IMG/VR virus record: IMGVR_UViG_3300050010_000071
Coordinates: 1-44,400 of that record
Length of the DNA stretch: 44,400 nt
Source: a virus
Strand: one strand, 5' to 3'
How positions within the stretch are numbered: position 1 is the first letter of the stretch; every line of letters begins with the position of its first letter. A program made the position numbers and the translations under genes. This document shows positions 1 through 44,400 of the stretch, in pieces. The notes under the pieces are model-generated. The model made no database searches. It saw only the letters and a program-made list of their open reading frames with translations, and was not told the origin of the DNA.

Positions 1-389
1 TGAACGTGCGGGGCATGATGGCGAATGATAAACTATCAAGGGCCATCGCCGATGTGGGTTTGCATGAGTTCCGGCGGCAGATCGAGTACAAGGCCAAGCT
101 GAACGGTGCCCGGATTATCGTGGCGGACCGCTGGTACCCTTCGAGCAAGACCTGTTCGACATGTGGATACAAGATGGAAGTCTTGCCGCTGTCGGTGCGA
201 GAGTGGACTTGTCCGGCCTGTGGCCGCGCTCACGATCGGGACGTGAACGCGGCGAAGAACCTCGTGAAATTGGCCGTGAGTTCCACGGTGTCAGCCTGTG
301 GAGAGGAAGGCTCTGGCGGTCGGCGCAAGCCGGCCACGAAACCAGCCTCAGTGAAGCAGAAATCCAGCGTCAAACCTACCTATGCGTAG
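1..389 (+). CDS. tnpB: TnpB (IS200/IS605 family), C-terminal part, cut by window edge
   Basis: The frame is open to the left edge, so this is the 3' part of a larger gene. The visible part begins with the LNVRGMM motif that follows the second RuvC acidic residue in TnpB proteins. It then has a zinc-finger pair (CSTCG and CPACG) and the last RuvC motif DRDVNAAKN. TnpB is the RNA-guided DNA nuclease of IS200/IS605 elements. The tail after the RuvC motif is basic and low in complexity, as is common. The stop codon lies inside a strong hairpin (371-394). Whether the element also has a tnpA cannot be seen. The right boundary falls in or next to a KilA-N gene, so the element probably disrupted that gene. 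Confidence 0.9.
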   Translation, partial: NVRGMMANDKLSRAIADVGLHEFRRQIEYKAKLNGARIIVADRWYPSSKTCSTCGYKMEVLPLSVREWTCPACGRAHDRDVNAAKNLVKLAVSSTVSACGEEGSGGRRKPATKPASVKQKSSVKPTYA

Positions 390-394
390 GTTTG
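371..394 (+). other. Right-end hairpin of IS element A
   Basis: A perfect 9-bp stem, CAAACCTAC (371-379) and GTAGGTTTG (386-394), encloses the 6-nt loop CTATGC. It overlaps the tnpB stop codon. Such subterminal hairpins are recognised by the Y1 transposase in this family and also form the 3' part of the TnpB guide RNA. It has no U-tract, so a terminator role is less likely. Confidence 0.6.
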
Positions 395-395
395 A

Positions 396-647
396 GCAAG
401 TCTGGAAGAACGGCGCCTTTCCAGTACCAATGCGTTCCTGGACGAGATATCGAGCGTTATGGGGATTCCCATAACGGAAATCGTCCAGACCGTTCAGGGT
501 GGCGCGGCTCAGAGGCAGGGCACCTTTGTTCATCCTTACGTCGCCGTCAACCTCGGACAGTGGTGCAGCCCATCGTTCGCGGCAAAGGTTTCGCAGTGGG
601 TCATCGATCGGTTTTCGGCAAAACCCATCATGACCTCCGGCTGGGGA
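396..647 (+). pseudogene. KilA-N domain protein, truncated fragment
   Basis: Translation from 396 gives a KilA-N core: TNAFLDEISSVMGIPITEI, then QGTFVHPYVAVNLGQWCSP, then AAKVSQWVIDRF. KilA-N is a DNA-binding domain of phage antirepressor and regulatory proteins. The N-terminal start of the domain is missing where IS element A ends. Similarity is lost just before the left-end hairpin of IS element B (648-667). No sensible start codon precedes it. The simplest reading is a phage regulator broken by two IS200/IS605 insertions. The frame continues to 884, but that part overlaps tnpA in another frame and does not look coding. Confidence 0.7.
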
Positions 648-667
648 CCGTCGCCTTCAGGCGACGG
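648..667 (+). other. Left-end hairpin of IS element B
   Basis: CCGTCGCC (648-655) pairs perfectly with GGCGACGG (660-667) across a TTCA loop. It sits about 70 bp before the tnpA start, where the left-end imperfect palindrome of these elements is expected. Confidence 0.6.
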
Positions 668-738
668 CGGAATGCCGGTTGCCCGTAGGGCAAAGATACC
701 TCTTGCGTTATCCTTCCGTCAAGCATATATCTCTCCTT

Positions 739-1140
739 ATGTCAGAGCCAAGGTACAGAAAGAACGTTGGGGCAGTCTTTTCCCTGAAGTTTCACATCGT
801 TTGGTGCCCAAAATATCGGCGCAGCGTGCTGGTGAGCCCAATCGACGCGAGGCTGAAGGAACTGATGTGCGAGGTTGCCGCTGAACACAGCATGATGATC
901 CACGCAATGGAAGTCATGCCAGATCATGTTCATGTGTTTGTCGAAGCCGATCCGACGCTCAGTGTCGCAGAGATAGTTAACCGCCTCAAGGGCAGGAGCA
1001 GCAGAATACTGAGACAGGAATTTCCAGGTCTCCGGTCCCGGCTTCCAACTCTCTGGAGCAGAAGTTACTTTGCTGCATCGATTGGTGGCGTTTCCGAAGA
1101 AGCTATTACGCAATATATCAAGAACCAGAAGGGCAAATAG
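739..1140 (+). CDS. tnpA: IS200/IS605 Y1 transposase TnpA
   Basis: This 133-aa protein has the HUH motif HVH (His63 and His65, within PDHVHVF) and the catalytic tyrosine at about Tyr126 (ITQYIKNQ), both hallmarks of single-strand Y1 transposases. Length is normal for the family. I chose the ATG at 739 because the conserved fold begins soon after it (FSLKFHIVWCPKYRR). The frame is open back to a TTG at 679, but that stretch overlaps the element's left end. tnpB follows after 3 bp. All key residues are present, so it may be active. Confidence 0.93.
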   Translation: MSEPRYRKNVGAVFSLKFHIVWCPKYRRSVLVSPIDARLKELMCEVAAEHSMMIHAMEVMPDHVHVFVEADPTLSVAEIVNRLKGRSSRILRQEFPGLRSRLPTLWSRSYFAASIGGVSEEAITQYIKNQKGK

Positions 1141-1143
1141 CCT

Positions 1144-2289
1144 GTGGCAATCCGGTCTTACAAGTATCTGATTCGACCGAACGGAGCGCAGCAGGCTGCT
1201 CTGGACGAGATGCTGGGGGCTTTTTGCGACCTCTACAATGCCGGACTGCAGCAGCGCATTGAGGCTTATCGGCGTCAGGGAAAGTCTCTCAGCTATGCCG
1301 ACCAGGCCAACGAGTTGAAAGCTGTCAGGCTTGCCGATGACCGCTTGGTGAAGTACGGGTTTTCGACTGAACAGCAGGTTCTCCGCAGACTGGACAAATC
1401 GTTCAAGGCGTTCTTTCGTCGTGTTAAGACCACCAAAAAAGCCGGGTACCCGAGGTTCCGGTCGAAGTCCCGCTATGACAGCGCCGATTTCCGCGTTGGT
1501 GACGGCCTGACGATCCGCAAGTCCGGAAAAATCGGCATCGTCGGCATTCCTGGAGAGATCAAGGTCAAGTGGCACCGGGAACTTCCGACCAAGCCGGTTG
1601 CTGCGGTCCTCTCGCGATCCGCTGGCCGCTGGTACATCTGTTTCCAACTTGAACGGCCCGAGGCCGAGGTTGCAGAGCGGGCCGTCAATCCGGTGGGCAT
1701 TGATGTCGGCCTGACTTCCTTGGTGGCTCTGTCTAACGGGGAAACAGTGCCGACGCCGCAGATCACCAAGACCGCAGCCAAAGGACTTCGTCGCCGTCAG
1801 CGCGCGCTGGCTCGTTGCAAGCGGTTCTCCAAGGGCTGGAAGCGAGCCAAGAAGGTTGTCGCGCGATACCAGAGCAAGATCGCCAATCGTCGCCGCGACT
1901 CTTTGCACAAGCTGTCCAACAGGCTTGCAGACGAGTTTACGCATATCGCGTTTGAGGACTTGAACATCAAAGGGCTTGCGAGCGGCATGCTTGCCAAGTC
2001 TGTTCATAATGCTGCGTGGAATCAGTTGATCTTCATGACGACCTACAAAGCAGAATATGCTGGTGGGATAGTCGAGTTGGTTGACCCGCGCAGAACGAGC
2101 CAAGAATGCTCCGAGTGCGGTACTATCGTCAAGAAAACGCTGGCAACGCGAACCCACCACTGCCCTGAATGCGGGCTGGTGTTGGATCGCGATGTCAACG
2201 CTGCCTTGAACATACTGCATCGTGGCTTTCCTAACTTTCAGGGGCCTGGAGCGGGCCTTGTGGCGTCAAGTCAGCGGGTTGCCGCATAA
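1144..2289 (+). CDS. tnpB: TnpB RNA-guided nuclease of IS element B
   Basis: A 381-aa, full-length TnpB. The RuvC triad is intact: Asp187 in GIDVGLTS, Glu271 in AFEDLN and Asp350 in DRDVNAA. The zinc finger has CSEC (322-325) and CPEC (340-343). The N-terminal segment carries the usual basic wedge/REC region, starting YKYLIRPNGAQQ. The start is a GTG three bases after the tnpA stop, so translation is probably coupled. TnpB uses a guide RNA made from the 3' end of its own gene plus the right end to cut DNA, which helps keep the element in place. Nothing essential seems lost. Confidence 0.95.
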   Translation: MAIRSYKYLIRPNGAQQAALDEMLGAFCDLYNAGLQQRIEAYRRQGKSLSYADQANELKAVRLADDRLVKYGFSTEQQVLRRLDKSFKAFFRRVKTTKKAGYPRFRSKSRYDSADFRVGDGLTIRKSGKIGIVGIPGEIKVKWHRELPTKPVAAVLSRSAGRWYICFQLERPEAEVAERAVNPVGIDVGLTSLVALSNGETVPTPQITKTAAKGLRRRQRALARCKRFSKGWKRAKKVVARYQSKIANRRRDSLHKLSNRLADEFTHIAFEDLNIKGLASGMLAKSVHNAAWNQLIFMTTYKAEYAGGIVELVDPRRTSQECSECGTIVKKTLATRTHHCPECGLVLDRDVNAALNILHRGFPNFQGPGAGLVASSQRVAA

Positions 2290-2331
2290 CTTGTCACAGA
2301 AGCCGCCGGCTTTAGCCGACGGAGTGTTCAC
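2200..2331 (+). ncRNA. Predicted omega RNA (reRNA) scaffold at the right end of IS element B
   Basis: In TnpB systems the guide RNA overlaps the end of tnpB and runs through the right end. Here a hairpin, CCGCCGGC (2303-2310), loop TTTA and GCCGACGG (2315-2322), with one mismatched pair, is followed by GGAGTGTTCAC (2321-2331). This resembles right ends of the family. The 5' limit given is a guess. The guide would be the roughly 16-20 nt after 2331, starting CGGCGTAGG. The prediction rests on family knowledge and this hairpin only. Confidence 0.45.
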
Positions 2332-2632
2332 GGCGTAGGTATTTTCCCCCTTTCTCCGGGGCGTGGTCCGTGATACCGGTTCGGGTCAGGCGGCCAACCG
2401 TGCTTGGCAGAAAAAACATAAAATCGTTGAGTTGTCACATCGTCACACAACCGTCACGCCTAACATATTGGCGCGATTGGTTTGTGACGACGTGACGGTT
2501 GTGACTGCGCAGGATACACACATATGCGCACATAGGCGCATATAGGCACATAGACGTATATCTATACATATCACATTAGTCACATAGTAACATATTATAT
2601 ATATCAGTATGTTAGATGTGATAAGTGTGTGA
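2332..2632. other. AT-rich non-coding region with GTCAC/GTGAC motifs
   Basis: No convincing gene is present. The stretch from about 2510 to 2630 is strongly AT-rich, with runs of CACAT, ATATAT and TATGT, unlike the GC-rich surroundings. It contains the dyad cluster listed separately (2431-2505) and further TGTGAC copies just after it near 2628-2640. The composition suits an origin or a regulatory region. Confidence 0.5.
2431..2505. repeat. Dyad-symmetric cluster of GTCAC/GTGAC pentamers
   Basis: Three GTCAC motifs (2434, 2442, 2453) face three GTGAC motifs (2484, 2492, 2501) around a centre near 2470. The inner part forms a perfect inverted repeat, CACAACCGTCACG (2446-2458) with CGTGACGGTTGTG (2491-2503). 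More GTGAC copies lie at about 2628 and 2636. This could be a repressor operator array or a replication-initiator binding site. The DNA shows the repeat; the role is inferred. Confidence 0.6.
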
Positions 2633-2899
2633 CTTTGTGACGGCTCAACATTTCGGACAAAACATGATCCTCGCTTCCGCCAAATTCCACACCCCCGAGG
2701 CCAGCGGGAAATCGAGGTCGAGAGCGTTGCGACGACATCATCGCCGTCGGCTGATAGCCAGGGTCAAGCTGCTGTTGCCGACGGTGCCGATGCCGCAGAT
2801 ACGAGCCAGGACGCGACATCCGTGCTCCAAATGGTGCTGTCGGAACCGCAGGCAGGACATGGGGCCGAAGCTCCAGGAGCGGAGGGAGGCGGATCGTGA
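2633..2899 (+). pseudogene. Possible 3' remnant of a phage gene
   Basis: The frame ending at the TGA of 2897-2899 reads as a plausible acidic, Ala/Ser-rich protein tail (for example VESVATTSSPSADSQGQAA) and overlaps the start of the next gene by a GTGA junction, as real phage genes do here. It has no start codon near its 5' end, because an in-frame TGA lies at 2630-2632. It may be the end of a gene lost when the IS elements arrived, or chance. A competing frame (ATG 2625 to 2927) is open but its product is Arg-rich and looks like an out-of-frame reading. Confidence 0.3.
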
Positions 2900-3162
2900 G
2901 CGCGACTATGCCCGACTGCTGGACTGAGACCGCCACGGAGGCGCGGATCATCGTGGCGGATGTGCCGGATCGGCGCGGGATGGCTGCTAGGCGGGCGGTT
3001 CTAGACGTTTTGGTGGCTGAGGCTCAGGCGGGCGGGTTTCACGACGTGCCGCACCCGCTAGGATTGGCGCCTGATGCGATGATTTCAGATTTGGCTACTG
3101 GGGTAGCGGACAAGACAGAGGCCATCCAGCGGGCAGATATGGGGAGGGAAACAGCATGTTGA
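2896..3162 (+). CDS. Hypothetical phage protein, 88 aa
   Basis: An 88-aa product with a GTG start preceded by GGAGGGAGG, a good ribosome-binding site. I do not recognise the family. The sequence is soluble-looking, with an N-terminal segment (ATEARIIVADVPDRRG) followed by a possible helix (RAVLDVLVAEAQAGG). Its last codons lie in the first copy of a 32-bp direct repeat. If the segment between the two repeat copies is removed, the gene would end in an ATGA overlap with the gene now at 3927, which suggests the two were once adjacent. Confidence 0.55.
   Translation: MSATMPDCWTETATEARIIVADVPDRRGMAARRAVLDVLVAEAQAGGFHDVPHPLGLAPDAMISDLATGVADKTEAIQRADMGRETAC
3127..3158 (+). repeat. 32-bp direct repeat, left copy
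   Basis: A perfect 32-base match to 3898-3929. It contains the ribosome-binding stretch GGGGAGGG and ends exactly at an ATG. The bases next to the repeat differ on both sides. Confidence 0.9.
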
Positions 3163-3302
3163 CGCCGCGGTCGGGTAGGTGGGATAGGTGTTTTCCGAGG
3201 GGCCAGGGTGTGGTATGCAAAGGAGGTTCGGCTGGCACCGGACGACCTGAAGCACGACCACCAGTTTCCTCGCTTCGTTGGGGCCGGTGGTCGAGAAATT
3301 GA
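3156..3302 (+). CDS. Short ORF started by the left repeat copy, 48 aa
   Basis: The ATG at the end of the left direct repeat has a good ribosome-binding site (GGGGAGGG), inherited from the repeat, and opens a 48-codon frame beginning MLTPRSGRWDRCFPRGQ. The product is Arg/Gly-rich and I recognise no domain. It may be a by-product of the insertion that brought in the Bro-N gene rather than a functional gene. Confidence 0.25.
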   Translation: MLTPRSGRWDRCFPRGQGVVCKGGSAGTGRPEARPPVSSLRWGRWSRN

Positions 3303-3358
3303 CCTCCTGTTGTCGTGCCGGGCGCGTGCCAGCACCGGCCTCAACGGAGACCAAAGCA

Positions 3359-3997
3359 ATGCCAAGCATCATACCGTTTGAGTACGAAGGAAAACCTGTA
3401 CGCGTCATCCAGGTGGATGGCGAGCCGTGGTTCGTGGCCGCCGATGTCTGCGCGGTTCTGGACCTTGAGAATCCAACGAAGGCGATTATGACGCTCGACG
3501 CCGATGAGCGCGCCCTAACCTCAATTCAGGGGAACAGGGGCGAACGCGAGGCCAACATCATTTCCGAGCCCGGCATGTGGCGCCTCGTCATGCGCTCGGA
3601 CAAGCCTCAAGCCAAGCCGTTCCAGCGGTTCGTGACCCACGACGTTCTCCCAGCCATCCGCAAGACCGGGCGGTTCGAGGCTCCGAATGCCCCGTCGCTG
3701 CAAATCGACGAAATGATCGATCGCGCTGTCCGTAAGGCGCTTGCCGCGCAGTCCCGAGCATTGCCAGCGCCGTCGAAATCCACCGTGCCGGAATATCTCA
3801 TGACGACATATGAGGCGATACGTAAAAGCGGGCCAAATGGCGTTTCCAGGAACACCCTGATAACTGGAGGAAAGCTGTTTGTGTCTGGGATCGTACTCAG
3901 CGGGCAGATATGGGGAGGGAAACAGCATGACAGAGACCAAAAAAACCAAATCCAGCAGCATGGCGAAACGCCGCTCCGGCCGGAAACGCCGCGCTAA
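3359..3997 (+). CDS. Bro-N domain antirepressor-type protein
   Basis: The 212-aa product has a Bro-N domain at about residues 5-110: IPFEYEGKPVRVIQVDGEPW, then FVAADVCAVLDLENP, then EPGMWRLVMRSDKP and FQRFVTHDVLPAIRKTGRF. Bro-N proteins are phage DNA-binding regulators and are often antirepressors. I chose the ATG at 3359 because GGAGA lies 9 bp upstream and the domain begins at once. No known C-terminal domain is visible. The last 33 codons run into the right copy of the 32-bp repeat and overlap the next gene by 71 bp, so the original C-terminus may have been replaced when this segment was inserted. Confidence 0.85.
   Translation: MPSIIPFEYEGKPVRVIQVDGEPWFVAADVCAVLDLENPTKAIMTLDADERALTSIQGNRGEREANIISEPGMWRLVMRSDKPQAKPFQRFVTHDVLPAIRKTGRFEAPNAPSLQIDEMIDRAVRKALAAQSRALPAPSKSTVPEYLMTTYEAIRKSGPNGVSRNTLITGGKLFVSGIVLSGQIWGGKQHDRDQKNQIQQHGETPLRPETPR
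3898..3929 (+). repeat. 32-bp direct repeat, right copy
   Basis: A perfect copy of 3127-3158. It supplies the ribosome-binding site (GGGGAGGG) and the ATG of the gene at 3927. The Bro-N gene lies between the two copies, which are 771 bp apart. Confidence 0.9.
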
Positions 3998-4622
3998 CGT
4001 CGACCGCCAGCCCGACGGCTCGGTCGCGCGCCGCATCCAGGTGGCCGATCGCGGGCCGGTGATCCTGCCACAGACGATCGAGCAACAGCGGGCGCGGCTC
4101 GGGTTGGCTCCGGGGCAAGAGGCCGCGACGGCGATCGATGCGCTCTGGGTGCGCGGGCTGCTCGGCTATCGGGACGGTGATGGCAGGAAGCGGCGGGATG
4201 CGCTGTCGGCATATCGGACGCTGTGGGTGACCTGGTCGGCGATGTCGGGGTCTCGGCGGTGGCATCCCGAGGTCGCACCGACGGGCGCCGATCTGTCCGA
4301 GGACGCGTGGCGCGCCTGCGATGACCGGATGTCAGCGGTTATGGGCGCGCTGCACCGGTTGCCTCTGTGTGGTCTGGCGATTTCGGTGCTGGAGAGCGTG
4401 TGTCTCGACGACGTGGTTCCACCGGCCCTGTTGGGGTTCGTGGCGGGCGCCAACCCCGACGCCGACCGGGTGAAGACGGCGCTGCTGTCAGGGGTCGACA
4501 CCGTGATCGCCGTCATGTCACGGCGGCCGAAGCCCCGCGTGGTGGTGTCAATCAGTCCAAAAAAATATCGGAACGGCACAAAAATCTCATTGACGCCGCT
4601 GCAAATCCGTGAAATACGTTAA
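3927..4622 (+). CDS. Hypothetical basic phage protein, 231 aa
   Basis: Starts at the ATG of the right repeat copy, behind GGGGAGGG. The first 30 residues are rich in Lys and Arg (KKTKSSSMAKRRSGRKRRAN), which suggests nucleic-acid binding. The rest has a helical segment containing LWVRGLLGYRDGDG and an RRDALSAYRTLWVTW stretch. I do not recognise the family. Its place, after regulators and before the small membrane-protein genes, would suit a late-gene regulator, but nothing in the sequence proves this. Confidence 0.65.
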   Translation: MTETKKTKSSSMAKRRSGRKRRANVDRQPDGSVARRIQVADRGPVILPQTIEQQRARLGLAPGQEAATAIDALWVRGLLGYRDGDGRKRRDALSAYRTLWVTWSAMSGSRRWHPEVAPTGADLSEDAWRACDDRMSAVMGALHRLPLCGLAISVLESVCLDDVVPPALLGFVAGANPDADRVKTALLSGVDTVIAVMSRRPKPRVVVSISPKKYRNGTKISLTPLQIREIR

Positions 4623-4916
4623 ATGCAGGTTCGAAATAGTGGGTACGCCACGCGGGCCTACAAAATATGGGACGAGATGACGACGGCTACGGCCGTTTCG
4701 CGAACCGCGCCCCCGGCTCCGGAATCCCCGAGAGCCTATAGCAGCGCAGCATGGTCGCGCACCCAAATTTCCGAGGCCCGCATGAACCCACGCCCCCGAC
4801 TATCTAGCGGCGCGATTCGCACGCCCGGCTGGCCTGACCACCACGGCATCCCAATCGACTGGGTCCCACCGCCCGTGCCGGAGCACCTCGCTCACCTCGT
4901 CGGGCGCGGATCATGA
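4623..4916 (+). CDS. Hypothetical small protein, 97 aa
   Basis: The frame starts directly after the upstream stop codon and ends in an ATGA overlap with the next gene, which supports translation. No clear ribosome-binding site precedes 4623. Internal ATGs at about 4677 and 4782 are alternatives, and the last would give a 44-residue protein. The C-terminal half is Pro-rich (DWVPPPVPEHLAH). No family recognised. Confidence 0.4.
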   Translation: MQVRNSGYATRAYKIWDEMTTATAVSRTAPPAPESPRAYSSAAWSRTQISEARMNPRPRLSSGAIRTPGWPDHHGIPIDWVPPPVPEHLAHLVGRGS

Positions 4917-5275
4917 CGGCCGGCGATGCCGGGACCTGGCTGCAAGCGGCGGCGGCGGTGGTCGCGGTCCTGATCACGGCCGCGACCTGGATGTTCACGA
5001 CCCTGCTGCGCGAGGTGCGCGATGCCCGCGCCGAGTCCGTGGCCGCCGGCAACCACCTGCACCAGCGTCTGGACGGCCTGCCGGCGGTGGTGGTGTCGCG
5101 GCGGGAGTACGAGGCAACCATCAAGTCGCTGGAGCACGCGATCACCGAGTTGACCAGGCAGGTCCAGCATCTCGGAGACCAGTTGGATAAAATGCAGAAC
5201 GATACGGCAAGCGGTCGGGTCGAGTTGATGGCGCATCAAGTGGATTGCCCGGCTCGCGGGAAGTTTCCGGGGTGA
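4913..5275 (+). CDS. Membrane-anchored coiled-coil protein, 120 aa
   Basis: One transmembrane helix at about residues 10-30 (LQAAAAVVAVLITAATW) is followed by a long amphipathic, probably coiled-coil region (EATIKSLEHAITELTRQ and onward). A short N-terminal membrane anchor plus coiled coil is common in phage accessory or lysis proteins such as spanin-like and holin-associated proteins. The lysis genes proper lie near 33-34.7 kb, so the role is uncertain. It is linked by ATGA overlap to the gene before and by GTGA overlap to the gene after. Confidence 0.65.
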   Translation: MTAGDAGTWLQAAAAVVAVLITAATWMFTTLLREVRDARAESVAAGNHLHQRLDGLPAVVVSRREYEATIKSLEHAITELTRQVQHLGDQLDKMQNDTASGRVELMAHQVDCPARGKFPG

Positions 5276-5511
5276 TCTACACAAGACAGGCCGACGGCGC
5301 GACGGTTTACGCCGTGCAGTACGATGGATCGTCCGCGTCCGCTAACAGGATCATGAACATGATAGGGACCAGGGGCATCATGAATACCGAGGCCGGGCTG
5401 TTGACGCCAATCGGTTACATCAGCCGGGGTTCGTGGGTCATCAAGGGCCGACGCGGGGTTGTGTCGTCCGCCACCGATGCGGTGTTCAAAGCCAAGTTCG
5501 CGCCGAAATGA
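5272..5511 (+). CDS. Small phage protein with GSWVIKG motif, 79 aa
   Basis: Starts at GTG 5272, inside the GTGA that ends the gene before it. The product resembles a widespread family of small phage proteins with an N-terminal strand (TVYAVQYDG), a middle segment and a C-terminal GDWIIKG-like motif, here SRGSWVIKGRRG, ending near FKAKFAP. The function of that family is not known to me. Translation is coupled on both sides. Confidence 0.65.
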   Translation: MIYTRQADGATVYAVQYDGSSASANRIMNMIGTRGIMNTEAGLLTPIGYISRGSWVIKGRRGVVSSATDAVFKAKFAPK

Positions 5512-5687
5512 CCGAGACCCACAAGCGCCGCGTCGTGCGGCATGTCCAGGCGCATCGGCGGCGGTACACGATCACGGTCAGCGCGGCGATGGTCGGGACG
5601 GTGATTGTGGTGTTCGGGGACTTCGTGCTCGGAGTACTGGGCAATTTGGCGGCCTCGGTTGTGGGGCCGTTTTTTGGGATGCATTAG
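5508..5687 (+). CDS. Small single-helix membrane protein, holin-like, 59 aa
   Basis: Begins in an ATGA overlap with the preceding gene. A basic N-terminal third (KRRVVRHVQAHRRRY) is followed by one or two hydrophobic segments (AAMVGTVIVVFGDFVLGVLG, then NLAASVVGPFF). Size and topology suit a holin or holin-like protein. A second candidate holin lies next to the endolysin at 34214, so this may be an antiholin or unrelated. The stop codon overlaps an inverted repeat. Confidence 0.5.
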   Translation: MTETHKRRVVRHVQAHRRRYTITVSAAMVGTVIVVFGDFVLGVLGNLAASVVGPFFGMH

Positions 5688-5740
5688 GAAAAATCGGAAC
5701 TATGAAGCTAGAACAGCGCGCAGTTGCGGATTTTTCCTAA
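5684..5740. repeat. 12-bp perfect inverted repeat with 33-bp spacer
   Basis: TTAGGAAAAATC (5684-5695) and GATTTTTCCTAA (5729-5740) are exact inverted copies. They could act as a weak terminator after the holin-like gene or as a regulator site ahead of the HNH gene promoter. They may also mark the left edge of the AT-rich HNH segment. Confidence 0.65.
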
Positions 5741-5756
5741 CAAAGACAGAGGTTTG

Positions 5757-5765
5757 TGATATAAT
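5757..5765 (+). promoter_or_regulatory. Extended -10 promoter of the HNH gene
   Basis: TGATATAAT combines a consensus TATAAT (5760-5765) with an upstream TG, the extended -10 form that needs little -35 sequence. No good -35 box is seen 17 bp upstream. It lies about 70 bp before the HNH start, in the only sizeable intergenic gap in this gene group. Confidence 0.55.
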
Positions 5766-5833
5766 TCGGGCCGAAAGCAGGCTGGAACCCCGCTCTCGAC
5801 CCTAACCTAACCGAGCTGAAAGGAGCTGCGGTC

Positions 5834-6595
5834 ATGGCTGACGATTCCTATACACCTGACGAAGAGTGGCGCGCAATCCCCGGACATGAGTTGCTGCATC
5901 TTAGTAAAGCACAACGCAAGAATGGGATGAAAAACTGTGTATGTGCCGATTGTGGGATAATTTCCACAGTGCGACGCGACACTAACCCAGTAGTTTGCAG
6001 AAGGTGCGCAAGCAGTCGTGGAGGGAGATCGGGAAAGGGGTCTGTTCGATCCGATCAAGTATCCTGCGCGGAGTGTGGAAAGATGATGCGGGCATCTCTT
6101 GGGCAGAAGTTTTGCTCATTAGAATGTAGACACGCTAACACACATGAAAATCGTCAATGCAAGCACTGCTTGAAACAGTTTGATGTCTACAAGAGTTCTA
6201 TAGGCGCAAATACGAATGCCGAAGGTAATTTTTGCAGCAGACCATGCTATGAAAACTGGATGTGCCAGACAGACAGAATAACTGGCCGTGGGTCACAGTG
6301 GAACAAGATAAGATTAAAAGCAAAAAAGCGTATGCCATTTTGCGCAATGTGCGGAACAACGAAATTATTGCAGGTCCATCATATAGCACCATTTAGACTT
6401 AGTTTTGATAATAGTCAGCAAAATCTAATAACTTTATGTATAAAGCATCACAAGTTTGTCGAGTCAATAACTCATGACATTGAGTCAACCGGATCAAGTT
6501 GCCAGGATATGAAAGTGGCATTGGGCGCTATGTTGATGGAACGCGCTATGGTAACTGCTACGGTAATAAAGGCTCGGATAAATGCTCATTGTTAA
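5834..6595 (+). CDS. HNH endonuclease with zinc-binding clusters
   Basis: This 253-aa protein has several CxxC pairs in its N-terminal two thirds (CADCG, CRRC, CAECGK, CKHC), then CAMCG and an HNH nuclease core: LLQVHHIAPFRLS, an Asn in SQQNLITLC, and IKHHKFVE. This layout is typical of free-standing phage HNH homing-type nucleases. The start has GAAAGGAG upstream. The gene is clearly more AT-rich than its neighbours and carries its own extended -10 promoter, which points to recent transfer. Its 3' end overlaps the damaged ParB/methylase gene by 14 bp. Confidence 0.85.
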   Translation: MADDSYTPDEEWRAIPGHELLHLSKAQRKNGMKNCVCADCGIISTVRRDTNPVVCRRCASSRGGRSGKGSVRSDQVSCAECGKMMRASLGQKFCSLECRHANTHENRQCKHCLKQFDVYKSSIGANTNAEGNFCSRPCYENWMCQTDRITGRGSQWNKIRLKAKKRMPFCAMCGTTKLLQVHHIAPFRLSFDNSQQNLITLCIKHHKFVESITHDIESTGSSCQDMKVALGAMLMERAMVTATVIKARINAHC

Positions 6596-7282
6596 AAATG
6601 TGCACACAGATAGTCTTATTGACTACGCTCGGAATCCGCGCAAGAACGACGCCGTTGTTGACAAGATGTGCTCTGCCATCCGCGAGTTCGGCTTCCGCAT
6701 TCCAATCGTCGCGAAATCTGATGGCTCTGTTGTAGACGGACACTTGCGATTAAAGGAAGCAAGGAAGCTCGGACTGGAGACTGTCCCCGTTGCGCTTGCC
6801 GACGACTTGACCGATGCCCAGATCAAAGCGTTCCGCCTGCTGGCGAACAAGTCGGCAAACTGGGCTGAGTGGGACGACGAGCTGCTGGCGCTGGAGTTGG
6901 GCGAGCTTGCCGCTTGCGACTTCGATCTGTCGCTTACCGGATTTCAGGCCACTATTGCGGCGACCGCAAGCAAACGACGCTCTGGCAAATCCCCAAGCCG
7001 CAGAAGTCCGAGACTGGGCACAGCACTCAAAAGCCCATCGAGTGCATGAAACGCCCGATTGAGAACAACAGCAGTCCCGGTCAAGCGGTATATGAACCGT
7101 TCAGCGGTTCCGGCACGACGATCATCGCTGGGGAAATGACTGGCCGCTGCGTTTACGCCGTGGAACTGAACCCGGCTTACGTCGACGTAGCATGCAAGCG
7201 CTGGCAGGACTTTACCGGCCAGACCGCAACACTCGAAGGCGATGGCCGCACGTTCGATGAGATCAAGAATGCCGGCCGGTGA
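6582..7282 (+). pseudogene. ParB-like nuclease / DNA methylase, internal deletion and frameshift
   Basis: The N-terminal frame (to 7049) is a ParB-type domain: DYARNPRKNDAVVDK, IREFGFRIPIVAKSDGS, VVDGHLRLKEARKLGL and ALELGELAACDFDLSLTGF. From about 6955 the similarity continues in another frame, with GDRKQTTLWQIP, STQKPIECMKRPIENN, YEPFSGSGTTIIA and ELNPAYVDVACKRW. This is the C-terminal end of the N4/N6 methylase normally fused to this ParB domain in phages. The middle, with the catalytic DPPY region (around 200 residues in intact proteins as I recall them), is missing. Methylation should be lost; a ParB-only product of 155 aa could still be made. Confidence 0.85.
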
Positions 7283-7457
7283 CATCACCGAGATCACCGA
7301 GTGCCGATACATCAGCTACGCCGACCAGCAACGCTATCTCGACGACGGCTGGACGCTGATCCCGCAGTCGGGACCGCACGCGGCTTATGGCGTGATCGCA
7401 AGCAGACCTATTCCGGACAGCAACCATGGCCCGCAAACCCTTTCGCCCCACCCCTGA
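7269..7457 (+). CDS. Small hypothetical protein upstream of terminase, 62 aa
   Basis: The ATG at 7269 lies within the last codons of the methylase remnant, and the frame overlaps the terS start by 32 bp. The product contains CRYISYADQQRYLDDGWTLI, a coherent protein-like segment also familiar from small phage proteins next to terminases. No function known. Confidence 0.5.
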   Translation: MPAGDITEITECRYISYADQQRYLDDGWTLIPQSGPHAAYGVIASRPIPDSNHGPQTLSPHP

Positions 7458-7872
7458 GCACCGGAAGTTGGTCGAGCAGCTATCTGCCTATGGCATCCCC
7501 CAGGCCGACATCTGCGCCATGATCATCAATCCCGAATCGGGCCGGAAGATCGACGAGCAGACGCTGGCGGACAACTTCCGCCATGAGCTGGACACCGGGA
7601 CGACCAAGGCAAACGCGCGGGTGGCGGGAGCGCTCTACAAGAACGCCGTTGACAGCAACAACGTCGCGGCGCAGATCTTCTGGCTCAAGACCCGCGCCCG
7701 CTGGAAAGAAGCACCGACAGAGCTACGCCATGGGGGCAGCGATGAGGCCCCGGCTATGAAAATGGAACTAACGCACCATGTTGTGGACGCCGGAACAGCC
7801 GCCAGAGCGGCCCAGATTCTCGCCGCAACAGGCATTGGGTTTGATAGTAAAGACTCCGGCGGTACTGACTAA
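7426..7872 (+). CDS. terS: Terminase small subunit
   Basis: The 148-aa protein opens with a helix-turn-helix-like region (TPEHRKLVEQLSAYGIPQAD, then IDEQTLADNFRHELDTG). It continues with AGALYKNAVDSNNVAAQIFW, a pattern characteristic of small terminase subunits of this class. The small subunit recognises phage DNA and delivers it to the large subunit for packaging. It overlaps terL by 95 bp. The C-terminal 40 residues look poorly structured. Confidence 0.85.
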   Translation: MARKPFRPTPEHRKLVEQLSAYGIPQADICAMIINPESGRKIDEQTLADNFRHELDTGTTKANARVAGALYKNAVDSNNVAAQIFWLKTRARWKEAPTELRHGGSDEAPAMKMELTHHVVDAGTAARAAQILAATGIGFDSKDSGGTD

Positions 7873-9106
7873 ATACTGCCCGAATAAACCGTTTCCGCCG
7901 CAACTGGCGTTCCTGGCACTGCCGCATCTGGAGGCGCTTTACGGAGGAGCGGCCGGCGGTGGTAAGTCGGAATGTCTGCTTATGGCAGCGCTGCAATACG
8001 TCCACGTCCCCGGTTATTCCGCTCTTTTGCTTCGCAGAACTTACGCTGATCTGGCATTGCCGGGCGCTTTGATGGATCGCGCCGAGCAATGGCTCGCAGG
8101 CAGTGACGCCAAGTGGAACGCTCAAGACAAGCAGTGGTCATTCCCATCGGGAGCGACCATCAATTTTGGATATCTGGAAACCGAAAAGGACAAATACCGC
8201 TACCAAGGCGCGGAACTCCAGTTCATCGGCATTGACGAAGCAACACAGTTCAGCGAGAGCCAGTACCGCTACTTGCTATCACGCCTGCGCCGCAAAGCCG
8301 GCGTCCAGGTTCCGCTCCGCGCCCGGCTAGCCAGTAACCCCGGCGGACACGGCCATGAGTGGGTTCGGCAGCGGTTCGTGGTCGAGGGCCGCGACAAGGG
8401 CCGACCGTTCATCCCCGCACGGCTGGAAGACAACCCCGGCCTGGACCAAGCAGAGTACCGACGCTCACTCGATCAACTTGACCACCTGACCCGCGCGCAG
8501 CTGCTCAATGGCGATTGGGACGTGCTGCCCTGCGGCGGCTTATTCGAGCGGGAGTGGTTCGAGATCGTCAATGCCGCGCCATCCGGCGGGCGGTCACTGC
8601 GCTACTGGGATTTGGCCGCGACCGCTGCCGCCCCCGGAAAAGACCCAGACTGGACAGTCGGGGCTAAGGTTACGGTCAAAGACGGGATATGGTTTGTTGA
8701 GGACATCATCCGGCTCCGTGGCACACCGCAGAAGATCGAGGCTGTTATTCGACAAACCGCAGACATAGACGGGCGCGGCATTCCAATTCGGATGGAACAA
8801 GAGCCGGGATCGTCTGGCGTCGGCATGATCGACCACTACGCTCGCCGGGTTCTAGTTGGGTTCGACTTTAAGGGCGATAAAAAGACAGGCGATAAAACCA
8901 CGATGGCGCGACCAGTATCCGCCGCCGCCGAGCGTGGAAATGTCCGGCTGGTGCGGGGTACGTGGTGCGGCGCGTTCCTCGATGAGATCGAGGCATTCCC
9001 GCAAGCGGCCCACGATGACCAAGTGGACGCTGTAAGCGGCGCCTTCGCAATGCTCGGAACCAAGGCCGCAATGACAATTTCGCCCAGCGTCATAGCGCGG
9101 GCATGA
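7778..9106 (+). CDS. terL: Terminase large subunit
   Basis: The 442-aa protein has an ATPase with Walker A GGAAGGGKS (residues 56-64) and Walker B FIGIDEATQF (Asp153-Glu154). The RuvC-like nuclease follows, with RYWDLAATAA as the first acidic motif and HDDQVDAVSGAF as the last. It powers DNA packaging and cuts concatemers at the portal. The ATG at 7778 gives a 95-bp overlap with terS. A start further inside is possible, since the conserved part begins near KYCPNKPFPPQLAFL. The stop overlaps the portal start (ATGA). Confidence 0.95.
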   Translation: MLWTPEQPPERPRFSPQQALGLIVKTPAVLTKYCPNKPFPPQLAFLALPHLEALYGGAAGGGKSECLLMAALQYVHVPGYSALLLRRTYADLALPGALMDRAEQWLAGSDAKWNAQDKQWSFPSGATINFGYLETEKDKYRYQGAELQFIGIDEATQFSESQYRYLLSRLRRKAGVQVPLRARLASNPGGHGHEWVRQRFVVEGRDKGRPFIPARLEDNPGLDQAEYRRSLDQLDHLTRAQLLNGDWDVLPCGGLFEREWFEIVNAAPSGGRSLRYWDLAATAAAPGKDPDWTVGAKVTVKDGIWFVEDIIRLRGTPQKIEAVIRQTADIDGRGIPIRMEQEPGSSGVGMIDHYARRVLVGFDFKGDKKTGDKTTMARPVSAAAERGNVRLVRGTWCGAFLDEIEAFPQAAHDDQVDAVSGAFAMLGTKAAMTISPSVIARA

Positions 9107-10611
9107 TAAGGATGCACAGCCATGCCCAAGGGCAGCTAATGACCGAACCTCGCCCCGCCATGAAGATCGGATACGAGGCCATCGCCCGCGCGTGCCGCGA
9201 GCCGGCCGAGTTTGACGTGTTCCGCCCGGCCCGCCCGGCCCCCGGAGTTGTGCCCAAGGGTGCCGCGCTGGCGATGGACGAAGGCTTTGGCGAGATGAGC
9301 GGGTATGTCGGCATGGGCGCCGAGGTGATGGGGTTCGTCGGCTACCCGTATCTGGCCGAACTTGCCCAGCGCCCGGAGTATCGCCGGCCGTCCGAGATCA
9401 TCGCCAAAGAGATGACCCGGAAGTGGGTTAAGCTCCAGGCGTCCGGCGGCGAGGACAAGGGCGACAAGCTGAAGGCCATCGAAACCGAGATGACCCGCCT
9501 CGGCGTCCAGGCCAAGTTCCGGGAAGCCGCCGAGCAGGACGGCTTCTTCGGGCGATCGCAAATCTATCTCGACACGGGCGCCACCGACGACCCGGTTGAG
9601 CTGAAGACGCCGCTCACCATCAGCCCGGCCAAGATCGCCAAGGGCGCGCTGAAGCGCATCGCCACCATCGAGCCGGTGTGGACCTACCCGAACGTCTACA
9701 ACAGCAACGACCCATTGCGGGCCGACTATTACAAGCCGACCTCCTGGTACGTGCAGGGCCGGGAAATCCACGCATCCCGCCTGCTGACGTTCGTCTCCCG
9801 AGAAGTCCCGGATTTGCTCAAGCCGGCATATGCGTTTGGCGGCCTGTCGCTGTCGCAGATGGCAAAGCCCTATATCGACAACTGGCTCCGTACCCGGCAG
9901 TCTGTGAGCGATCTATTGCACTCGTTCACGGTGTTCTCGCTCAAGACCAACATGACCGGCGTCCTGAATGGCGGGGGCGGCGAGGCGATGTATAGCCGCG
10001 CTGAACTGTTCAACCGGCTTCGCGACAATCGCGGAATCATGTTGCTCGATAAGGACACCGAGGAACTCGATAATATTTCGGTGCCGCTGTCCAGCCTGGA
10101 CCATCTCCAGGCGCAGTCCCAGGAGCATATGGCTGCGGTCACAGGTATCCCGCTGGTCAAGCTACTCGGCATCACCCCGAGCGGCCTGAACGCTTCAAGT
10201 GACGGCGAAATGCGGGCGTTCTACGACTGGATCGAGGCGCAGCAAGAAGCCCTGTTCTCGCCGGCCCTGACCAAGCTGCTGCGAATCATCCAGCTCTCGC
10301 TGTTCGGCGAGATTGACCCCGAGATTACCTTCCGCTGGGAGCCGCTGTGGAGCCTGGACGAAACCGCGATGGCGAACGTCCGCAAGGTCGAAGCTGACAC
10401 CGACATTGAGTACATCAACGCGGGCGTCCTGGCGCCGCATGAGGTGCGGGTCCGGCTGGCCGAGCAGGAAGACAGCCCCTATGCGGCGATTGATCTGAAT
10501 GCGGACCCGGAGCCGCCTGATGGCGGCGGTGGCGACGATCCCGAGCATGAGCATGATGATCCCGAGGAAGACGACGAGCCGCCACAGGCCACGTCCGCTC
10601 GGCGTCCATGA
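9103..10611 (+). CDS. Portal protein (DUF1073 / HI1409 type)
   Basis: The 502-aa protein matches the DUF1073 portal family. Features include YPYLAELAQRPEYRRPSEII, DGFFGRSQIYLDTG, HASRLLTFVSREVPD, AFGGLSLSQMAKPYIDNW and TGIPLVKLLGITPSGLNASS. The portal ring is the DNA gate at the head vertex. The C-terminus is very acidic (DPEHEHDDPEEDDE), which is usual for disordered portal tails. It is coupled by ATGA overlaps to terL and to the next gene. The same fold family name has been confused with anti-CBASS proteins, but position and length here say portal. Confidence 0.93.
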   Translation: MIRMHSHAQGQLMTEPRPAMKIGYEAIARACREPAEFDVFRPARPAPGVVPKGAALAMDEGFGEMSGYVGMGAEVMGFVGYPYLAELAQRPEYRRPSEIIAKEMTRKWVKLQASGGEDKGDKLKAIETEMTRLGVQAKFREAAEQDGFFGRSQIYLDTGATDDPVELKTPLTISPAKIAKGALKRIATIEPVWTYPNVYNSNDPLRADYYKPTSWYVQGREIHASRLLTFVSREVPDLLKPAYAFGGLSLSQMAKPYIDNWLRTRQSVSDLLHSFTVFSLKTNMTGVLNGGGGEAMYSRAELFNRLRDNRGIMLLDKDTEELDNISVPLSSLDHLQAQSQEHMAAVTGIPLVKLLGITPSGLNASSDGEMRAFYDWIEAQQEALFSPALTKLLRIIQLSLFGEIDPEITFRWEPLWSLDETAMANVRKVEADTDIEYINAGVLAPHEVRVRLAEQEDSPYAAIDLNADPEPPDGGGGDDPEHEHDDPEEDDEPPQATSARRP

Positions 10612-11435
10612 CTGCGCTCCGCTCTCCCACCGGCAAGCCGATCACCCTGCCCCCGATCCATCCGAACCAGGGCATCGAGGCGGCCTACCGCAAGAAGCTG
10701 ACGAAGCTGGTGGACGAATTGCACAATAGCGTCGTGTACTGGGTCGAGGCCACCTACAAGGCCAACCCGCCGCTAATGGCCCAGGACGCGACGGACGTTA
10801 GCGGCCACTGGACCGATGGCATGAGCGCCGCAGCGTCAATGCGTGAAGCCCTGGCGAAGCTGGCGCGGCGGCGGATGAAGAAGATCAACGACCTCGCGCC
10901 GTTCATGGCCCGGTGGTTTGCAACGGCGGCAATCGACCGCTCCGACGCGGCGATGAAGGCGGCGCTGAAGAAGTCCGGCTTTGCCATCGAATGGAAGATG
11001 ACCCGCGAAGCCAACGAGGTGATGCAGGCCACCATTGGCGAGCAGGTCGGGCTGATCAAGTCCATCGCGTCGCAGCATTTGGCCGAGGTCGATGGGCTTG
11101 TGATGCGCAGCGTGGCGCAGGGCGGAAATCTCGCCGAGTTGAGCAAGGAACTACAGAAGCGGTACGGCGTCACACGGCGCCGGGCTGAGTTGATCGCCAG
11201 AGACCAGAACAATAAAGCGACATCAACAATAACAATCGTGCGTCAGTCGCAGCTTGGGATCAAGCAAGCAAAGTGGCTGCATAGTCATGCCGGGAAGCAT
11301 CCAAGGCCGGAACACGTCGCGGCCAACGGCAAGATTTACGATGTTGATAAAGGAATGTTCCTAGAGGGTAAATGGACTTACCCTGGCCGGGAAATAAATT
11401 GCAGATGCGTTAGTAGAAGCATACTGCCGGGATAA
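10608..11435 (+). CDS. Head morphogenesis protein (Mu gpF / SPP1 gp7-like)
   Basis: The 275-aa protein ends with the signature of this minor head protein family: HAGKHPRPEHVAANGKIYDV, then TYPGREINCRCVSRS. A helical region with RYGVTRRRAELIARDQNNKA precedes it. These proteins sit near the portal and assist head assembly or DNA ejection. It overlaps the portal gene by ATGA. The next gene follows after 6 bp. Confidence 0.9.
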   Translation: MTALRSPTGKPITLPPIHPNQGIEAAYRKKLTKLVDELHNSVVYWVEATYKANPPLMAQDATDVSGHWTDGMSAAASMREALAKLARRRMKKINDLAPFMARWFATAAIDRSDAAMKAALKKSGFAIEWKMTREANEVMQATIGEQVGLIKSIASQHLAEVDGLVMRSVAQGGNLAELSKELQKRYGVTRRRAELIARDQNNKATSTITIVRQSQLGIKQAKWLHSHAGKHPRPEHVAANGKIYDVDKGMFLEGKWTYPGREINCRCVSRSILPG

Positions 11436-11441
11436 TAAACC

Positions 11442-12695
11442 ATGACAATTCTCGCCCTAGACCGCTCCACCGTTCGTTCGGTGGATGAGGACGGCCGCCT
11501 GCATGTCGCCGTTACCAACATCTCTAAGGCGAATGTCTGCCCCTACTACGGCCACGAAATCCCCGACGCCGACCGGCTCGGCCTGGATCGGGACCGCGTT
11601 TACTACCTGTTGCGCGACCCGGCCGAACTCGAAAAGGCGGCAGCCTCATTCAACAGTCTTCCCCTGCTGAACGTCCATGTTCCCGTTTCCGCCGACGATC
11701 ACAGGCCGGACATCGTGGTTGGGGCGACAGGAACCGACGCCGAGTTCGTCGCGCCCTATCTGCGCAACTCGCTGGTGGTCTGGGCGCGGGACGCAATCGA
11801 AGCCATCGAAAGCGGAGAGCAGCGGGAACTGTCCTGCGCCTATCGCTACGTCCCGGTGATGGAGCCGGGCACCTATCAGGGTGTCCGCTACGACGGACGC
11901 ATGACTGAAATACGCGGAAACCATGTGGCTTTGGTGCCCCATGGCCGCGCTGGTTCCGACGTGGTTGTCGGAGATTCTAAACTCAAGGAGAACCTCATGG
12001 CTCGCAAGGCCCCCAACAAAAAGGCCGCTATGGTCAAGGGAGCTATCACGGCTCTCCGCACCAAGTTGGCACAGGACGCGACGGTTGATGATCTTGTCAA
12101 CCTGCTCGACAAAGCTGACGAGAAAGACCTTCCCGACGACGACCTGGTCGTTGACACCGACGAGCCGGCCGTTGCCGAGAAGAAGGAAGACGACCAGGCC
12201 AGCCGCATCGAGGCGCTCGTGCGGCGTCTTGAGGCCGCTGTCGCCAAACTCGACAAGCCGGCCGAAGACGAGCCGCCCGTTCCCCCCAAGGATGACGACG
12301 TGGTGAAGCTGGAAGGCAAAGAGAAGCCCGACCGGCTGGACGAGGATGACAAGCCGTCCAAAGCCGCCATGGACGCCGCCATCACCAGAGCCGTCAAGGC
12401 AGCCGAATCCGCCACCGTCAAGCGTCTGCGTGACATCGCCGACGCCGAGAAGGTGGTTCGCCCCTACATCGGCGAGATCGCCGTTGCCCAGGACAGCGCC
12501 GAGGCCGTCTACAAGCTCGCCCTCGACAGCATCGGCATCCCCGTCGATGGCGTCCACCCCTCCGCTTATCGCGCCATCCTGTCCACCGCCCCGAAGCCCG
12601 GTGAGCGCGACCGCTCCACCATGGCCCGCGACAGTGCCGGCGGTGCCGACTTCGAAACGCGGTTCCCCAACGCGGCCCGCATCCGCTCTATCTAA
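11442..12695 (+). CDS. Prohead protease (DUF2213) with C-terminal scaffold region
   Basis: A 417-aa two-part protein. Residues 1-180 are a DUF2213-type domain: PYYGHEIPDADRLGLDRDRV, LPLLNVHVPVSADDH, LSCAYRYVPVMEPGTYQGV and EIRGNHVALVPHGRAGSDV. These are seen in phage head maturation proteases. Residues 186-417 are charged and helical with many Asp, Glu and Lys, typical of a scaffold. An in-frame internal ATG at 11997 with a strong ribosome-binding site probably makes the scaffold as a separate product. It lies between the gpF-like gene and the cement gene. Confidence 0.88.
   Translation: MTILALDRSTVRSVDEDGRLHVAVTNISKANVCPYYGHEIPDADRLGLDRDRVYYLLRDPAELEKAAASFNSLPLLNVHVPVSADDHRPDIVVGATGTDAEFVAPYLRNSLVVWARDAIEAIESGEQRELSCAYRYVPVMEPGTYQGVRYDGRMTEIRGNHVALVPHGRAGSDVVVGDSKLKENLMARKAPNKKAAMVKGAITALRTKLAQDATVDDLVNLLDKADEKDLPDDDLVVDTDEPAVAEKKEDDQASRIEALVRRLEAAVAKLDKPAEDEPPVPPKDDDVVKLEGKEKPDRLDEDDKPSKAAMDAAITRAVKAAESATVKRLRDIADAEKVVRPYIGEIAVAQDSAEAVYKLALDSIGIPVDGVHPSAYRAILSTAPKPGERDRSTMARDSAGGADFETRFPNAARIRSI
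11997..12695 (+). CDS. Nested in-frame scaffold protein
   Basis: The internal ATG at 11997 has AAGGAG 6 bp upstream (11985-11990), better than most starts in this region, and is in frame with the protease gene. The 232-aa product begins MARKAPNKKAAM and has the charged helical composition of phage scaffolds. Nested scaffold genes within protease genes are well known, for example lambda C and Nu3. The arrangement is inferred from sequence; no expression data are available here. Confidence 0.7.
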   Translation: MARKAPNKKAAMVKGAITALRTKLAQDATVDDLVNLLDKADEKDLPDDDLVVDTDEPAVAEKKEDDQASRIEALVRRLEAAVAKLDKPAEDEPPVPPKDDDVVKLEGKEKPDRLDEDDKPSKAAMDAAITRAVKAAESATVKRLRDIADAEKVVRPYIGEIAVAQDSAEAVYKLALDSIGIPVDGVHPSAYRAILSTAPKPGERDRSTMARDSAGGADFETRFPNAARIRSI

Positions 12696-12704
12696 GGATT
12701 TACG

Positions 12705-13862
12705 ATGCCTTTCCCCTCCGCTGTAAACGTGGTGCAGGCTCCGGCGGTTGTCGGTGACTTCGCGTCCACCAATCCCCGTTCGTCCGTTGACGCCGGCCCC
12801 GGCGCCCTCGTTGCTGGCCCGAACGGCGTCACTGTCGGCCGCTTCGCGTGGGCCGATGCCAACAACATCACCGTCAGCAACACCGGCACGCTTGCCCCGA
12901 CCGGCATCCTGGCCCGCGATCAGCAGGCGATCATCACCGCCTATCTCGGCGAGAGCACGATGGTTGTTCCGACCGGCCTGCCCGTTACCCTGTATTTCGC
13001 GGGTGACTTCTGGGTCAAGAACGACGGCACCACTGCCGCCACCATCGGGCAGAAAGCCTATGCCAACAACGTCACGGGTCAGGTGAGCTTCGCGGCTACC
13101 GGCAACCCGACCGTTGGCGCGACTGCTACATCGGCCACTCTCGCCAAGGTCGTTTCCGCCGCGACCGGCGGCGCGCTTCCGACCACCAACACCGCTACCG
13201 GCTCCATCGCCGGCACCGTCCTGACCGTTACTGCGGTTGGCACCGGCTCCGTTCTTGGCGCTGGGCTCTCCGTTGCCGGCACGGGCGTTGATACCGCCAC
13301 CGTGATTGTCAACCAGCTCACCGGCACCGCCGGCAGCACGGGCACATATACGGTGAACGTGTCGCAGACTGTGGCCTCGACGGCGTTGACCATCGGCGGC
13401 GGCGGCCTGACCCTGACCGGCGCCAACACCTCGGGCGTCTTCGCTCCGGGTATGGTCATCAGCGGCACCAACATCCCGACCGGCACCACCATCCTAGGCT
13501 ATGGCACCGCCACTGCCGGCGGCGCGGGCACCTACTACACCGACCGCCCGGCCTCGACCGCCGCCACCGCCTCGACCATCACCGCCACCAACGCGATGTA
13601 CCTGACGGTTGATGCCAGTTCGTCGGGCGTTTGGGCGATCAACGATCTGTTGACCGGCTCCAGCGTGGTTGCTCAGTCCATCTCTGCCACTGGCGCGACC
13701 AACGCCAACCTGACCGGCGTGGGCGGTTCGGGCACCTACCTGACCAACGGCTACCAAACCGCTTTGACGGCTCAGACCATCAGCGTCAACAGCACCACCG
13801 AAACCCCTTTCCGCGCGTCGTCGGCTGGTGCCGTTGGCGAACTGGTCAAGATCTCCAACTAA
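12705..13862 (+). CDS. Head cement / decoration protein with inserted beta-repeat modules
   Basis: The N-terminal 140 residues resemble phage structural cement proteins: SAVNVVQAPAVVGDFASTNP, PGALVAGPNGVTVGRFAWAD and GILARDQQAIITAYLGEST. From about residue 165 to 375 there are about three Gly/Thr-rich modules of roughly 60-70 residues with the pattern TVLTV...GTGV...GTAGSTGTYTVNVSQTVAST. Similar modules sit in the sheath gene at 17439. The protein is therefore much longer than a plain cement protein. The short closing segment TPFRASSAGAVGELVKIS looks like the original C-terminus, so the modules appear inserted. Confidence 0.8.
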   Translation: MPFPSAVNVVQAPAVVGDFASTNPRSSVDAGPGALVAGPNGVTVGRFAWADANNITVSNTGTLAPTGILARDQQAIITAYLGESTMVVPTGLPVTLYFAGDFWVKNDGTTAATIGQKAYANNVTGQVSFAATGNPTVGATATSATLAKVVSAATGGALPTTNTATGSIAGTVLTVTAVGTGSVLGAGLSVAGTGVDTATVIVNQLTGTAGSTGTYTVNVSQTVASTALTIGGGGLTLTGANTSGVFAPGMVISGTNIPTGTTILGYGTATAGGAGTYYTDRPASTAATASTITATNAMYLTVDASSSGVWAINDLLTGSSVVAQSISATGATNANLTGVGGSGTYLTNGYQTALTAQTISVNSTTETPFRASSAGAVGELVKISN

Positions 13863-13876
13863 GGACACCCCCCGCT

Positions 13877-14947
13877 ATGAACCGCCACCCTGATTTTAGG
13901 CGCTTTGAGCGTGAGTGGGGCATCAGCTTCACTGGCGCTGTCGACTACCTCAAGCCCGAGTGGAAGTACGACTTCGAGTTGGCGATGGACGCCCAGCCGA
14001 CGTTGATTTCCACCCCGAACAGCGGTATTCCCGCGTTCCTGACCACCTTCGTTGACCCCGACCTTCTGCGCGTCCTGACGGCCAAGAATGCGGCCGTCGA
14101 GATCATCGACGAAGTGCGCAAGGGCGATTGGGTGGACACCACCGCCATTTTCCCGATGGTTGAGCACACTGGCGAGGTCTCCAGCTATGGCGACTTCAGC
14201 GCCAACGGCCGGGCCAAGGCAAACAGCAACTTCCCGCAGCGTCAGGCGTATCTCTACCAAGTCGTGGTGGAATACGGCGAGCGCGAACTGGAGCAGGCCG
14301 GCCGCGCCCGCATCAACTGGGCTTCGGAGCTGAAGACCTCATCGGTCAACATTCTGAACAAGTTCCAGAACCTGACCTACTTCTACGGCGTCAGCGGCTT
14401 GCAGAATTACGGCCTGCTGAACGACCCGAGCCTGCCCACCCCGATTGCCCCGGCGACCAAGGCTGCCGGTGGCCTGAAGTGGTGGAACGGCACGGCGCTG
14501 AACGCCACCGCGAACGAAATCTTCGCTGACATCCAGAGCCTGTTCGTGCAGTTGGTCAGTCAGTCGTCCGGCAACATCGACGAGAAGACCCCGCTCGTGC
14601 TGGCCCTGTCGCCCAAGAGCCGCGCCGCTCTGACCGCGACCAACCAGTACAACGTCAACGTCGAAGACCTGATCCGCAAGAACTTCCCCAGCCTGGAGGT
14701 CAAGACCGCCATCCAGTACGGGGCGTCCTCGGCTCAGAACCCGCAGGGTTCGGCCGCCGGAGAAGTCGTGCAGTTGATCGCCAAGGACGTGGAGGGCCAG
14801 AAGTCGGCCTATGCCGCTTTCAACGAGAAGCTGCGCGCCGGGGCCATCATCCGCGATATGTCGTCCTTCAAACAGAAGATGACGCAGGGTTCGTGGGGCG
14901 CGATCATCCGTCAGCCGTTCGCCATCGCCCAGATGATCGGCGTGTAA
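13877..14947 (+). CDS. Major capsid protein (DUF2184)
   Basis: The 356-aa protein starts at ATG 13877; TAAGGA ends the previous gene and may serve as the ribosome-binding site. It matches the DUF2184 capsid family: GIPAFLTTFVDPDLLRVLTA, DTTAIFPMVEHTGEVSSYGD, NFPQRQAYLYQVVVEYGERE and RDMSSFKQKMTQGSWGAII. It forms the head shell. A strong terminator follows within 25 bp, as is common after capsid genes. Confidence 0.92.
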   Translation: MNRHPDFRRFEREWGISFTGAVDYLKPEWKYDFELAMDAQPTLISTPNSGIPAFLTTFVDPDLLRVLTAKNAAVEIIDEVRKGDWVDTTAIFPMVEHTGEVSSYGDFSANGRAKANSNFPQRQAYLYQVVVEYGERELEQAGRARINWASELKTSSVNILNKFQNLTYFYGVSGLQNYGLLNDPSLPTPIAPATKAAGGLKWWNGTALNATANEIFADIQSLFVQLVSQSSGNIDEKTPLVLALSPKSRAALTATNQYNVNVEDLIRKNFPSLEVKTAIQYGASSAQNPQGSAAGEVVQLIAKDVEGQKSAYAAFNEKLRAGAIIRDMSSFKQKMTQGSWGAIIRQPFAIAQMIGV

Positions 14948-14972
14948 ACGCTCCAACATCTCGGAAATCCAC

Positions 14973-14994
14973 CCCGCCGCTGGCGGGTTTTTTT
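14973..14994 (+). terminator. Rho-independent terminator after the capsid gene
   Basis: CCCGCC (14973-14978), loop GCT, GGCGGG (14982-14987) and then seven T. Standard intrinsic form. It probably gives partial stop of the head-gene transcript. Confidence 0.85.
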
Positions 14995-15005
14995 GTGCCT
15001 GGAAT

Positions 15006-15028
15006 CCGCCCGGTTAATCGCCGGGCGG
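15006..15028 (+). other. Second hairpin between capsid and connector genes
   Basis: CCGCCCGG (15006-15013) pairs with CCGGGCGG (15021-15028) over a 7-nt loop. It has no T-run, so it may stabilise the downstream mRNA or be part of a terminator cluster. Confidence 0.5.
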
Positions 15029-15063
15029 GCTTCAGATAACCCCATCCACAGGAGACTGCCCAT

Positions 15064-15507
15064 ATGGCCACCCAGCCCAGCACCATTACCTCGACCAACA
15101 CCGTCACGGTTGCTTGCAAGCTCCCGCACGGCCTCATTCTGCGCGTCTTCGACATGGTTGAAAGCAGCGAGCCGATGTTTGGCGGCGGCTGGCGGACCAT
15201 CACCAAGGCCGCAGAGCGCCCGGAGCGCGTGACGCTCAATGGATTCGCGCGCCACCTGGAAAAAGTCCCGGATCACGAAATCGTCGGAGGCTACGGCATC
15301 ACCCACGACGTTCCGAAGGACTTCTGGGATCACTGGTACGCGCAGAACAAAGACAGCGATTTCATCAAGAACAACCTCATTTTCGCCAACGACCGCAGCC
15401 TGCACGCGACCGCCGAAGCCAAGGAAAAGCTCAGGGTCCGCAGCGGGTTCGAGGCGATTGACCCCGAGAACCTCCCCGCGCGCATCCAACCGGCGAAGGC
15501 GGCCTAA
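15064..15507 (+). CDS. Phage head-region hypothetical protein, 147 aa
   Basis: Starts with AGGAG upstream at about 15051. The protein has the segments KLPHGLILRVFDMVESSEP, EIVGGYGITHDVPKDFWDHW and NNLIFANDRSLHATAEAKE. Proteins of this kind lie between the capsid and connector genes in related myophages. The exact role is not known to me. Confidence 0.7.
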   Translation: MATQPSTITSTNTVTVACKLPHGLILRVFDMVESSEPMFGGGWRTITKAAERPERVTLNGFARHLEKVPDHEIVGGYGITHDVPKDFWDHWYAQNKDSDFIKNNLIFANDRSLHATAEAKEKLRVRSGFEAIDPENLPARIQPAKAA

Positions 15508-15510
15508 ATC

Positions 15511-15948
15511 ATGGCGATTGTCGCATTCGACTACAGCCTGTGGTCCGCACGTTACCCCGAGTTGGCGGCATCCGTGCAGCCGGCGACGGCCGCAGCGTAT
15601 TGGGCAGAGGCTGGGCTTTACTGCGACAACACGGCATGCAGCGTCATCACAGACGACAGTGCGGGCGGTCAGCGGGCGATGTTGCTCGGCATGGTGACTG
15701 CCCACATTGCCGCCATCAACGCACCGCTGAACGGCCAGCCGGCTTCGACCCTGGTCGGCCGGATCAGCAACGCGACCGAGGGCAGCGTCACGGTGGCGAC
15801 CCAGAACGACTATCCGGCCGGCACCGTTCAGTGGTGGCAGCAGACCAAATACGGCGCGGCGTTCTGGGCGGCAACGCCCCAGTTCCGCACCGCTCGCTAT
15901 GTCCACGGCCCGCGCGCCCAATACAACGGGCTTGGCCGCAGATGGTAG
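15511..15948 (+). CDS. Head-tail connector (DUF4054)
   Basis: The 145-aa protein matches DUF4054: FDYSLWSARYPELAASVQPA, AAYWAEAGLYCDN, LLGMVTAHIAAINAP, VGRISNATEGSVTVATQNDY and WWQQTKYGAAFWAATPQF. It is an adaptor-type connector under the portal. It overlaps the next gene by 7 bp. Confidence 0.88.
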   Translation: MAIVAFDYSLWSARYPELAASVQPATAAAYWAEAGLYCDNTACSVITDDSAGGQRAMLLGMVTAHIAAINAPLNGQPASTLVGRISNATEGSVTVATQNDYPAGTVQWWQQTKYGAAFWAATPQFRTARYVHGPRAQYNGLGRRW

Positions 15949-16490
15949 CTAAGGCATTCACGGGCGGCGACAAGCTGACCGCGCAGCTCAACGAGATGGC
16001 CGCGAAGCTGAACAAGAAGGGGACGCTTGAGGTCGGGTGGATGGCGGATACCGATGTTTATCCCGATGGCACCAACACCGCTATGGTGGCCGCAATTCAA
16101 GAGTTCGGCGCTCCCGGAGCATCTATTCCTCCGCGCCCGTTCTTTCGGCCGATGATCGCCAAGGAAAGCGGCGGCTGGGGCGACACCATCGAAAAACAGC
16201 TTGTCGCCACGAACTACGACACCGACGCCACGCTCGGCCGCATGGGCGAGGAAATCTCCGGGCAGCTTCAGGAGTCCATCCAGGCCGTTGACAGCCCGCC
16301 ACTCTCGCCGATCACGCTGATGCTCAAGAAGATGCGCAGCAAAGACCAAAGTCTTGTCGTTACCGGCAAGGTAGTTGGTGAGGCCGCCGCGCGGGTGAAG
16401 GCCGGCGACGACTACAGTGGTCAATCCGAGAAGCCCCTTATCGACACCGGCCACCTCTGGCAGAGCGTCAAGTACACGGTGAAGTCATGA
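15942..16490 (+). CDS. Neck / tail completion protein (HK97 gp10-like)
   Basis: 182 aa from the ATG at 15942, which overlaps the stop of the DUF4054 gene. Contains FGAPGASIPPRPFFRPMIA, the typical P-R-P-F-F motif of this neck protein group, then ESIQAVDSPPLSPITLMLKK and DTGHLWQSVKYTV near the end. Such proteins complete the neck or tail junction. Coupled to the next gene by ATGA. Confidence 0.75.
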   Translation: MVAKAFTGGDKLTAQLNEMAAKLNKKGTLEVGWMADTDVYPDGTNTAMVAAIQEFGAPGASIPPRPFFRPMIAKESGGWGDTIEKQLVATNYDTDATLGRMGEEISGQLQESIQAVDSPPLSPITLMLKKMRSKDQSLVVTGKVVGEAAARVKAGDDYSGQSEKPLIDTGHLWQSVKYTVKS

Positions 16491-16864
16491 ACCTGCACGC
16501 CATCGCCCTATCAGCCGTCGCCGCGATCAACCCGTGCGTCACGGCGACCATCCGGCGATCAACCGGCTACACGACTGCGGACGATGGCTCGCGGACCCCA
16601 TCCTATGCCAAGCCGGCACGGGTTCAAGTCCAGGTTCAATCGCTCCAGTACAATGATTTGATCATGACGGACGGCCTCGATATCCAGGGCGAGCGCCGGG
16701 CGATGTACATCAATGGCAATTGGGACGGCGTAGTCCGCGCCGATCAAACTGGGGGCGATCTCATTACGCTGCCGGATGGAAGCGTTTGGCTGGTGGCAAT
16801 GGTGCTTGAGAACTGGGCGTCGGTTGATGGTTGGGTCAAGGTGGCGGTGACAAGGCAATCATGA
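16487..16864 (+). CDS. Head-tail joining protein, 125 aa
   Basis: Begins in an ATGA overlap. The sequence has VTATIRRSTGYTTADDGSR, VQVQVQSLQYNDLIMTDGL, GERRAMYINGNWDGVVRAD and LPDGSVWLVAMVLENW. I recognise this as a conserved small protein in the neck gene cluster of related myophages. The detailed role is inferred from position. Confidence 0.65.
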   Translation: MNLHAIALSAVAAINPCVTATIRRSTGYTTADDGSRTPSYAKPARVQVQVQSLQYNDLIMTDGLDIQGERRAMYINGNWDGVVRADQTGGDLITLPDGSVWLVAMVLENWASVDGWVKVAVTRQS

Positions 16865-17403
16865 GCGCCTCCCTCAGCCTCACTGAAACTCAAGTCCTGA
16901 CAGCGCTGCGCTCGTTCCTGATGCTGGTCTTGCCGACCGGAACCGAAGTTGTGCGCGGACTTGATAATCGCGTACCGGAACCGTCCGGCGTCAACTTCGT
17001 AGTCATGACTCCCGTCTTGCGTGCACGGCTGGAGACTAACACTACGACGTTCCAGGACAACTATCCGGTGTCTGCTGGACTGCGAACAGACCTTCAGCCA
17101 ATAAAGCTAACTGTTCAGATCGATGTACACGGACCACAAGCAGCGGATAACACTCAAATCATCACCACACTTTGGCGCTCGGAATGGGCGACTATCCAGT
17201 TTGCCGCTTCCGGGTATGACGTAGTTCCTCTGTACACGGACGAACCGAAGCAGCTGCCGTATCTGAACGGAGAGCAACAGGTTGAGATCCGCTGGGTCAT
17301 AGATGCTGTGATGCAGACCAATCCTGTCGTTACAACCACGCAGGATTTCGCGGCTTCTCTGGTTGCTGGTGTCATCAGTGTGGACGCTGAATATCAACCC
17401 TAG
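16861..17403 (+). CDS. Tail terminator-like neck protein, 180 aa
   Basis: Begins in an ATGA overlap at 16861. Contains TQVLTALRSFLMLVLPTGTE, VVRGLDNRVPEPSGVNFVVM and EQQVEIRWVIDAVMQTNPVV. This pattern belongs to phage neck/terminator proteins that precede DUF3383 sheath genes. It probably caps the tail tube. The next gene follows after a 35-bp gap with its own ribosome-binding site. Confidence 0.7.
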   Translation: MSASLSLTETQVLTALRSFLMLVLPTGTEVVRGLDNRVPEPSGVNFVVMTPVLRARLETNTTTFQDNYPVSAGLRTDLQPIKLTVQIDVHGPQAADNTQIITTLWRSEWATIQFAASGYDVVPLYTDEPKQLPYLNGEQQVEIRWVIDAVMQTNPVVTTTQDFAASLVAGVISVDAEYQP

Positions 17404-17438
17404 TCTAGACGACTCTGCACCGCTTGGAGCCAAAATCC

Positions 17439-19592
17439 ATGTCCACCATCCCCGCCTCACAGATCGTTAACGTAGTCCCGAACGTCATCTCGGCGAGCGG
17501 TAATGGACTGGTCATGAATGGCCTTGTCTTGTCCAATTCTGGCCGCGTCCCGATTGGGTCAATCCTGTCGTTCCCTACTGCGCTTTCGGTCGCCGGTTAT
17601 TTCGGCGCCAACAGCAAAGAAGCAGCCATCGCGTCGGTCTACTTCGCTGGCTACAACGGCGCCACCCTGTCGCCGGGGTCGATCCTGCTCGCTACCTATC
17701 CCCAGGCCGCACAGGCCGCGTGGCTCCGGGGCGGCACCGTATCGGGCTTGAGCCTGTCGCAAATCCAGGCGATCAACGGCACGTTCTCGGTCGTGGTTGA
17801 CGGCTACACACACACCGGGTCTGTCAGCCTTGCGTCGGCGTCATCGTTCTCGACCGCCGCCACCCTTCTCAACGCCGCGATCACCGCCAGCGAGCCGGTG
17901 CAGGCCAACGTCACAGGCACCCTCGGCGGTATCGTTACTGGCGCCATCGCGGCCAACTCCTGCACCGCGGCAATCGCCAATACCGTGATGACCGTCTCGG
18001 CCGTCGTGGCGGGCACCGTCCTGGCTCCGGGCCAAACCATCACAGGCACCAGCGTCGCGGCCGGCACCACCATAGTCAGCCAGCTTACCGGCACTGCGGG
18101 CGGCACGGGCACCTATCTGGTCAGCATCAGCCAGACCATCGTGTCCGAGACGATCACCGCGACTGGCGGCGGGTTTACGGTGTCCGCAGTGACGAGCGGA
18201 GCTTTGGCGGTCGGCCAAACCCTTACCGGTTCGGGTGTCACCGCCGGCACCACGATTACCGCGCTTGGCACGGGCACGGGCGGCACGGGCACCTACGCTG
18301 TGTCCGTCAGCCAGACCGTCGCCAGCGAGACCGTCAACGCAACCGGAACCAATCTGATCGTTTCGGCGGTGTCGAGCGGCGTCCTGGCGGTCGGCCAAAC
18401 CATCACGGGCACCAGCATCCCGGCCGGTGCCGTCATCACCGCTCAGGTATCGGGTACGGCTGGCGGTGTTGGCGTCTATACCGTAGCGGCGGCAGGCGCC
18501 TACTACGTCGCGTCGGAGGCTCTCGTGGCGTCAGCCACCGCCCCGGCTGTGACCTACGACAGCACTGCTCAGTCGTTCGTTGTCACGTCGGGGATCGCCG
18601 GCACCGCGTCTACCATCGCCTACGCTAGCGGCGTTCTTGCAGTCTCCCTGTACCTGACCAGCGCAACCGGCGCCGTGCTCAGCCAGGGGGCCGCCGCCGC
18701 CACGCCGTCGGCGTTCATGTCGAGCGTCATCGCACAGACCACCAACTTCGCAACATTCATGACCGCATTCGATCCCGACGCTCTGGGCAGTACCGGCAAT
18801 GCGCAGAAGCAGTTGTTCGCGGCATGGAACGCCACTCAAAACAATGAGTTTGCATATGTGTGTTGGGACGCGGATATCACCCCAACAGCCAGCACGGCAG
18901 CTACGTCGAGCCTTGGCTATATCTTGACCCAAAATAGCACTTCGGGAACTATCCTGATCTATGAACCGACTGACCTTTATTTGGCGCCGTTCGTCTGCGG
19001 CATGGTCGCGGCCATCAACTTCACACAGACCAATGGCCGCCCGACTTTGGCGTTCAAAGGTCAGTCCGGTCTTGGGACCAGCGTCAACGACCCGGTGACT
19101 GCGGCGAACCTGATTGCCAACGGATATAATTTCTACGGGAATTATGCCAACGCCAACAATTCTTGGCAGTTCCTCTATCCCGGCAGCATCACCGGCAAGT
19201 TCAAATGGGCCGATAGCTACGTCAATCAGATTTGGCTGAACAACGCCCTGCAAAACTCGCTGATGGCGCTCCTGACCACCGTCAACAGCGTGCCCTATAA
19301 CTCATTGGGCTACGGCCTGATCCGCTCGGCCCTGACCGATCCGATCAACGCCGCGCTGAACTACGGCGCGATGCGTGCCGGCGTCCCCCTGTCAGCACTT
19401 CAGGCCGCGGAAGTCAACGCTGCGGCTGGGTTGCCTATTGACCAAATCCTGTACTCTCAGGGCTACTATATCCAAGTCCTGCCGGCGACCGCCGCGGTGC
19501 GGGCGCTGCGCCAGTCCCCTCCGATTACCGTGTGGTATATGGACGGGCAGTCGGTGCAGCAGATCTCCCTCTCCAGCACTGAGGTAATGTAA
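17439..19592 (+). CDS. Tail sheath protein (DUF3383) with inserted beta-repeat modules
   Basis: A 717-aa protein with ATG at 17439 behind GGAG. The DUF3383 core is split. The N-terminal part has ASQIVNVVPNVISASGNGL and FGANSKEAAIASVYFAGYNG. The C-terminal part has ATQNNEFAYVCWDAD, RPTLAFKGQSGLGTSVNDPV and GSITGKFKWADSYVNQIWLN. Between about residues 180 and 365 lie three Gly/Thr-rich modules, for example GTAGGTGTYLVSISQTIVSE and GTGGTGTYAVSVSQTVASET. These resemble the insert in the cement protein. DUF3383 proteins are usually about 500 aa, so the excess matches the insert. The sheath contracts to drive the tube through the cell envelope. Confidence 0.9.
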   Translation: MSTIPASQIVNVVPNVISASGNGLVMNGLVLSNSGRVPIGSILSFPTALSVAGYFGANSKEAAIASVYFAGYNGATLSPGSILLATYPQAAQAAWLRGGTVSGLSLSQIQAINGTFSVVVDGYTHTGSVSLASASSFSTAATLLNAAITASEPVQANVTGTLGGIVTGAIAANSCTAAIANTVMTVSAVVAGTVLAPGQTITGTSVAAGTTIVSQLTGTAGGTGTYLVSISQTIVSETITATGGGFTVSAVTSGALAVGQTLTGSGVTAGTTITALGTGTGGTGTYAVSVSQTVASETVNATGTNLIVSAVSSGVLAVGQTITGTSIPAGAVITAQVSGTAGGVGVYTVAAAGAYYVASEALVASATAPAVTYDSTAQSFVVTSGIAGTASTIAYASGVLAVSLYLTSATGAVLSQGAAAATPSAFMSSVIAQTTNFATFMTAFDPDALGSTGNAQKQLFAAWNATQNNEFAYVCWDADITPTASTAATSSLGYILTQNSTSGTILIYEPTDLYLAPFVCGMVAAINFTQTNGRPTLAFKGQSGLGTSVNDPVTAANLIANGYNFYGNYANANNSWQFLYPGSITGKFKWADSYVNQIWLNNALQNSLMALLTTVNSVPYNSLGYGLIRSALTDPINAALNYGAMRAGVPLSALQAAEVNAAAGLPIDQILYSQGYYIQVLPATAAVRALRQSPPITVWYMDGQSVQQISLSSTEVM

Positions 19593-19593
19593 C

Positions 19594-20037
19594 ATGGCAT
19601 CTATCACTTCCGCCAACAGCACCTTCGTCTTGTCGATCGCGGGGCTGTATACGGTCCCGCAGGCACTCCAAGGCTACGCCTCCGACGATGCGTTCTCGAC
19701 CGAGGCTATCGAGATCGCCGAGACCAAGATGGGTGTCGATGGCGTGTTCAGTGCTGGCTGGATCCCCCAGATCATCAAGCAGACCATCAACCTGCAAGCG
19801 GACTCGGCCAGCAACACGCTGTTCGAGACGTGGTATCAGGCACAGATTGCGGCCAAAGATGTCTACTGGGCCAAGGCTGTGATCACACTGCCGTCGGTCG
19901 GCAAGGCTTACACCTTGATTAACGGCATCCTGAAGTCCCACACCCCGATTGCCGATGTCAAGAAGACCCTCAATCCTCGCAAATACATGCTGGAATGGGG
20001 CGCTGTCGCGGCGGTTCCGATCTCGACGGGGGACTAA
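19594..20037 (+). CDS. Tail tube protein (DUF3277)
   Basis: The 147-aa protein begins 1 bp after the sheath stop. It contains STFVLSIAGLYTVPQALQGY, ALQGYASDDAFSTEAIEIAE, ETKMGVDGVFSAGWIPQIIK and LFETWYQAQIAAKDVYWAKA, which match the DUF3277 tube family. It polymerises inside the sheath. Confidence 0.9.
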   Translation: MASITSANSTFVLSIAGLYTVPQALQGYASDDAFSTEAIEIAETKMGVDGVFSAGWIPQIIKQTINLQADSASNTLFETWYQAQIAAKDVYWAKAVITLPSVGKAYTLINGILKSHTPIADVKKTLNPRKYMLEWGAVAAVPISTGD

Positions 20038-20040
20038 TCC

Positions 20041-20496
20041 ATGGCACGCAAGACGCTTACCGTCACGATTGACGCTCCGGGTCGCGACCAGGGCAAAGTA
20101 TTTACCCTCCGTGAAATGCCTGCGTCGCAGGCCGAGAAATGGGCCGCTCGGGCGCTCCTGGCGCTCGCGCGTTCCGGCGTCGAGATCCCCGACAACATCG
20201 CCTCGGCGGGGCTGGCAGGTATCGCCTATCTCGGCATCAAGGCGTTTGCCGGGCTTCGGTTTGATGATGCGGAGCCGTTGCTCGACGAGATGTTCCGGTG
20301 CATCACCTTTGTCCCTGATCCAATGCGTCCGAATATCGTCCGTGGATTGATCGAGGATGACATTGAAGAGGTGGCGACCAGGATTAAGTTGCGGGCCGAG
20401 TTGTTCACTCTTCATACGGGTTTTTCTTTTCCCGCCGCCAACTCGACCTCAACCCCGGAGGCGGCGGGCAAGACCGGACTTGGGCTGAATACCTGA
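20041..20496 (+). CDS. Tail assembly chaperone, zero-frame product (G-like)
   Basis: 151 aa. Lies between tube and tape-measure genes, where tail chaperones always occur. Contains LREMPASQAEKWAARALLAL, LAGIAYLGIKAFAGLRFDDA and EPLLDEMFRCITFVPDP. The last 24 codons after GGGTTTT (20418-20424) look like low-quality sequence (SFPAANSTSTPEAAGK), while the -1 frame looks like real protein. This is the normal sign of programmed frameshifting. Confidence 0.88.
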   Translation: MARKTLTVTIDAPGRDQGKVFTLREMPASQAEKWAARALLALARSGVEIPDNIASAGLAGIAYLGIKAFAGLRFDDAEPLLDEMFRCITFVPDPMRPNIVRGLIEDDIEEVATRIKLRAELFTLHTGFSFPAANSTSTPEAAGKTGLGLNT

Positions 20497-20648
20497 ACGT
20501 CCCGCACTCCATCGGCGCGGTAGTCTCAAGTCGGCTGGCGACGCTGGCAGAGTTGGACTCCGTACTTGGGGCTGAAGACCTGTATCTGCTGCTGGAGATA
20601 CTGTCAGTTGACAATTACAACCGACAGCTTGCAGAAGCGAAAGGATAA
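20041..20648 (+). CDS. Tail assembly chaperone -1 frameshift fusion (GT-like)
   Basis: The heptamer G GGT TTT at 20418-20424 fits X XXY YYZ. Slipping by -1 continues translation through RRQLDLNPGGGGQDRTWAEY, then VPHSIGAVVSSRLATLAELD and GAEDLYLLLEILSVDNYNRQ to the TAA at 20646-20648. The fusion would be about 202 aa. The -1 frame has no start codon of its own just after the slip site, and its end leaves only 3 bp before the tape-measure gene. Frameshifted GT fusions bind the tape measure during tail assembly. Confidence 0.82.
20418..20424 (+). promoter_or_regulatory. Slippery heptamer for -1 frameshift
   Basis: GGGTTTT read as G GGT TTT in the zero frame. The GC-rich sequence that follows could fold to stimulate pausing; I did not find one clear structure by eye. 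Confidence 0.75.
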
Positions 20649-20651
20649 TCG

Positions 20652-22658
20652 ATGGCTACTGTGATAGATTCCTTGTTGGTCGAATTGGGTCTTGACCCAA
20701 CTAAATTCACACAGGGGCAGAAGGATGCCGTAGTAGCTCTCAAGAAGATGGAGGAACAGGCTACCAGCACCGCAAAAGAAATGGAGCGGCGCGGGAAGCA
20801 GGCCGCAGAGTTCTTCGGGAACATTATGAAGTCGGTCGCTGAGTTGACCGCGGCATTCTTGAGTCTCGATGCCGTCAAAGGAACGGTAGAGCGGGTCATC
20901 GGCTCCGAAAGCGCACTGCAAGCACTCTCCAGCATCATCAATTCAAGCGCGTCTGATATTGCTGCGTGGGGATCGGCCATTAGCACTACCGTTGGTAAGT
21001 TGGTGGATATCAACCCGGTACTCCGAAGCGCGCAGGAAAAGATTAACGAGTTCTGGGTTGGATCGAACGGCGATGCTTCGGCGGTGACGCAGTTCCAGGG
21101 ATTGACTCGCGCCTTACAAAACGCAGGAAAGTCAGTTCCTGACTCCAGCTTTTATCAGGATTATCTTGATCCAAAGGGAGACCTCCTGGCAAAACTAGGC
21201 AAGGTCCAGCCCTATATTTACGAACTTTACAACTCCGGGAAAGCGGGGCGGACATCGGCATACACGGTCGGTCATCAGTTGGGGTACACCGATGACATGA
21301 TCGCGGCCATGGGGCAGGTCAAAAACTTCTCGTCTCTTCTGGAGAAGGTGCAGAAAGAAAACGGCATCACCGACAGTGGTGCTGAAAAGGCCAAGGAAAT
21401 ATCACAACGGTGGGAGCACATAGGCAACCTGATTCGTGGCGTCGGCAACGCCATAACCGAGACACTATACCCGCCGCTCGATTGGGTATTGAAGCACATG
21501 GAGTCAATACTAAGCCATGTGAATGAGTGGGTACAGGCGAACCCAAAGATCGCGGCTGGTATTGCAGCTATTGGCGTGGCGACGTTTACCGTGATGGGTG
21601 CGCTCGGGGTGCGAGGGCTGTTGACGCGACTGTTCGGCGCCCCTGCGGCTGCGGAGGTTGGTGCTGAAATCGGCGCTGCCGTAGGGGCGGGGCTGCTCGC
21701 ACGGTTCGCTGGTGTCTTGAAAAGCGGATTGGGGCTTGCGCTTAAAGTTGGAATTGCTGATGCAATAGCGGGTGCCCTGGACCCGAGTGACGACTTCGGG
21801 CATTGGATTGAGCGCAACATTCCATGGATGTCTACGCTCAATGACTGGTTCGCTAGGCGCGGCTTGGCTGCACCTAGCGTTCCATACGCTCCGGACGCCG
21901 CGCGGCCCGGTGGGGCATTCTCAGGAGTCCAGGATTGGATTGCTCGGCACCTTGGGCTTTCGCAAGCAACCGCGTCAACGCTTCCCGCCAGCAACGTCAT
22001 TGATGCGATCATTCAGCAAGAGTCCGGCGGGCGGCAGTTCGACAAGAATGGCGAGGCGTTGACCAGTTCAAAGGGCGCCATTGGCATTATGCAACTCACG
22101 CCTGGGGCGGCTGAAGATGCGGCAAAGAGACTTGGCATTGAATATGATCTTGAAAAGCTAAAGACAGATGCTGCGTACAATAGAAAGCTTGGAGAGAATG
22201 AATTTGCATGGGACTTGAACCGCTACAGCGGTGACAGGACGCTTGCGCTTGCTGCGTACAATGCCGGAGCCGGAAATGTCGATAAGTGGCTCAATGCGTA
22301 CGGCGACCCGCGCAAGGGTGGCATTTCTGATGATGCCTGGGGCAAGAGCATCCCGTTCAAAGAAACGCGGGACTACATCAAATCCATCAACAGTATGCTG
22401 GATCGCGCGCCCGCGACCTCGAGTTCCGGGCCGCGCCCCGACCCGTCCCTGGCCACAGGCGCCCGCCCCGCCGCGCAAGGCGCGACCCCGCCCGCCGCCG
22501 GCGGAACCCACACGTCGAGCAATGAAGTGAACATCCAGACTGTGGTCGTTCACACGGCGGCGACTGACGGCGACGGGGTGGCTAAGAGCGTCGCGTCGGC
22601 GCTGAAGCGGCACCTGTACGCCAACCAAGCCAGCTTTGCGTATGGGGGTGTCAGCTGA
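20652..22658 (+). CDS. Tape measure protein with lytic transglycosylase domain
   Basis: A 668-aa protein. The N-terminal half is helical (GLDPTKFTQGQKDAVVALKK and KEMERRGKQAAEFFGNIMKS), with a hydrophobic middle around residues 300-375. A soluble lytic transglycosylase domain lies at about residues 440-590: catalytic Glu in IDAIIQQESGGRQFD, GAIGIMQLTPGAAEDAA and LALAAYNAGAGNVDKWL. A Pro/Ala-rich linker and a C-terminal tail follow. It sets tail length and, through the transglycosylase, helps open peptidoglycan during injection. For a tape measure it is short, so the tail should be fairly short. Confidence 0.9.
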   Translation: MATVIDSLLVELGLDPTKFTQGQKDAVVALKKMEEQATSTAKEMERRGKQAAEFFGNIMKSVAELTAAFLSLDAVKGTVERVIGSESALQALSSIINSSASDIAAWGSAISTTVGKLVDINPVLRSAQEKINEFWVGSNGDASAVTQFQGLTRALQNAGKSVPDSSFYQDYLDPKGDLLAKLGKVQPYIYELYNSGKAGRTSAYTVGHQLGYTDDMIAAMGQVKNFSSLLEKVQKENGITDSGAEKAKEISQRWEHIGNLIRGVGNAITETLYPPLDWVLKHMESILSHVNEWVQANPKIAAGIAAIGVATFTVMGALGVRGLLTRLFGAPAAAEVGAEIGAAVGAGLLARFAGVLKSGLGLALKVGIADAIAGALDPSDDFGHWIERNIPWMSTLNDWFARRGLAAPSVPYAPDAARPGGAFSGVQDWIARHLGLSQATASTLPASNVIDAIIQQESGGRQFDKNGEALTSSKGAIGIMQLTPGAAEDAAKRLGIEYDLEKLKTDAAYNRKLGENEFAWDLNRYSGDRTLALAAYNAGAGNVDKWLNAYGDPRKGGISDDAWGKSIPFKETRDYIKSINSMLDRAPATSSSGPRPDPSLATGARPAAQGATPPAAGGTHTSSNEVNIQTVVVHTAATDGDGVAKSVASALKRHLYANQASFAYGGVS

Positions 22659-23257
22659 TGGCAAATGGCGTCCCGCCGCTGCTGAACCAAGCCACGGCGA
22701 TTGCAAATACCGTGTCGCTGTTGGTGTCGGACGCACTCTACATTCAGAGTCTGTTTGCGCCGCCGCAATGGGGTGTTGCTGAGGCGGGCAGTAGCTCGTT
22801 TGTTCTCCAGCCTGATTCCGTGATCTCATTCGAGATTAAAGACGAGCTTCGGGTTTCAGACTATCCAATGGAACCAGACGGATTTCAAGCCTACAACAAA
22901 GTGCAAGTTCCCGTTGAAATACGACTAACCATGACGAAGGGCGGGTCAGAAGACGATAGGTCTGCATTTATATCATCGCTTGAGCAAATTACGAACGTCG
23001 TCGATCCGCTCTATGATATCTGGACGCCGGAGCGTGTGTATCCAAACTTTACGATACATCACTACGACTACCGACGATCCGCCACCAACGGCGTCGGATT
23101 GCTGACCGTCGAGGTGTGGTTCGTCTGGATACCGACCGCGCCCAACGCGACGGGCGGTGTTGCTAATCCAGCATCGCCAAGCGGGGCAAGCCCAACAACT
23201 ACCGGCACGGTGCAGCCTCAACCGGCAACTCCGGCCGTAGCTGGCGCGGGGGCGTAA
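22658..23257 (+). CDS. Baseplate/hub-associated protein, 199 aa
   Basis: Starts at the last base of the tape-measure stop (TGATG). It contains QPDSVISFEIKDELRVSDYP, NKVQVPVEIRLTMTKGGSED and VYPNFTIHHYDYRRSATNGV. Proteins like this follow the tape measure in myophages with this gene order and build the tail-baseplate junction. The C-terminal 40 residues are Pro/Ala/Thr-rich and look disordered. Confidence 0.7.
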   Translation: MANGVPPLLNQATAIANTVSLLVSDALYIQSLFAPPQWGVAEAGSSSFVLQPDSVISFEIKDELRVSDYPMEPDGFQAYNKVQVPVEIRLTMTKGGSEDDRSAFISSLEQITNVVDPLYDIWTPERVYPNFTIHHYDYRRSATNGVGLLTVEVWFVWIPTAPNATGGVANPASPSGASPTTTGTVQPQPATPAVAGAGA

Positions 23258-23262
23258 AGGTA

Positions 23263-23613
23263 ATGCAGATCATTCCGATCAACGATGTCTATGCACAGAT
23301 ACTTCAGGTCTCTCTTGACGGACAGAACTGCACCATAAACATTTATCAAAAGCAATATACGGACACAGCGAACCCGACCAGCCCCAATCTTATCGTGTCG
23401 CTGTTCTGTGATGTCTATGTCAATAACGCACTAATCATCGGCGGCGTGATCTGCGAGAACAACAACAAGATAGTCCGAGACGTATATCTTGGGTTCTCTG
23501 GCGATATCGTGTTTTTTGACACCCAGGGAAGTCTCGATCCGACCAGCCCCGGCCTTGGCGTGCGATATCAGTTGGTCTATTTGGAACTATCCGACTTGAA
23601 CGGGATAGGCTGA
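23263..23613 (+). CDS. Baseplate plug protein (Pam3 gp18-like)
   Basis: The 116-aa protein has IPINDVYAQILQVSLDGQNC, INIYQKQYTD and SLFCDVYVNNALIIGGVICE, then DIVFFDTQGSLDPTSPGLG. This matches the small plug protein family seen between hub genes in Pam3/E217-type baseplates. It shares one base with the next start. Confidence 0.75.
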   Translation: MQIIPINDVYAQILQVSLDGQNCTINIYQKQYTDTANPTSPNLIVSLFCDVYVNNALIIGGVICENNNKIVRDVYLGFSGDIVFFDTQGSLDPTSPGLGVRYQLVYLELSDLNGIG

Positions 23614-24473
23614 TGGCCTTTACCAAGAAAGAGATCAGGGTCGATCTCGTAGCGCCGGGCGGGTCGTACAGCTTTGCAGGCCTTAGAACATCCGTTCAAA
23701 TGGAAGACTTCGGCGGTCCTGTTCCGAAAAACGCGAGTATTCGCATCCACGGCGTCAGTAAAGATCACATGGCCGCGTTGTCAACTTTCCAACCGAACGC
23801 GCCTGACCGTCTGTTGAAGACGACCGTCGCCGTTTACGCGGGCGATGCTGAGCACGGGATGCCAGTAGCGTTCTGCGGTCTTGTGGCTGCGTCGTGGGCT
23901 GATATGGTTGGCATGCCGGATGTGGCGCTTCAAATTATCGCCCACGGCATCCCTATCGACGGAATTCTTCCGACATCTGACAACTCATATCCTGGCGACG
24001 TAGCTGTTGCCGACTTTATGGCAACTGTTGCTGGATTGATGGGGCTGAAACTTCACAATAATGGGGTGTCTTCGGTTCTTCACAAGCCACATTTCTGGGG
24101 AACGCCATATGCTCAAATGATTCAATGTGCGGAAGCGGCGCACATAGAGACTAGAATATTTTCGACTGCTGACGGCGGCGGATGGCTCGCCATTTGGCCG
24201 TCTAACGGGGACAACGGGCTTTCGTCGGTTCAGGTGTCGGCCGAGACAGGACTTGTTGGATATCCGTCATTTGATGGTCAATCGGTCACGGTGACAACGC
24301 TCTATAATCCGTTGATAAAATTTGGAACTAAAGTTGTGATCAAAACGGGCTTTCATGCAGCAAATGGAACGATGATTACCAACGGTGGGATCATGCACCA
24401 CATCGAAAGCTACACCCCAAACGGCTCGTGGTTTACACAGGCGACGGGTCGAATGATGGCAGGGGGTGGGTGA
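23613..24473 (+). CDS. Baseplate hub protein
   Basis: The 286-aa protein begins MAFTKKEIRVDLVAPG and includes GLRTSVQMEDFGGPVPKNAS, MAALSTFQPNAPDRLLKTTV and FGTKVVIKTGFHAANGTMIT. It lies between the plug and spike genes, the normal position of the gp27-like hub. The stop overlaps the spike start (TGATG). Confidence 0.78.
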   Translation: MAFTKKEIRVDLVAPGGSYSFAGLRTSVQMEDFGGPVPKNASIRIHGVSKDHMAALSTFQPNAPDRLLKTTVAVYAGDAEHGMPVAFCGLVAASWADMVGMPDVALQIIAHGIPIDGILPTSDNSYPGDVAVADFMATVAGLMGLKLHNNGVSSVLHKPHFWGTPYAQMIQCAEAAHIETRIFSTADGGGWLAIWPSNGDNGLSSVQVSAETGLVGYPSFDGQSVTVTTLYNPLIKFGTKVVIKTGFHAANGTMITNGGIMHHIESYTPNGSWFTQATGRMMAGGG

Positions 24474-25186
24474 TGGATGCTAATGGGTTCCAAGAGCTGA
24501 ATAGTTCTGCGTCTCACTTCCACGCGACACAGTTTCTTGTCAAAATGATGATGTCGCGTATATGCGTTGCGACGCTCGTGCAGGTTCAGGCCGTCACCAA
24601 CGATGGCGGGGTCGTACCCGTCGGATTTGTTGATATCCTGCCCATGGTCAATATGCTCGATGGAAATGACATTGCGACGCAGCATAGCGAGGTTCGTCAC
24701 TGCCCCTACTTTCGCCTTCAGGGCGGCGCCAACGCGGTCATTATTGACCCGGAAGTCGGCGACATCGGCATCGCGGTTTTCGCTGACCGGGATATTTCAA
24801 GCGCGGTCGCCAACCAGGCGCAGTCCAATCCAGGAAGCCGACGCAGGTTTGACATGGCAGATGCGCTCTATATCGGCGGGTTCTGCAACGACACGCCTGA
24901 ACAGTACATCCAGTTTGTGACGGCCGGGGATAGCAAGGGCATCACGATCACGTCCCCGACACGGATCACCCTGAACGCACCGCTGATTGCCCTCAACGGC
25001 ATGGTCACCCAGGCCGGCGGTGCCGATGGCAGCGCGGTGTCGCTGACCGGACCGGTGAGCGTGGTCCATGACGTTGTGGCTGGAGGGGTCAGTGCCATCG
25101 CTCACACGCACATCAACACGATGCCGGGGACTGGGACGTCGGGACCGCCGGAACCCACAGTCACCGTGAGCCCGTTTACCGCATAG
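24473..25186 (+). CDS. Baseplate central spike protein (gp138/gpV-like)
   Basis: 237 aa from ATG 24473. The N-terminal OB-fold region has CVATLVQVQAVTNDGGVVPV and FVDILPMVNMLDGNDIATQH, then DPEVGDIGIAVFADRDIS. The C-terminal part is a beta-rich spike shaft (ITITSPTRITLNAPLIALNG) with an AHTHINTMPGTGTSGPPEPT tip. The HTH tip motif is typical for iron-binding spike points. It pierces the outer membrane. Confidence 0.85.
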   Translation: MDANGFQELNSSASHFHATQFLVKMMMSRICVATLVQVQAVTNDGGVVPVGFVDILPMVNMLDGNDIATQHSEVRHCPYFRLQGGANAVIIDPEVGDIGIAVFADRDISSAVANQAQSNPGSRRRFDMADALYIGGFCNDTPEQYIQFVTAGDSKGITITSPTRITLNAPLIALNGMVTQAGGADGSAVSLTGPVSVVHDVVAGGVSAIAHTHINTMPGTGTSGPPEPTVTVSPFTA

Positions 25187-25196
25187 GGGATCAAAG

Positions 25197-25547
25197 ATGG
25201 ACACAGTGTATCTTGATCCGGCAGCATGGGATATGGTGCTAGACTCTTCAGGAAACTTTGCAAAAGCAAGCGATGTCTATTCATTGGCGCAAGACGCCGC
25301 ATCAGCTATTCGGTGCTTTAAGTCAGAGTGTTGGTACGACACCACAGTTGGCGTGCCGTACTGGACACAGACCTTGGGTAAGCAACAGCCGTTGGCACAG
25401 TTGAAGGCGCAGTGGGTCGCAGCCGCGCTCACGGTACCGGAAGTTACTGCCGCGCAGGTGTTTGTTTCTGACTTTAATGGTCGGAAGGTCTCTGGGCAAG
25501 TTCAGGTAACGAACTCGACCGGTAATATCGTCGCATTGGGGTTCTGA
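25197..25547 (+). CDS. Baseplate protein, gp25/gpW-like
   Basis: 116 aa. Contains YLDPAAWDMVLDSSGNFAKA, SLAQDAASAIRCFKSECWYD and QWVAAALTVPEVTAAQVFVS, the pattern of the gp25-like wedge proteins that come before the J-like gene. ATG with no strong ribosome-binding site (GGGGATCAAAG upstream). Confidence 0.82.
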   Translation: MDTVYLDPAAWDMVLDSSGNFAKASDVYSLAQDAASAIRCFKSECWYDTTVGVPYWTQTLGKQQPLAQLKAQWVAAALTVPEVTAAQVFVSDFNGRKVSGQVQVTNSTGNIVALGF

Positions 25548-25550
25548 TCC

Positions 25551-26765
25551 ATGGCCTTCACGACAGCAGTTCCGCCCCCCACGTTCGGACCCACAGGCTT
25601 TATTGCCCCGACCGAGGCGTCAATCTTAGCAGGCGTCCAGGCCGACCAGAACCTCGCTTTCGGCGGCAATCTCAATCTCGGCCTCAACACGCCCCAGGGG
25701 CAGCTTGCGCAATCGCTCACGGCCATCATAGGTGACTGCAACAATCAGTTCCTGGCGCTGACCCAGGGCGTCGATCCGTCCTACGCCAGCGGCAGGATGC
25801 AGGACGCCATCGGCCGCATTTATTTCATGACACGCAACCCGGCTCAGAGCACTGTGGTCACCGCCACCTGCGTCGGTCTGTTCGGGACTGTGATTCCGAT
25901 TGGGGCAAAAGCCCAGGACCAGGGCGGCAACATTTATCTCTGCACACAGACCGGCGCTATCCCTGCGTCTGGCACTGTCGATCTGACGTTTGCAGCGCAG
26001 AGCACCGGACCCCTCGCGTGTCCAGCCGGATACCTCAACGCAATCTATCAGGCAATCCCCGGATGGGACCGGGTCGGCAACGCCAGCGCAGGCGTGCTTG
26101 GCAACGTCGTGGAGAGCCGTTCCGATTTTGAATACCGGCGTGCCGCATCGGTTGCGCTCAACGCACAGGGGAGCCTCCCCAGCGTTCTGGGGGCGGTGTT
26201 CCAGGTCCCTGGCGTACTCGACGCCTACGTCACCGAGAATGTGACTCCGGTGTCGGCCAATGTTGGCGGCATAACTCTCGTACCGAATAGCATTTATGTG
26301 TGCGTCTACGGGGGCAACGCAACAGCCGTTGCTCAGGCGATATGGAACAAGAAGTCGCCGGGATGCAACTATACCGGAAACACCACGGTCTATATTCAAG
26401 ACTCGTCATCAGGGTATAGTGCCCCCTACCCAACCTATCCAGTGACGTTTCAAACTCCGACTGCCACGCCGGTTCTGTTCAATGTAGCAATGCAGAACAA
26501 CGCCAATGTCCCGGCCAATGCGATTGCGCTGATCCAAGCTGCGATCACGGCGGCGTTCACCGGCACGGACGGGGGTTCGCGCGCGCGCATCGGATCAACG
26601 CTGTTCGCCAGTCGGTTCTATGCTGGCATTGCCTCCCTAGGACCGTGGGCGTTCATCTATTCAGTCCAGATCGGGCTTACGTCGGCGGTCAATAACTCCA
26701 TAACTATGGGAATAGGACAAGTCCCAACTATATCGAGCGCCAACATCAGCGTGGTGTTCAGATAA
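25551..26765 (+). CDS. Baseplate wedge protein, J-like
   Basis: 404 aa. Contains PTEASILAGVQADQNLAFGG, LNTPQGQLAQSLTAIIGDCN, GIGRIYFMTRNPAQSTVVTA-type wedge sequence and RSDFEYRRAASVALNAQGSL, typical of baseplate J-like proteins. It makes the wedge arms that tie the hub to the tail fibres. The stop overlaps the next start by one base (TAATG). Confidence 0.88.
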   Translation: MAFTTAVPPPTFGPTGFIAPTEASILAGVQADQNLAFGGNLNLGLNTPQGQLAQSLTAIIGDCNNQFLALTQGVDPSYASGRMQDAIGRIYFMTRNPAQSTVVTATCVGLFGTVIPIGAKAQDQGGNIYLCTQTGAIPASGTVDLTFAAQSTGPLACPAGYLNAIYQAIPGWDRVGNASAGVLGNVVESRSDFEYRRAASVALNAQGSLPSVLGAVFQVPGVLDAYVTENVTPVSANVGGITLVPNSIYVCVYGGNATAVAQAIWNKKSPGCNYTGNTTVYIQDSSSGYSAPYPTYPVTFQTPTATPVLFNVAMQNNANVPANAIALIQAAITAAFTGTDGGSRARIGSTLFASRFYAGIASLGPWAFIYSVQIGLTSAVNNSITMGIGQVPTISSANISVVFR

Positions 26766-27655
26766 TGGAAAACTGGCAACAAACAATACTGAGCCAATAC
26801 GCCAATAGTCCGCGCATACTGGCTCTGATCCAGGAGTTCAATGCTTGTATTGATCCCGCGACGAACATCACGGCGTTTTACAACAGCGTATGGAACGTCC
26901 AGACCGCGACCGGCTACGGACTGGACGTATGGGGCCGGATTGTTGGCATCACCCGCAAGCTTACGATCTCCGGCGGCAGCAAGTTCCTAGGGTACGAGGA
27001 AGCCACGTCGGTATCTGCCGATCCGTTTGGGCAGTCTCCGCTCTATTCCGGCACGCCGGCAACTCAGAACTACACCATTGGAGACGCGCAGTACCAGTCG
27101 CTCATCCTGCTAAAAGCATTGATGAATATATCCAAGACTTCTATCCCAACATACAATACATTGCTCCGATCATTGTTTGCTGGGCGGGGGGGCAATGTCT
27201 ACATTTCGGATCGAAACTCAGTCAACCAACTCGCGCTCGCGACATTCGGCTTTGCGGAAGCGGTTGGCGCCGGAGTAACGAGCACGATTGCCGGGTTTAA
27301 TCAGGCTCCCCTATACGGCACATGGGACCAGCCGGTGGTTTATCAGGATACCGGCGGAATGAATGTCCGCATCACCGCCGAGTTTTTGCTCCAGCCACTC
27401 GATATCGCGATCTTGTCGCAGTCTGGTTTGATCCCGATGCCAACAGGCGTCGAAGTAGAGATCATGGATGTGGACCTCTTGGGCGGGGTGTTTGGATTTA
27501 ATGAAGCCGGGATCTCTTGCGCAGTACCGTTCAACCAAGGAGCCCTGTTCCCCGGGTTCAGCATCGTTGACGCTGCCGACCGTGGTTCTGGCGTCATGGA
27601 TCAGTTCAACCTAGAGATACTTGACCAGAACGGGTTCGCACTTACAACCAATTGA
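26765..27655 (+). CDS. Baseplate wedge protein (DUF2612)
   Basis: The 296-aa protein opens ENWQQTILSQYANSPRILAL and has TATGYGLDVWGRIVGITRKL and AQYQSLILLKALMNISKTS, matching the DUF2612 family. This family follows the J-like protein and plays the part of P2 gpI at the point where fibres attach. The last base pairs overlap the start of the fibre genes. Confidence 0.85.
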   Translation: MENWQQTILSQYANSPRILALIQEFNACIDPATNITAFYNSVWNVQTATGYGLDVWGRIVGITRKLTISGGSKFLGYEEATSVSADPFGQSPLYSGTPATQNYTIGDAQYQSLILLKALMNISKTSIPTYNTLLRSLFAGRGGNVYISDRNSVNQLALATFGFAEAVGAGVTSTIAGFNQAPLYGTWDQPVVYQDTGGMNVRITAEFLLQPLDIAILSQSGLIPMPTGVEVEIMDVDLLGGVFGFNEAGISCAVPFNQGALFPGFSIVDAADRGSGVMDQFNLEILDQNGFALTTN

Positions 27656-27663
27656 GGTCCATG

Positions 27664-28398
27664 ATGGCTACCCCTGCCGGATATAAGGCGCTCTACCAAT
27701 ACCCAGCCGGTAGCGCGATGCAGCCGCTGGATACTGTTCTTGGATATCAGGCTGCGAGCGGTTACGTTGTCCAGTTCACCGGAACTCAGCTTGCCGCAAT
27801 TGCCGCATCTCTTCTTCCGCTCGCCAACAACAAGATATTCGTCGGGAGTGCGGGCGGAGTTGCCACGGCAGTTTCTGTGTCGGGGGATGCGACGGTCACC
27901 AACGCAGGCGCAGTGACCGTTGGGTCGGTCGGCGGTAAGGCGGTCACGCTGGCCGGCGCACTTACCCTGGCGGGGGCCTATAGTTTCACCGGGACGCTGA
28001 CGGCCACGACTGCGGTGACGTTCCCAACGTCCGGAACGCTGGTCAATAAGACCGACCTCCAATCGCAGGTACCGAGCTATTCGGCGGATACTGGCACGGC
28101 GAATGCCTATGTCGTGACGCTTTCCCCGGTCCCGGCATCGCTGACTGCGCTTATCGGTGCCCCCGTCAGGTTCAAGGCCGCGAACGCCTGTACGGGAGCC
28201 AGCACCCTCAATGTCAACGGCCTGGGCGCGGCGGCAATCAAGCACCAGGATGGAGCAAGCGCGCTTACCACAGGCGATATCGTCGCAGGCCAAGTCGTGG
28301 AGGCGTTCTACGACGGCACATACTTTCAAATCAGGCAGGCTTCGTCGGGGGGTGGCGTTTCTACTGCTGCTCTCCACGCCATACCATTCAGCTTCTAA
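27664..28398 (+). CDS. Tail fibre/structural protein, 244 aa
   Basis: Two adjacent ATGs (27661, 27664). The second has better spacing from GAGG. The N-terminus (YKALYQYPAGSAMQPLDTVL) should dock on the baseplate. The centre is Gly/Ala/Thr/Val-rich with SVSGDATVTNAGAVTVGSVG, a repeat type of trimeric fibres. The C-terminal part has VRFKAANACTGASTLNVNGL and DIVAGQVVEAFYDGTYFQIR, a motif common near the end of phage fibre proteins. Confidence 0.75.
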   Translation: MATPAGYKALYQYPAGSAMQPLDTVLGYQAASGYVVQFTGTQLAAIAASLLPLANNKIFVGSAGGVATAVSVSGDATVTNAGAVTVGSVGGKAVTLAGALTLAGAYSFTGTLTATTAVTFPTSGTLVNKTDLQSQVPSYSADTGTANAYVVTLSPVPASLTALIGAPVRFKAANACTGASTLNVNGLGAAAIKHQDGASALTTGDIVAGQVVEAFYDGTYFQIRQASSGGGVSTAALHAIPFSF

Positions 28399-28416
28399 TC
28401 CTGAGGGATCAACGCT

Positions 28417-29838
28417 ATGCTCGCAGCCTCCGCGCCTACCTCGTTTGTTGAACCGTTCGGCGTCAACGCCGCGGCGGGGTACATCCGAACGATCCCAACC
28501 GCCTCCCAGATCGGCGTGACTCCCGGCGCGGCGTCGCTCAATGACGGGTTCCCCCCGCTGACGTTCCTCCCGATTTCGGCGGGCGGAGTGCCTCCGTTCG
28601 GGCAAGATTTCAACGGAATTTTGTACCAGACCACTGCGGGACTCCAGTGGGTGCAGGTTGGCGGACGACCCGTCTACAACGCCGCCTACGCCTCTACGAT
28701 CGGTGGGTATCCTGCCGGCGCCGTTCTACAGTCCCTGGACGGGACGGGGTTCTGGCGATCCACGGCAGACAGCAATACGTCAAACCCAGACACAGGAGGC
28801 TCAAATTGGATACCTAGCGGAACAGCGTATGGTCTGATTTCTCTTTCGTTGAGCAACGCCAATGTAACCTTGACTGCGGTTCAGTATAATCGCGGTTTCT
28901 TCGTACTCTCTGGCAGCTTGACTGCAAATGTCCAGATTATATTCCCCACAATTGTTGGATCTTGGCAGCTGTTCAACAACACTACCGGCAGCTACACCGT
29001 CACTTGCAAGACTTCTGCGGGTACGGGCGTTGTGATTGGACAGTCCTCGACATCGGCCGTCTGGGGGGACGGCACTAACATCTACGCAGGCCCGCAAGCA
29101 ATCCCGGCTACGGTCGCTCAGCCGCCGGTCAGTGCCCCGAGTGCAATCCGCAACCTGCTCATCGGGTACGCGGGAGCGTCTGTAGTCACCACTTCGTTTG
29201 ATAGCGGTATTGCCGCGACTGCCGTCGGCGGAACGGCCTACACCCTGTCAAACTTCGATCAGTCCGTCAACTTTGCGACGACCGGCACAGCAGCCCTGGA
29301 CTACGGCACGCCGATCTCTGGGACGTTCTACGATATCTACGCCATCTACAACCCAACAAGCTCAAGCGTCAGTGCCATCGCGACCTTGGCGAGCAACGGT
29401 AATGGCTCGGCTGTTTACGCGGGCAGCCACGCCCCGAGCGGATACACTGTTTCGCTCTATCTTGGAACAGTCAAGTACGCCACAGCATCAAATCAGGTAG
29501 GCGGGTGGTCAGTGTTCTCGGCTGCGACCGCAGTGACGATCTCAGGCGCTGCAAGTTTGACGGCTACGAGCATCTCAAGCATCGTTCCCGTCAATGCGAA
29601 AGCCATTTCCGGCACTATCGGCGTCGTAGGTAGCTCGAACGGTACGGCCAACATCACAGTAGCGGCGACGACAGCAAGCTTCGGTGGCCAGAACGTGGGG
29701 GCGAATATTTCTGGTAGCGTCACAGGAGGGCCGAACGGGGACTTTTTCTTGCCCCTCGCCGCTGCGCAGACGCTGTATTACTCGGCATCAGCAAACGTCA
29801 CGTCTGGTGCTATCTCGATCACATCATACTCCGTCTAA
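28417..29838 (+). CDS. Tail fibre protein, 473 aa
   Basis: N-terminus SAPTSFVEPFGVNAAAGYIR and IPTASQIGVTPGAASLNDGF, then PPFGQDFNGILYQTTAGLQW, an attachment region seen in fibre proteins of several phages. The remainder is Ser/Thr/Ala/Gly-rich beta structure. Role in host binding inferred from position and composition. Confidence 0.75.
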   Translation: MLAASAPTSFVEPFGVNAAAGYIRTIPTASQIGVTPGAASLNDGFPPLTFLPISAGGVPPFGQDFNGILYQTTAGLQWVQVGGRPVYNAAYASTIGGYPAGAVLQSLDGTGFWRSTADSNTSNPDTGGSNWIPSGTAYGLISLSLSNANVTLTAVQYNRGFFVLSGSLTANVQIIFPTIVGSWQLFNNTTGSYTVTCKTSAGTGVVIGQSSTSAVWGDGTNIYAGPQAIPATVAQPPVSAPSAIRNLLIGYAGASVVTTSFDSGIAATAVGGTAYTLSNFDQSVNFATTGTAALDYGTPISGTFYDIYAIYNPTSSSVSAIATLASNGNGSAVYAGSHAPSGYTVSLYLGTVKYATASNQVGGWSVFSAATAVTISGAASLTATSISSIVPVNAKAISGTIGVVGSSNGTANITVAATTASFGGQNVGANISGSVTGGPNGDFFLPLAAAQTLYYSASANVTSGAISITSYSV

Positions 29839-29852
29839 AGAGGCGAGAAATC

Positions 29853-30362
29853 ATGGCTACGATCTTTTGTTCTTATGGCGTTGACGGAACGATCAACGCC
29901 GTATTTCCCCAATCTCAGGCACTCAATCCGCCGACTGGCTACGTCGAGATGCCCGACACTGACCCGCGATGGACCGGACACTTGGCTGCGCAAAGCAAGA
30001 CAGCGCTTTTGAACTATGCCAGCGCCAAACAAGCCGCCGTCTTGTCGGGGATCTACAGCCATACCCTGTCTGGCAGCGCCGTGACCCTCACCACCGAGTG
30101 TGACCCGGTGTCTATCAGCGGGATCAATAGTCTGATGGCGTGGGCAAGCAACGGAACGATGACGGCCGCAACTCCTACGCAGATCTACGTTGATTGCGAC
30201 TACAGTCAGCACACGATCACGCCAACGCAGATGGTTGAGTTCGGTGGTGCCGTTGGCGCTTGGGTCACTGCGCTTTGGCAGGACTTGGCCGCGGTAATCG
30301 CCGGCATCAATGCCGGGACGATCACGACCTCAGCACAGATCGATGCCGCGAAGTGGAACTGA
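29853..30362 (+). CDS. Tail fibre-associated protein, DUF4376-like
   Basis: 169 aa. The second half has LLNYASAKQAAVLSGIYSHT, VTLTTECDPVSISGINSLMA and VIAGINAGTITTSAQIDAAK, a layout like DUF4376 domains in fibre or fibre-assembly proteins. Start preceded by AGAGGCGAG. Confidence 0.65.
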   Translation: MATIFCSYGVDGTINAVFPQSQALNPPTGYVEMPDTDPRWTGHLAAQSKTALLNYASAKQAAVLSGIYSHTLSGSAVTLTTECDPVSISGINSLMAWASNGTMTAATPTQIYVDCDYSQHTITPTQMVEFGGAVGAWVTALWQDLAAVIAGINAGTITTSAQIDAAKWN

Positions 30363-30386
30363 TATTTTTCTTGATCGGAGTCTACC

Positions 30387-30821
30387 ATGTCAACCTCACC
30401 GACAAGTTCATTCCCCATACTGGCGGCGAACGACACCTGCGTCTGCACCGCGGCGAACACGACGTATACCGGGACGTCACTCCCTAACGGCGTCCTTCTT
30501 TCGACAGCGGGGACGGGGGCGGGCGGATTTTCCGAGTATGCCCACATTGCCGCGATCCCTGTGGCAACAAGCGTTCTGACTAATCTCCAGCTCTACATCT
30601 TCGACGGAACTAATTACGCGCTCATCGGCATGGCCGTGATGACTGCGCAGACGCTCAGCACCACTACTGCGGTTTGGCCGGTTCCATTGACCCATATCGA
30701 CGGCACAGCGGTCACGGAATCGAACCCGCTCCGACTGAAGTCCGGGCAGTCCCTCTATGCGGCTATTGGTGTCGCGAACGCTGGTGGTATCCGATTCAAT
30801 GCCCAACGCAAGGATTATTAA
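30387..30821 (+). CDS. Predicted fibre-region structural protein, 144 aa
   Basis: The protein is rich in Thr, Ala and Val with beta-like segments (TAANTTYTGTSLPNGVLLST and IPVATSVLTNLQLYIFDGTN). I do not recognise the family. It lies 3 bp before the glycine-rich adhesin gene, so the two are probably made together. Confidence 0.6.
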   Translation: MSTSPTSSFPILAANDTCVCTAANTTYTGTSLPNGVLLSTAGTGAGGFSEYAHIAAIPVATSVLTNLQLYIFDGTNYALIGMAVMTAQTLSTTTAVWPVPLTHIDGTAVTESNPLRLKSGQSLYAAIGVANAGGIRFNAQRKDY

Positions 30822-30824
30822 GTC

Positions 30825-32543
30825 ATGAGCATGGGCCAGCCGCTCGGAGGGGGTCTCGGGAACCTACTCTATACCTCAGCCATGACCCCACCGTTACTGC
30901 AAATCCCGATCGAGATCACCGTTACCTCGACGCTGACGACGACTTTTGCCCAGGCTGGAGTGCTCAGTTATGAGCTGATTGGGGGCGGTGGGGGGGCGGG
31001 CAGCACGGTCAATACCGGTGGCGGTGGCGGGTCTACGGCTGTCGTAATTAACGGGGCACCCATCATCGCGAACGGCGGGAATGGCGGCGGTTTGAGTTCT
31101 CCCGGGACTGCCGGGGTCACCGTTGTCGGCTCTGTTTACGTTCCGGCCGGGGCGACCATCGCCGTATATGTCGGTGGTGGGGGCGGGGGATATGGAGGCG
31201 GGGGCGGATCTGGTTGGTATGGCGGTGGTGGTGGTGGTGGTGGCGGCATGTCAACCCCTGGTGGAGGCGGATCGTCCGTCGGCGGAGCGGCGGCCACGGG
31301 GGCTAGCGCGACCCCGGGGAGTCAATACACAGGGGGCAATGATGGTAGCGGGATAGCCTCTTCGGGGGGGCAAGGGGCGACCGGTGGGACCGGATCTGGA
31401 GTACAAGGTGGCGGAGGTGGTTACGGTAACCCGGGTGGGGGCTATGTAAGCTCGGTGGGCGCCACAGGAGGCTCCACATTATACCACGGTGCAGGCGGTA
31501 TTTATGTCGCAACTAATGCAGTCGTAGGTGGTGGTCAAGGAGGTATAGCGATCCTGACTTTCGTCGCGCAATCATCAGTCCCAATTCCAGCGCCGACGCA
31601 AGTCACGGAAATCACCGTTACGTCGTCATACTCTGGCGTGATGCCGGTCAGCGGGTATCTGGGATATACGCTGATCGGTGGTGGTGGTGGCGCGGGCAAC
31701 TCGGGCGGTAGTGGCGGGGGCGGTGGCGGGTCTACGGCTGTCGTAATTAACGGGGTACCCATCATCGCGAACGGCGGGAATGGTGGTGGTCCGGGTTCTC
31801 CCGGGACTGCCGGGGTCACCGTTGTCGGCTCTGTTTACGTTCCGGCCGGGGCGACCATCGCTGTTTATGTGGGAGGAGGAGGCGGCGGCGGTGGGGGCGG
31901 TGGGGGCGGGTCTGGTTGGTATGGCGGTGGTGGTGCTGGCTATGGTGGTGGCGCGGCAACCCCTGGTGGAGGCGGATCGTCCGTCGGCGGAGCGGCGGGC
32001 ACGGGGGGTAGCGCGACTCCGGGGAGCCAATACACAGGGGGCAATAATTATTACGGGACAGCCTCTTCGGGGGGGCAAGGGGCGACCGGTGGGACCGGAG
32101 CTAGCGGCGCAAGCGGCGGAGGTGGTTACGGTAACCCGGGTGGGGGCTATACCGCGTCGGTGGGCGCCACAGGAGGCTCCACATTATACCCCGGTGCAGG
32201 CGGTATTTATGTCGCAACTAATGCAGTCGTAGGTGGTGGTCAAGGAGGTATAGCGATCCTCTCCTATACTTCCGCAGCAACCCAACTTCTACCCTCGCCG
32301 CAGCTTCGTTACACATCCGCGTCGATCTCTTCGACCGCGATCCCGCAGTCAACCACCATCGCCTACTCTCTGACAGGCTCAGGCGGATCGACGCTGTTTA
32401 GCGTCAACGGAACTACGATCGCAACCGCGACCGCTGGTAACACCGTGACCGGGACAACCTATGTCCAGGGGGGCTCGACTTTCGCGGCAACTGTCGTCGG
32501 GTCGGCATCGTTCGCCTACAACGCCCCATACCCCTATTTCTAG
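30825..32543 (+). CDS. Glycine-rich tail adhesin with tandem modules
   Basis: A 572-aa protein. After a short N-terminal segment there are two long glycine-rich modules (codons from about 30900-31560 and 31610-32260). Each begins with EITVTSxxx...LxYxLIGGGGGAG and ends AIYVATNAVVGGGQGGIAIL-like sequence (G-I-Y-V-A-T). A smaller third beta domain closes it (SISSTAIPQSTTIAYSLTG). Polyglycine motifs such as GWYGGGGGGGGG recall the polyglycine sandwich tip of T-even gp38-type adhesins, which bind receptors. The two big modules are nearly identical over long stretches, so a recent duplication is likely. Confidence 0.72.
   Translation: MSMGQPLGGGLGNLLYTSAMTPPLLQIPIEITVTSTLTTTFAQAGVLSYELIGGGGGAGSTVNTGGGGGSTAVVINGAPIIANGGNGGGLSSPGTAGVTVVGSVYVPAGATIAVYVGGGGGGYGGGGGSGWYGGGGGGGGGMSTPGGGGSSVGGAAATGASATPGSQYTGGNDGSGIASSGGQGATGGTGSGVQGGGGGYGNPGGGYVSSVGATGGSTLYHGAGGIYVATNAVVGGGQGGIAILTFVAQSSVPIPAPTQVTEITVTSSYSGVMPVSGYLGYTLIGGGGGAGNSGGSGGGGGGSTAVVINGVPIIANGGNGGGPGSPGTAGVTVVGSVYVPAGATIAVYVGGGGGGGGGGGGGSGWYGGGGAGYGGGAATPGGGGSSVGGAAGTGGSATPGSQYTGGNNYYGTASSGGQGATGGTGASGASGGGGYGNPGGGYTASVGATGGSTLYPGAGGIYVATNAVVGGGQGGIAILSYTSAATQLLPSPQLRYTSASISSTAIPQSTTIAYSLTGSGGSTLFSVNGTTIATATAGNTVTGTTYVQGGSTFAATVVGSASFAYNAPYPYF
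31020..32260 (+). repeat. Tandem direct repeat inside the adhesin gene, period about 700 bp
   Basis: Long matching stretches recur about 700 bp apart: 31029-31080 with 31729-31780, 31102-31155 with 31802-31855, and about 31438-31555 with 32141-32258. The middle parts differ, mainly in the number of Gly codons. Confidence 0.85.
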
Positions 32544-32554
32544 GAGCACGCAGA

Positions 32555-32878
32555 ATGTCAATCCCGATGCCTGCGGGCTATGGACTTGGGGCTAACTTCC
32601 TCGGCGGGTTTGTTTGTCCGCCGAACCCTGTGCCGTTCACAAAATACCTAACGTCTTCGCTTTCATCGACCGTCATCAATCAGTCGATCTATCTGGCGTA
32701 TGTGCTAGTAGGGACGGGGGGCTCAACGGTGCTGACCGTGGGCGGGGCGACGGTTGCAACCGCGACCACAGGGACCAGCGTTTCGGGGTCGATCTTTGTC
32801 CCCGCTGGCGCTACCCTCGCTGCAACGGTGGTCGGGGCCGCGTTCTTTGCGTATTCGGCCTCAGGCGTTCAATTCTAA
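32555..32878 (+). CDS. Stand-alone paralog of the adhesin C-terminal domain, 107 aa
   Basis: Residues 30-107 align with the end of the 572-aa adhesin: SSTVINQSIYLAYVLVGTGG against SSTAIPQSTTIAYSLTGSGG, and ATATTGTSVSG against ATATAGNTVTG, then AATVVGAAFFAY against AATVVGSASFAY. The N-terminus (MPAGYGLGANFLGG) also resembles the adhesin N-terminus (GQPLGGGLGNLL). It looks like a mini-version with the glycine modules removed. It may be an accessory tip or a spare module. Confidence 0.7.
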   Translation: MSIPMPAGYGLGANFLGGFVCPPNPVPFTKYLTSSLSSTVINQSIYLAYVLVGTGGSTVLTVGGATVATATTGTSVSGSIFVPAGATLAATVVGAAFFAYSASGVQF

Positions 32879-32996
32879 CCAAGGGAAGGGGGTGAAGCCC
32901 TAACGGGTGGTTTCTTCTGGCTTGGGATCTGGCTCAGCCACGTCCTCCCCCTCTAACCGATTGGACCTCCCATGGCTTCCGTCTACGGTGACCAGC

Positions 32997-33293
32997 ATGT
33001 CCTCATCTGATCCCCTCGCTGCTCCACCGGGCACCGGGTGCATCCTGACTTATCTTGTCAATGTCGCGTTCCAGCTCGATTGCTTGATCGCGTGCATTTT
33101 CACCGGCGCCAGGACCAAGACCATCTCGTGCTGGTGCGGGGAAGCCGAAGCCGGGACGCTAGGCCGCGTCTGGTACTGGATGCTATCGCCGATCTGGTAT
33201 CCAGTCAACTTCGCTGCACGGGAGTTGCTTGGCGCGAGGAACCACTGCGAGGAAAGCGTCGGACCATTCCCCGTCGAAGAAGACGCCCCTTGA
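32997..33293 (+). CDS. Small conserved phage protein before lysis genes, 98 aa
   Basis: I chose the ATG at 32997; the frame is open back to a GTG at 32907. The product contains LTYLVNVAFQLDCLIACIFT, TKTISCWCGEAEAGTLGRVW and RNHCEESVG. It matches a widespread family of about 90-100 aa next to phage lysis genes (pattern ...iDqL.Nall.G...eTiSsr.g.a...G). The family function is unknown to me. Confidence 0.65.
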   Translation: MSSSDPLAAPPGTGCILTYLVNVAFQLDCLIACIFTGARTKTISCWCGEAEAGTLGRVWYWMLSPIWYPVNFAARELLGARNHCEESVGPFPVEEDAP

Positions 33294-33358
33294 CCGCAAA
33301 TGACACCGGTTCGCCGTGCTTCGGGCACAGAAAACCGCCAAACCGACAGGATGTTCTC

Positions 33359-34150
33359 ATGGTTCAACCGATTTCCGACGCCGCCATCGACCTGATCAAA
33401 TCCTTCGAAGGCTGCCCGCCTCACCCGGAATGGCCCGGCTGCGGGAGCGGCGTCACCCTGGGTTACGGCTGTGACATCGGGGCCGACCCTCGCAGTCTGT
33501 CGGCATGGACTGGCCTGCTGTCACCTGGCGACTTGATGCGGCTTGAGGCGGTCAAAGGCATGACCGGTCAAGCCGCCCGCAACGCCCTGGCTTCGGTCAA
33601 AGACATTGCGATTCGTGCCGAAGATGCCGAGACGGTATTCGTTAATTACACCCTCCCAGAGGAAAACAAGACTACCTTAAAGGCGTTCCCCGGCTCGGAC
33701 AAGCTGCCCCCCGACAGTCTGGGAGCCCTAGTTTCGCTGGTTTACAACCGTGGAACGAGCATGGAAGGCGAGCGACGCACCGAAATGAAGGCAGCCCGAA
33801 CCGCAGTTGCCGCCGGTCCCGACCAGTGGCCCGAGGTCGTCGTTCAAATCGCCAAGATGGTTCGGTTGTGGCCGGGCAAGCCGACCGCGTCCAACCTGAG
33901 TGGCCGACGACTGGCCGAAGCGGCGCTGTTCGCCCGCGGCCTGCGGGGCATCGGGCTGTTGCCCGGAGCGTTGATCAAGGGCGACCGGGGCGACGCGGTG
34001 AAGCCGTTGCAGACCGCTCTGAAGCTGAAAGCCGACGGCATCTTCGGCACCGGAACCATGGTCTCGGTCTGGACCCACCAGGTCGACACGATGTTGCCGC
34101 CGACTGGCGTCGCCGACGTCGCAACCTTGCACCAGGTCAGATTGTCATAA
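33359..34150 (+). CDS. Endolysin: lysozyme-like domain plus peptidoglycan-binding domain
   Basis: 263 aa. The N-terminal muramidase-like region has Glu17 in DLIKSFEGCP and Asp39 in VTLGYGCDIG, in the spacing of T4-type lysozymes, and LGALVSLVYNRGTSMEG further on. The C-terminal 60 residues contain GDRGDAVKPLQTALKLKADG and IFGTGTMVSVW, a peptidoglycan-binding type 1 repeat. No signal peptide is visible, so release should depend on a holin. The start at 33359 fits the beginning of the conserved domain. Confidence 0.88.
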   Translation: MVQPISDAAIDLIKSFEGCPPHPEWPGCGSGVTLGYGCDIGADPRSLSAWTGLLSPGDLMRLEAVKGMTGQAARNALASVKDIAIRAEDAETVFVNYTLPEENKTTLKAFPGSDKLPPDSLGALVSLVYNRGTSMEGERRTEMKAARTAVAAGPDQWPEVVVQIAKMVRLWPGKPTASNLSGRRLAEAALFARGLRGIGLLPGALIKGDRGDAVKPLQTALKLKADGIFGTGTMVSVWTHQVDTMLPPTGVADVATLHQVRLS

Positions 34151-34213
34151 ACTTCAAGCCACTTTCCGAGTTCACCCCAGGGCCGCCAGCGAGCGGCCAC
34201 CCAAGGAGGCACC

Positions 34214-34702
34214 ATGTCAACGATCTTCGCTTACCTCATCTCCCGTCTCTCCGAGCCCACCACCCGCGCGGCCTTAGCCTCGTGGCTCACCGCCACGGTC
34301 GGGGCGGTGGTCTCTGGCGGTGATTACGTCACCATCGCTCTGGTGTCCGTATCGGCCCTCGGGGGTATCCTGTGCCCAGAGGCCAAGCCCGCCCTCGATG
34401 CCCTGGATATTGTGGTCACAAAGGCGCGGGGGTCTGTCCCCCCATCTGTCCCCCCATCTGGCGGTGCGGCTGCTTCGGTGGCTGCTTCCCTGGTGATCGG
34501 CGTCGGACTCGCCCTGTCCGCCTGCACCCCGGCGGAGCAGTCGGCCGTGGTGACGGCAGCCTGTGCGGCGGATCAGGCCGCTCACCCGGAAATCCTAGCA
34601 GCGGCAACGGCAGCTGGCGGGGTGCCGGGTGCGGTGGCCGATGAAGCGGCCTATGCTGGTCTGTCGGCCGCGTGCGCTGCGGCGCTGAAGGCCGGGCCGT
34701 GA
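34214..34702 (+). CDS. Holin-like protein fused to a lipoprotein-like C-terminus
   Basis: 162 aa with AAGGAGG upstream. The N-terminal part has hydrophobic segments (LASWLTATVGAVVSGG and YVTIALVSVSALGGILC), as in small holins. A Pro-rich linker follows. Then comes VAASLVIGVGLALSACTPAE, a textbook lipobox (Leu101-Ser-Ala-Cys104) with a hydrophobic h-region, but placed inside the protein. The rest is Ala-rich. Either two functions (holin and outer-membrane spanin-like lipoprotein) are fused, or the lipoprotein is also made from the in-frame GTG at about 34478. It follows the endolysin. Confidence 0.6.
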   Translation: MSTIFAYLISRLSEPTTRAALASWLTATVGAVVSGGDYVTIALVSVSALGGILCPEAKPALDALDIVVTKARGSVPPSVPPSGGAAASVAASLVIGVGLALSACTPAEQSAVVTAACAADQAAHPEILAAATAAGGVPGAVADEAAYAGLSAACAAALKAGP

Positions 34703-34760
34703 TTCGCTGAGGACTACGCACTCCCGGACGGCAAATCCGGGCAGAGGAAAATCCAGCGAT

Positions 34761-34792
34761 AAAAGCCGCTCCGGGAAACCGGAGCGGCTTTT
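34761..34792. terminator. Bidirectional terminator at the end of the late operon
   Basis: A perfect 14-bp stem, AAAAGCCGCTCCGG (34761-34774), with loop GAAA and its exact complement (34779-34792), followed by T on the plus strand and by A-derived T on the minus strand. It separates the convergent late (+) and early (-) gene blocks. Confidence 0.92.
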
Positions 34793-34801
34793 TGATCACT
34801 C

Positions 34802-35092
34802 TCACTTCAACAGCTTTTCGAAATATGCGTCTGTGCATTGCTCGCAGACCTCGAAACCGAACCGATTGTGCTCACATCGGTTGTTCTTGGACTGCCCATA
34901 GGGGCCACTCGTCTCCTGGATGCCTTCATCCAAGTATTTCTTGATGCCGGCGGTTAGGCGTGCGACTTCGGCATCCAGGCGGTCGATCTCGTCGGCAGCT
35001 TCGAGCATCAATGATGAAGGCCAACCGATCGGCGCGTCCGCTGGTTCTGCGTGGTGTCGAAGGCGTTTTGTGATGCTCATGTCACCGCTCAT
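34802..35092 (-). CDS. Small phage protein with coiled coil and zinc-like cysteines, 96 aa
   Basis: The first part, ITKRLRHHAEPADAP then MLEAADEIDRLDAEVARLTA, is the common pattern of small phage early proteins (an amphipathic helix with EAADEIxRL). The C-terminus has CEHNRFGFEVCEQC, possibly metal-binding. A second ATG at 35080 is an equally good start. It is the last gene of the minus-strand operon before the terminator. Confidence 0.65.
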   Translation of the reverse strand: MSGDMSITKRLRHHAEPADAPIGWPSSLMLEAADEIDRLDAEVARLTAGIKKYLDEGIQETSGPYGQSKNNRCEHNRFGFEVCEQCTDAYFEKLLK

Positions 35093-35186
35093 TTCTTAGC
35101 CAGGGTTGATCTACCAAAGCCCGAAGGAATATCCCTCGGGCGCCATTGACATCACGGTTAAGCACAACGCCGCCTGACCGGATGGT

Positions 35187-35816
35187 TTAATTAACGAACT
35201 TGTAGTCGTCATCACGCTCAAGCTGCTTGCGACACGGCGGAACCCACATGAGGCGCGGATGTGCGGGTTTTGTCTTCTTTTCCCAAACAAGCCAAGCATA
35301 GCCAGTTGCTGTCGATGCATTTCGATCCAACCGCCCTTTTACCATGGGGACTCGCTCAGTGAATTGAGCAAACTTGGTCGGTGGCATCCGTTCGAATAGA
35401 TTACGGTACCGGCCAACACTTTCGATAAATACCGTCCGAGCTAAAATTGCCACTCCTTCCCGAGCGACCTTGAGCGCACGAATTGTGAATTCCTCGCTTA
35501 GACGGAATGGTGGATTTGTGATAACCCAATCAACGGAGTTTGTTTCAAACGGATGTGTAATAAAATCTCTTACTGGTCCATATCCGTAGTTGAATGCATC
35601 TGAGCACATAACTGTCCCGAAATATTCCTTGATAACCCGCGCCATATGTCCAGCACCACAGGCTGGTTCAAGGCATACCTTCTTGGACAGCTCTTGCTGA
35701 TTATCCAGAATATACTCGATTAAAGCGCGGGTCGCCCATGGAGGTGTCGGAAAATAGTCCGGGCTATTTTTCGCCTCGGTTCGCTGTGCCATAACGGCAT
35801 GAGAAGTGTTTTGCAT
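35187..35816 (-). CDS. DNA adenine methyltransferase-like protein
   Basis: The 209-aa protein has SAM-binding motif I CLEPACGAGHMARVI and catalytic motif IV WVITNPPFRLSEEF, the NPPF form of N6-adenine methylases. It starts with SPDYFPTPPWATRALIEY, common in phage methylases. There is no restriction partner next to it, so it probably guards phage DNA. The gene is more AT-rich than its neighbours, suggesting transfer. An alternative start is Met9. Confidence 0.82.
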   Translation of the reverse strand: MQNTSHAVMAQRTEAKNSPDYFPTPPWATRALIEYILDNQQELSKKVCLEPACGAGHMARVIKEYFGTVMCSDAFNYGYGPVRDFITHPFETNSVDWVITNPPFRLSEEFTIRALKVAREGVAILARTVFIESVGRYRNLFERMPPTKFAQFTERVPMVKGRLDRNASTATGYAWLVWEKKTKPAHPRLMWVPPCRKQLERDDDYKFVN

Positions 35817-35860
35817 CGCGTCCCCCGCAAATGAAGTGGAGTTAAATCCGTGAGGTGGAG

Positions 35861-35880
35861 GCCGGGGATTTCTCCCCGGC
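35861..35880. other. Perfect 8-bp hairpin upstream of the methylase gene
   Basis: GCCGGGGA (35861-35868), loop TTTC and TCCCCGGC (35873-35880). There is no T-run on either side, so it is not a standard terminator. It sits in the 92-bp gap before the methylase gene and could be a regulator site or a leader structure. Confidence 0.55.
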
Positions 35881-35908
35881 TGTAGTTGGTGGTCAGACGG
35901 TTGCGACC

Positions 35909-36451
35909 CTAAAACAGCACTTCGTCGTTGGCCGGAGCAGGCTTAACCACCTCAACCAATAGCCGCTCGCCGGCTGCGACGTCTCCGGCAAACTGATCCA
36001 TCTCCCCGGCCGGCTCTTCCATGGTCGCGTTGGCGGCTGCCAGCGCATGCTCAGCCTCGGCCTTGGCGTGGTCCCATCCGGCCTGCATGTGCGGCAGTTG
36101 CCGCCGGCCGCCGGTCAACGCATCCCGAGCAACCCCATCGCGATAGGCGTCCTGTCCGGCGGCCACCCACTCGGGGACCAAACTCTGTCGCTCGCGGGGC
36201 TCGGGCGTCGGGTCGGGCGCGGCTACCGGTGGCGTGGTTGCGATCGGCCCGCATTCCGGCAGCCCCAGTTCGCTGGCCCGGATGATCGCGTCTTCCTCGG
36301 ACAGCCGTTCGACAAGGGCGTCAAAAATGTCAGGCGCTTCGGCCCGGTGGATGGTGGTGACGATTACACCGGCCGATCGGATATGCCGGCGGGATATCTC
36401 GGCGAGCGCGGTCAGTGCGCGTGGGGATAGGGTCAGGGTGATGTCGGTCAT
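35909..36451 (-). CDS. Hypothetical early protein, 180 aa
   Basis: The N-terminus is ordered (ITLTLSPRALTALAEISRRH). The centre is Pro-rich (APDPTPEPRERQ) and the C-terminus is helical and acidic. Function not recognised. It follows the 129-aa gene after 3 bp, so the two are probably co-translated. Confidence 0.65.
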   Translation of the reverse strand: MTDITLTLSPRALTALAEISRRHIRSAGVIVTTIHRAEAPDIFDALVERLSEEDAIIRASELGLPECGPIATTPPVAAPDPTPEPRERQSLVPEWVAAGQDAYRDGVARDALTGGRRQLPHMQAGWDHAKAEAEHALAAANATMEEPAGEMDQFAGDVAAGERLLVEVVKPAPANDEVLF

Positions 36452-36454
36452 TGT

Positions 36455-36844
36455 TTATTCTCCAGCACCGGATTTTGAACGGGTTGCTTCACGCACCGGG
36501 CCGAACGCCGCGAAAAAATCAATTTTCGCGTCCCGCTCGGGCGCCAGAATCGTCTGTAATTCGATCGCGGCGCATTGGTTCAATTCGACCAGGCGCCGCT
36601 CATGCTCGGCGATCGTGGCCCTGATGACGCTAACCGCCAGCGTGAGCGGGACGTCCAAAATGCGCTCGCCGTTCGACCCACTTGGGATGCCCATGGTAAC
36701 GCGCCGCAACGTCCGGAAATCGTCATGGAAGGAACGCGGCTTTTCCTCGATGCTCTTCTCGATATCGGCCAGCAGCTTCTTCCCGACCGCGATGTCGTGG
36801 TGGCTGATAAGAATGCCGTGGGCGGTTTTTTCGGTGATAGGCAT
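36455..36844 (-). CDS. Hypothetical early protein, 129 aa; ribosome-binding site from IS end
   Basis: I chose the ATG at 36844 because it has AGGAG about 9 bases upstream. The frame runs further up to 36880, but that lies in the IS element. Contains ILISHHDIAVGKKLLADIEK and IRATIAEHERRLVELNQCAA, both helical. Function not recognised. The ribosome-binding site appears to be part of the right end of IS element C, so the insertion replaced the native leader. Confidence 0.6.
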   Translation of the reverse strand: MPITEKTAHGILISHHDIAVGKKLLADIEKSIEEKPRSFHDDFRTLRRVTMGIPSGSNGERILDVPLTLAVSVIRATIAEHERRLVELNQCAAIELQTILAPERDAKIDFFAAFGPVREATRSKSGAGE

Positions 36845-36876
36845 TGTGACTACTCCTGGCACTAAAGGGCCGAGAT

Positions 36877-38076
36877 TCACGCCTTGCGGCGCTGCTGTTT
36901 CTGCTTCCGACCTGTAGCACGGTTCGATTCGCAGACCATCCCCGGAAGTCCTCCGGTTCCAAGCTGAAGGATATTGCAGGCAGCGTTCACGTCGGCGTTT
37001 TCAGTGTAGCCGCAAGAGCGGCACACGAACTCGGCCTGAGTGATGCGGTTGTCCGGATGGACAAAGCCGCAATGACTGCACCGCTGGCTGGTATAGGCTG
37101 GCGGGACGGCAATAACGGTTGAGCCGTACCAGACCGACTTATATTCCAGCATTTGCCTGATTTGCGAAGGTGCCACGTCGAGCATGCTGCGGTTCAGCCC
37201 GGACTTGGCCCGGACATTCCGTCCCGGCTCTTCGACCGTGCCCGCCGCACTCGCCGTCATGTTGCGCACCTTCAAGTTTTCAACGAAGATGACGCCGTGG
37301 CTTTTGGCGATCCTCGTGGTTGCCTTATGGGCAGCGTCTTTCCGACGCCGCGCCAGTCTCGCCTGATACCGGGCGACGGCCACCTGAGCCTTGCGCCGGT
37401 TTCGTGATCCCTTTGTCCGCCGGGCAACCCGCTGTTGCAGGGTGCCGAGGCGCCGCCGTTCCGTCTCCGTCGTGCGGGGAAGCATGATGATCTCGCCGGT
37501 AGACAGGGCCATCGGCTTGGCAACACCAAGGTCGATCCCGACCGCAGCGCCCGTCACCGGGACCGGGTCGGCGGCCTCAACCTCGCACTGGATCGAGACG
37601 AACCAAGCATCCGCCGTGCGGGAGACCGTCGCCGTCTTGGGCGTGCCCTGAACAGGACGATGCTGCACCCAACTGACCCATCCCGCCTTGGGCAGGAAGA
37701 TGCGCTCCGACGCAATCTTGAACTGCTTCGGATCGGGATAGCGGAAGCTGTCCCGGTCGCCGCGCTTGCGGAACTGGGGATAGGCCGCCCGACCTTCGAA
37801 GAAGTTCTTGAACGCCTTGTCGAGATCGACAATCGCCTGCTGCAACGGATGGTTCGGCACGTCGCGCAGAAACGGCACTTCGTCCTTCAGTGCCGGCAAC
37901 TCTTTAATCTGGTCGTAGCTGGTCAGCCGAAGCGGCTTGCTCCGATGCCAGTTGAGCTTCCGCTGGTCCAGGGCGAGGTTGTAGACGAGCCGGCAACCCC
38001 CGACCGTTTGCCGAAACAGGATTTCCTGTTCGGGGGTTGGGTACACGCGATAGCGGTATGCCTTGAGCGTCTTCAT
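36877..38076 (-). CDS. tnpB: TnpB RNA-guided nuclease of IS element C
   Basis: 399 aa, full length. The RuvC residues are present: Asp182 in GIDLGVAKP, Glu266 in FVENLKVRNM and Asp362 in NADVNAACN. Zinc-finger cysteines are at 333, 336, 352 and 355. I chose the ATG at 38076 because the protein then starts MKTLKAYRYRVYPTPEQE, as usual in the family. It belongs to a different TnpB branch from the one in element B, judging from low identity outside the motifs. The product should be active if expressed. Confidence 0.93.
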   Translation of the reverse strand: MKTLKAYRYRVYPTPEQEILFRQTVGGCRLVYNLALDQRKLNWHRSKPLRLTSYDQIKELPALKDEVPFLRDVPNHPLQQAIVDLDKAFKNFFEGRAAYPQFRKRGDRDSFRYPDPKQFKIASERIFLPKAGWVSWVQHRPVQGTPKTATVSRTADAWFVSIQCEVEAADPVPVTGAAVGIDLGVAKPMALSTGEIIMLPRTTETERRRLGTLQQRVARRTKGSRNRRKAQVAVARYQARLARRRKDAAHKATTRIAKSHGVIFVENLKVRNMTASAAGTVEEPGRNVRAKSGLNRSMLDVAPSQIRQMLEYKSVWYGSTVIAVPPAYTSQRCSHCGFVHPDNRITQAEFVCRSCGYTENADVNAACNILQLGTGGLPGMVCESNRATGRKQKQQRRKA

Positions 38077-38116
38077 GGGTTGTAGTATAGTCGGTCTAAC
38101 GACAGGAGTCAAGCCC

Positions 38117-38599
38117 ATGGAATTAGAATATCGGCGGGGTCGCAGCGTGGTAAGCGCCCTGCATGTTCATTTGGTATTCGTCACCAAGTACCGGCGTGGC
38201 GTCCTAACTGACCGTGCGCACGCGGTCCTGAACGACGCCTTTCGCGGCGTCTGCGCCGAGTTCAACTCCGTCCTGAAAGAGGCCAACGGCGAGGATGACC
38301 ACGTTCACCTGCTGATCGAGTACCCGCCGACCGTCCAACTTTCCAAGATGGTGAACAGCCTCAAAGGCGTCTCAAGCCGACTTCTACGAAAACACAAGTT
38401 TCCGGAAGTGACCAAGAAGCTCTGGGGTGGGCACCTCTGGTCGCCAAGCTACTTCGCCGCGTCCTGTGGCGGCGCGCCTCTGAGCGTGATCGCTCAGTAC
38501 GTCGCCCAACAGCGGGACGAGACGACGGAGACTGGTCGCAAGAAACGCTCAGACACCGTTAGAGGGCCGCGCAAGCGGAAGCAAACCGGACGCGACTAA
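38117..38599 (+). CDS. tnpA: IS200/IS605 Y1 transposase TnpA of element C
   Basis: 160 aa from ATG 38117. HUH histidines are His62 and His64 in DHVHLLIEYPP. The catalytic tyrosine is about Tyr128 in VIAQYVAQQ. LSKMVNSLKGVSSRLLRK is the standard middle part. A basic tail of about 30 residues (KKRSDTVRGPRKRKQ) extends beyond the usual end. It is transcribed away from tnpB out of a 40-bp shared upstream region. Confidence 0.92.
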   Translation: MELEYRRGRSVVSALHVHLVFVTKYRRGVLTDRAHAVLNDAFRGVCAEFNSVLKEANGEDDHVHLLIEYPPTVQLSKMVNSLKGVSSRLLRKHKFPEVTKKLWGGHLWSPSYFAASCGGAPLSVIAQYVAQQRDETTETGRKKRSDTVRGPRKRKQTGRD

Positions 38600-38629
38600 C
38601 CCGGCCCTGAACGACCGGGTTTGCGTCGC
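38592..38629. other. Long imperfect hairpin at the tnpA-side end of IS element C
   Basis: An inner stem AACCCGG (38598-38604) with CCGGGTT (38615-38621) and an outer stem GCGAC (38592-38596) with GTCGC (38625-38629). It overlaps the tnpA stop. It probably serves as the left-end structure for transposition and perhaps also as a terminator for tnpA. Confidence 0.6.
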
Positions 38630-38640
38630 TAAAATTTGGA

Positions 38641-38871
38641 TCAGTTCTCCGGGCGGCCGAACGCGCCGCAGTAGCCAGCGAGCGGGATGTGCCTGGTGAA
38701 TCGCCATGCCATGCAATCGGAGGCGACGCACTTATTCCATGGAAGGCCAGTTATTCCACCGTCATTCCACGGTTCTCCACAGCGGTTCGCCACCGGCATT
38801 CCAACATCGTCTTCCGTCACATGCCGGGCATTCGGGCACCACTTCGTCTTGGCCTGCTCTTCGGTCATCAT
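38641..38871 (-). CDS. Cysteine-rich small phage protein, 76 aa
   Basis: Pattern MTEEQAKTKWCPNARH, then NKCVASDCMAWRF and GYCGAFGRPEN. This is a common small phage early protein with paired cysteines, probably zinc-binding; its role is unknown to me. Two adjacent ATGs (38871, 38868). Its stop lies at the edge of IS element C. Confidence 0.75.
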   Translation of the reverse strand: MMTEEQAKTKWCPNARHVTEDDVGMPVANRCGEPWNDGGITGLPWNKCVASDCMAWRFTRHIPLAGYCGAFGRPEN

Positions 38872-38882
38872 TGTTCGATGTC

Positions 38883-39893
38883 CTATCCTTGGTTATGGGC
38901 GGTCGCCGGGTATCCGTCCGGGTCGGTCGAAACAGAGGTTGGCATCTGGAATGGCGCGCCCCCGGCGTCGGAATCGTCATCATTCCCTTCGCCACGCCGG
39001 AGCGCTTCGGCGTCATCGTCAGCCGCTTTGGCGATAGACTGGAAATTCGCCATCATCGGTTTCAGGTGGTCGCGATGGCCGGGCGCCGCGGCCTTCCACC
39101 ATGCGCGAAATGCGTCGGTGCCGCGTTCAGCCACCTCGCGCGCCTCAATCTCGATATGCCGGTCTCCGGCCGTCTTGAACTCACCGCCGGAGACCCACGA
39201 TGCCAATTTTTGACCCATCGCCTCATTCATCAGTTCGGTGGCGAATGCCGGCCGCAGTGATCCGGGGCATTTACCGGCGGGGGCAGCGATGGTGAACCGT
39301 CCGTCACCGAGCATCTGCGCCATAATCGTCATGTCATAGCGAAGCGTCTTTTCCTGAACTGGAACGACGGGGCCAAGGGTCAACTTCTTGCGTCCATCAA
39401 CGTACTCTTCAATGAGCGGCTGTTTGGCCCGGCTGCACAGGATGATGTGCATATCGGAAGACAACATACGGCGGGTCATCTTACCAAGACGGCGCTTGGG
39501 CTTCGCCCACTTCGCCATATCGTTCTTCTCGGTCGCGGCCTCGACCATATCGAGGACACCGCCCTCGGCAAACCAGGCGTGCGACACGCTGTCGATCACC
39601 AATACATTGACGCCGTGCTCCTCAATTTCGTTCAGCGCCTCGATGTACCGTTCGGGCGTGAACGGCGGCGTGAGCGCGCCATACAGATACCCACCCGCGA
39701 TCAGATCGACATAGGCCCGGCCGCGCTGACCGCCTTCCGTGTCCAGCATCATGCGCTTGGCCGGGTTCGGCTCAATGCCGGCGGCCAGCTTGAGGGCGGA
39801 CAGCGTCTTTCCGGTCTCGCTCAGGCCATAGAGGCTGATCAACAGCTTCATCCCCGACCTGGAAACCGGCTCTATTTGAAGTATTCCCATCAC
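38883..39893 (-). CDS. Sak4-like phage ATPase (AAA_24)
   Basis: The 336-aa protein has Walker A GLSETGKT (residues 23-30), a following MMLDTEGGQRGRAY, Walker B VLVIDSVSHAW and a sensor-like DMHIILCSRAKQPLIEE. These are features of the RecA-like Sak4/AAA_24 phage proteins that work in single-strand annealing recombination. The C-terminus is acidic and looks disordered, often a site of SSB-type interaction. It overlaps the nuclease gene upstream (ATGA), which supports joint action on DNA ends. Confidence 0.82.
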   Translation of the reverse strand: MMGILQIEPVSRSGMKLLISLYGLSETGKTLSALKLAAGIEPNPAKRMMLDTEGGQRGRAYVDLIAGGYLYGALTPPFTPERYIEALNEIEEHGVNVLVIDSVSHAWFAEGGVLDMVEAATEKNDMAKWAKPKRRLGKMTRRMLSSDMHIILCSRAKQPLIEEYVDGRKKLTLGPVVPVQEKTLRYDMTIMAQMLGDGRFTIAAPAGKCPGSLRPAFATELMNEAMGQKLASWVSGGEFKTAGDRHIEIEAREVAERGTDAFRAWWKAAAPGHRDHLKPMMANFQSIAKAADDDAEALRRGEGNDDDSDAGGAPFQMPTSVSTDPDGYPATAHNQG

Positions 39894-40876
39894 GCACCTC
39901 CCACAGCGGCATCATGCGCCGCGTCAATCTTCATCCGCGCCCAGGTCGGCATGGAAACCACGGTGGCCCGGCGCGGGTGGCTCCGGAACGACGGCCAGAT
40001 GGCAGACTTCATGCACTCGGCGAACTTCTGCGTGGCGAACAGCCATTGGTTCCGGCCGGTTTCCAGGTCGTTCGGGTCAACCTCGAACGCCCGCGCGAGG
40101 AACGGAAATTTGGTCATCTGGCAGACATAGAGGTAAAGATCGGGATGGCGTCCGATCGCCATTTCACCGGCCCGGAGATAGTGGGCGCCCCGGATGTGGT
40201 GACCTCGGTCATTGATCTGCCGGGAGAAGAAATCAGTCGTCACGTCGGCGGTGGCCTTGTAGTCGATCATGAGCAGCCGGCCATCGGGCAGGGTATGCAT
40301 GTAATCGACGCGGGCCTTGCACCAGATACCGTCGCGATCCGGCTCCTGCCAGAACATCGAGAACTCGGGCTGTCCGCCATCGAATACGCCGTCGAGTACC
40401 TCGTCCACCGTGCGGAACGGGACGCCGGGGAGTTGGTTGCGGAGCGCAAGGCGCATCTGGAGAATGCGGTCGTGTTCGTCTTGCTTCATGGGCACGATGC
40501 CAGCGGCGCGGGCGGCGGCGACCTGGGACTTTGCGTCTTCGCAAACCCACCCCTCGGACCAATCGCCCTTTTTAGTGAATCCGCCCGCGATGACCTTGAC
40601 GGCGGTCTCGAACCGGGCCGGCTCCAGTAGCGCCATGTGGGCGCCGGTGCCCATGCGCATGGCGTCCGTCTCGCGCTCGGGGCGATTGGGATTGAGCGGG
40701 CTGTCCACCCAGGCAAGGGCTGGGCAACCGTCCGGGTCCGCCAGAGCCGCCGCCAACGATGCCGACAGGGCCGGGGTGGGGGTGATGCCGGGCGAGTGGT
40801 AGGTGGCGGGCGGGATGTCGGGATAGCCGCCAGGAACCGTAATGAGCGGCTGGCGGGTTTGGGCGGTATCAGGCAT
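39890..40876 (-). CDS. PD-(D/E)XK exonuclease, RecE-like (DUF3799)
   Basis: 328 aa from ATG 40876, preceded by GAGGAGAAGGGG. Contains MGTGAHMALLEPARF, FWQEPDRDGIWCKARVDYMH and LPDGRLLMIDYKATADVTTD (the D...DYK nuclease core), then a downstream LYLYVCQMTKFPFL. Such nucleases resect DNA ends so that the annealing ATPase next to them can pair strands. Together they form the phage recombination module. Confidence 0.82.
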   Translation of the reverse strand: MPDTAQTRQPLITVPGGYPDIPPATYHSPGITPTPALSASLAAALADPDGCPALAWVDSPLNPNRPERETDAMRMGTGAHMALLEPARFETAVKVIAGGFTKKGDWSEGWVCEDAKSQVAAARAAGIVPMKQDEHDRILQMRLALRNQLPGVPFRTVDEVLDGVFDGGQPEFSMFWQEPDRDGIWCKARVDYMHTLPDGRLLMIDYKATADVTTDFFSRQINDRGHHIRGAHYLRAGEMAIGRHPDLYLYVCQMTKFPFLARAFEVDPNDLETGRNQWLFATQKFAECMKSAIWPSFRSHPRRATVVSMPTWARMKIDAAHDAAVGGA

Positions 40877-41372
40877 GGAAATGCCCCTTCTCCTCGATCC
40901 GCCGCAGCGTGCGCCGCGCGGATTTGGTTGCGGACTTGTCGATTTGCTCCAGATCCTCAGCATTCGCCGGCTCGGACAGGATTGCGGCGTCGAGCAACTC
41001 ATATCCGTGGTCGAACGACGATCCGGCGTAGAGGACCAGCCGCTCGCTCTCCAGCAACTCGGTCAGTAAGCGCTGTGCGTGCCGATAGGCCGGAAGAACC
41101 CCCGTGCGGGCCTTGTTCTCCATCAGGTCTTTGGCGAGACGGCTGGATCGGCGCAGCAACTTATCGGCGGACTGGCGGTCACGGCCATCGAGTAATGCCT
41201 CGGCCGCAGCCAGGCCGAGATAGTGCATCGCCGGCCCGAGTTCGGTGTGGTCTTCGGCACGCTCGCACTCGCCGATCTCGACGCAATGAACAGCGATGCG
41301 GGACGCGACCTTGAGGAACAGTAGCGGGATTGCCGCGATCTCGACGCGGCGGCGGTCGGTGATGTAGGTCAT
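40869..41372 (-). CDS. Hypothetical early protein, 167 aa
   Basis: Start chosen at ATG 41372 (MTYITDRRRVEIAAIPLLFL). The protein is helical throughout, with AMHYLGLAAAEALLDGRDRQ and NAEDLEQIDKSATKSARRTL. No domain recognised. It overlaps the nuclease gene by 8 bp, so it is probably in the same operon. Confidence 0.65.
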   Translation of the reverse strand: MTYITDRRRVEIAAIPLLFLKVASRIAVHCVEIGECERAEDHTELGPAMHYLGLAAAEALLDGRDRQSADKLLRRSSRLAKDLMENKARTGVLPAYRHAQRLLTELLESERLVLYAGSSFDHGYELLDAAILSEPANAEDLEQIDKSATKSARRTLRRIEEKGHFHA

Positions 41373-41376
41373 CGTT

Positions 41377-41556
41377 TCAGCACTCCGCTTTTTCGTGAAT
41401 AACGAAAGAGTCGTATTCCGTCGGCGGCAACTGTTTTGACGGCACCACGGGGAACTCAAAGCTGCGCAGTTCTTCCGTAGACGCTTTATAGTTGGCTATC
41501 ACATGCCAAGATAAAGCCGCCCACCATTCCCATCCGGTGAAGTCTGGTTTGTGCAT
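41377..41556 (-). CDS. Hypothetical small protein, 59 aa
   Basis: ATG at 41556 with GGAGG upstream (about 41565-41569). Product begins MHKPDFTGWEWWAALSWHVI, Trp-rich at the start. No family recognised. It stands 4 bp before the 167-aa gene. Confidence 0.55.
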   Translation of the reverse strand: MHKPDFTGWEWWAALSWHVIANYKASTEELRSFEFPVVPSKQLPPTEYDSFVIHEKAEC

Positions 41557-41560
41557 GATG

Positions 41561-41776
41561 CTAACCTCCATCATTAGGCACGATTAACCATCCTGCGACA
41601 TCTAGCGCAGCGATCACCCTATCGGCTTGGTTAATCAATGCCGTCCTGATCTCTTCTGATACGCTATTCCAAGTGAGGTTAGGATGATCAGAAACAACAC
41701 ACTCCGCCATAGCTTTTGCGGCGGGATGGGCGGGCTTCCGATCCGCCCTGCGGGTCGGCGTGTTCGTTACCATCAT
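41561..41776 (-). CDS. Hypothetical small protein, 71 aa
   Basis: Contains AKAMAECVVSDHPNLTWNSV and IRTALINQADRVIAALDVAG, a helical pattern also seen in small phage early proteins. Two adjacent ATGs (41776, 41773). It ends 4 bp before the 59-aa gene start and has that gene's ribosome-binding site within its 3' end. Confidence 0.6.
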   Translation of the reverse strand: MMVTNTPTRRADRKPAHPAAKAMAECVVSDHPNLTWNSVSEEIRTALINQADRVIAALDVAGWLIVPNDGG

Positions 41777-41964
41777 CAGATCAACTCCTTCTCATGGGCC
41801 AGCCATTCCGGCATTGAGAACGTCCTTGCGCCGTCATATTCGACTTGAGACTTTGGGAGCCAAAACCTCCTTTCGCTATTACTGACGCGGTATGCTTTCT
41901 CGGTTTCTGTAATGACATCGAGATCAATATCAACGATGTCGCTTGCACCAGAGGACTTCATCAT
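41776..41964 (-). CDS. Hypothetical small protein, 62 aa
   Basis: Start at ATG 41964 (MMKSSGASDIVDIDLDVITE). The sequence ERRFWLPKSQVEYDG and SMPEWLAHEKELI is coherent and similar to small phage proteins with W-x-P-K-S-x-V-E near the middle. It overlaps neighbours on both sides by a few bases (ATGA type), typical for a packed early operon. Confidence 0.65.
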   Translation of the reverse strand: MMKSSGASDIVDIDLDVITETEKAYRVSNSERRFWLPKSQVEYDGARTFSMPEWLAHEKELI

Positions 41965-42113
41965 CCCCACACCCACCGCCCTCGGCTGCCCGGCACCGGC
42001 ACCAGCCCCATGGTGAGCAAGTCGGTCAGACGCACCGTCCCGAGCGAGATAAAAACGACGCCGCTGTTTAGGACAAACTCGCGGCCCTTGAGCTTTAGGG
42101 TGAAGTCGTTCAT
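41961..42113 (-). CDS. Hypothetical small protein, 50 aa
   Basis: ATG at 42113 has AGGAGG 7 bases upstream, one of the best ribosome-binding sites on this strand. Product starts MNDFTLKLKGREFVLNSGVV. No family recognised. It is the first gene after the tRNA gene, and its stop overlaps the next start. Confidence 0.6.
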   Translation of the reverse strand: MNDFTLKLKGREFVLNSGVVFISLGTVRLTDLLTMGLVPVPGSRGRWVWG

Positions 42114-42170
42114 GGCAGCCTCCTGGGGAAAAGTGCCGGAGCCGAAGCCCCGGCTGAGTTTGGGGGGTGG

Positions 42171-42256
42171 TGGTGCGCGCTGCCGGACTCGAACCGAGCA
42201 CTCCATGAGGAATCGGATTTTAAGTCCGATGCGTCTACCTATTTCGCCAAGCGCGC
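42171..42256 (-). tRNA. tRNA-Leu (anticodon UAA)
   Basis: Read on the minus strand, the 7-bp acceptor stem GCGCGCT/AGCGCGC is perfect (42250-42256 with 42175-42181). The anticodon stem-loop is TCGGA-CTTAAAA-TCCGA with anticodon TAA. A long variable arm follows, as expected for leucine. The T-loop has GGTTCGAGTCC, and the 3' end is ACCA encoded in DNA. The tRNA lies inside the phage early operon between two protein genes. Phage tRNAs often support translation of genes with different codon use. Confidence 0.95.
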
Positions 42257-42268
42257 ATTCTGTACTAT

Positions 42269-42463
42269 TTACCGTCTCGCTGTTTCTAGTGCGTCGATGG
42301 CTTCCCTGGCTATCGTATAGGACTCCGCAATATCTTCGGCGCAAAGCCTTGGGACTGAGTCCTTGAACTGACCGTAGCTTTGGTCGAGCTTGTATGCGAT
42401 CTTGCGTAATGCAGCTTCCATGACGGCGTTCGCCGAAAGCTGGTGGTCTCCGCTGGTCATCAT
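42269..42463 (-). CDS. Hypothetical small protein, 64 aa
   Basis: Helical product (AALRKIAYKLDQSYGQFKDS, then DIAESYTIAREAIDALETAR). It overlaps the preceding gene by 4 bp (ATGA type). The tRNA starts 13 bp after its end. No family recognised. Confidence 0.6.
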   Translation of the reverse strand: MMTSGDHQLSANAVMEAALRKIAYKLDQSYGQFKDSVPRLCAEDIAESYTIAREAIDALETARR

Positions 42464-42813
42464 GCTGCCCTCCGGGCTTCAGCCTCGTCTTCGCGGGATC
42501 GTTGGTCCATATCCTGGTGGTAGGCGATGCACTGGTCGGCGATGGCGGTCATGTGCTCCGGCAGCAGCATGACCACCGGAATGCTTTGCCAGTCGCTGGT
42601 TGGAACCCACGCATTGGTTGTGGCGTCCCGCTTGCTGGTCCGAAACTCGACGGCGCTGACCTCAAACGATGCAGGCTCGTCGGGTTCGATCTGCTGATAG
42701 CGATCGCAAGCGCCGCGATAGCCTGGGCTGTAGGAGCCGGCGGCGCGAACATCGATTTCGATTTCCAAGCCGGCAATGACGATGCTGTTTTGCTCGATTT
42801 CGATCCAGCTCAT
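42460..42813 (-). CDS. Hypothetical protein, 117 aa, MSWIEIEQN type
   Basis: Begins MSWIEIEQNSIVIAGLEIEI and continues with DRYQQIEPDEPASFEVSAVE and IPVVMLLPEHMTAIADQCIA. AGGTTGCGCC precedes the start. Function unknown. The first nine residues reappear almost unchanged (MDWIEIEQN) at the start of the Gly-repeat ORF at 44241-44351, so this gene is linked to the repeat cassette array beside it. Confidence 0.65.
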   Translation of the reverse strand: MSWIEIEQNSIVIAGLEIEIDVRAAGSYSPGYRGACDRYQQIEPDEPASFEVSAVEFRTSKRDATTNAWVPTSDWQSIPVVMLLPEHMTAIADQCIAYHQDMDQRSREDEAEARRAA

Positions 42814-42841
42814 GGCGCAACCTCCAGATCAATCGGTGAAA

Positions 42842-42955
42842 TTACGATCCCGACCGCGACCACGATCCCGACCGCGACCACGACCACGACCGCGACCACG
42901 ACCACGACCGCGACCACGCAGAATCAACTCCTGCGCGAGAAACTGCGGCGATCAT
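42842..42955 (-). CDS. Short Ser-Arg/Trp/Gly dipeptide-repeat protein, 37 aa
   Basis: Starts in an ATGA overlap with the 112-aa gene. Fixed head MIAAVSRAGVDSAW is followed by Ser-X repeats (SRSWSWSRSWSWSRS and so on) to the stop. Ser is always TCG; X is CGG, TGG or a Gly codon. It is the contracted counterpart of the 119-aa protein at 43542-43901, which has the same head. Function unknown. Confidence 0.55.
   Translation of the reverse strand: MIAAVSRAGVDSAWSRSWSWSRSWSWSRSGSWSRSGS
42845..42917. repeat. Degenerate hexamer repeat (Ser-X coding), short copy
   Basis: Plus-strand units of the type CGACCN/CGATCC (GACCGC, GACCAC, GATCCC). They encode Ser-Arg, Ser-Trp and Ser-Gly on the minus strand. 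Confidence 0.85.
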
Positions 42956-43290
42956 TTCTGGCTCCTGGGCAAATCGTGGAGCAACACAGCGTCAATGATT
43001 GCGCCACGTCCGACGATTACCCGACCGTTCGGGAACGGCTCCACTTCGGTGAAATTCAACGTCTTCAACGCATCACTAAAACGCCCGGTGTCGGCGATCC
43101 ATGCGGCATCTTCGAGGACCAACTCCTGCTCGGTCACAGCCACCAGTCGGCCAGTGTCGATCATGGTAACGGTGCGGATGAGGTAGTTTTTCCCGATTTC
43201 CCAGGCATGATCGCCGTTTTTTGTAGATCCAGTATTCAACAGTGCGGCAAGTTCTTTAGCTTGTCCGATCGTAAGTTCGTTGATGTCCAT
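42952..43290 (-). CDS. Repeat-cassette conserved protein, copy 2, 112 aa
   Basis: Sequence MDINELTIGQAKELAALLNT, IGKNYLIRTVTMIDTGRLVA, ELVLEDAAWIADTGRFSDAL and PNGRVIVGRGAIIDAVLLHD, ending LPRSQK. It is nearly identical to the copy at 43898-44236 (about 10 differences). AAAGGG precedes the start and the stop overlaps the Ser-X ORF (ATGA). I do not know its function. I have an impression that similar proteins stand next to Ser-X and Gly-X repeat genes in other bacteria, but this needs a search. Confidence 0.8.
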   Translation of the reverse strand: MDINELTIGQAKELAALLNTGSTKNGDHAWEIGKNYLIRTVTMIDTGRLVAVTEQELVLEDAAWIADTGRFSDALKTLNFTEVEPFPNGRVIVGRGAIIDAVLLHDLPRSQK

Positions 43291-43294
43291 GATT

Positions 43295-43552
43295 TTACCC
43301 TTTTCTGTAGCCGTAGCCGTAGCCGTAGCCGTAACCGTTTCCGTCGCCGTAGCCGTCGCCGCCGCCTTTTCCGTAGCCGGTTCCGTAGCCGTAGCCGTCG
43401 CCGTAGACGTCCCTGTAGCCGTCGCCGTTTCCGTCGCTGTCGCCGTGGCCGTAGCCGTTTCCGTCGCCGGAGCCGCAGCCGCAGCCGCAGCCGTCGCCGT
43501 CGCCGTTTCTTCCGTAGCCGGTCAAGGCGGGGCTTTCGCCATCACCGAACAT
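43295..43552 (-). CDS. Gly-Tyr/Asp/Asn dipeptide-repeat protein, 85 aa
   Basis: Begins MFGDGESPALTGYGRNGDGD, then Gly-X repeats with X mostly Tyr, Asp or Asn, ending GYGYGYGYGYRKG. On the plus strand its code is mainly the hexamers GTAGCC, GTCGCC and GTTTCC, so Tyr, Asp and Asn differ mostly at one codon position. It overlaps the Ser-X gene by 11 bp and stops 4 bp before the next 112-aa gene, so all three are probably co-translated. No signal peptide or membrane helix is visible. Function unknown. Confidence 0.6.
   Translation of the reverse strand: MFGDGESPALTGYGRNGDGDGCGCGCGSGDGNGYGHGDSDGNGDGYRDVYGDGYGYGTGYGKGGGDGYGDGNGYGYGYGYGYRKG
43305..43520. repeat. Degenerate hexamer repeat (Gly-X coding)
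   Basis: Units mostly GTAGCC, GTCGCC and GTTTCC on the plus strand with some variants (GCAGCC, GTGGCC). They encode Gly-Tyr, Gly-Asp and Gly-Asn on the minus strand. The same units return at 44253-44335 and 44360-44400. Confidence 0.85.
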
Positions 43553-43901
43553 AGTTTGCCCACTTCTCGGCATTCGACCCCGACACCGAACCCGACCACG
43601 ACCGCGACCGCGCCAGCGACCGCGAACCCGACCGCGACCGCGCCAGCGACCGCGACCCCGCCACCGAACCCGAACCCGACCACGACCGCGCCACCGAACC
43701 CGCCACCGAACCCGACCATGACCACGACCGCGCCCCCGACCGCGACACCGAACCCGAACCCGACCACGACCGCGACCCCGACCGCGACCACGACCATGCT
43801 CCCGACCATGACCATGACCCCGACCACGACCCCGAACCCGAACCCGAACGCGACCCCGACCATGCAGAATCAACTCCTGCGCGAGAAACTGCGGCGATCA
43901 T
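43542..43901 (-). CDS. Long Ser-Gly/Trp/Arg dipeptide-repeat protein, 119 aa
   Basis: Starts in an ATGA overlap with the 112-aa gene copy 1. Head MIAAVSRAGVDSAWSGSRSG, then about 90 residues of Ser-X with X = Gly, Trp, Arg (some Val, Ala, Leu), ending in a normal tail SGSNAEKWANYVR. Variation is at the first base of every second codon (TCG-NGG type). The presence of a non-repeat head and tail in the same frame argues that this frame is the coding one, although other frames are also open. Function unknown. Confidence 0.6.
   Translation of the reverse strand: MIAAVSRAGVDSAWSGSRSGSGSGSWSGSWSWSGAWSWSRSGSRSWSGSGSVSRSGARSWSWSGSVAGSVARSWSGSGSVAGSRSLARSRSGSRSLARSRSWSGSVSGSNAEKWANYVR
43578..43862. 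repeat. Degenerate hexamer repeat (Ser-X coding), long copy
   Basis: About 285 bp of units such as GACCGC, GACCAC, GAACCC and GACCCC, encoding the long Ser-X protein. Internal blocks such as CGCGCCAGCGACCGCGA recur, which suggests slippage or unequal recombination. Confidence 0.85.
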
Positions 43902-44236
43902 TTCTGGCTCCTGGGCAAATCGTGGAGCAACACAGCGTCAATGATTGCGCCGCGTCCGATGATAACCCGACCGTTCGGGAACGGCTCCACTTCGGTGAAA
44001 TTCGACGTCTCTAACGCATCACTAAAGCGCCCGGTGTCGGCGATCCATGAGGCTTCGTCCAGCACCAGCTCCTGCTCGGTCACCAACACCAGTCGGCCAG
44101 TGTCGATCATGGTCACTGTTCGGATGAGGTAGTTTTTCCCGATTTCCCAGGCATGAGCGCCGTTTTTTGTAGATCCAGTATTCAACAGTGCGGCAAGTTC
44201 TTTCGCTTGTCCGATCGTAAGTTCGTTGATGTCCAT
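43898..44236 (-). CDS. Repeat-cassette conserved protein, copy 1, 112 aa
   Basis: The same protein as at 42952-43290, with substitutions such as Gly-Ala-His for Gly-Asp-His, LVLVTEQ for LVAVTEQ and DEASW for EDAAW. These are spread out and conservative, which suggests that both copies are under selection. AAAGGG upstream; ATGA overlap downstream with the long Ser-X gene. Confidence 0.8.
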   Translation of the reverse strand: MDINELTIGQAKELAALLNTGSTKNGAHAWEIGKNYLIRTVTMIDTGRLVLVTEQELVLDEASWIADTGRFSDALETSNFTEVEPFPNGRVIIGRGAIIDAVLLHDLPRSQK

Positions 44237-44240
44237 GATT

Positions 44241-44351
44241 TTACCCTTTTCTGTAGCCGTAGCCGTAGCCGTAGCCGTAACCGTTTCCGTCGCCGTTTCC
44301 GTAGCCTATGCCGTCGCCGTTTCCGTTTTGCTCGATTTCGATCCAGTCCAT
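44241..44351 (-). CDS. MDWIEIEQN-headed Gly-X repeat protein, 36 aa
   Basis: Begins MDWIEIEQN, almost the start of the 117-aa protein at 42813, then passes directly into GNGDGIGYGNGDGNGYGYGY and ends GYRKG like the 85-aa Gly-X protein. It stops 4 bp before the 112-aa gene copy 1. It looks like a recombinant in which repeat DNA joined the head of another gene. Confidence 0.5.
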   Translation of the reverse strand: MDWIEIEQNGNGDGIGYGNGDGNGYGYGYGYGYRKG

Positions 44352-44356
44352 GACAT

Positions 44357-44400
44357 TCATCCGTTTCCGAAGCCGTTTCCGTAGTCGTTTCCGTAGCCGT
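44357..44400 (-). CDS. C-terminal end of a further Gly-X repeat protein, cut by window edge
   Basis: The minus-strand frame reads GYGNDYGNGFGNG and stops at TGA (44357-44359), 5 bp before the next ATG. It shows that the repeat array goes on beyond the window. Confidence 0.5.
   Translation of the reverse strand, partial: GYGNDYGNGFGNG

Follow-up and report, generated by a model that had tools for sequence, protein, structure and literature searches.

A phage cassette of a predicted Sm/LSm-fold protein and a dipeptide-repeat protein with conserved composition and changing order

Many uncultured phages carry a cassette which consists of a gene for a small predicted Sm/LSm-fold protein and a translationally coupled gene for a low-complexity protein with a short head and about 10-50 two-residue units. 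The odd residue of the unit is fixed (Ser, or Gly in a sister cassette) and the even residue is taken from a three-letter set. In the literature that was searched the pair is undescribed, and it appears to be a new system. The whole explanation that we propose, and to which we give clearly less than even weight, is that the cassette supplies a predicted Sm-type RNA-binding ring and, in trans, a disordered sticker-spacer tail, and that the two would form multivalent assemblies.

The window, by which we mean the whole 44.4-kb stretch of DNA that was analysed, is the end of phage record G000, and all cassette genes in it are on the minus strand (Table 1). A sequence-only reading of this DNA had stated that a 112-aa gene occurs twice with an offset of 946 bp and that each copy is coupled by ATGA to an ORF consisting of the head MIAAVSRAGVDSAW and Ser-X units. 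Both statements are correct, and the two copies are identical at 318 of 339 nt. The same reading described an 85-aa Gly-X ORF ending 4 bp before a 112-aa gene; the ORF is there, and the other copy also has a Gly-X ORF in front of it. Read from right to left on the minus strand the order is the end of a Gly-X ORF, a Gly-X ORF, gene B, Ser-X ORF B, the 85-aa Gly-X ORF, gene A, Ser-X ORF A and a 117-aa gene. The last of these is without a Pfam or PHROG family, and at its head it is similar to the MNVMDWIEIEQN Gly-X ORFs. The 6-nt period of the window arrays was confirmed with TRF.

Table 1. Features of the cassette region in the window
Feature	Position	Strand
112-aa Sm/LSm-fold gene, copy A (fold predicted)	43290..42952	-
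112-aa Sm/LSm-fold gene, copy B (fold predicted)	44236..43898	-
Ser-X ORF A, 37 aa, head MIAAVSRAGVDSAW, ATGA overlap with copy A	42955..42842	-
Ser-X ORF B, 119 aa, head MIAAVSRAGVDSAW, ATGA overlap with copy B	43901..43542	-
Tail SNAEKWANYVR-stop of Ser-X ORF B, 3' remnant of Gly-X partner gene	43542..43577	-
Gly-X ORF, 85 aa (Gly-Tyr/Asp/Asn), stop 4 bp upstream of copy A	43552..43295	-
Second Gly-X ORF, 39 aa, head MNVMDWIEIEQN, stop 4 bp upstream of copy B	44360..44241	-
Third Gly-X ORF, 3' end only, cut at window edge	44357..44400	-
117-aa gene MSWIEIEQN..., downstream of the cassettes	42460..42813	-

Some other features of the window are worth recording. A tRNA-Leu(taa) at 42171-42256(-) lies near the cassette region and is a possible insertion landmark. 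Just downstream of the cassettes are genes for a RecA-like ATPase, Sak4-type by appearance (38883-39893(-)), and a PD-(D/E)XK exonuclease-like protein (39890-41002(-)), which are a possible source of repeat recombination. Two IS200/IS605-like pairs of a small transposase and a TnpB-like protein, judged from sequence, are located at 679-1140(+) with 1144-2289(+) and at 38063-38599(+) with 36877-38118(-). A 572-aa protein (30825-32543(+)) with long poly-Gly/Gly-Tyr stretches and a duplicated domain is probably structural.

The sequence to the right of the window was obtained from the IMG/VR contig L003, which equals the window over 6,136 nt, every array included, and continues rightward. In this contig the third Gly-X ORF is complete (83 aa, L003:3683-3934), and just right of the window, preceding the Gly-X ORFs, there is an intact 90-aa Gly-X partner gene (L003:3314-3586). 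Ser-X ORF B has the last residues of this 90-aa protein as its tail, which means that the apparent three-part unit of the window contains a recombination scar. The earlier proposal of a co-translated module which grows, shrinks and duplicates in a phage accessory region is supported except for its being three-part: relatives show two-gene units, and a three-gene module was rejected because the Gly-X ORFs have a separate Sm-fold partner. It had been allowed for that the repeats could be an assembly artefact, and several metagenome contigs do end within arrays. We reject an artefact as extremely improbable, since the array is identical in the window and in L003 (which counts only weakly, as L003 may be from the same sample), is found in the circular MW202573.1, and is of a kind carried by cultured, separately sequenced phages.

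A protein-only search of IMG/VR gave 127 relatives of the 112-aa protein, and 79 loci were fetched. In the first set of 87 distinct genes, the next ORF has at least 75% alternating Ser behind 75 of them; the remaining 12 comprise nine with Ser-rich, shorter or degenerate ORFs, one (L050) with an array without a clear start, and two (L125, L141) with none. When all loci are taken, a set which is biased because it was partly recruited through the arrays themselves, the array is clear behind 158 of 187 distinct genes, short or degenerate behind 14 and absent behind 13, and a contig end cuts off the remaining 2. The outcome which the sequence-only reading had named as fatal to its proposal, homologues that never have repeat ORFs next to them, is therefore not what is seen. 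All six relatives on MAG contigs (bacterial or archaeal) have the array, at identities down to 49%. In the reverse direction the starting point was 46 mixed Arg/Trp/Gly arrays, of which 42 came, among the matches listed, from the DNA pattern AGCNGG alone. The gene directly preceding the array is the Sm-fold gene in 32 of the 46 and, among the matches listed, in 28 of the 42 pattern-only arrays; at least 6 of the arrays without it, again among the matches listed, have no upstream sequence at all. The Sm-fold gene with its Ser-X ORF is the general unit in the relatives, and this unit has two genes.

Annotated relatives of the pair are limited to two spring-metagenome phages. In the circular MW202573.1 the pair is annotated as hypothetical proteins, and MW202825.1 has an unannotated match to the 112-aa protein. 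No member of the 112-aa family was found in plasmids. A fused protein of Sm and Ser-X parts would support a joint function; none was noticed in passing among the loci. Variants of the layout were seen in a few loci. L052 has six Ser-X arrays around a single Sm-fold gene (L052:45-2626), an extreme tandem expansion, and L007-L009 have extra Ser-X arrays just upstream of the Sm-fold gene. In L013 a Cys-Ser-X tripeptide-repeat ORF (NCSYCSDCSGCS..., L013:603-1298), perhaps another repeat class, precedes a 112-aa homologue whose Ser-X ORF is very short.

Head conservation, reading frame and codon sets, and not selection on the units, indicate that the Ser-X array is translated. The head reads M-N-A-A-x-L-R-x-G-F/Y-D or a variant of this. 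Among 88 distinct heads the codon differences at a single position number 12,129 at the third position versus 2,634 and 1,563 at the others; all six Arg codons are used for Arg7 and all four Gly codons for Gly9. The head therefore evolves under constraint at the protein level. At 85 of 85 testable loci the array has its Ser in the frame of the head, where chance would give one third. There is usually an ATGA or GTGA overlap with the upstream stop (91 of 154 starts overlap it by 4 nt), and an SD-like motif is present at 18 of the 33 non-overlapping starts.

The hexamer has a very simple structure. The median entropies of its six positions in 74 arrays are 0, 0, 0, 1.535, 0 and 0 bits, and the variable base is the first of a codon NGG, giving Arg, Trp or Gly. 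The three residues are all present in each of the 44 arrays with at least 20 counted units. The main Ser codon differs between arrays (TCG, TCA, TCT or AGC), and where there are at least four NGG Arg codons these are all CGG or all AGG in 62 of 66 arrays. Phage L077 has two cassettes with differing codon sets, which means that the codon choice is a property of the array and not of the host. As a rule an array has a single Ser codon and a single codon for each of Arg, Trp and Gly. A simple model accounts for this: a few founder hexamers expand into an array, slippage and recombination homogenise it and selection retains the three letters. No array has TCC as its main Ser codon. A TCC-NGG unit would make CCNGG sites (Dcm/EcoRII-type CCWGG), and restriction avoidance is a possible reason.

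A tandem repeat with constant and variable bases next to a gene for a putative RNA-binding protein brings to mind the VIPR vrRNAs, in which a constant GG and hypervariable bases are repeated and bound by a neighbouring RNA-binding protein (PMC13142463). The array could likewise be a guide RNA, bound by the neighbouring protein and specifying a gapped target by its variable bases. This would fit with five hexamer positions being near-invariant regardless of codon degeneracy and one hypervariable, with the lack of synonymous excess within arrays, with an array order that differs between otherwise identical phages, and with the likeness of the Gly-X unit GGC-NN-C to GGY/NN. We nevertheless think it very doubtful, because the alphabet depends on the codons and the array appears to be translated: 62 of 66 arrays use three letters, the missing base always being an Arg alternative, the Ser codon switches between TCN and AGC, and all 85 arrays are in frame with a coding head. 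Moreover, the partner is predicted to have an Sm fold and not a RAMP fold, and the excess of targets over shuffled probes was nil in 3.5 Mb, a small database, at spacings of 1-6.

Purifying selection on single units was sought within the arrays and is not visible there. Among 98 within-array changes of Ser codons 34 are synonymous and 64 non-synonymous, which is no excess over chance, and second-position changes in the X codons are common. One would expect no synonymous bias if single units can be dispensed with or if the turnover is faster than selection. The longest repeated word is longer than in shuffled arrays (p<0.05) in 13 of 51 arrays, which reveals internal segmental duplications. These duplications, the very fast turnover and the GG every 6 nt would also be found if both genes served DNA or recombination and the tract were mainly a recombination hot spot or a DNA-structure element, translated only incidentally. 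That Ser is kept through unrelated codons (TCN, AGC), and with one codon per residue, makes this very unlikely, as do degenerate arrays such as that of L070, which have lost GG and retained frequent Ser, Arg/Lys and Trp.

A fold prediction for the 112-aa protein, which had been suggested as a check, was made with AF2 (pLDDT 86). The best 50 PDB matches are all Sm/LSm proteins in both PDB comparisons, with Z values of 8.1-9.1 (for 1i8f_C, Z 9.0 and rmsd 1.8 over 64), and the predicted N-terminal helix and bent five-stranded barrel are those of the Sm fold. In an alignment of 38 sequences G94-R95 is invariant and G96 nearly so, which fits the Arg-Gly motif of Sm2. In the same alignment the classical Sm1 Asn, or DxxMN, RNA-contact motif is absent, and a sequence of the type TEQELVLEDA is found in its place. 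The protein matches neither the LSM nor the Hfq model of Pfam and has no family in Pfam, PHROG, NCBIfam or PADLOC, and a sequence search of PDB gave nothing credible. From the model we assign it a predicted Sm/LSm fold.

The sister cassette has the same gene order. A scan of viral contigs for the repeat GGCNAC gave at least 141 Gly-X arrays, and of 95 with a nearby upstream ORF, among the matches listed, 69 loci have an ORF that belongs to one BLAST cluster. The alphabet contains Tyr and Asp, to which, of 124 arrays among the matches listed, 60 add Asn, 38 Ser and 14 both. Three of five upstream partners tested are above the cut-off for DUF6948 (PF22253), with E values of 1e-20 to 1e-30 (best 1.6e-30). 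For the QRGW-type partner in the window phage the link to DUF6948 comes only from profile comparison (hhalign 87%). A DUF6948 search of the window gave no match, since the Gly-X partner is outside the window and is not a direct Pfam match. The AF2 model of the Gly-X partner has a pLDDT of 92 and its PDB matches are nearly all Sm/LSm, with 3BY7 first; the best Z values, 8.6 and 8.2 (3BY7, 8.2 over 73 residues), are nearer to the level that a common arrangement alone can give. We take the Gly-X partner, DUF6948 or a relative of it, to be a second predicted Sm-fold family. Some DUF6948 members and the 112-aa protein have in common the N-terminal module MNxDDLTIGxAKELA, and the partner in Vibrio phage IKEMa6-1 starts with MNINDLTIGQAKELAAMFGNQ, which is this module. 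Comparison of the two profiles gives 98.3% in hhalign, in an alignment that spans only the N-terminal module and the first strands. None of the 38 members of the 112-aa family has a DUF6948 match in Pfam.

Cultured carriers of the Gly-X cassette are Pectobacterium, Iodobacter (PhiPLPE), Vibrio and Chlorobiaceae phages. In L516 (NZ_CP119142.1 near 1152541), a Neisseria gonorrhoeae replicon, a DUF6948-like gene also precedes a Gly-X frame, without annotation in the gene table; this 2.17-Mb record is labelled plasmid.

The cultured phages permit a comparison of arrays in close relatives. The DUF6948 gene precedes a Gly-X ORF of 53-89 aa in Pectobacterium phages Taid, Ymer, Abuela, Amona, Koroua, Sabo and Pappous and in Dickeya phage Setonix. 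In Ymer and Amona 550 nt upstream and 600 nt downstream of the array are identical, and the arrays are of 73 and 67 residues and differ in order. The genomes of these Pectobacterium and Dickeya phages are short-read assemblies (PMC11445585), so their exact array lengths are provisional. For pairs of these arrays the similarity in order is mostly no higher than for shuffled arrays, the ends excepted. In the Ser-X family the flanks of L038 and L041 are 99.7-100% identical, and a few units have been lost and gained. The composition of the array is kept, and its order and length turn over very fast. In another reading the unit order is information and selection favours diversity as such, for use as a barcode, as a self/non-self key or as a dual coding-and-guide RNA that an Sm-fold ring would read; this seems to us very improbable.

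Our proposal is instead that only composition matters. The Sm-fold protein would form a ring that binds phage or host RNA, as its predicted fold suggests, and the repeat protein would be a disordered tail in trans, held to the ring by the head, which is conserved. Arg/Trp (or Tyr/Asp) would act as stickers and Ser/Gly as spacers, a composition that suggests multivalent assembly. Ring and tail may then make RNA-protein assemblies, either condensates or an RNA-chaperone particle, which would alter the fate of RNA in infection or against competing elements. If only composition matters, slippage and recombination could reshuffle the hexamers freely while selection retains all three letters. The Ser-X arrays have a median net charge of +8, with acidic residues at 6 in 3,734, and the cationic Ser-X and anionic Gly-X products could co-assemble. 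C9orf72-type dipeptide repeats were considered and kept as a physical analogy only; matches of the Ser-X protein to NCBIfam MSCRAMM models were dismissed as low-complexity matches.

The main rival is a regulator-effector pair. The repeat protein would act alone, as a membrane-active, cell-surface or host-factor-binding protein, and the Sm-fold protein would be its regulator, binding its own mRNA, or its chaperone. Overlapping genes often encode regulator-effector pairs, the composition is rich in Arg and Trp, and in the Pectobacterium phages the cassette is accessory and on the strand opposite to the flanking late genes. Membrane lysis does not explain why the sister cassette has the opposite charge with an unchanged gene order, and on inspection the Ser-X heads have no evident signal peptide or hydrophobic segment. 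We give this reading perhaps a modest chance, and consider it on the whole unlikely.

The view of the sequence-only reading that this is an undescribed system has held up, as a literature search found no description of the association. Nor were descriptions found in literature searches for DUF6948 or for the array peptide strings and glycine-rich phage repeats. Two function-unassigned families, the 112-aa family and DUF6948, are here joined into what would be one widespread phage strategy, an Sm-fold protein with a polymer defined by composition and scrambled in order. If the tail in trans is real, phages have arrived independently at an Sm-type core with low-complexity tails, like eukaryotic snRNPs and P-body proteins, in a system small enough to dissect. 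The fixed composition and changing order between 1,150 identical flanking nucleotides make it possible to see in nature whether composition is all that a disordered protein needs. If instead the order is informative, the cassette would represent a novel type of repeat-coded recognition, a second, Sm-based branch beside VIPR. Since the Gly-X form is present in cultured phages, that form is open to testing now.

The cassette may be compared with several known groups. Eukaryotic Sm/LSm proteins bear Arg-Gly tails. The phage protein shares with eukaryotic Sm and LSm4, archaeal SmAP and bacterial Hfq the predicted fold and the Arg-Gly of Sm2, and the cassette resembles them in having a folded core plus a low-complexity region; in Hfq it is the C-terminal domain that is disordered (PMC5606850). 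It differs from them in that the low-complexity part is encoded by a gene of its own, which overlaps the first, and has an alternating three-letter alphabet and a hypervariable order, and in that the phage protein is without the Sm1 Asn and without a profile match to the LSM or Hfq models. The best structural match of the Gly-X partner, 3BY7, is an Sm-like protein from an uncultured organism, presumably of phage origin; we know of no repeat partner for it. DUF6948 itself is the partner in the Gly-X cassette, and the 112-aa protein is not a Pfam member of it. With VIPR the cassette shares a phage-borne tandem repeat of constant and hypervariable positions beside a gene with a predicted RNA-binding fold. 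The VIPR RNA is about 100 nt, non-coding and has a structured 3' tail; the arrays of the phage cassette are in frame with a conserved coding head. VIPR repeats are YNNGG pentamers with free NN next to a RAMP/RRM-fold partner (PMC13142463), whereas the phage cassette has hexamers that are probably coding, one variable base of three letters, and an adjacent partner predicted to have the Sm fold.
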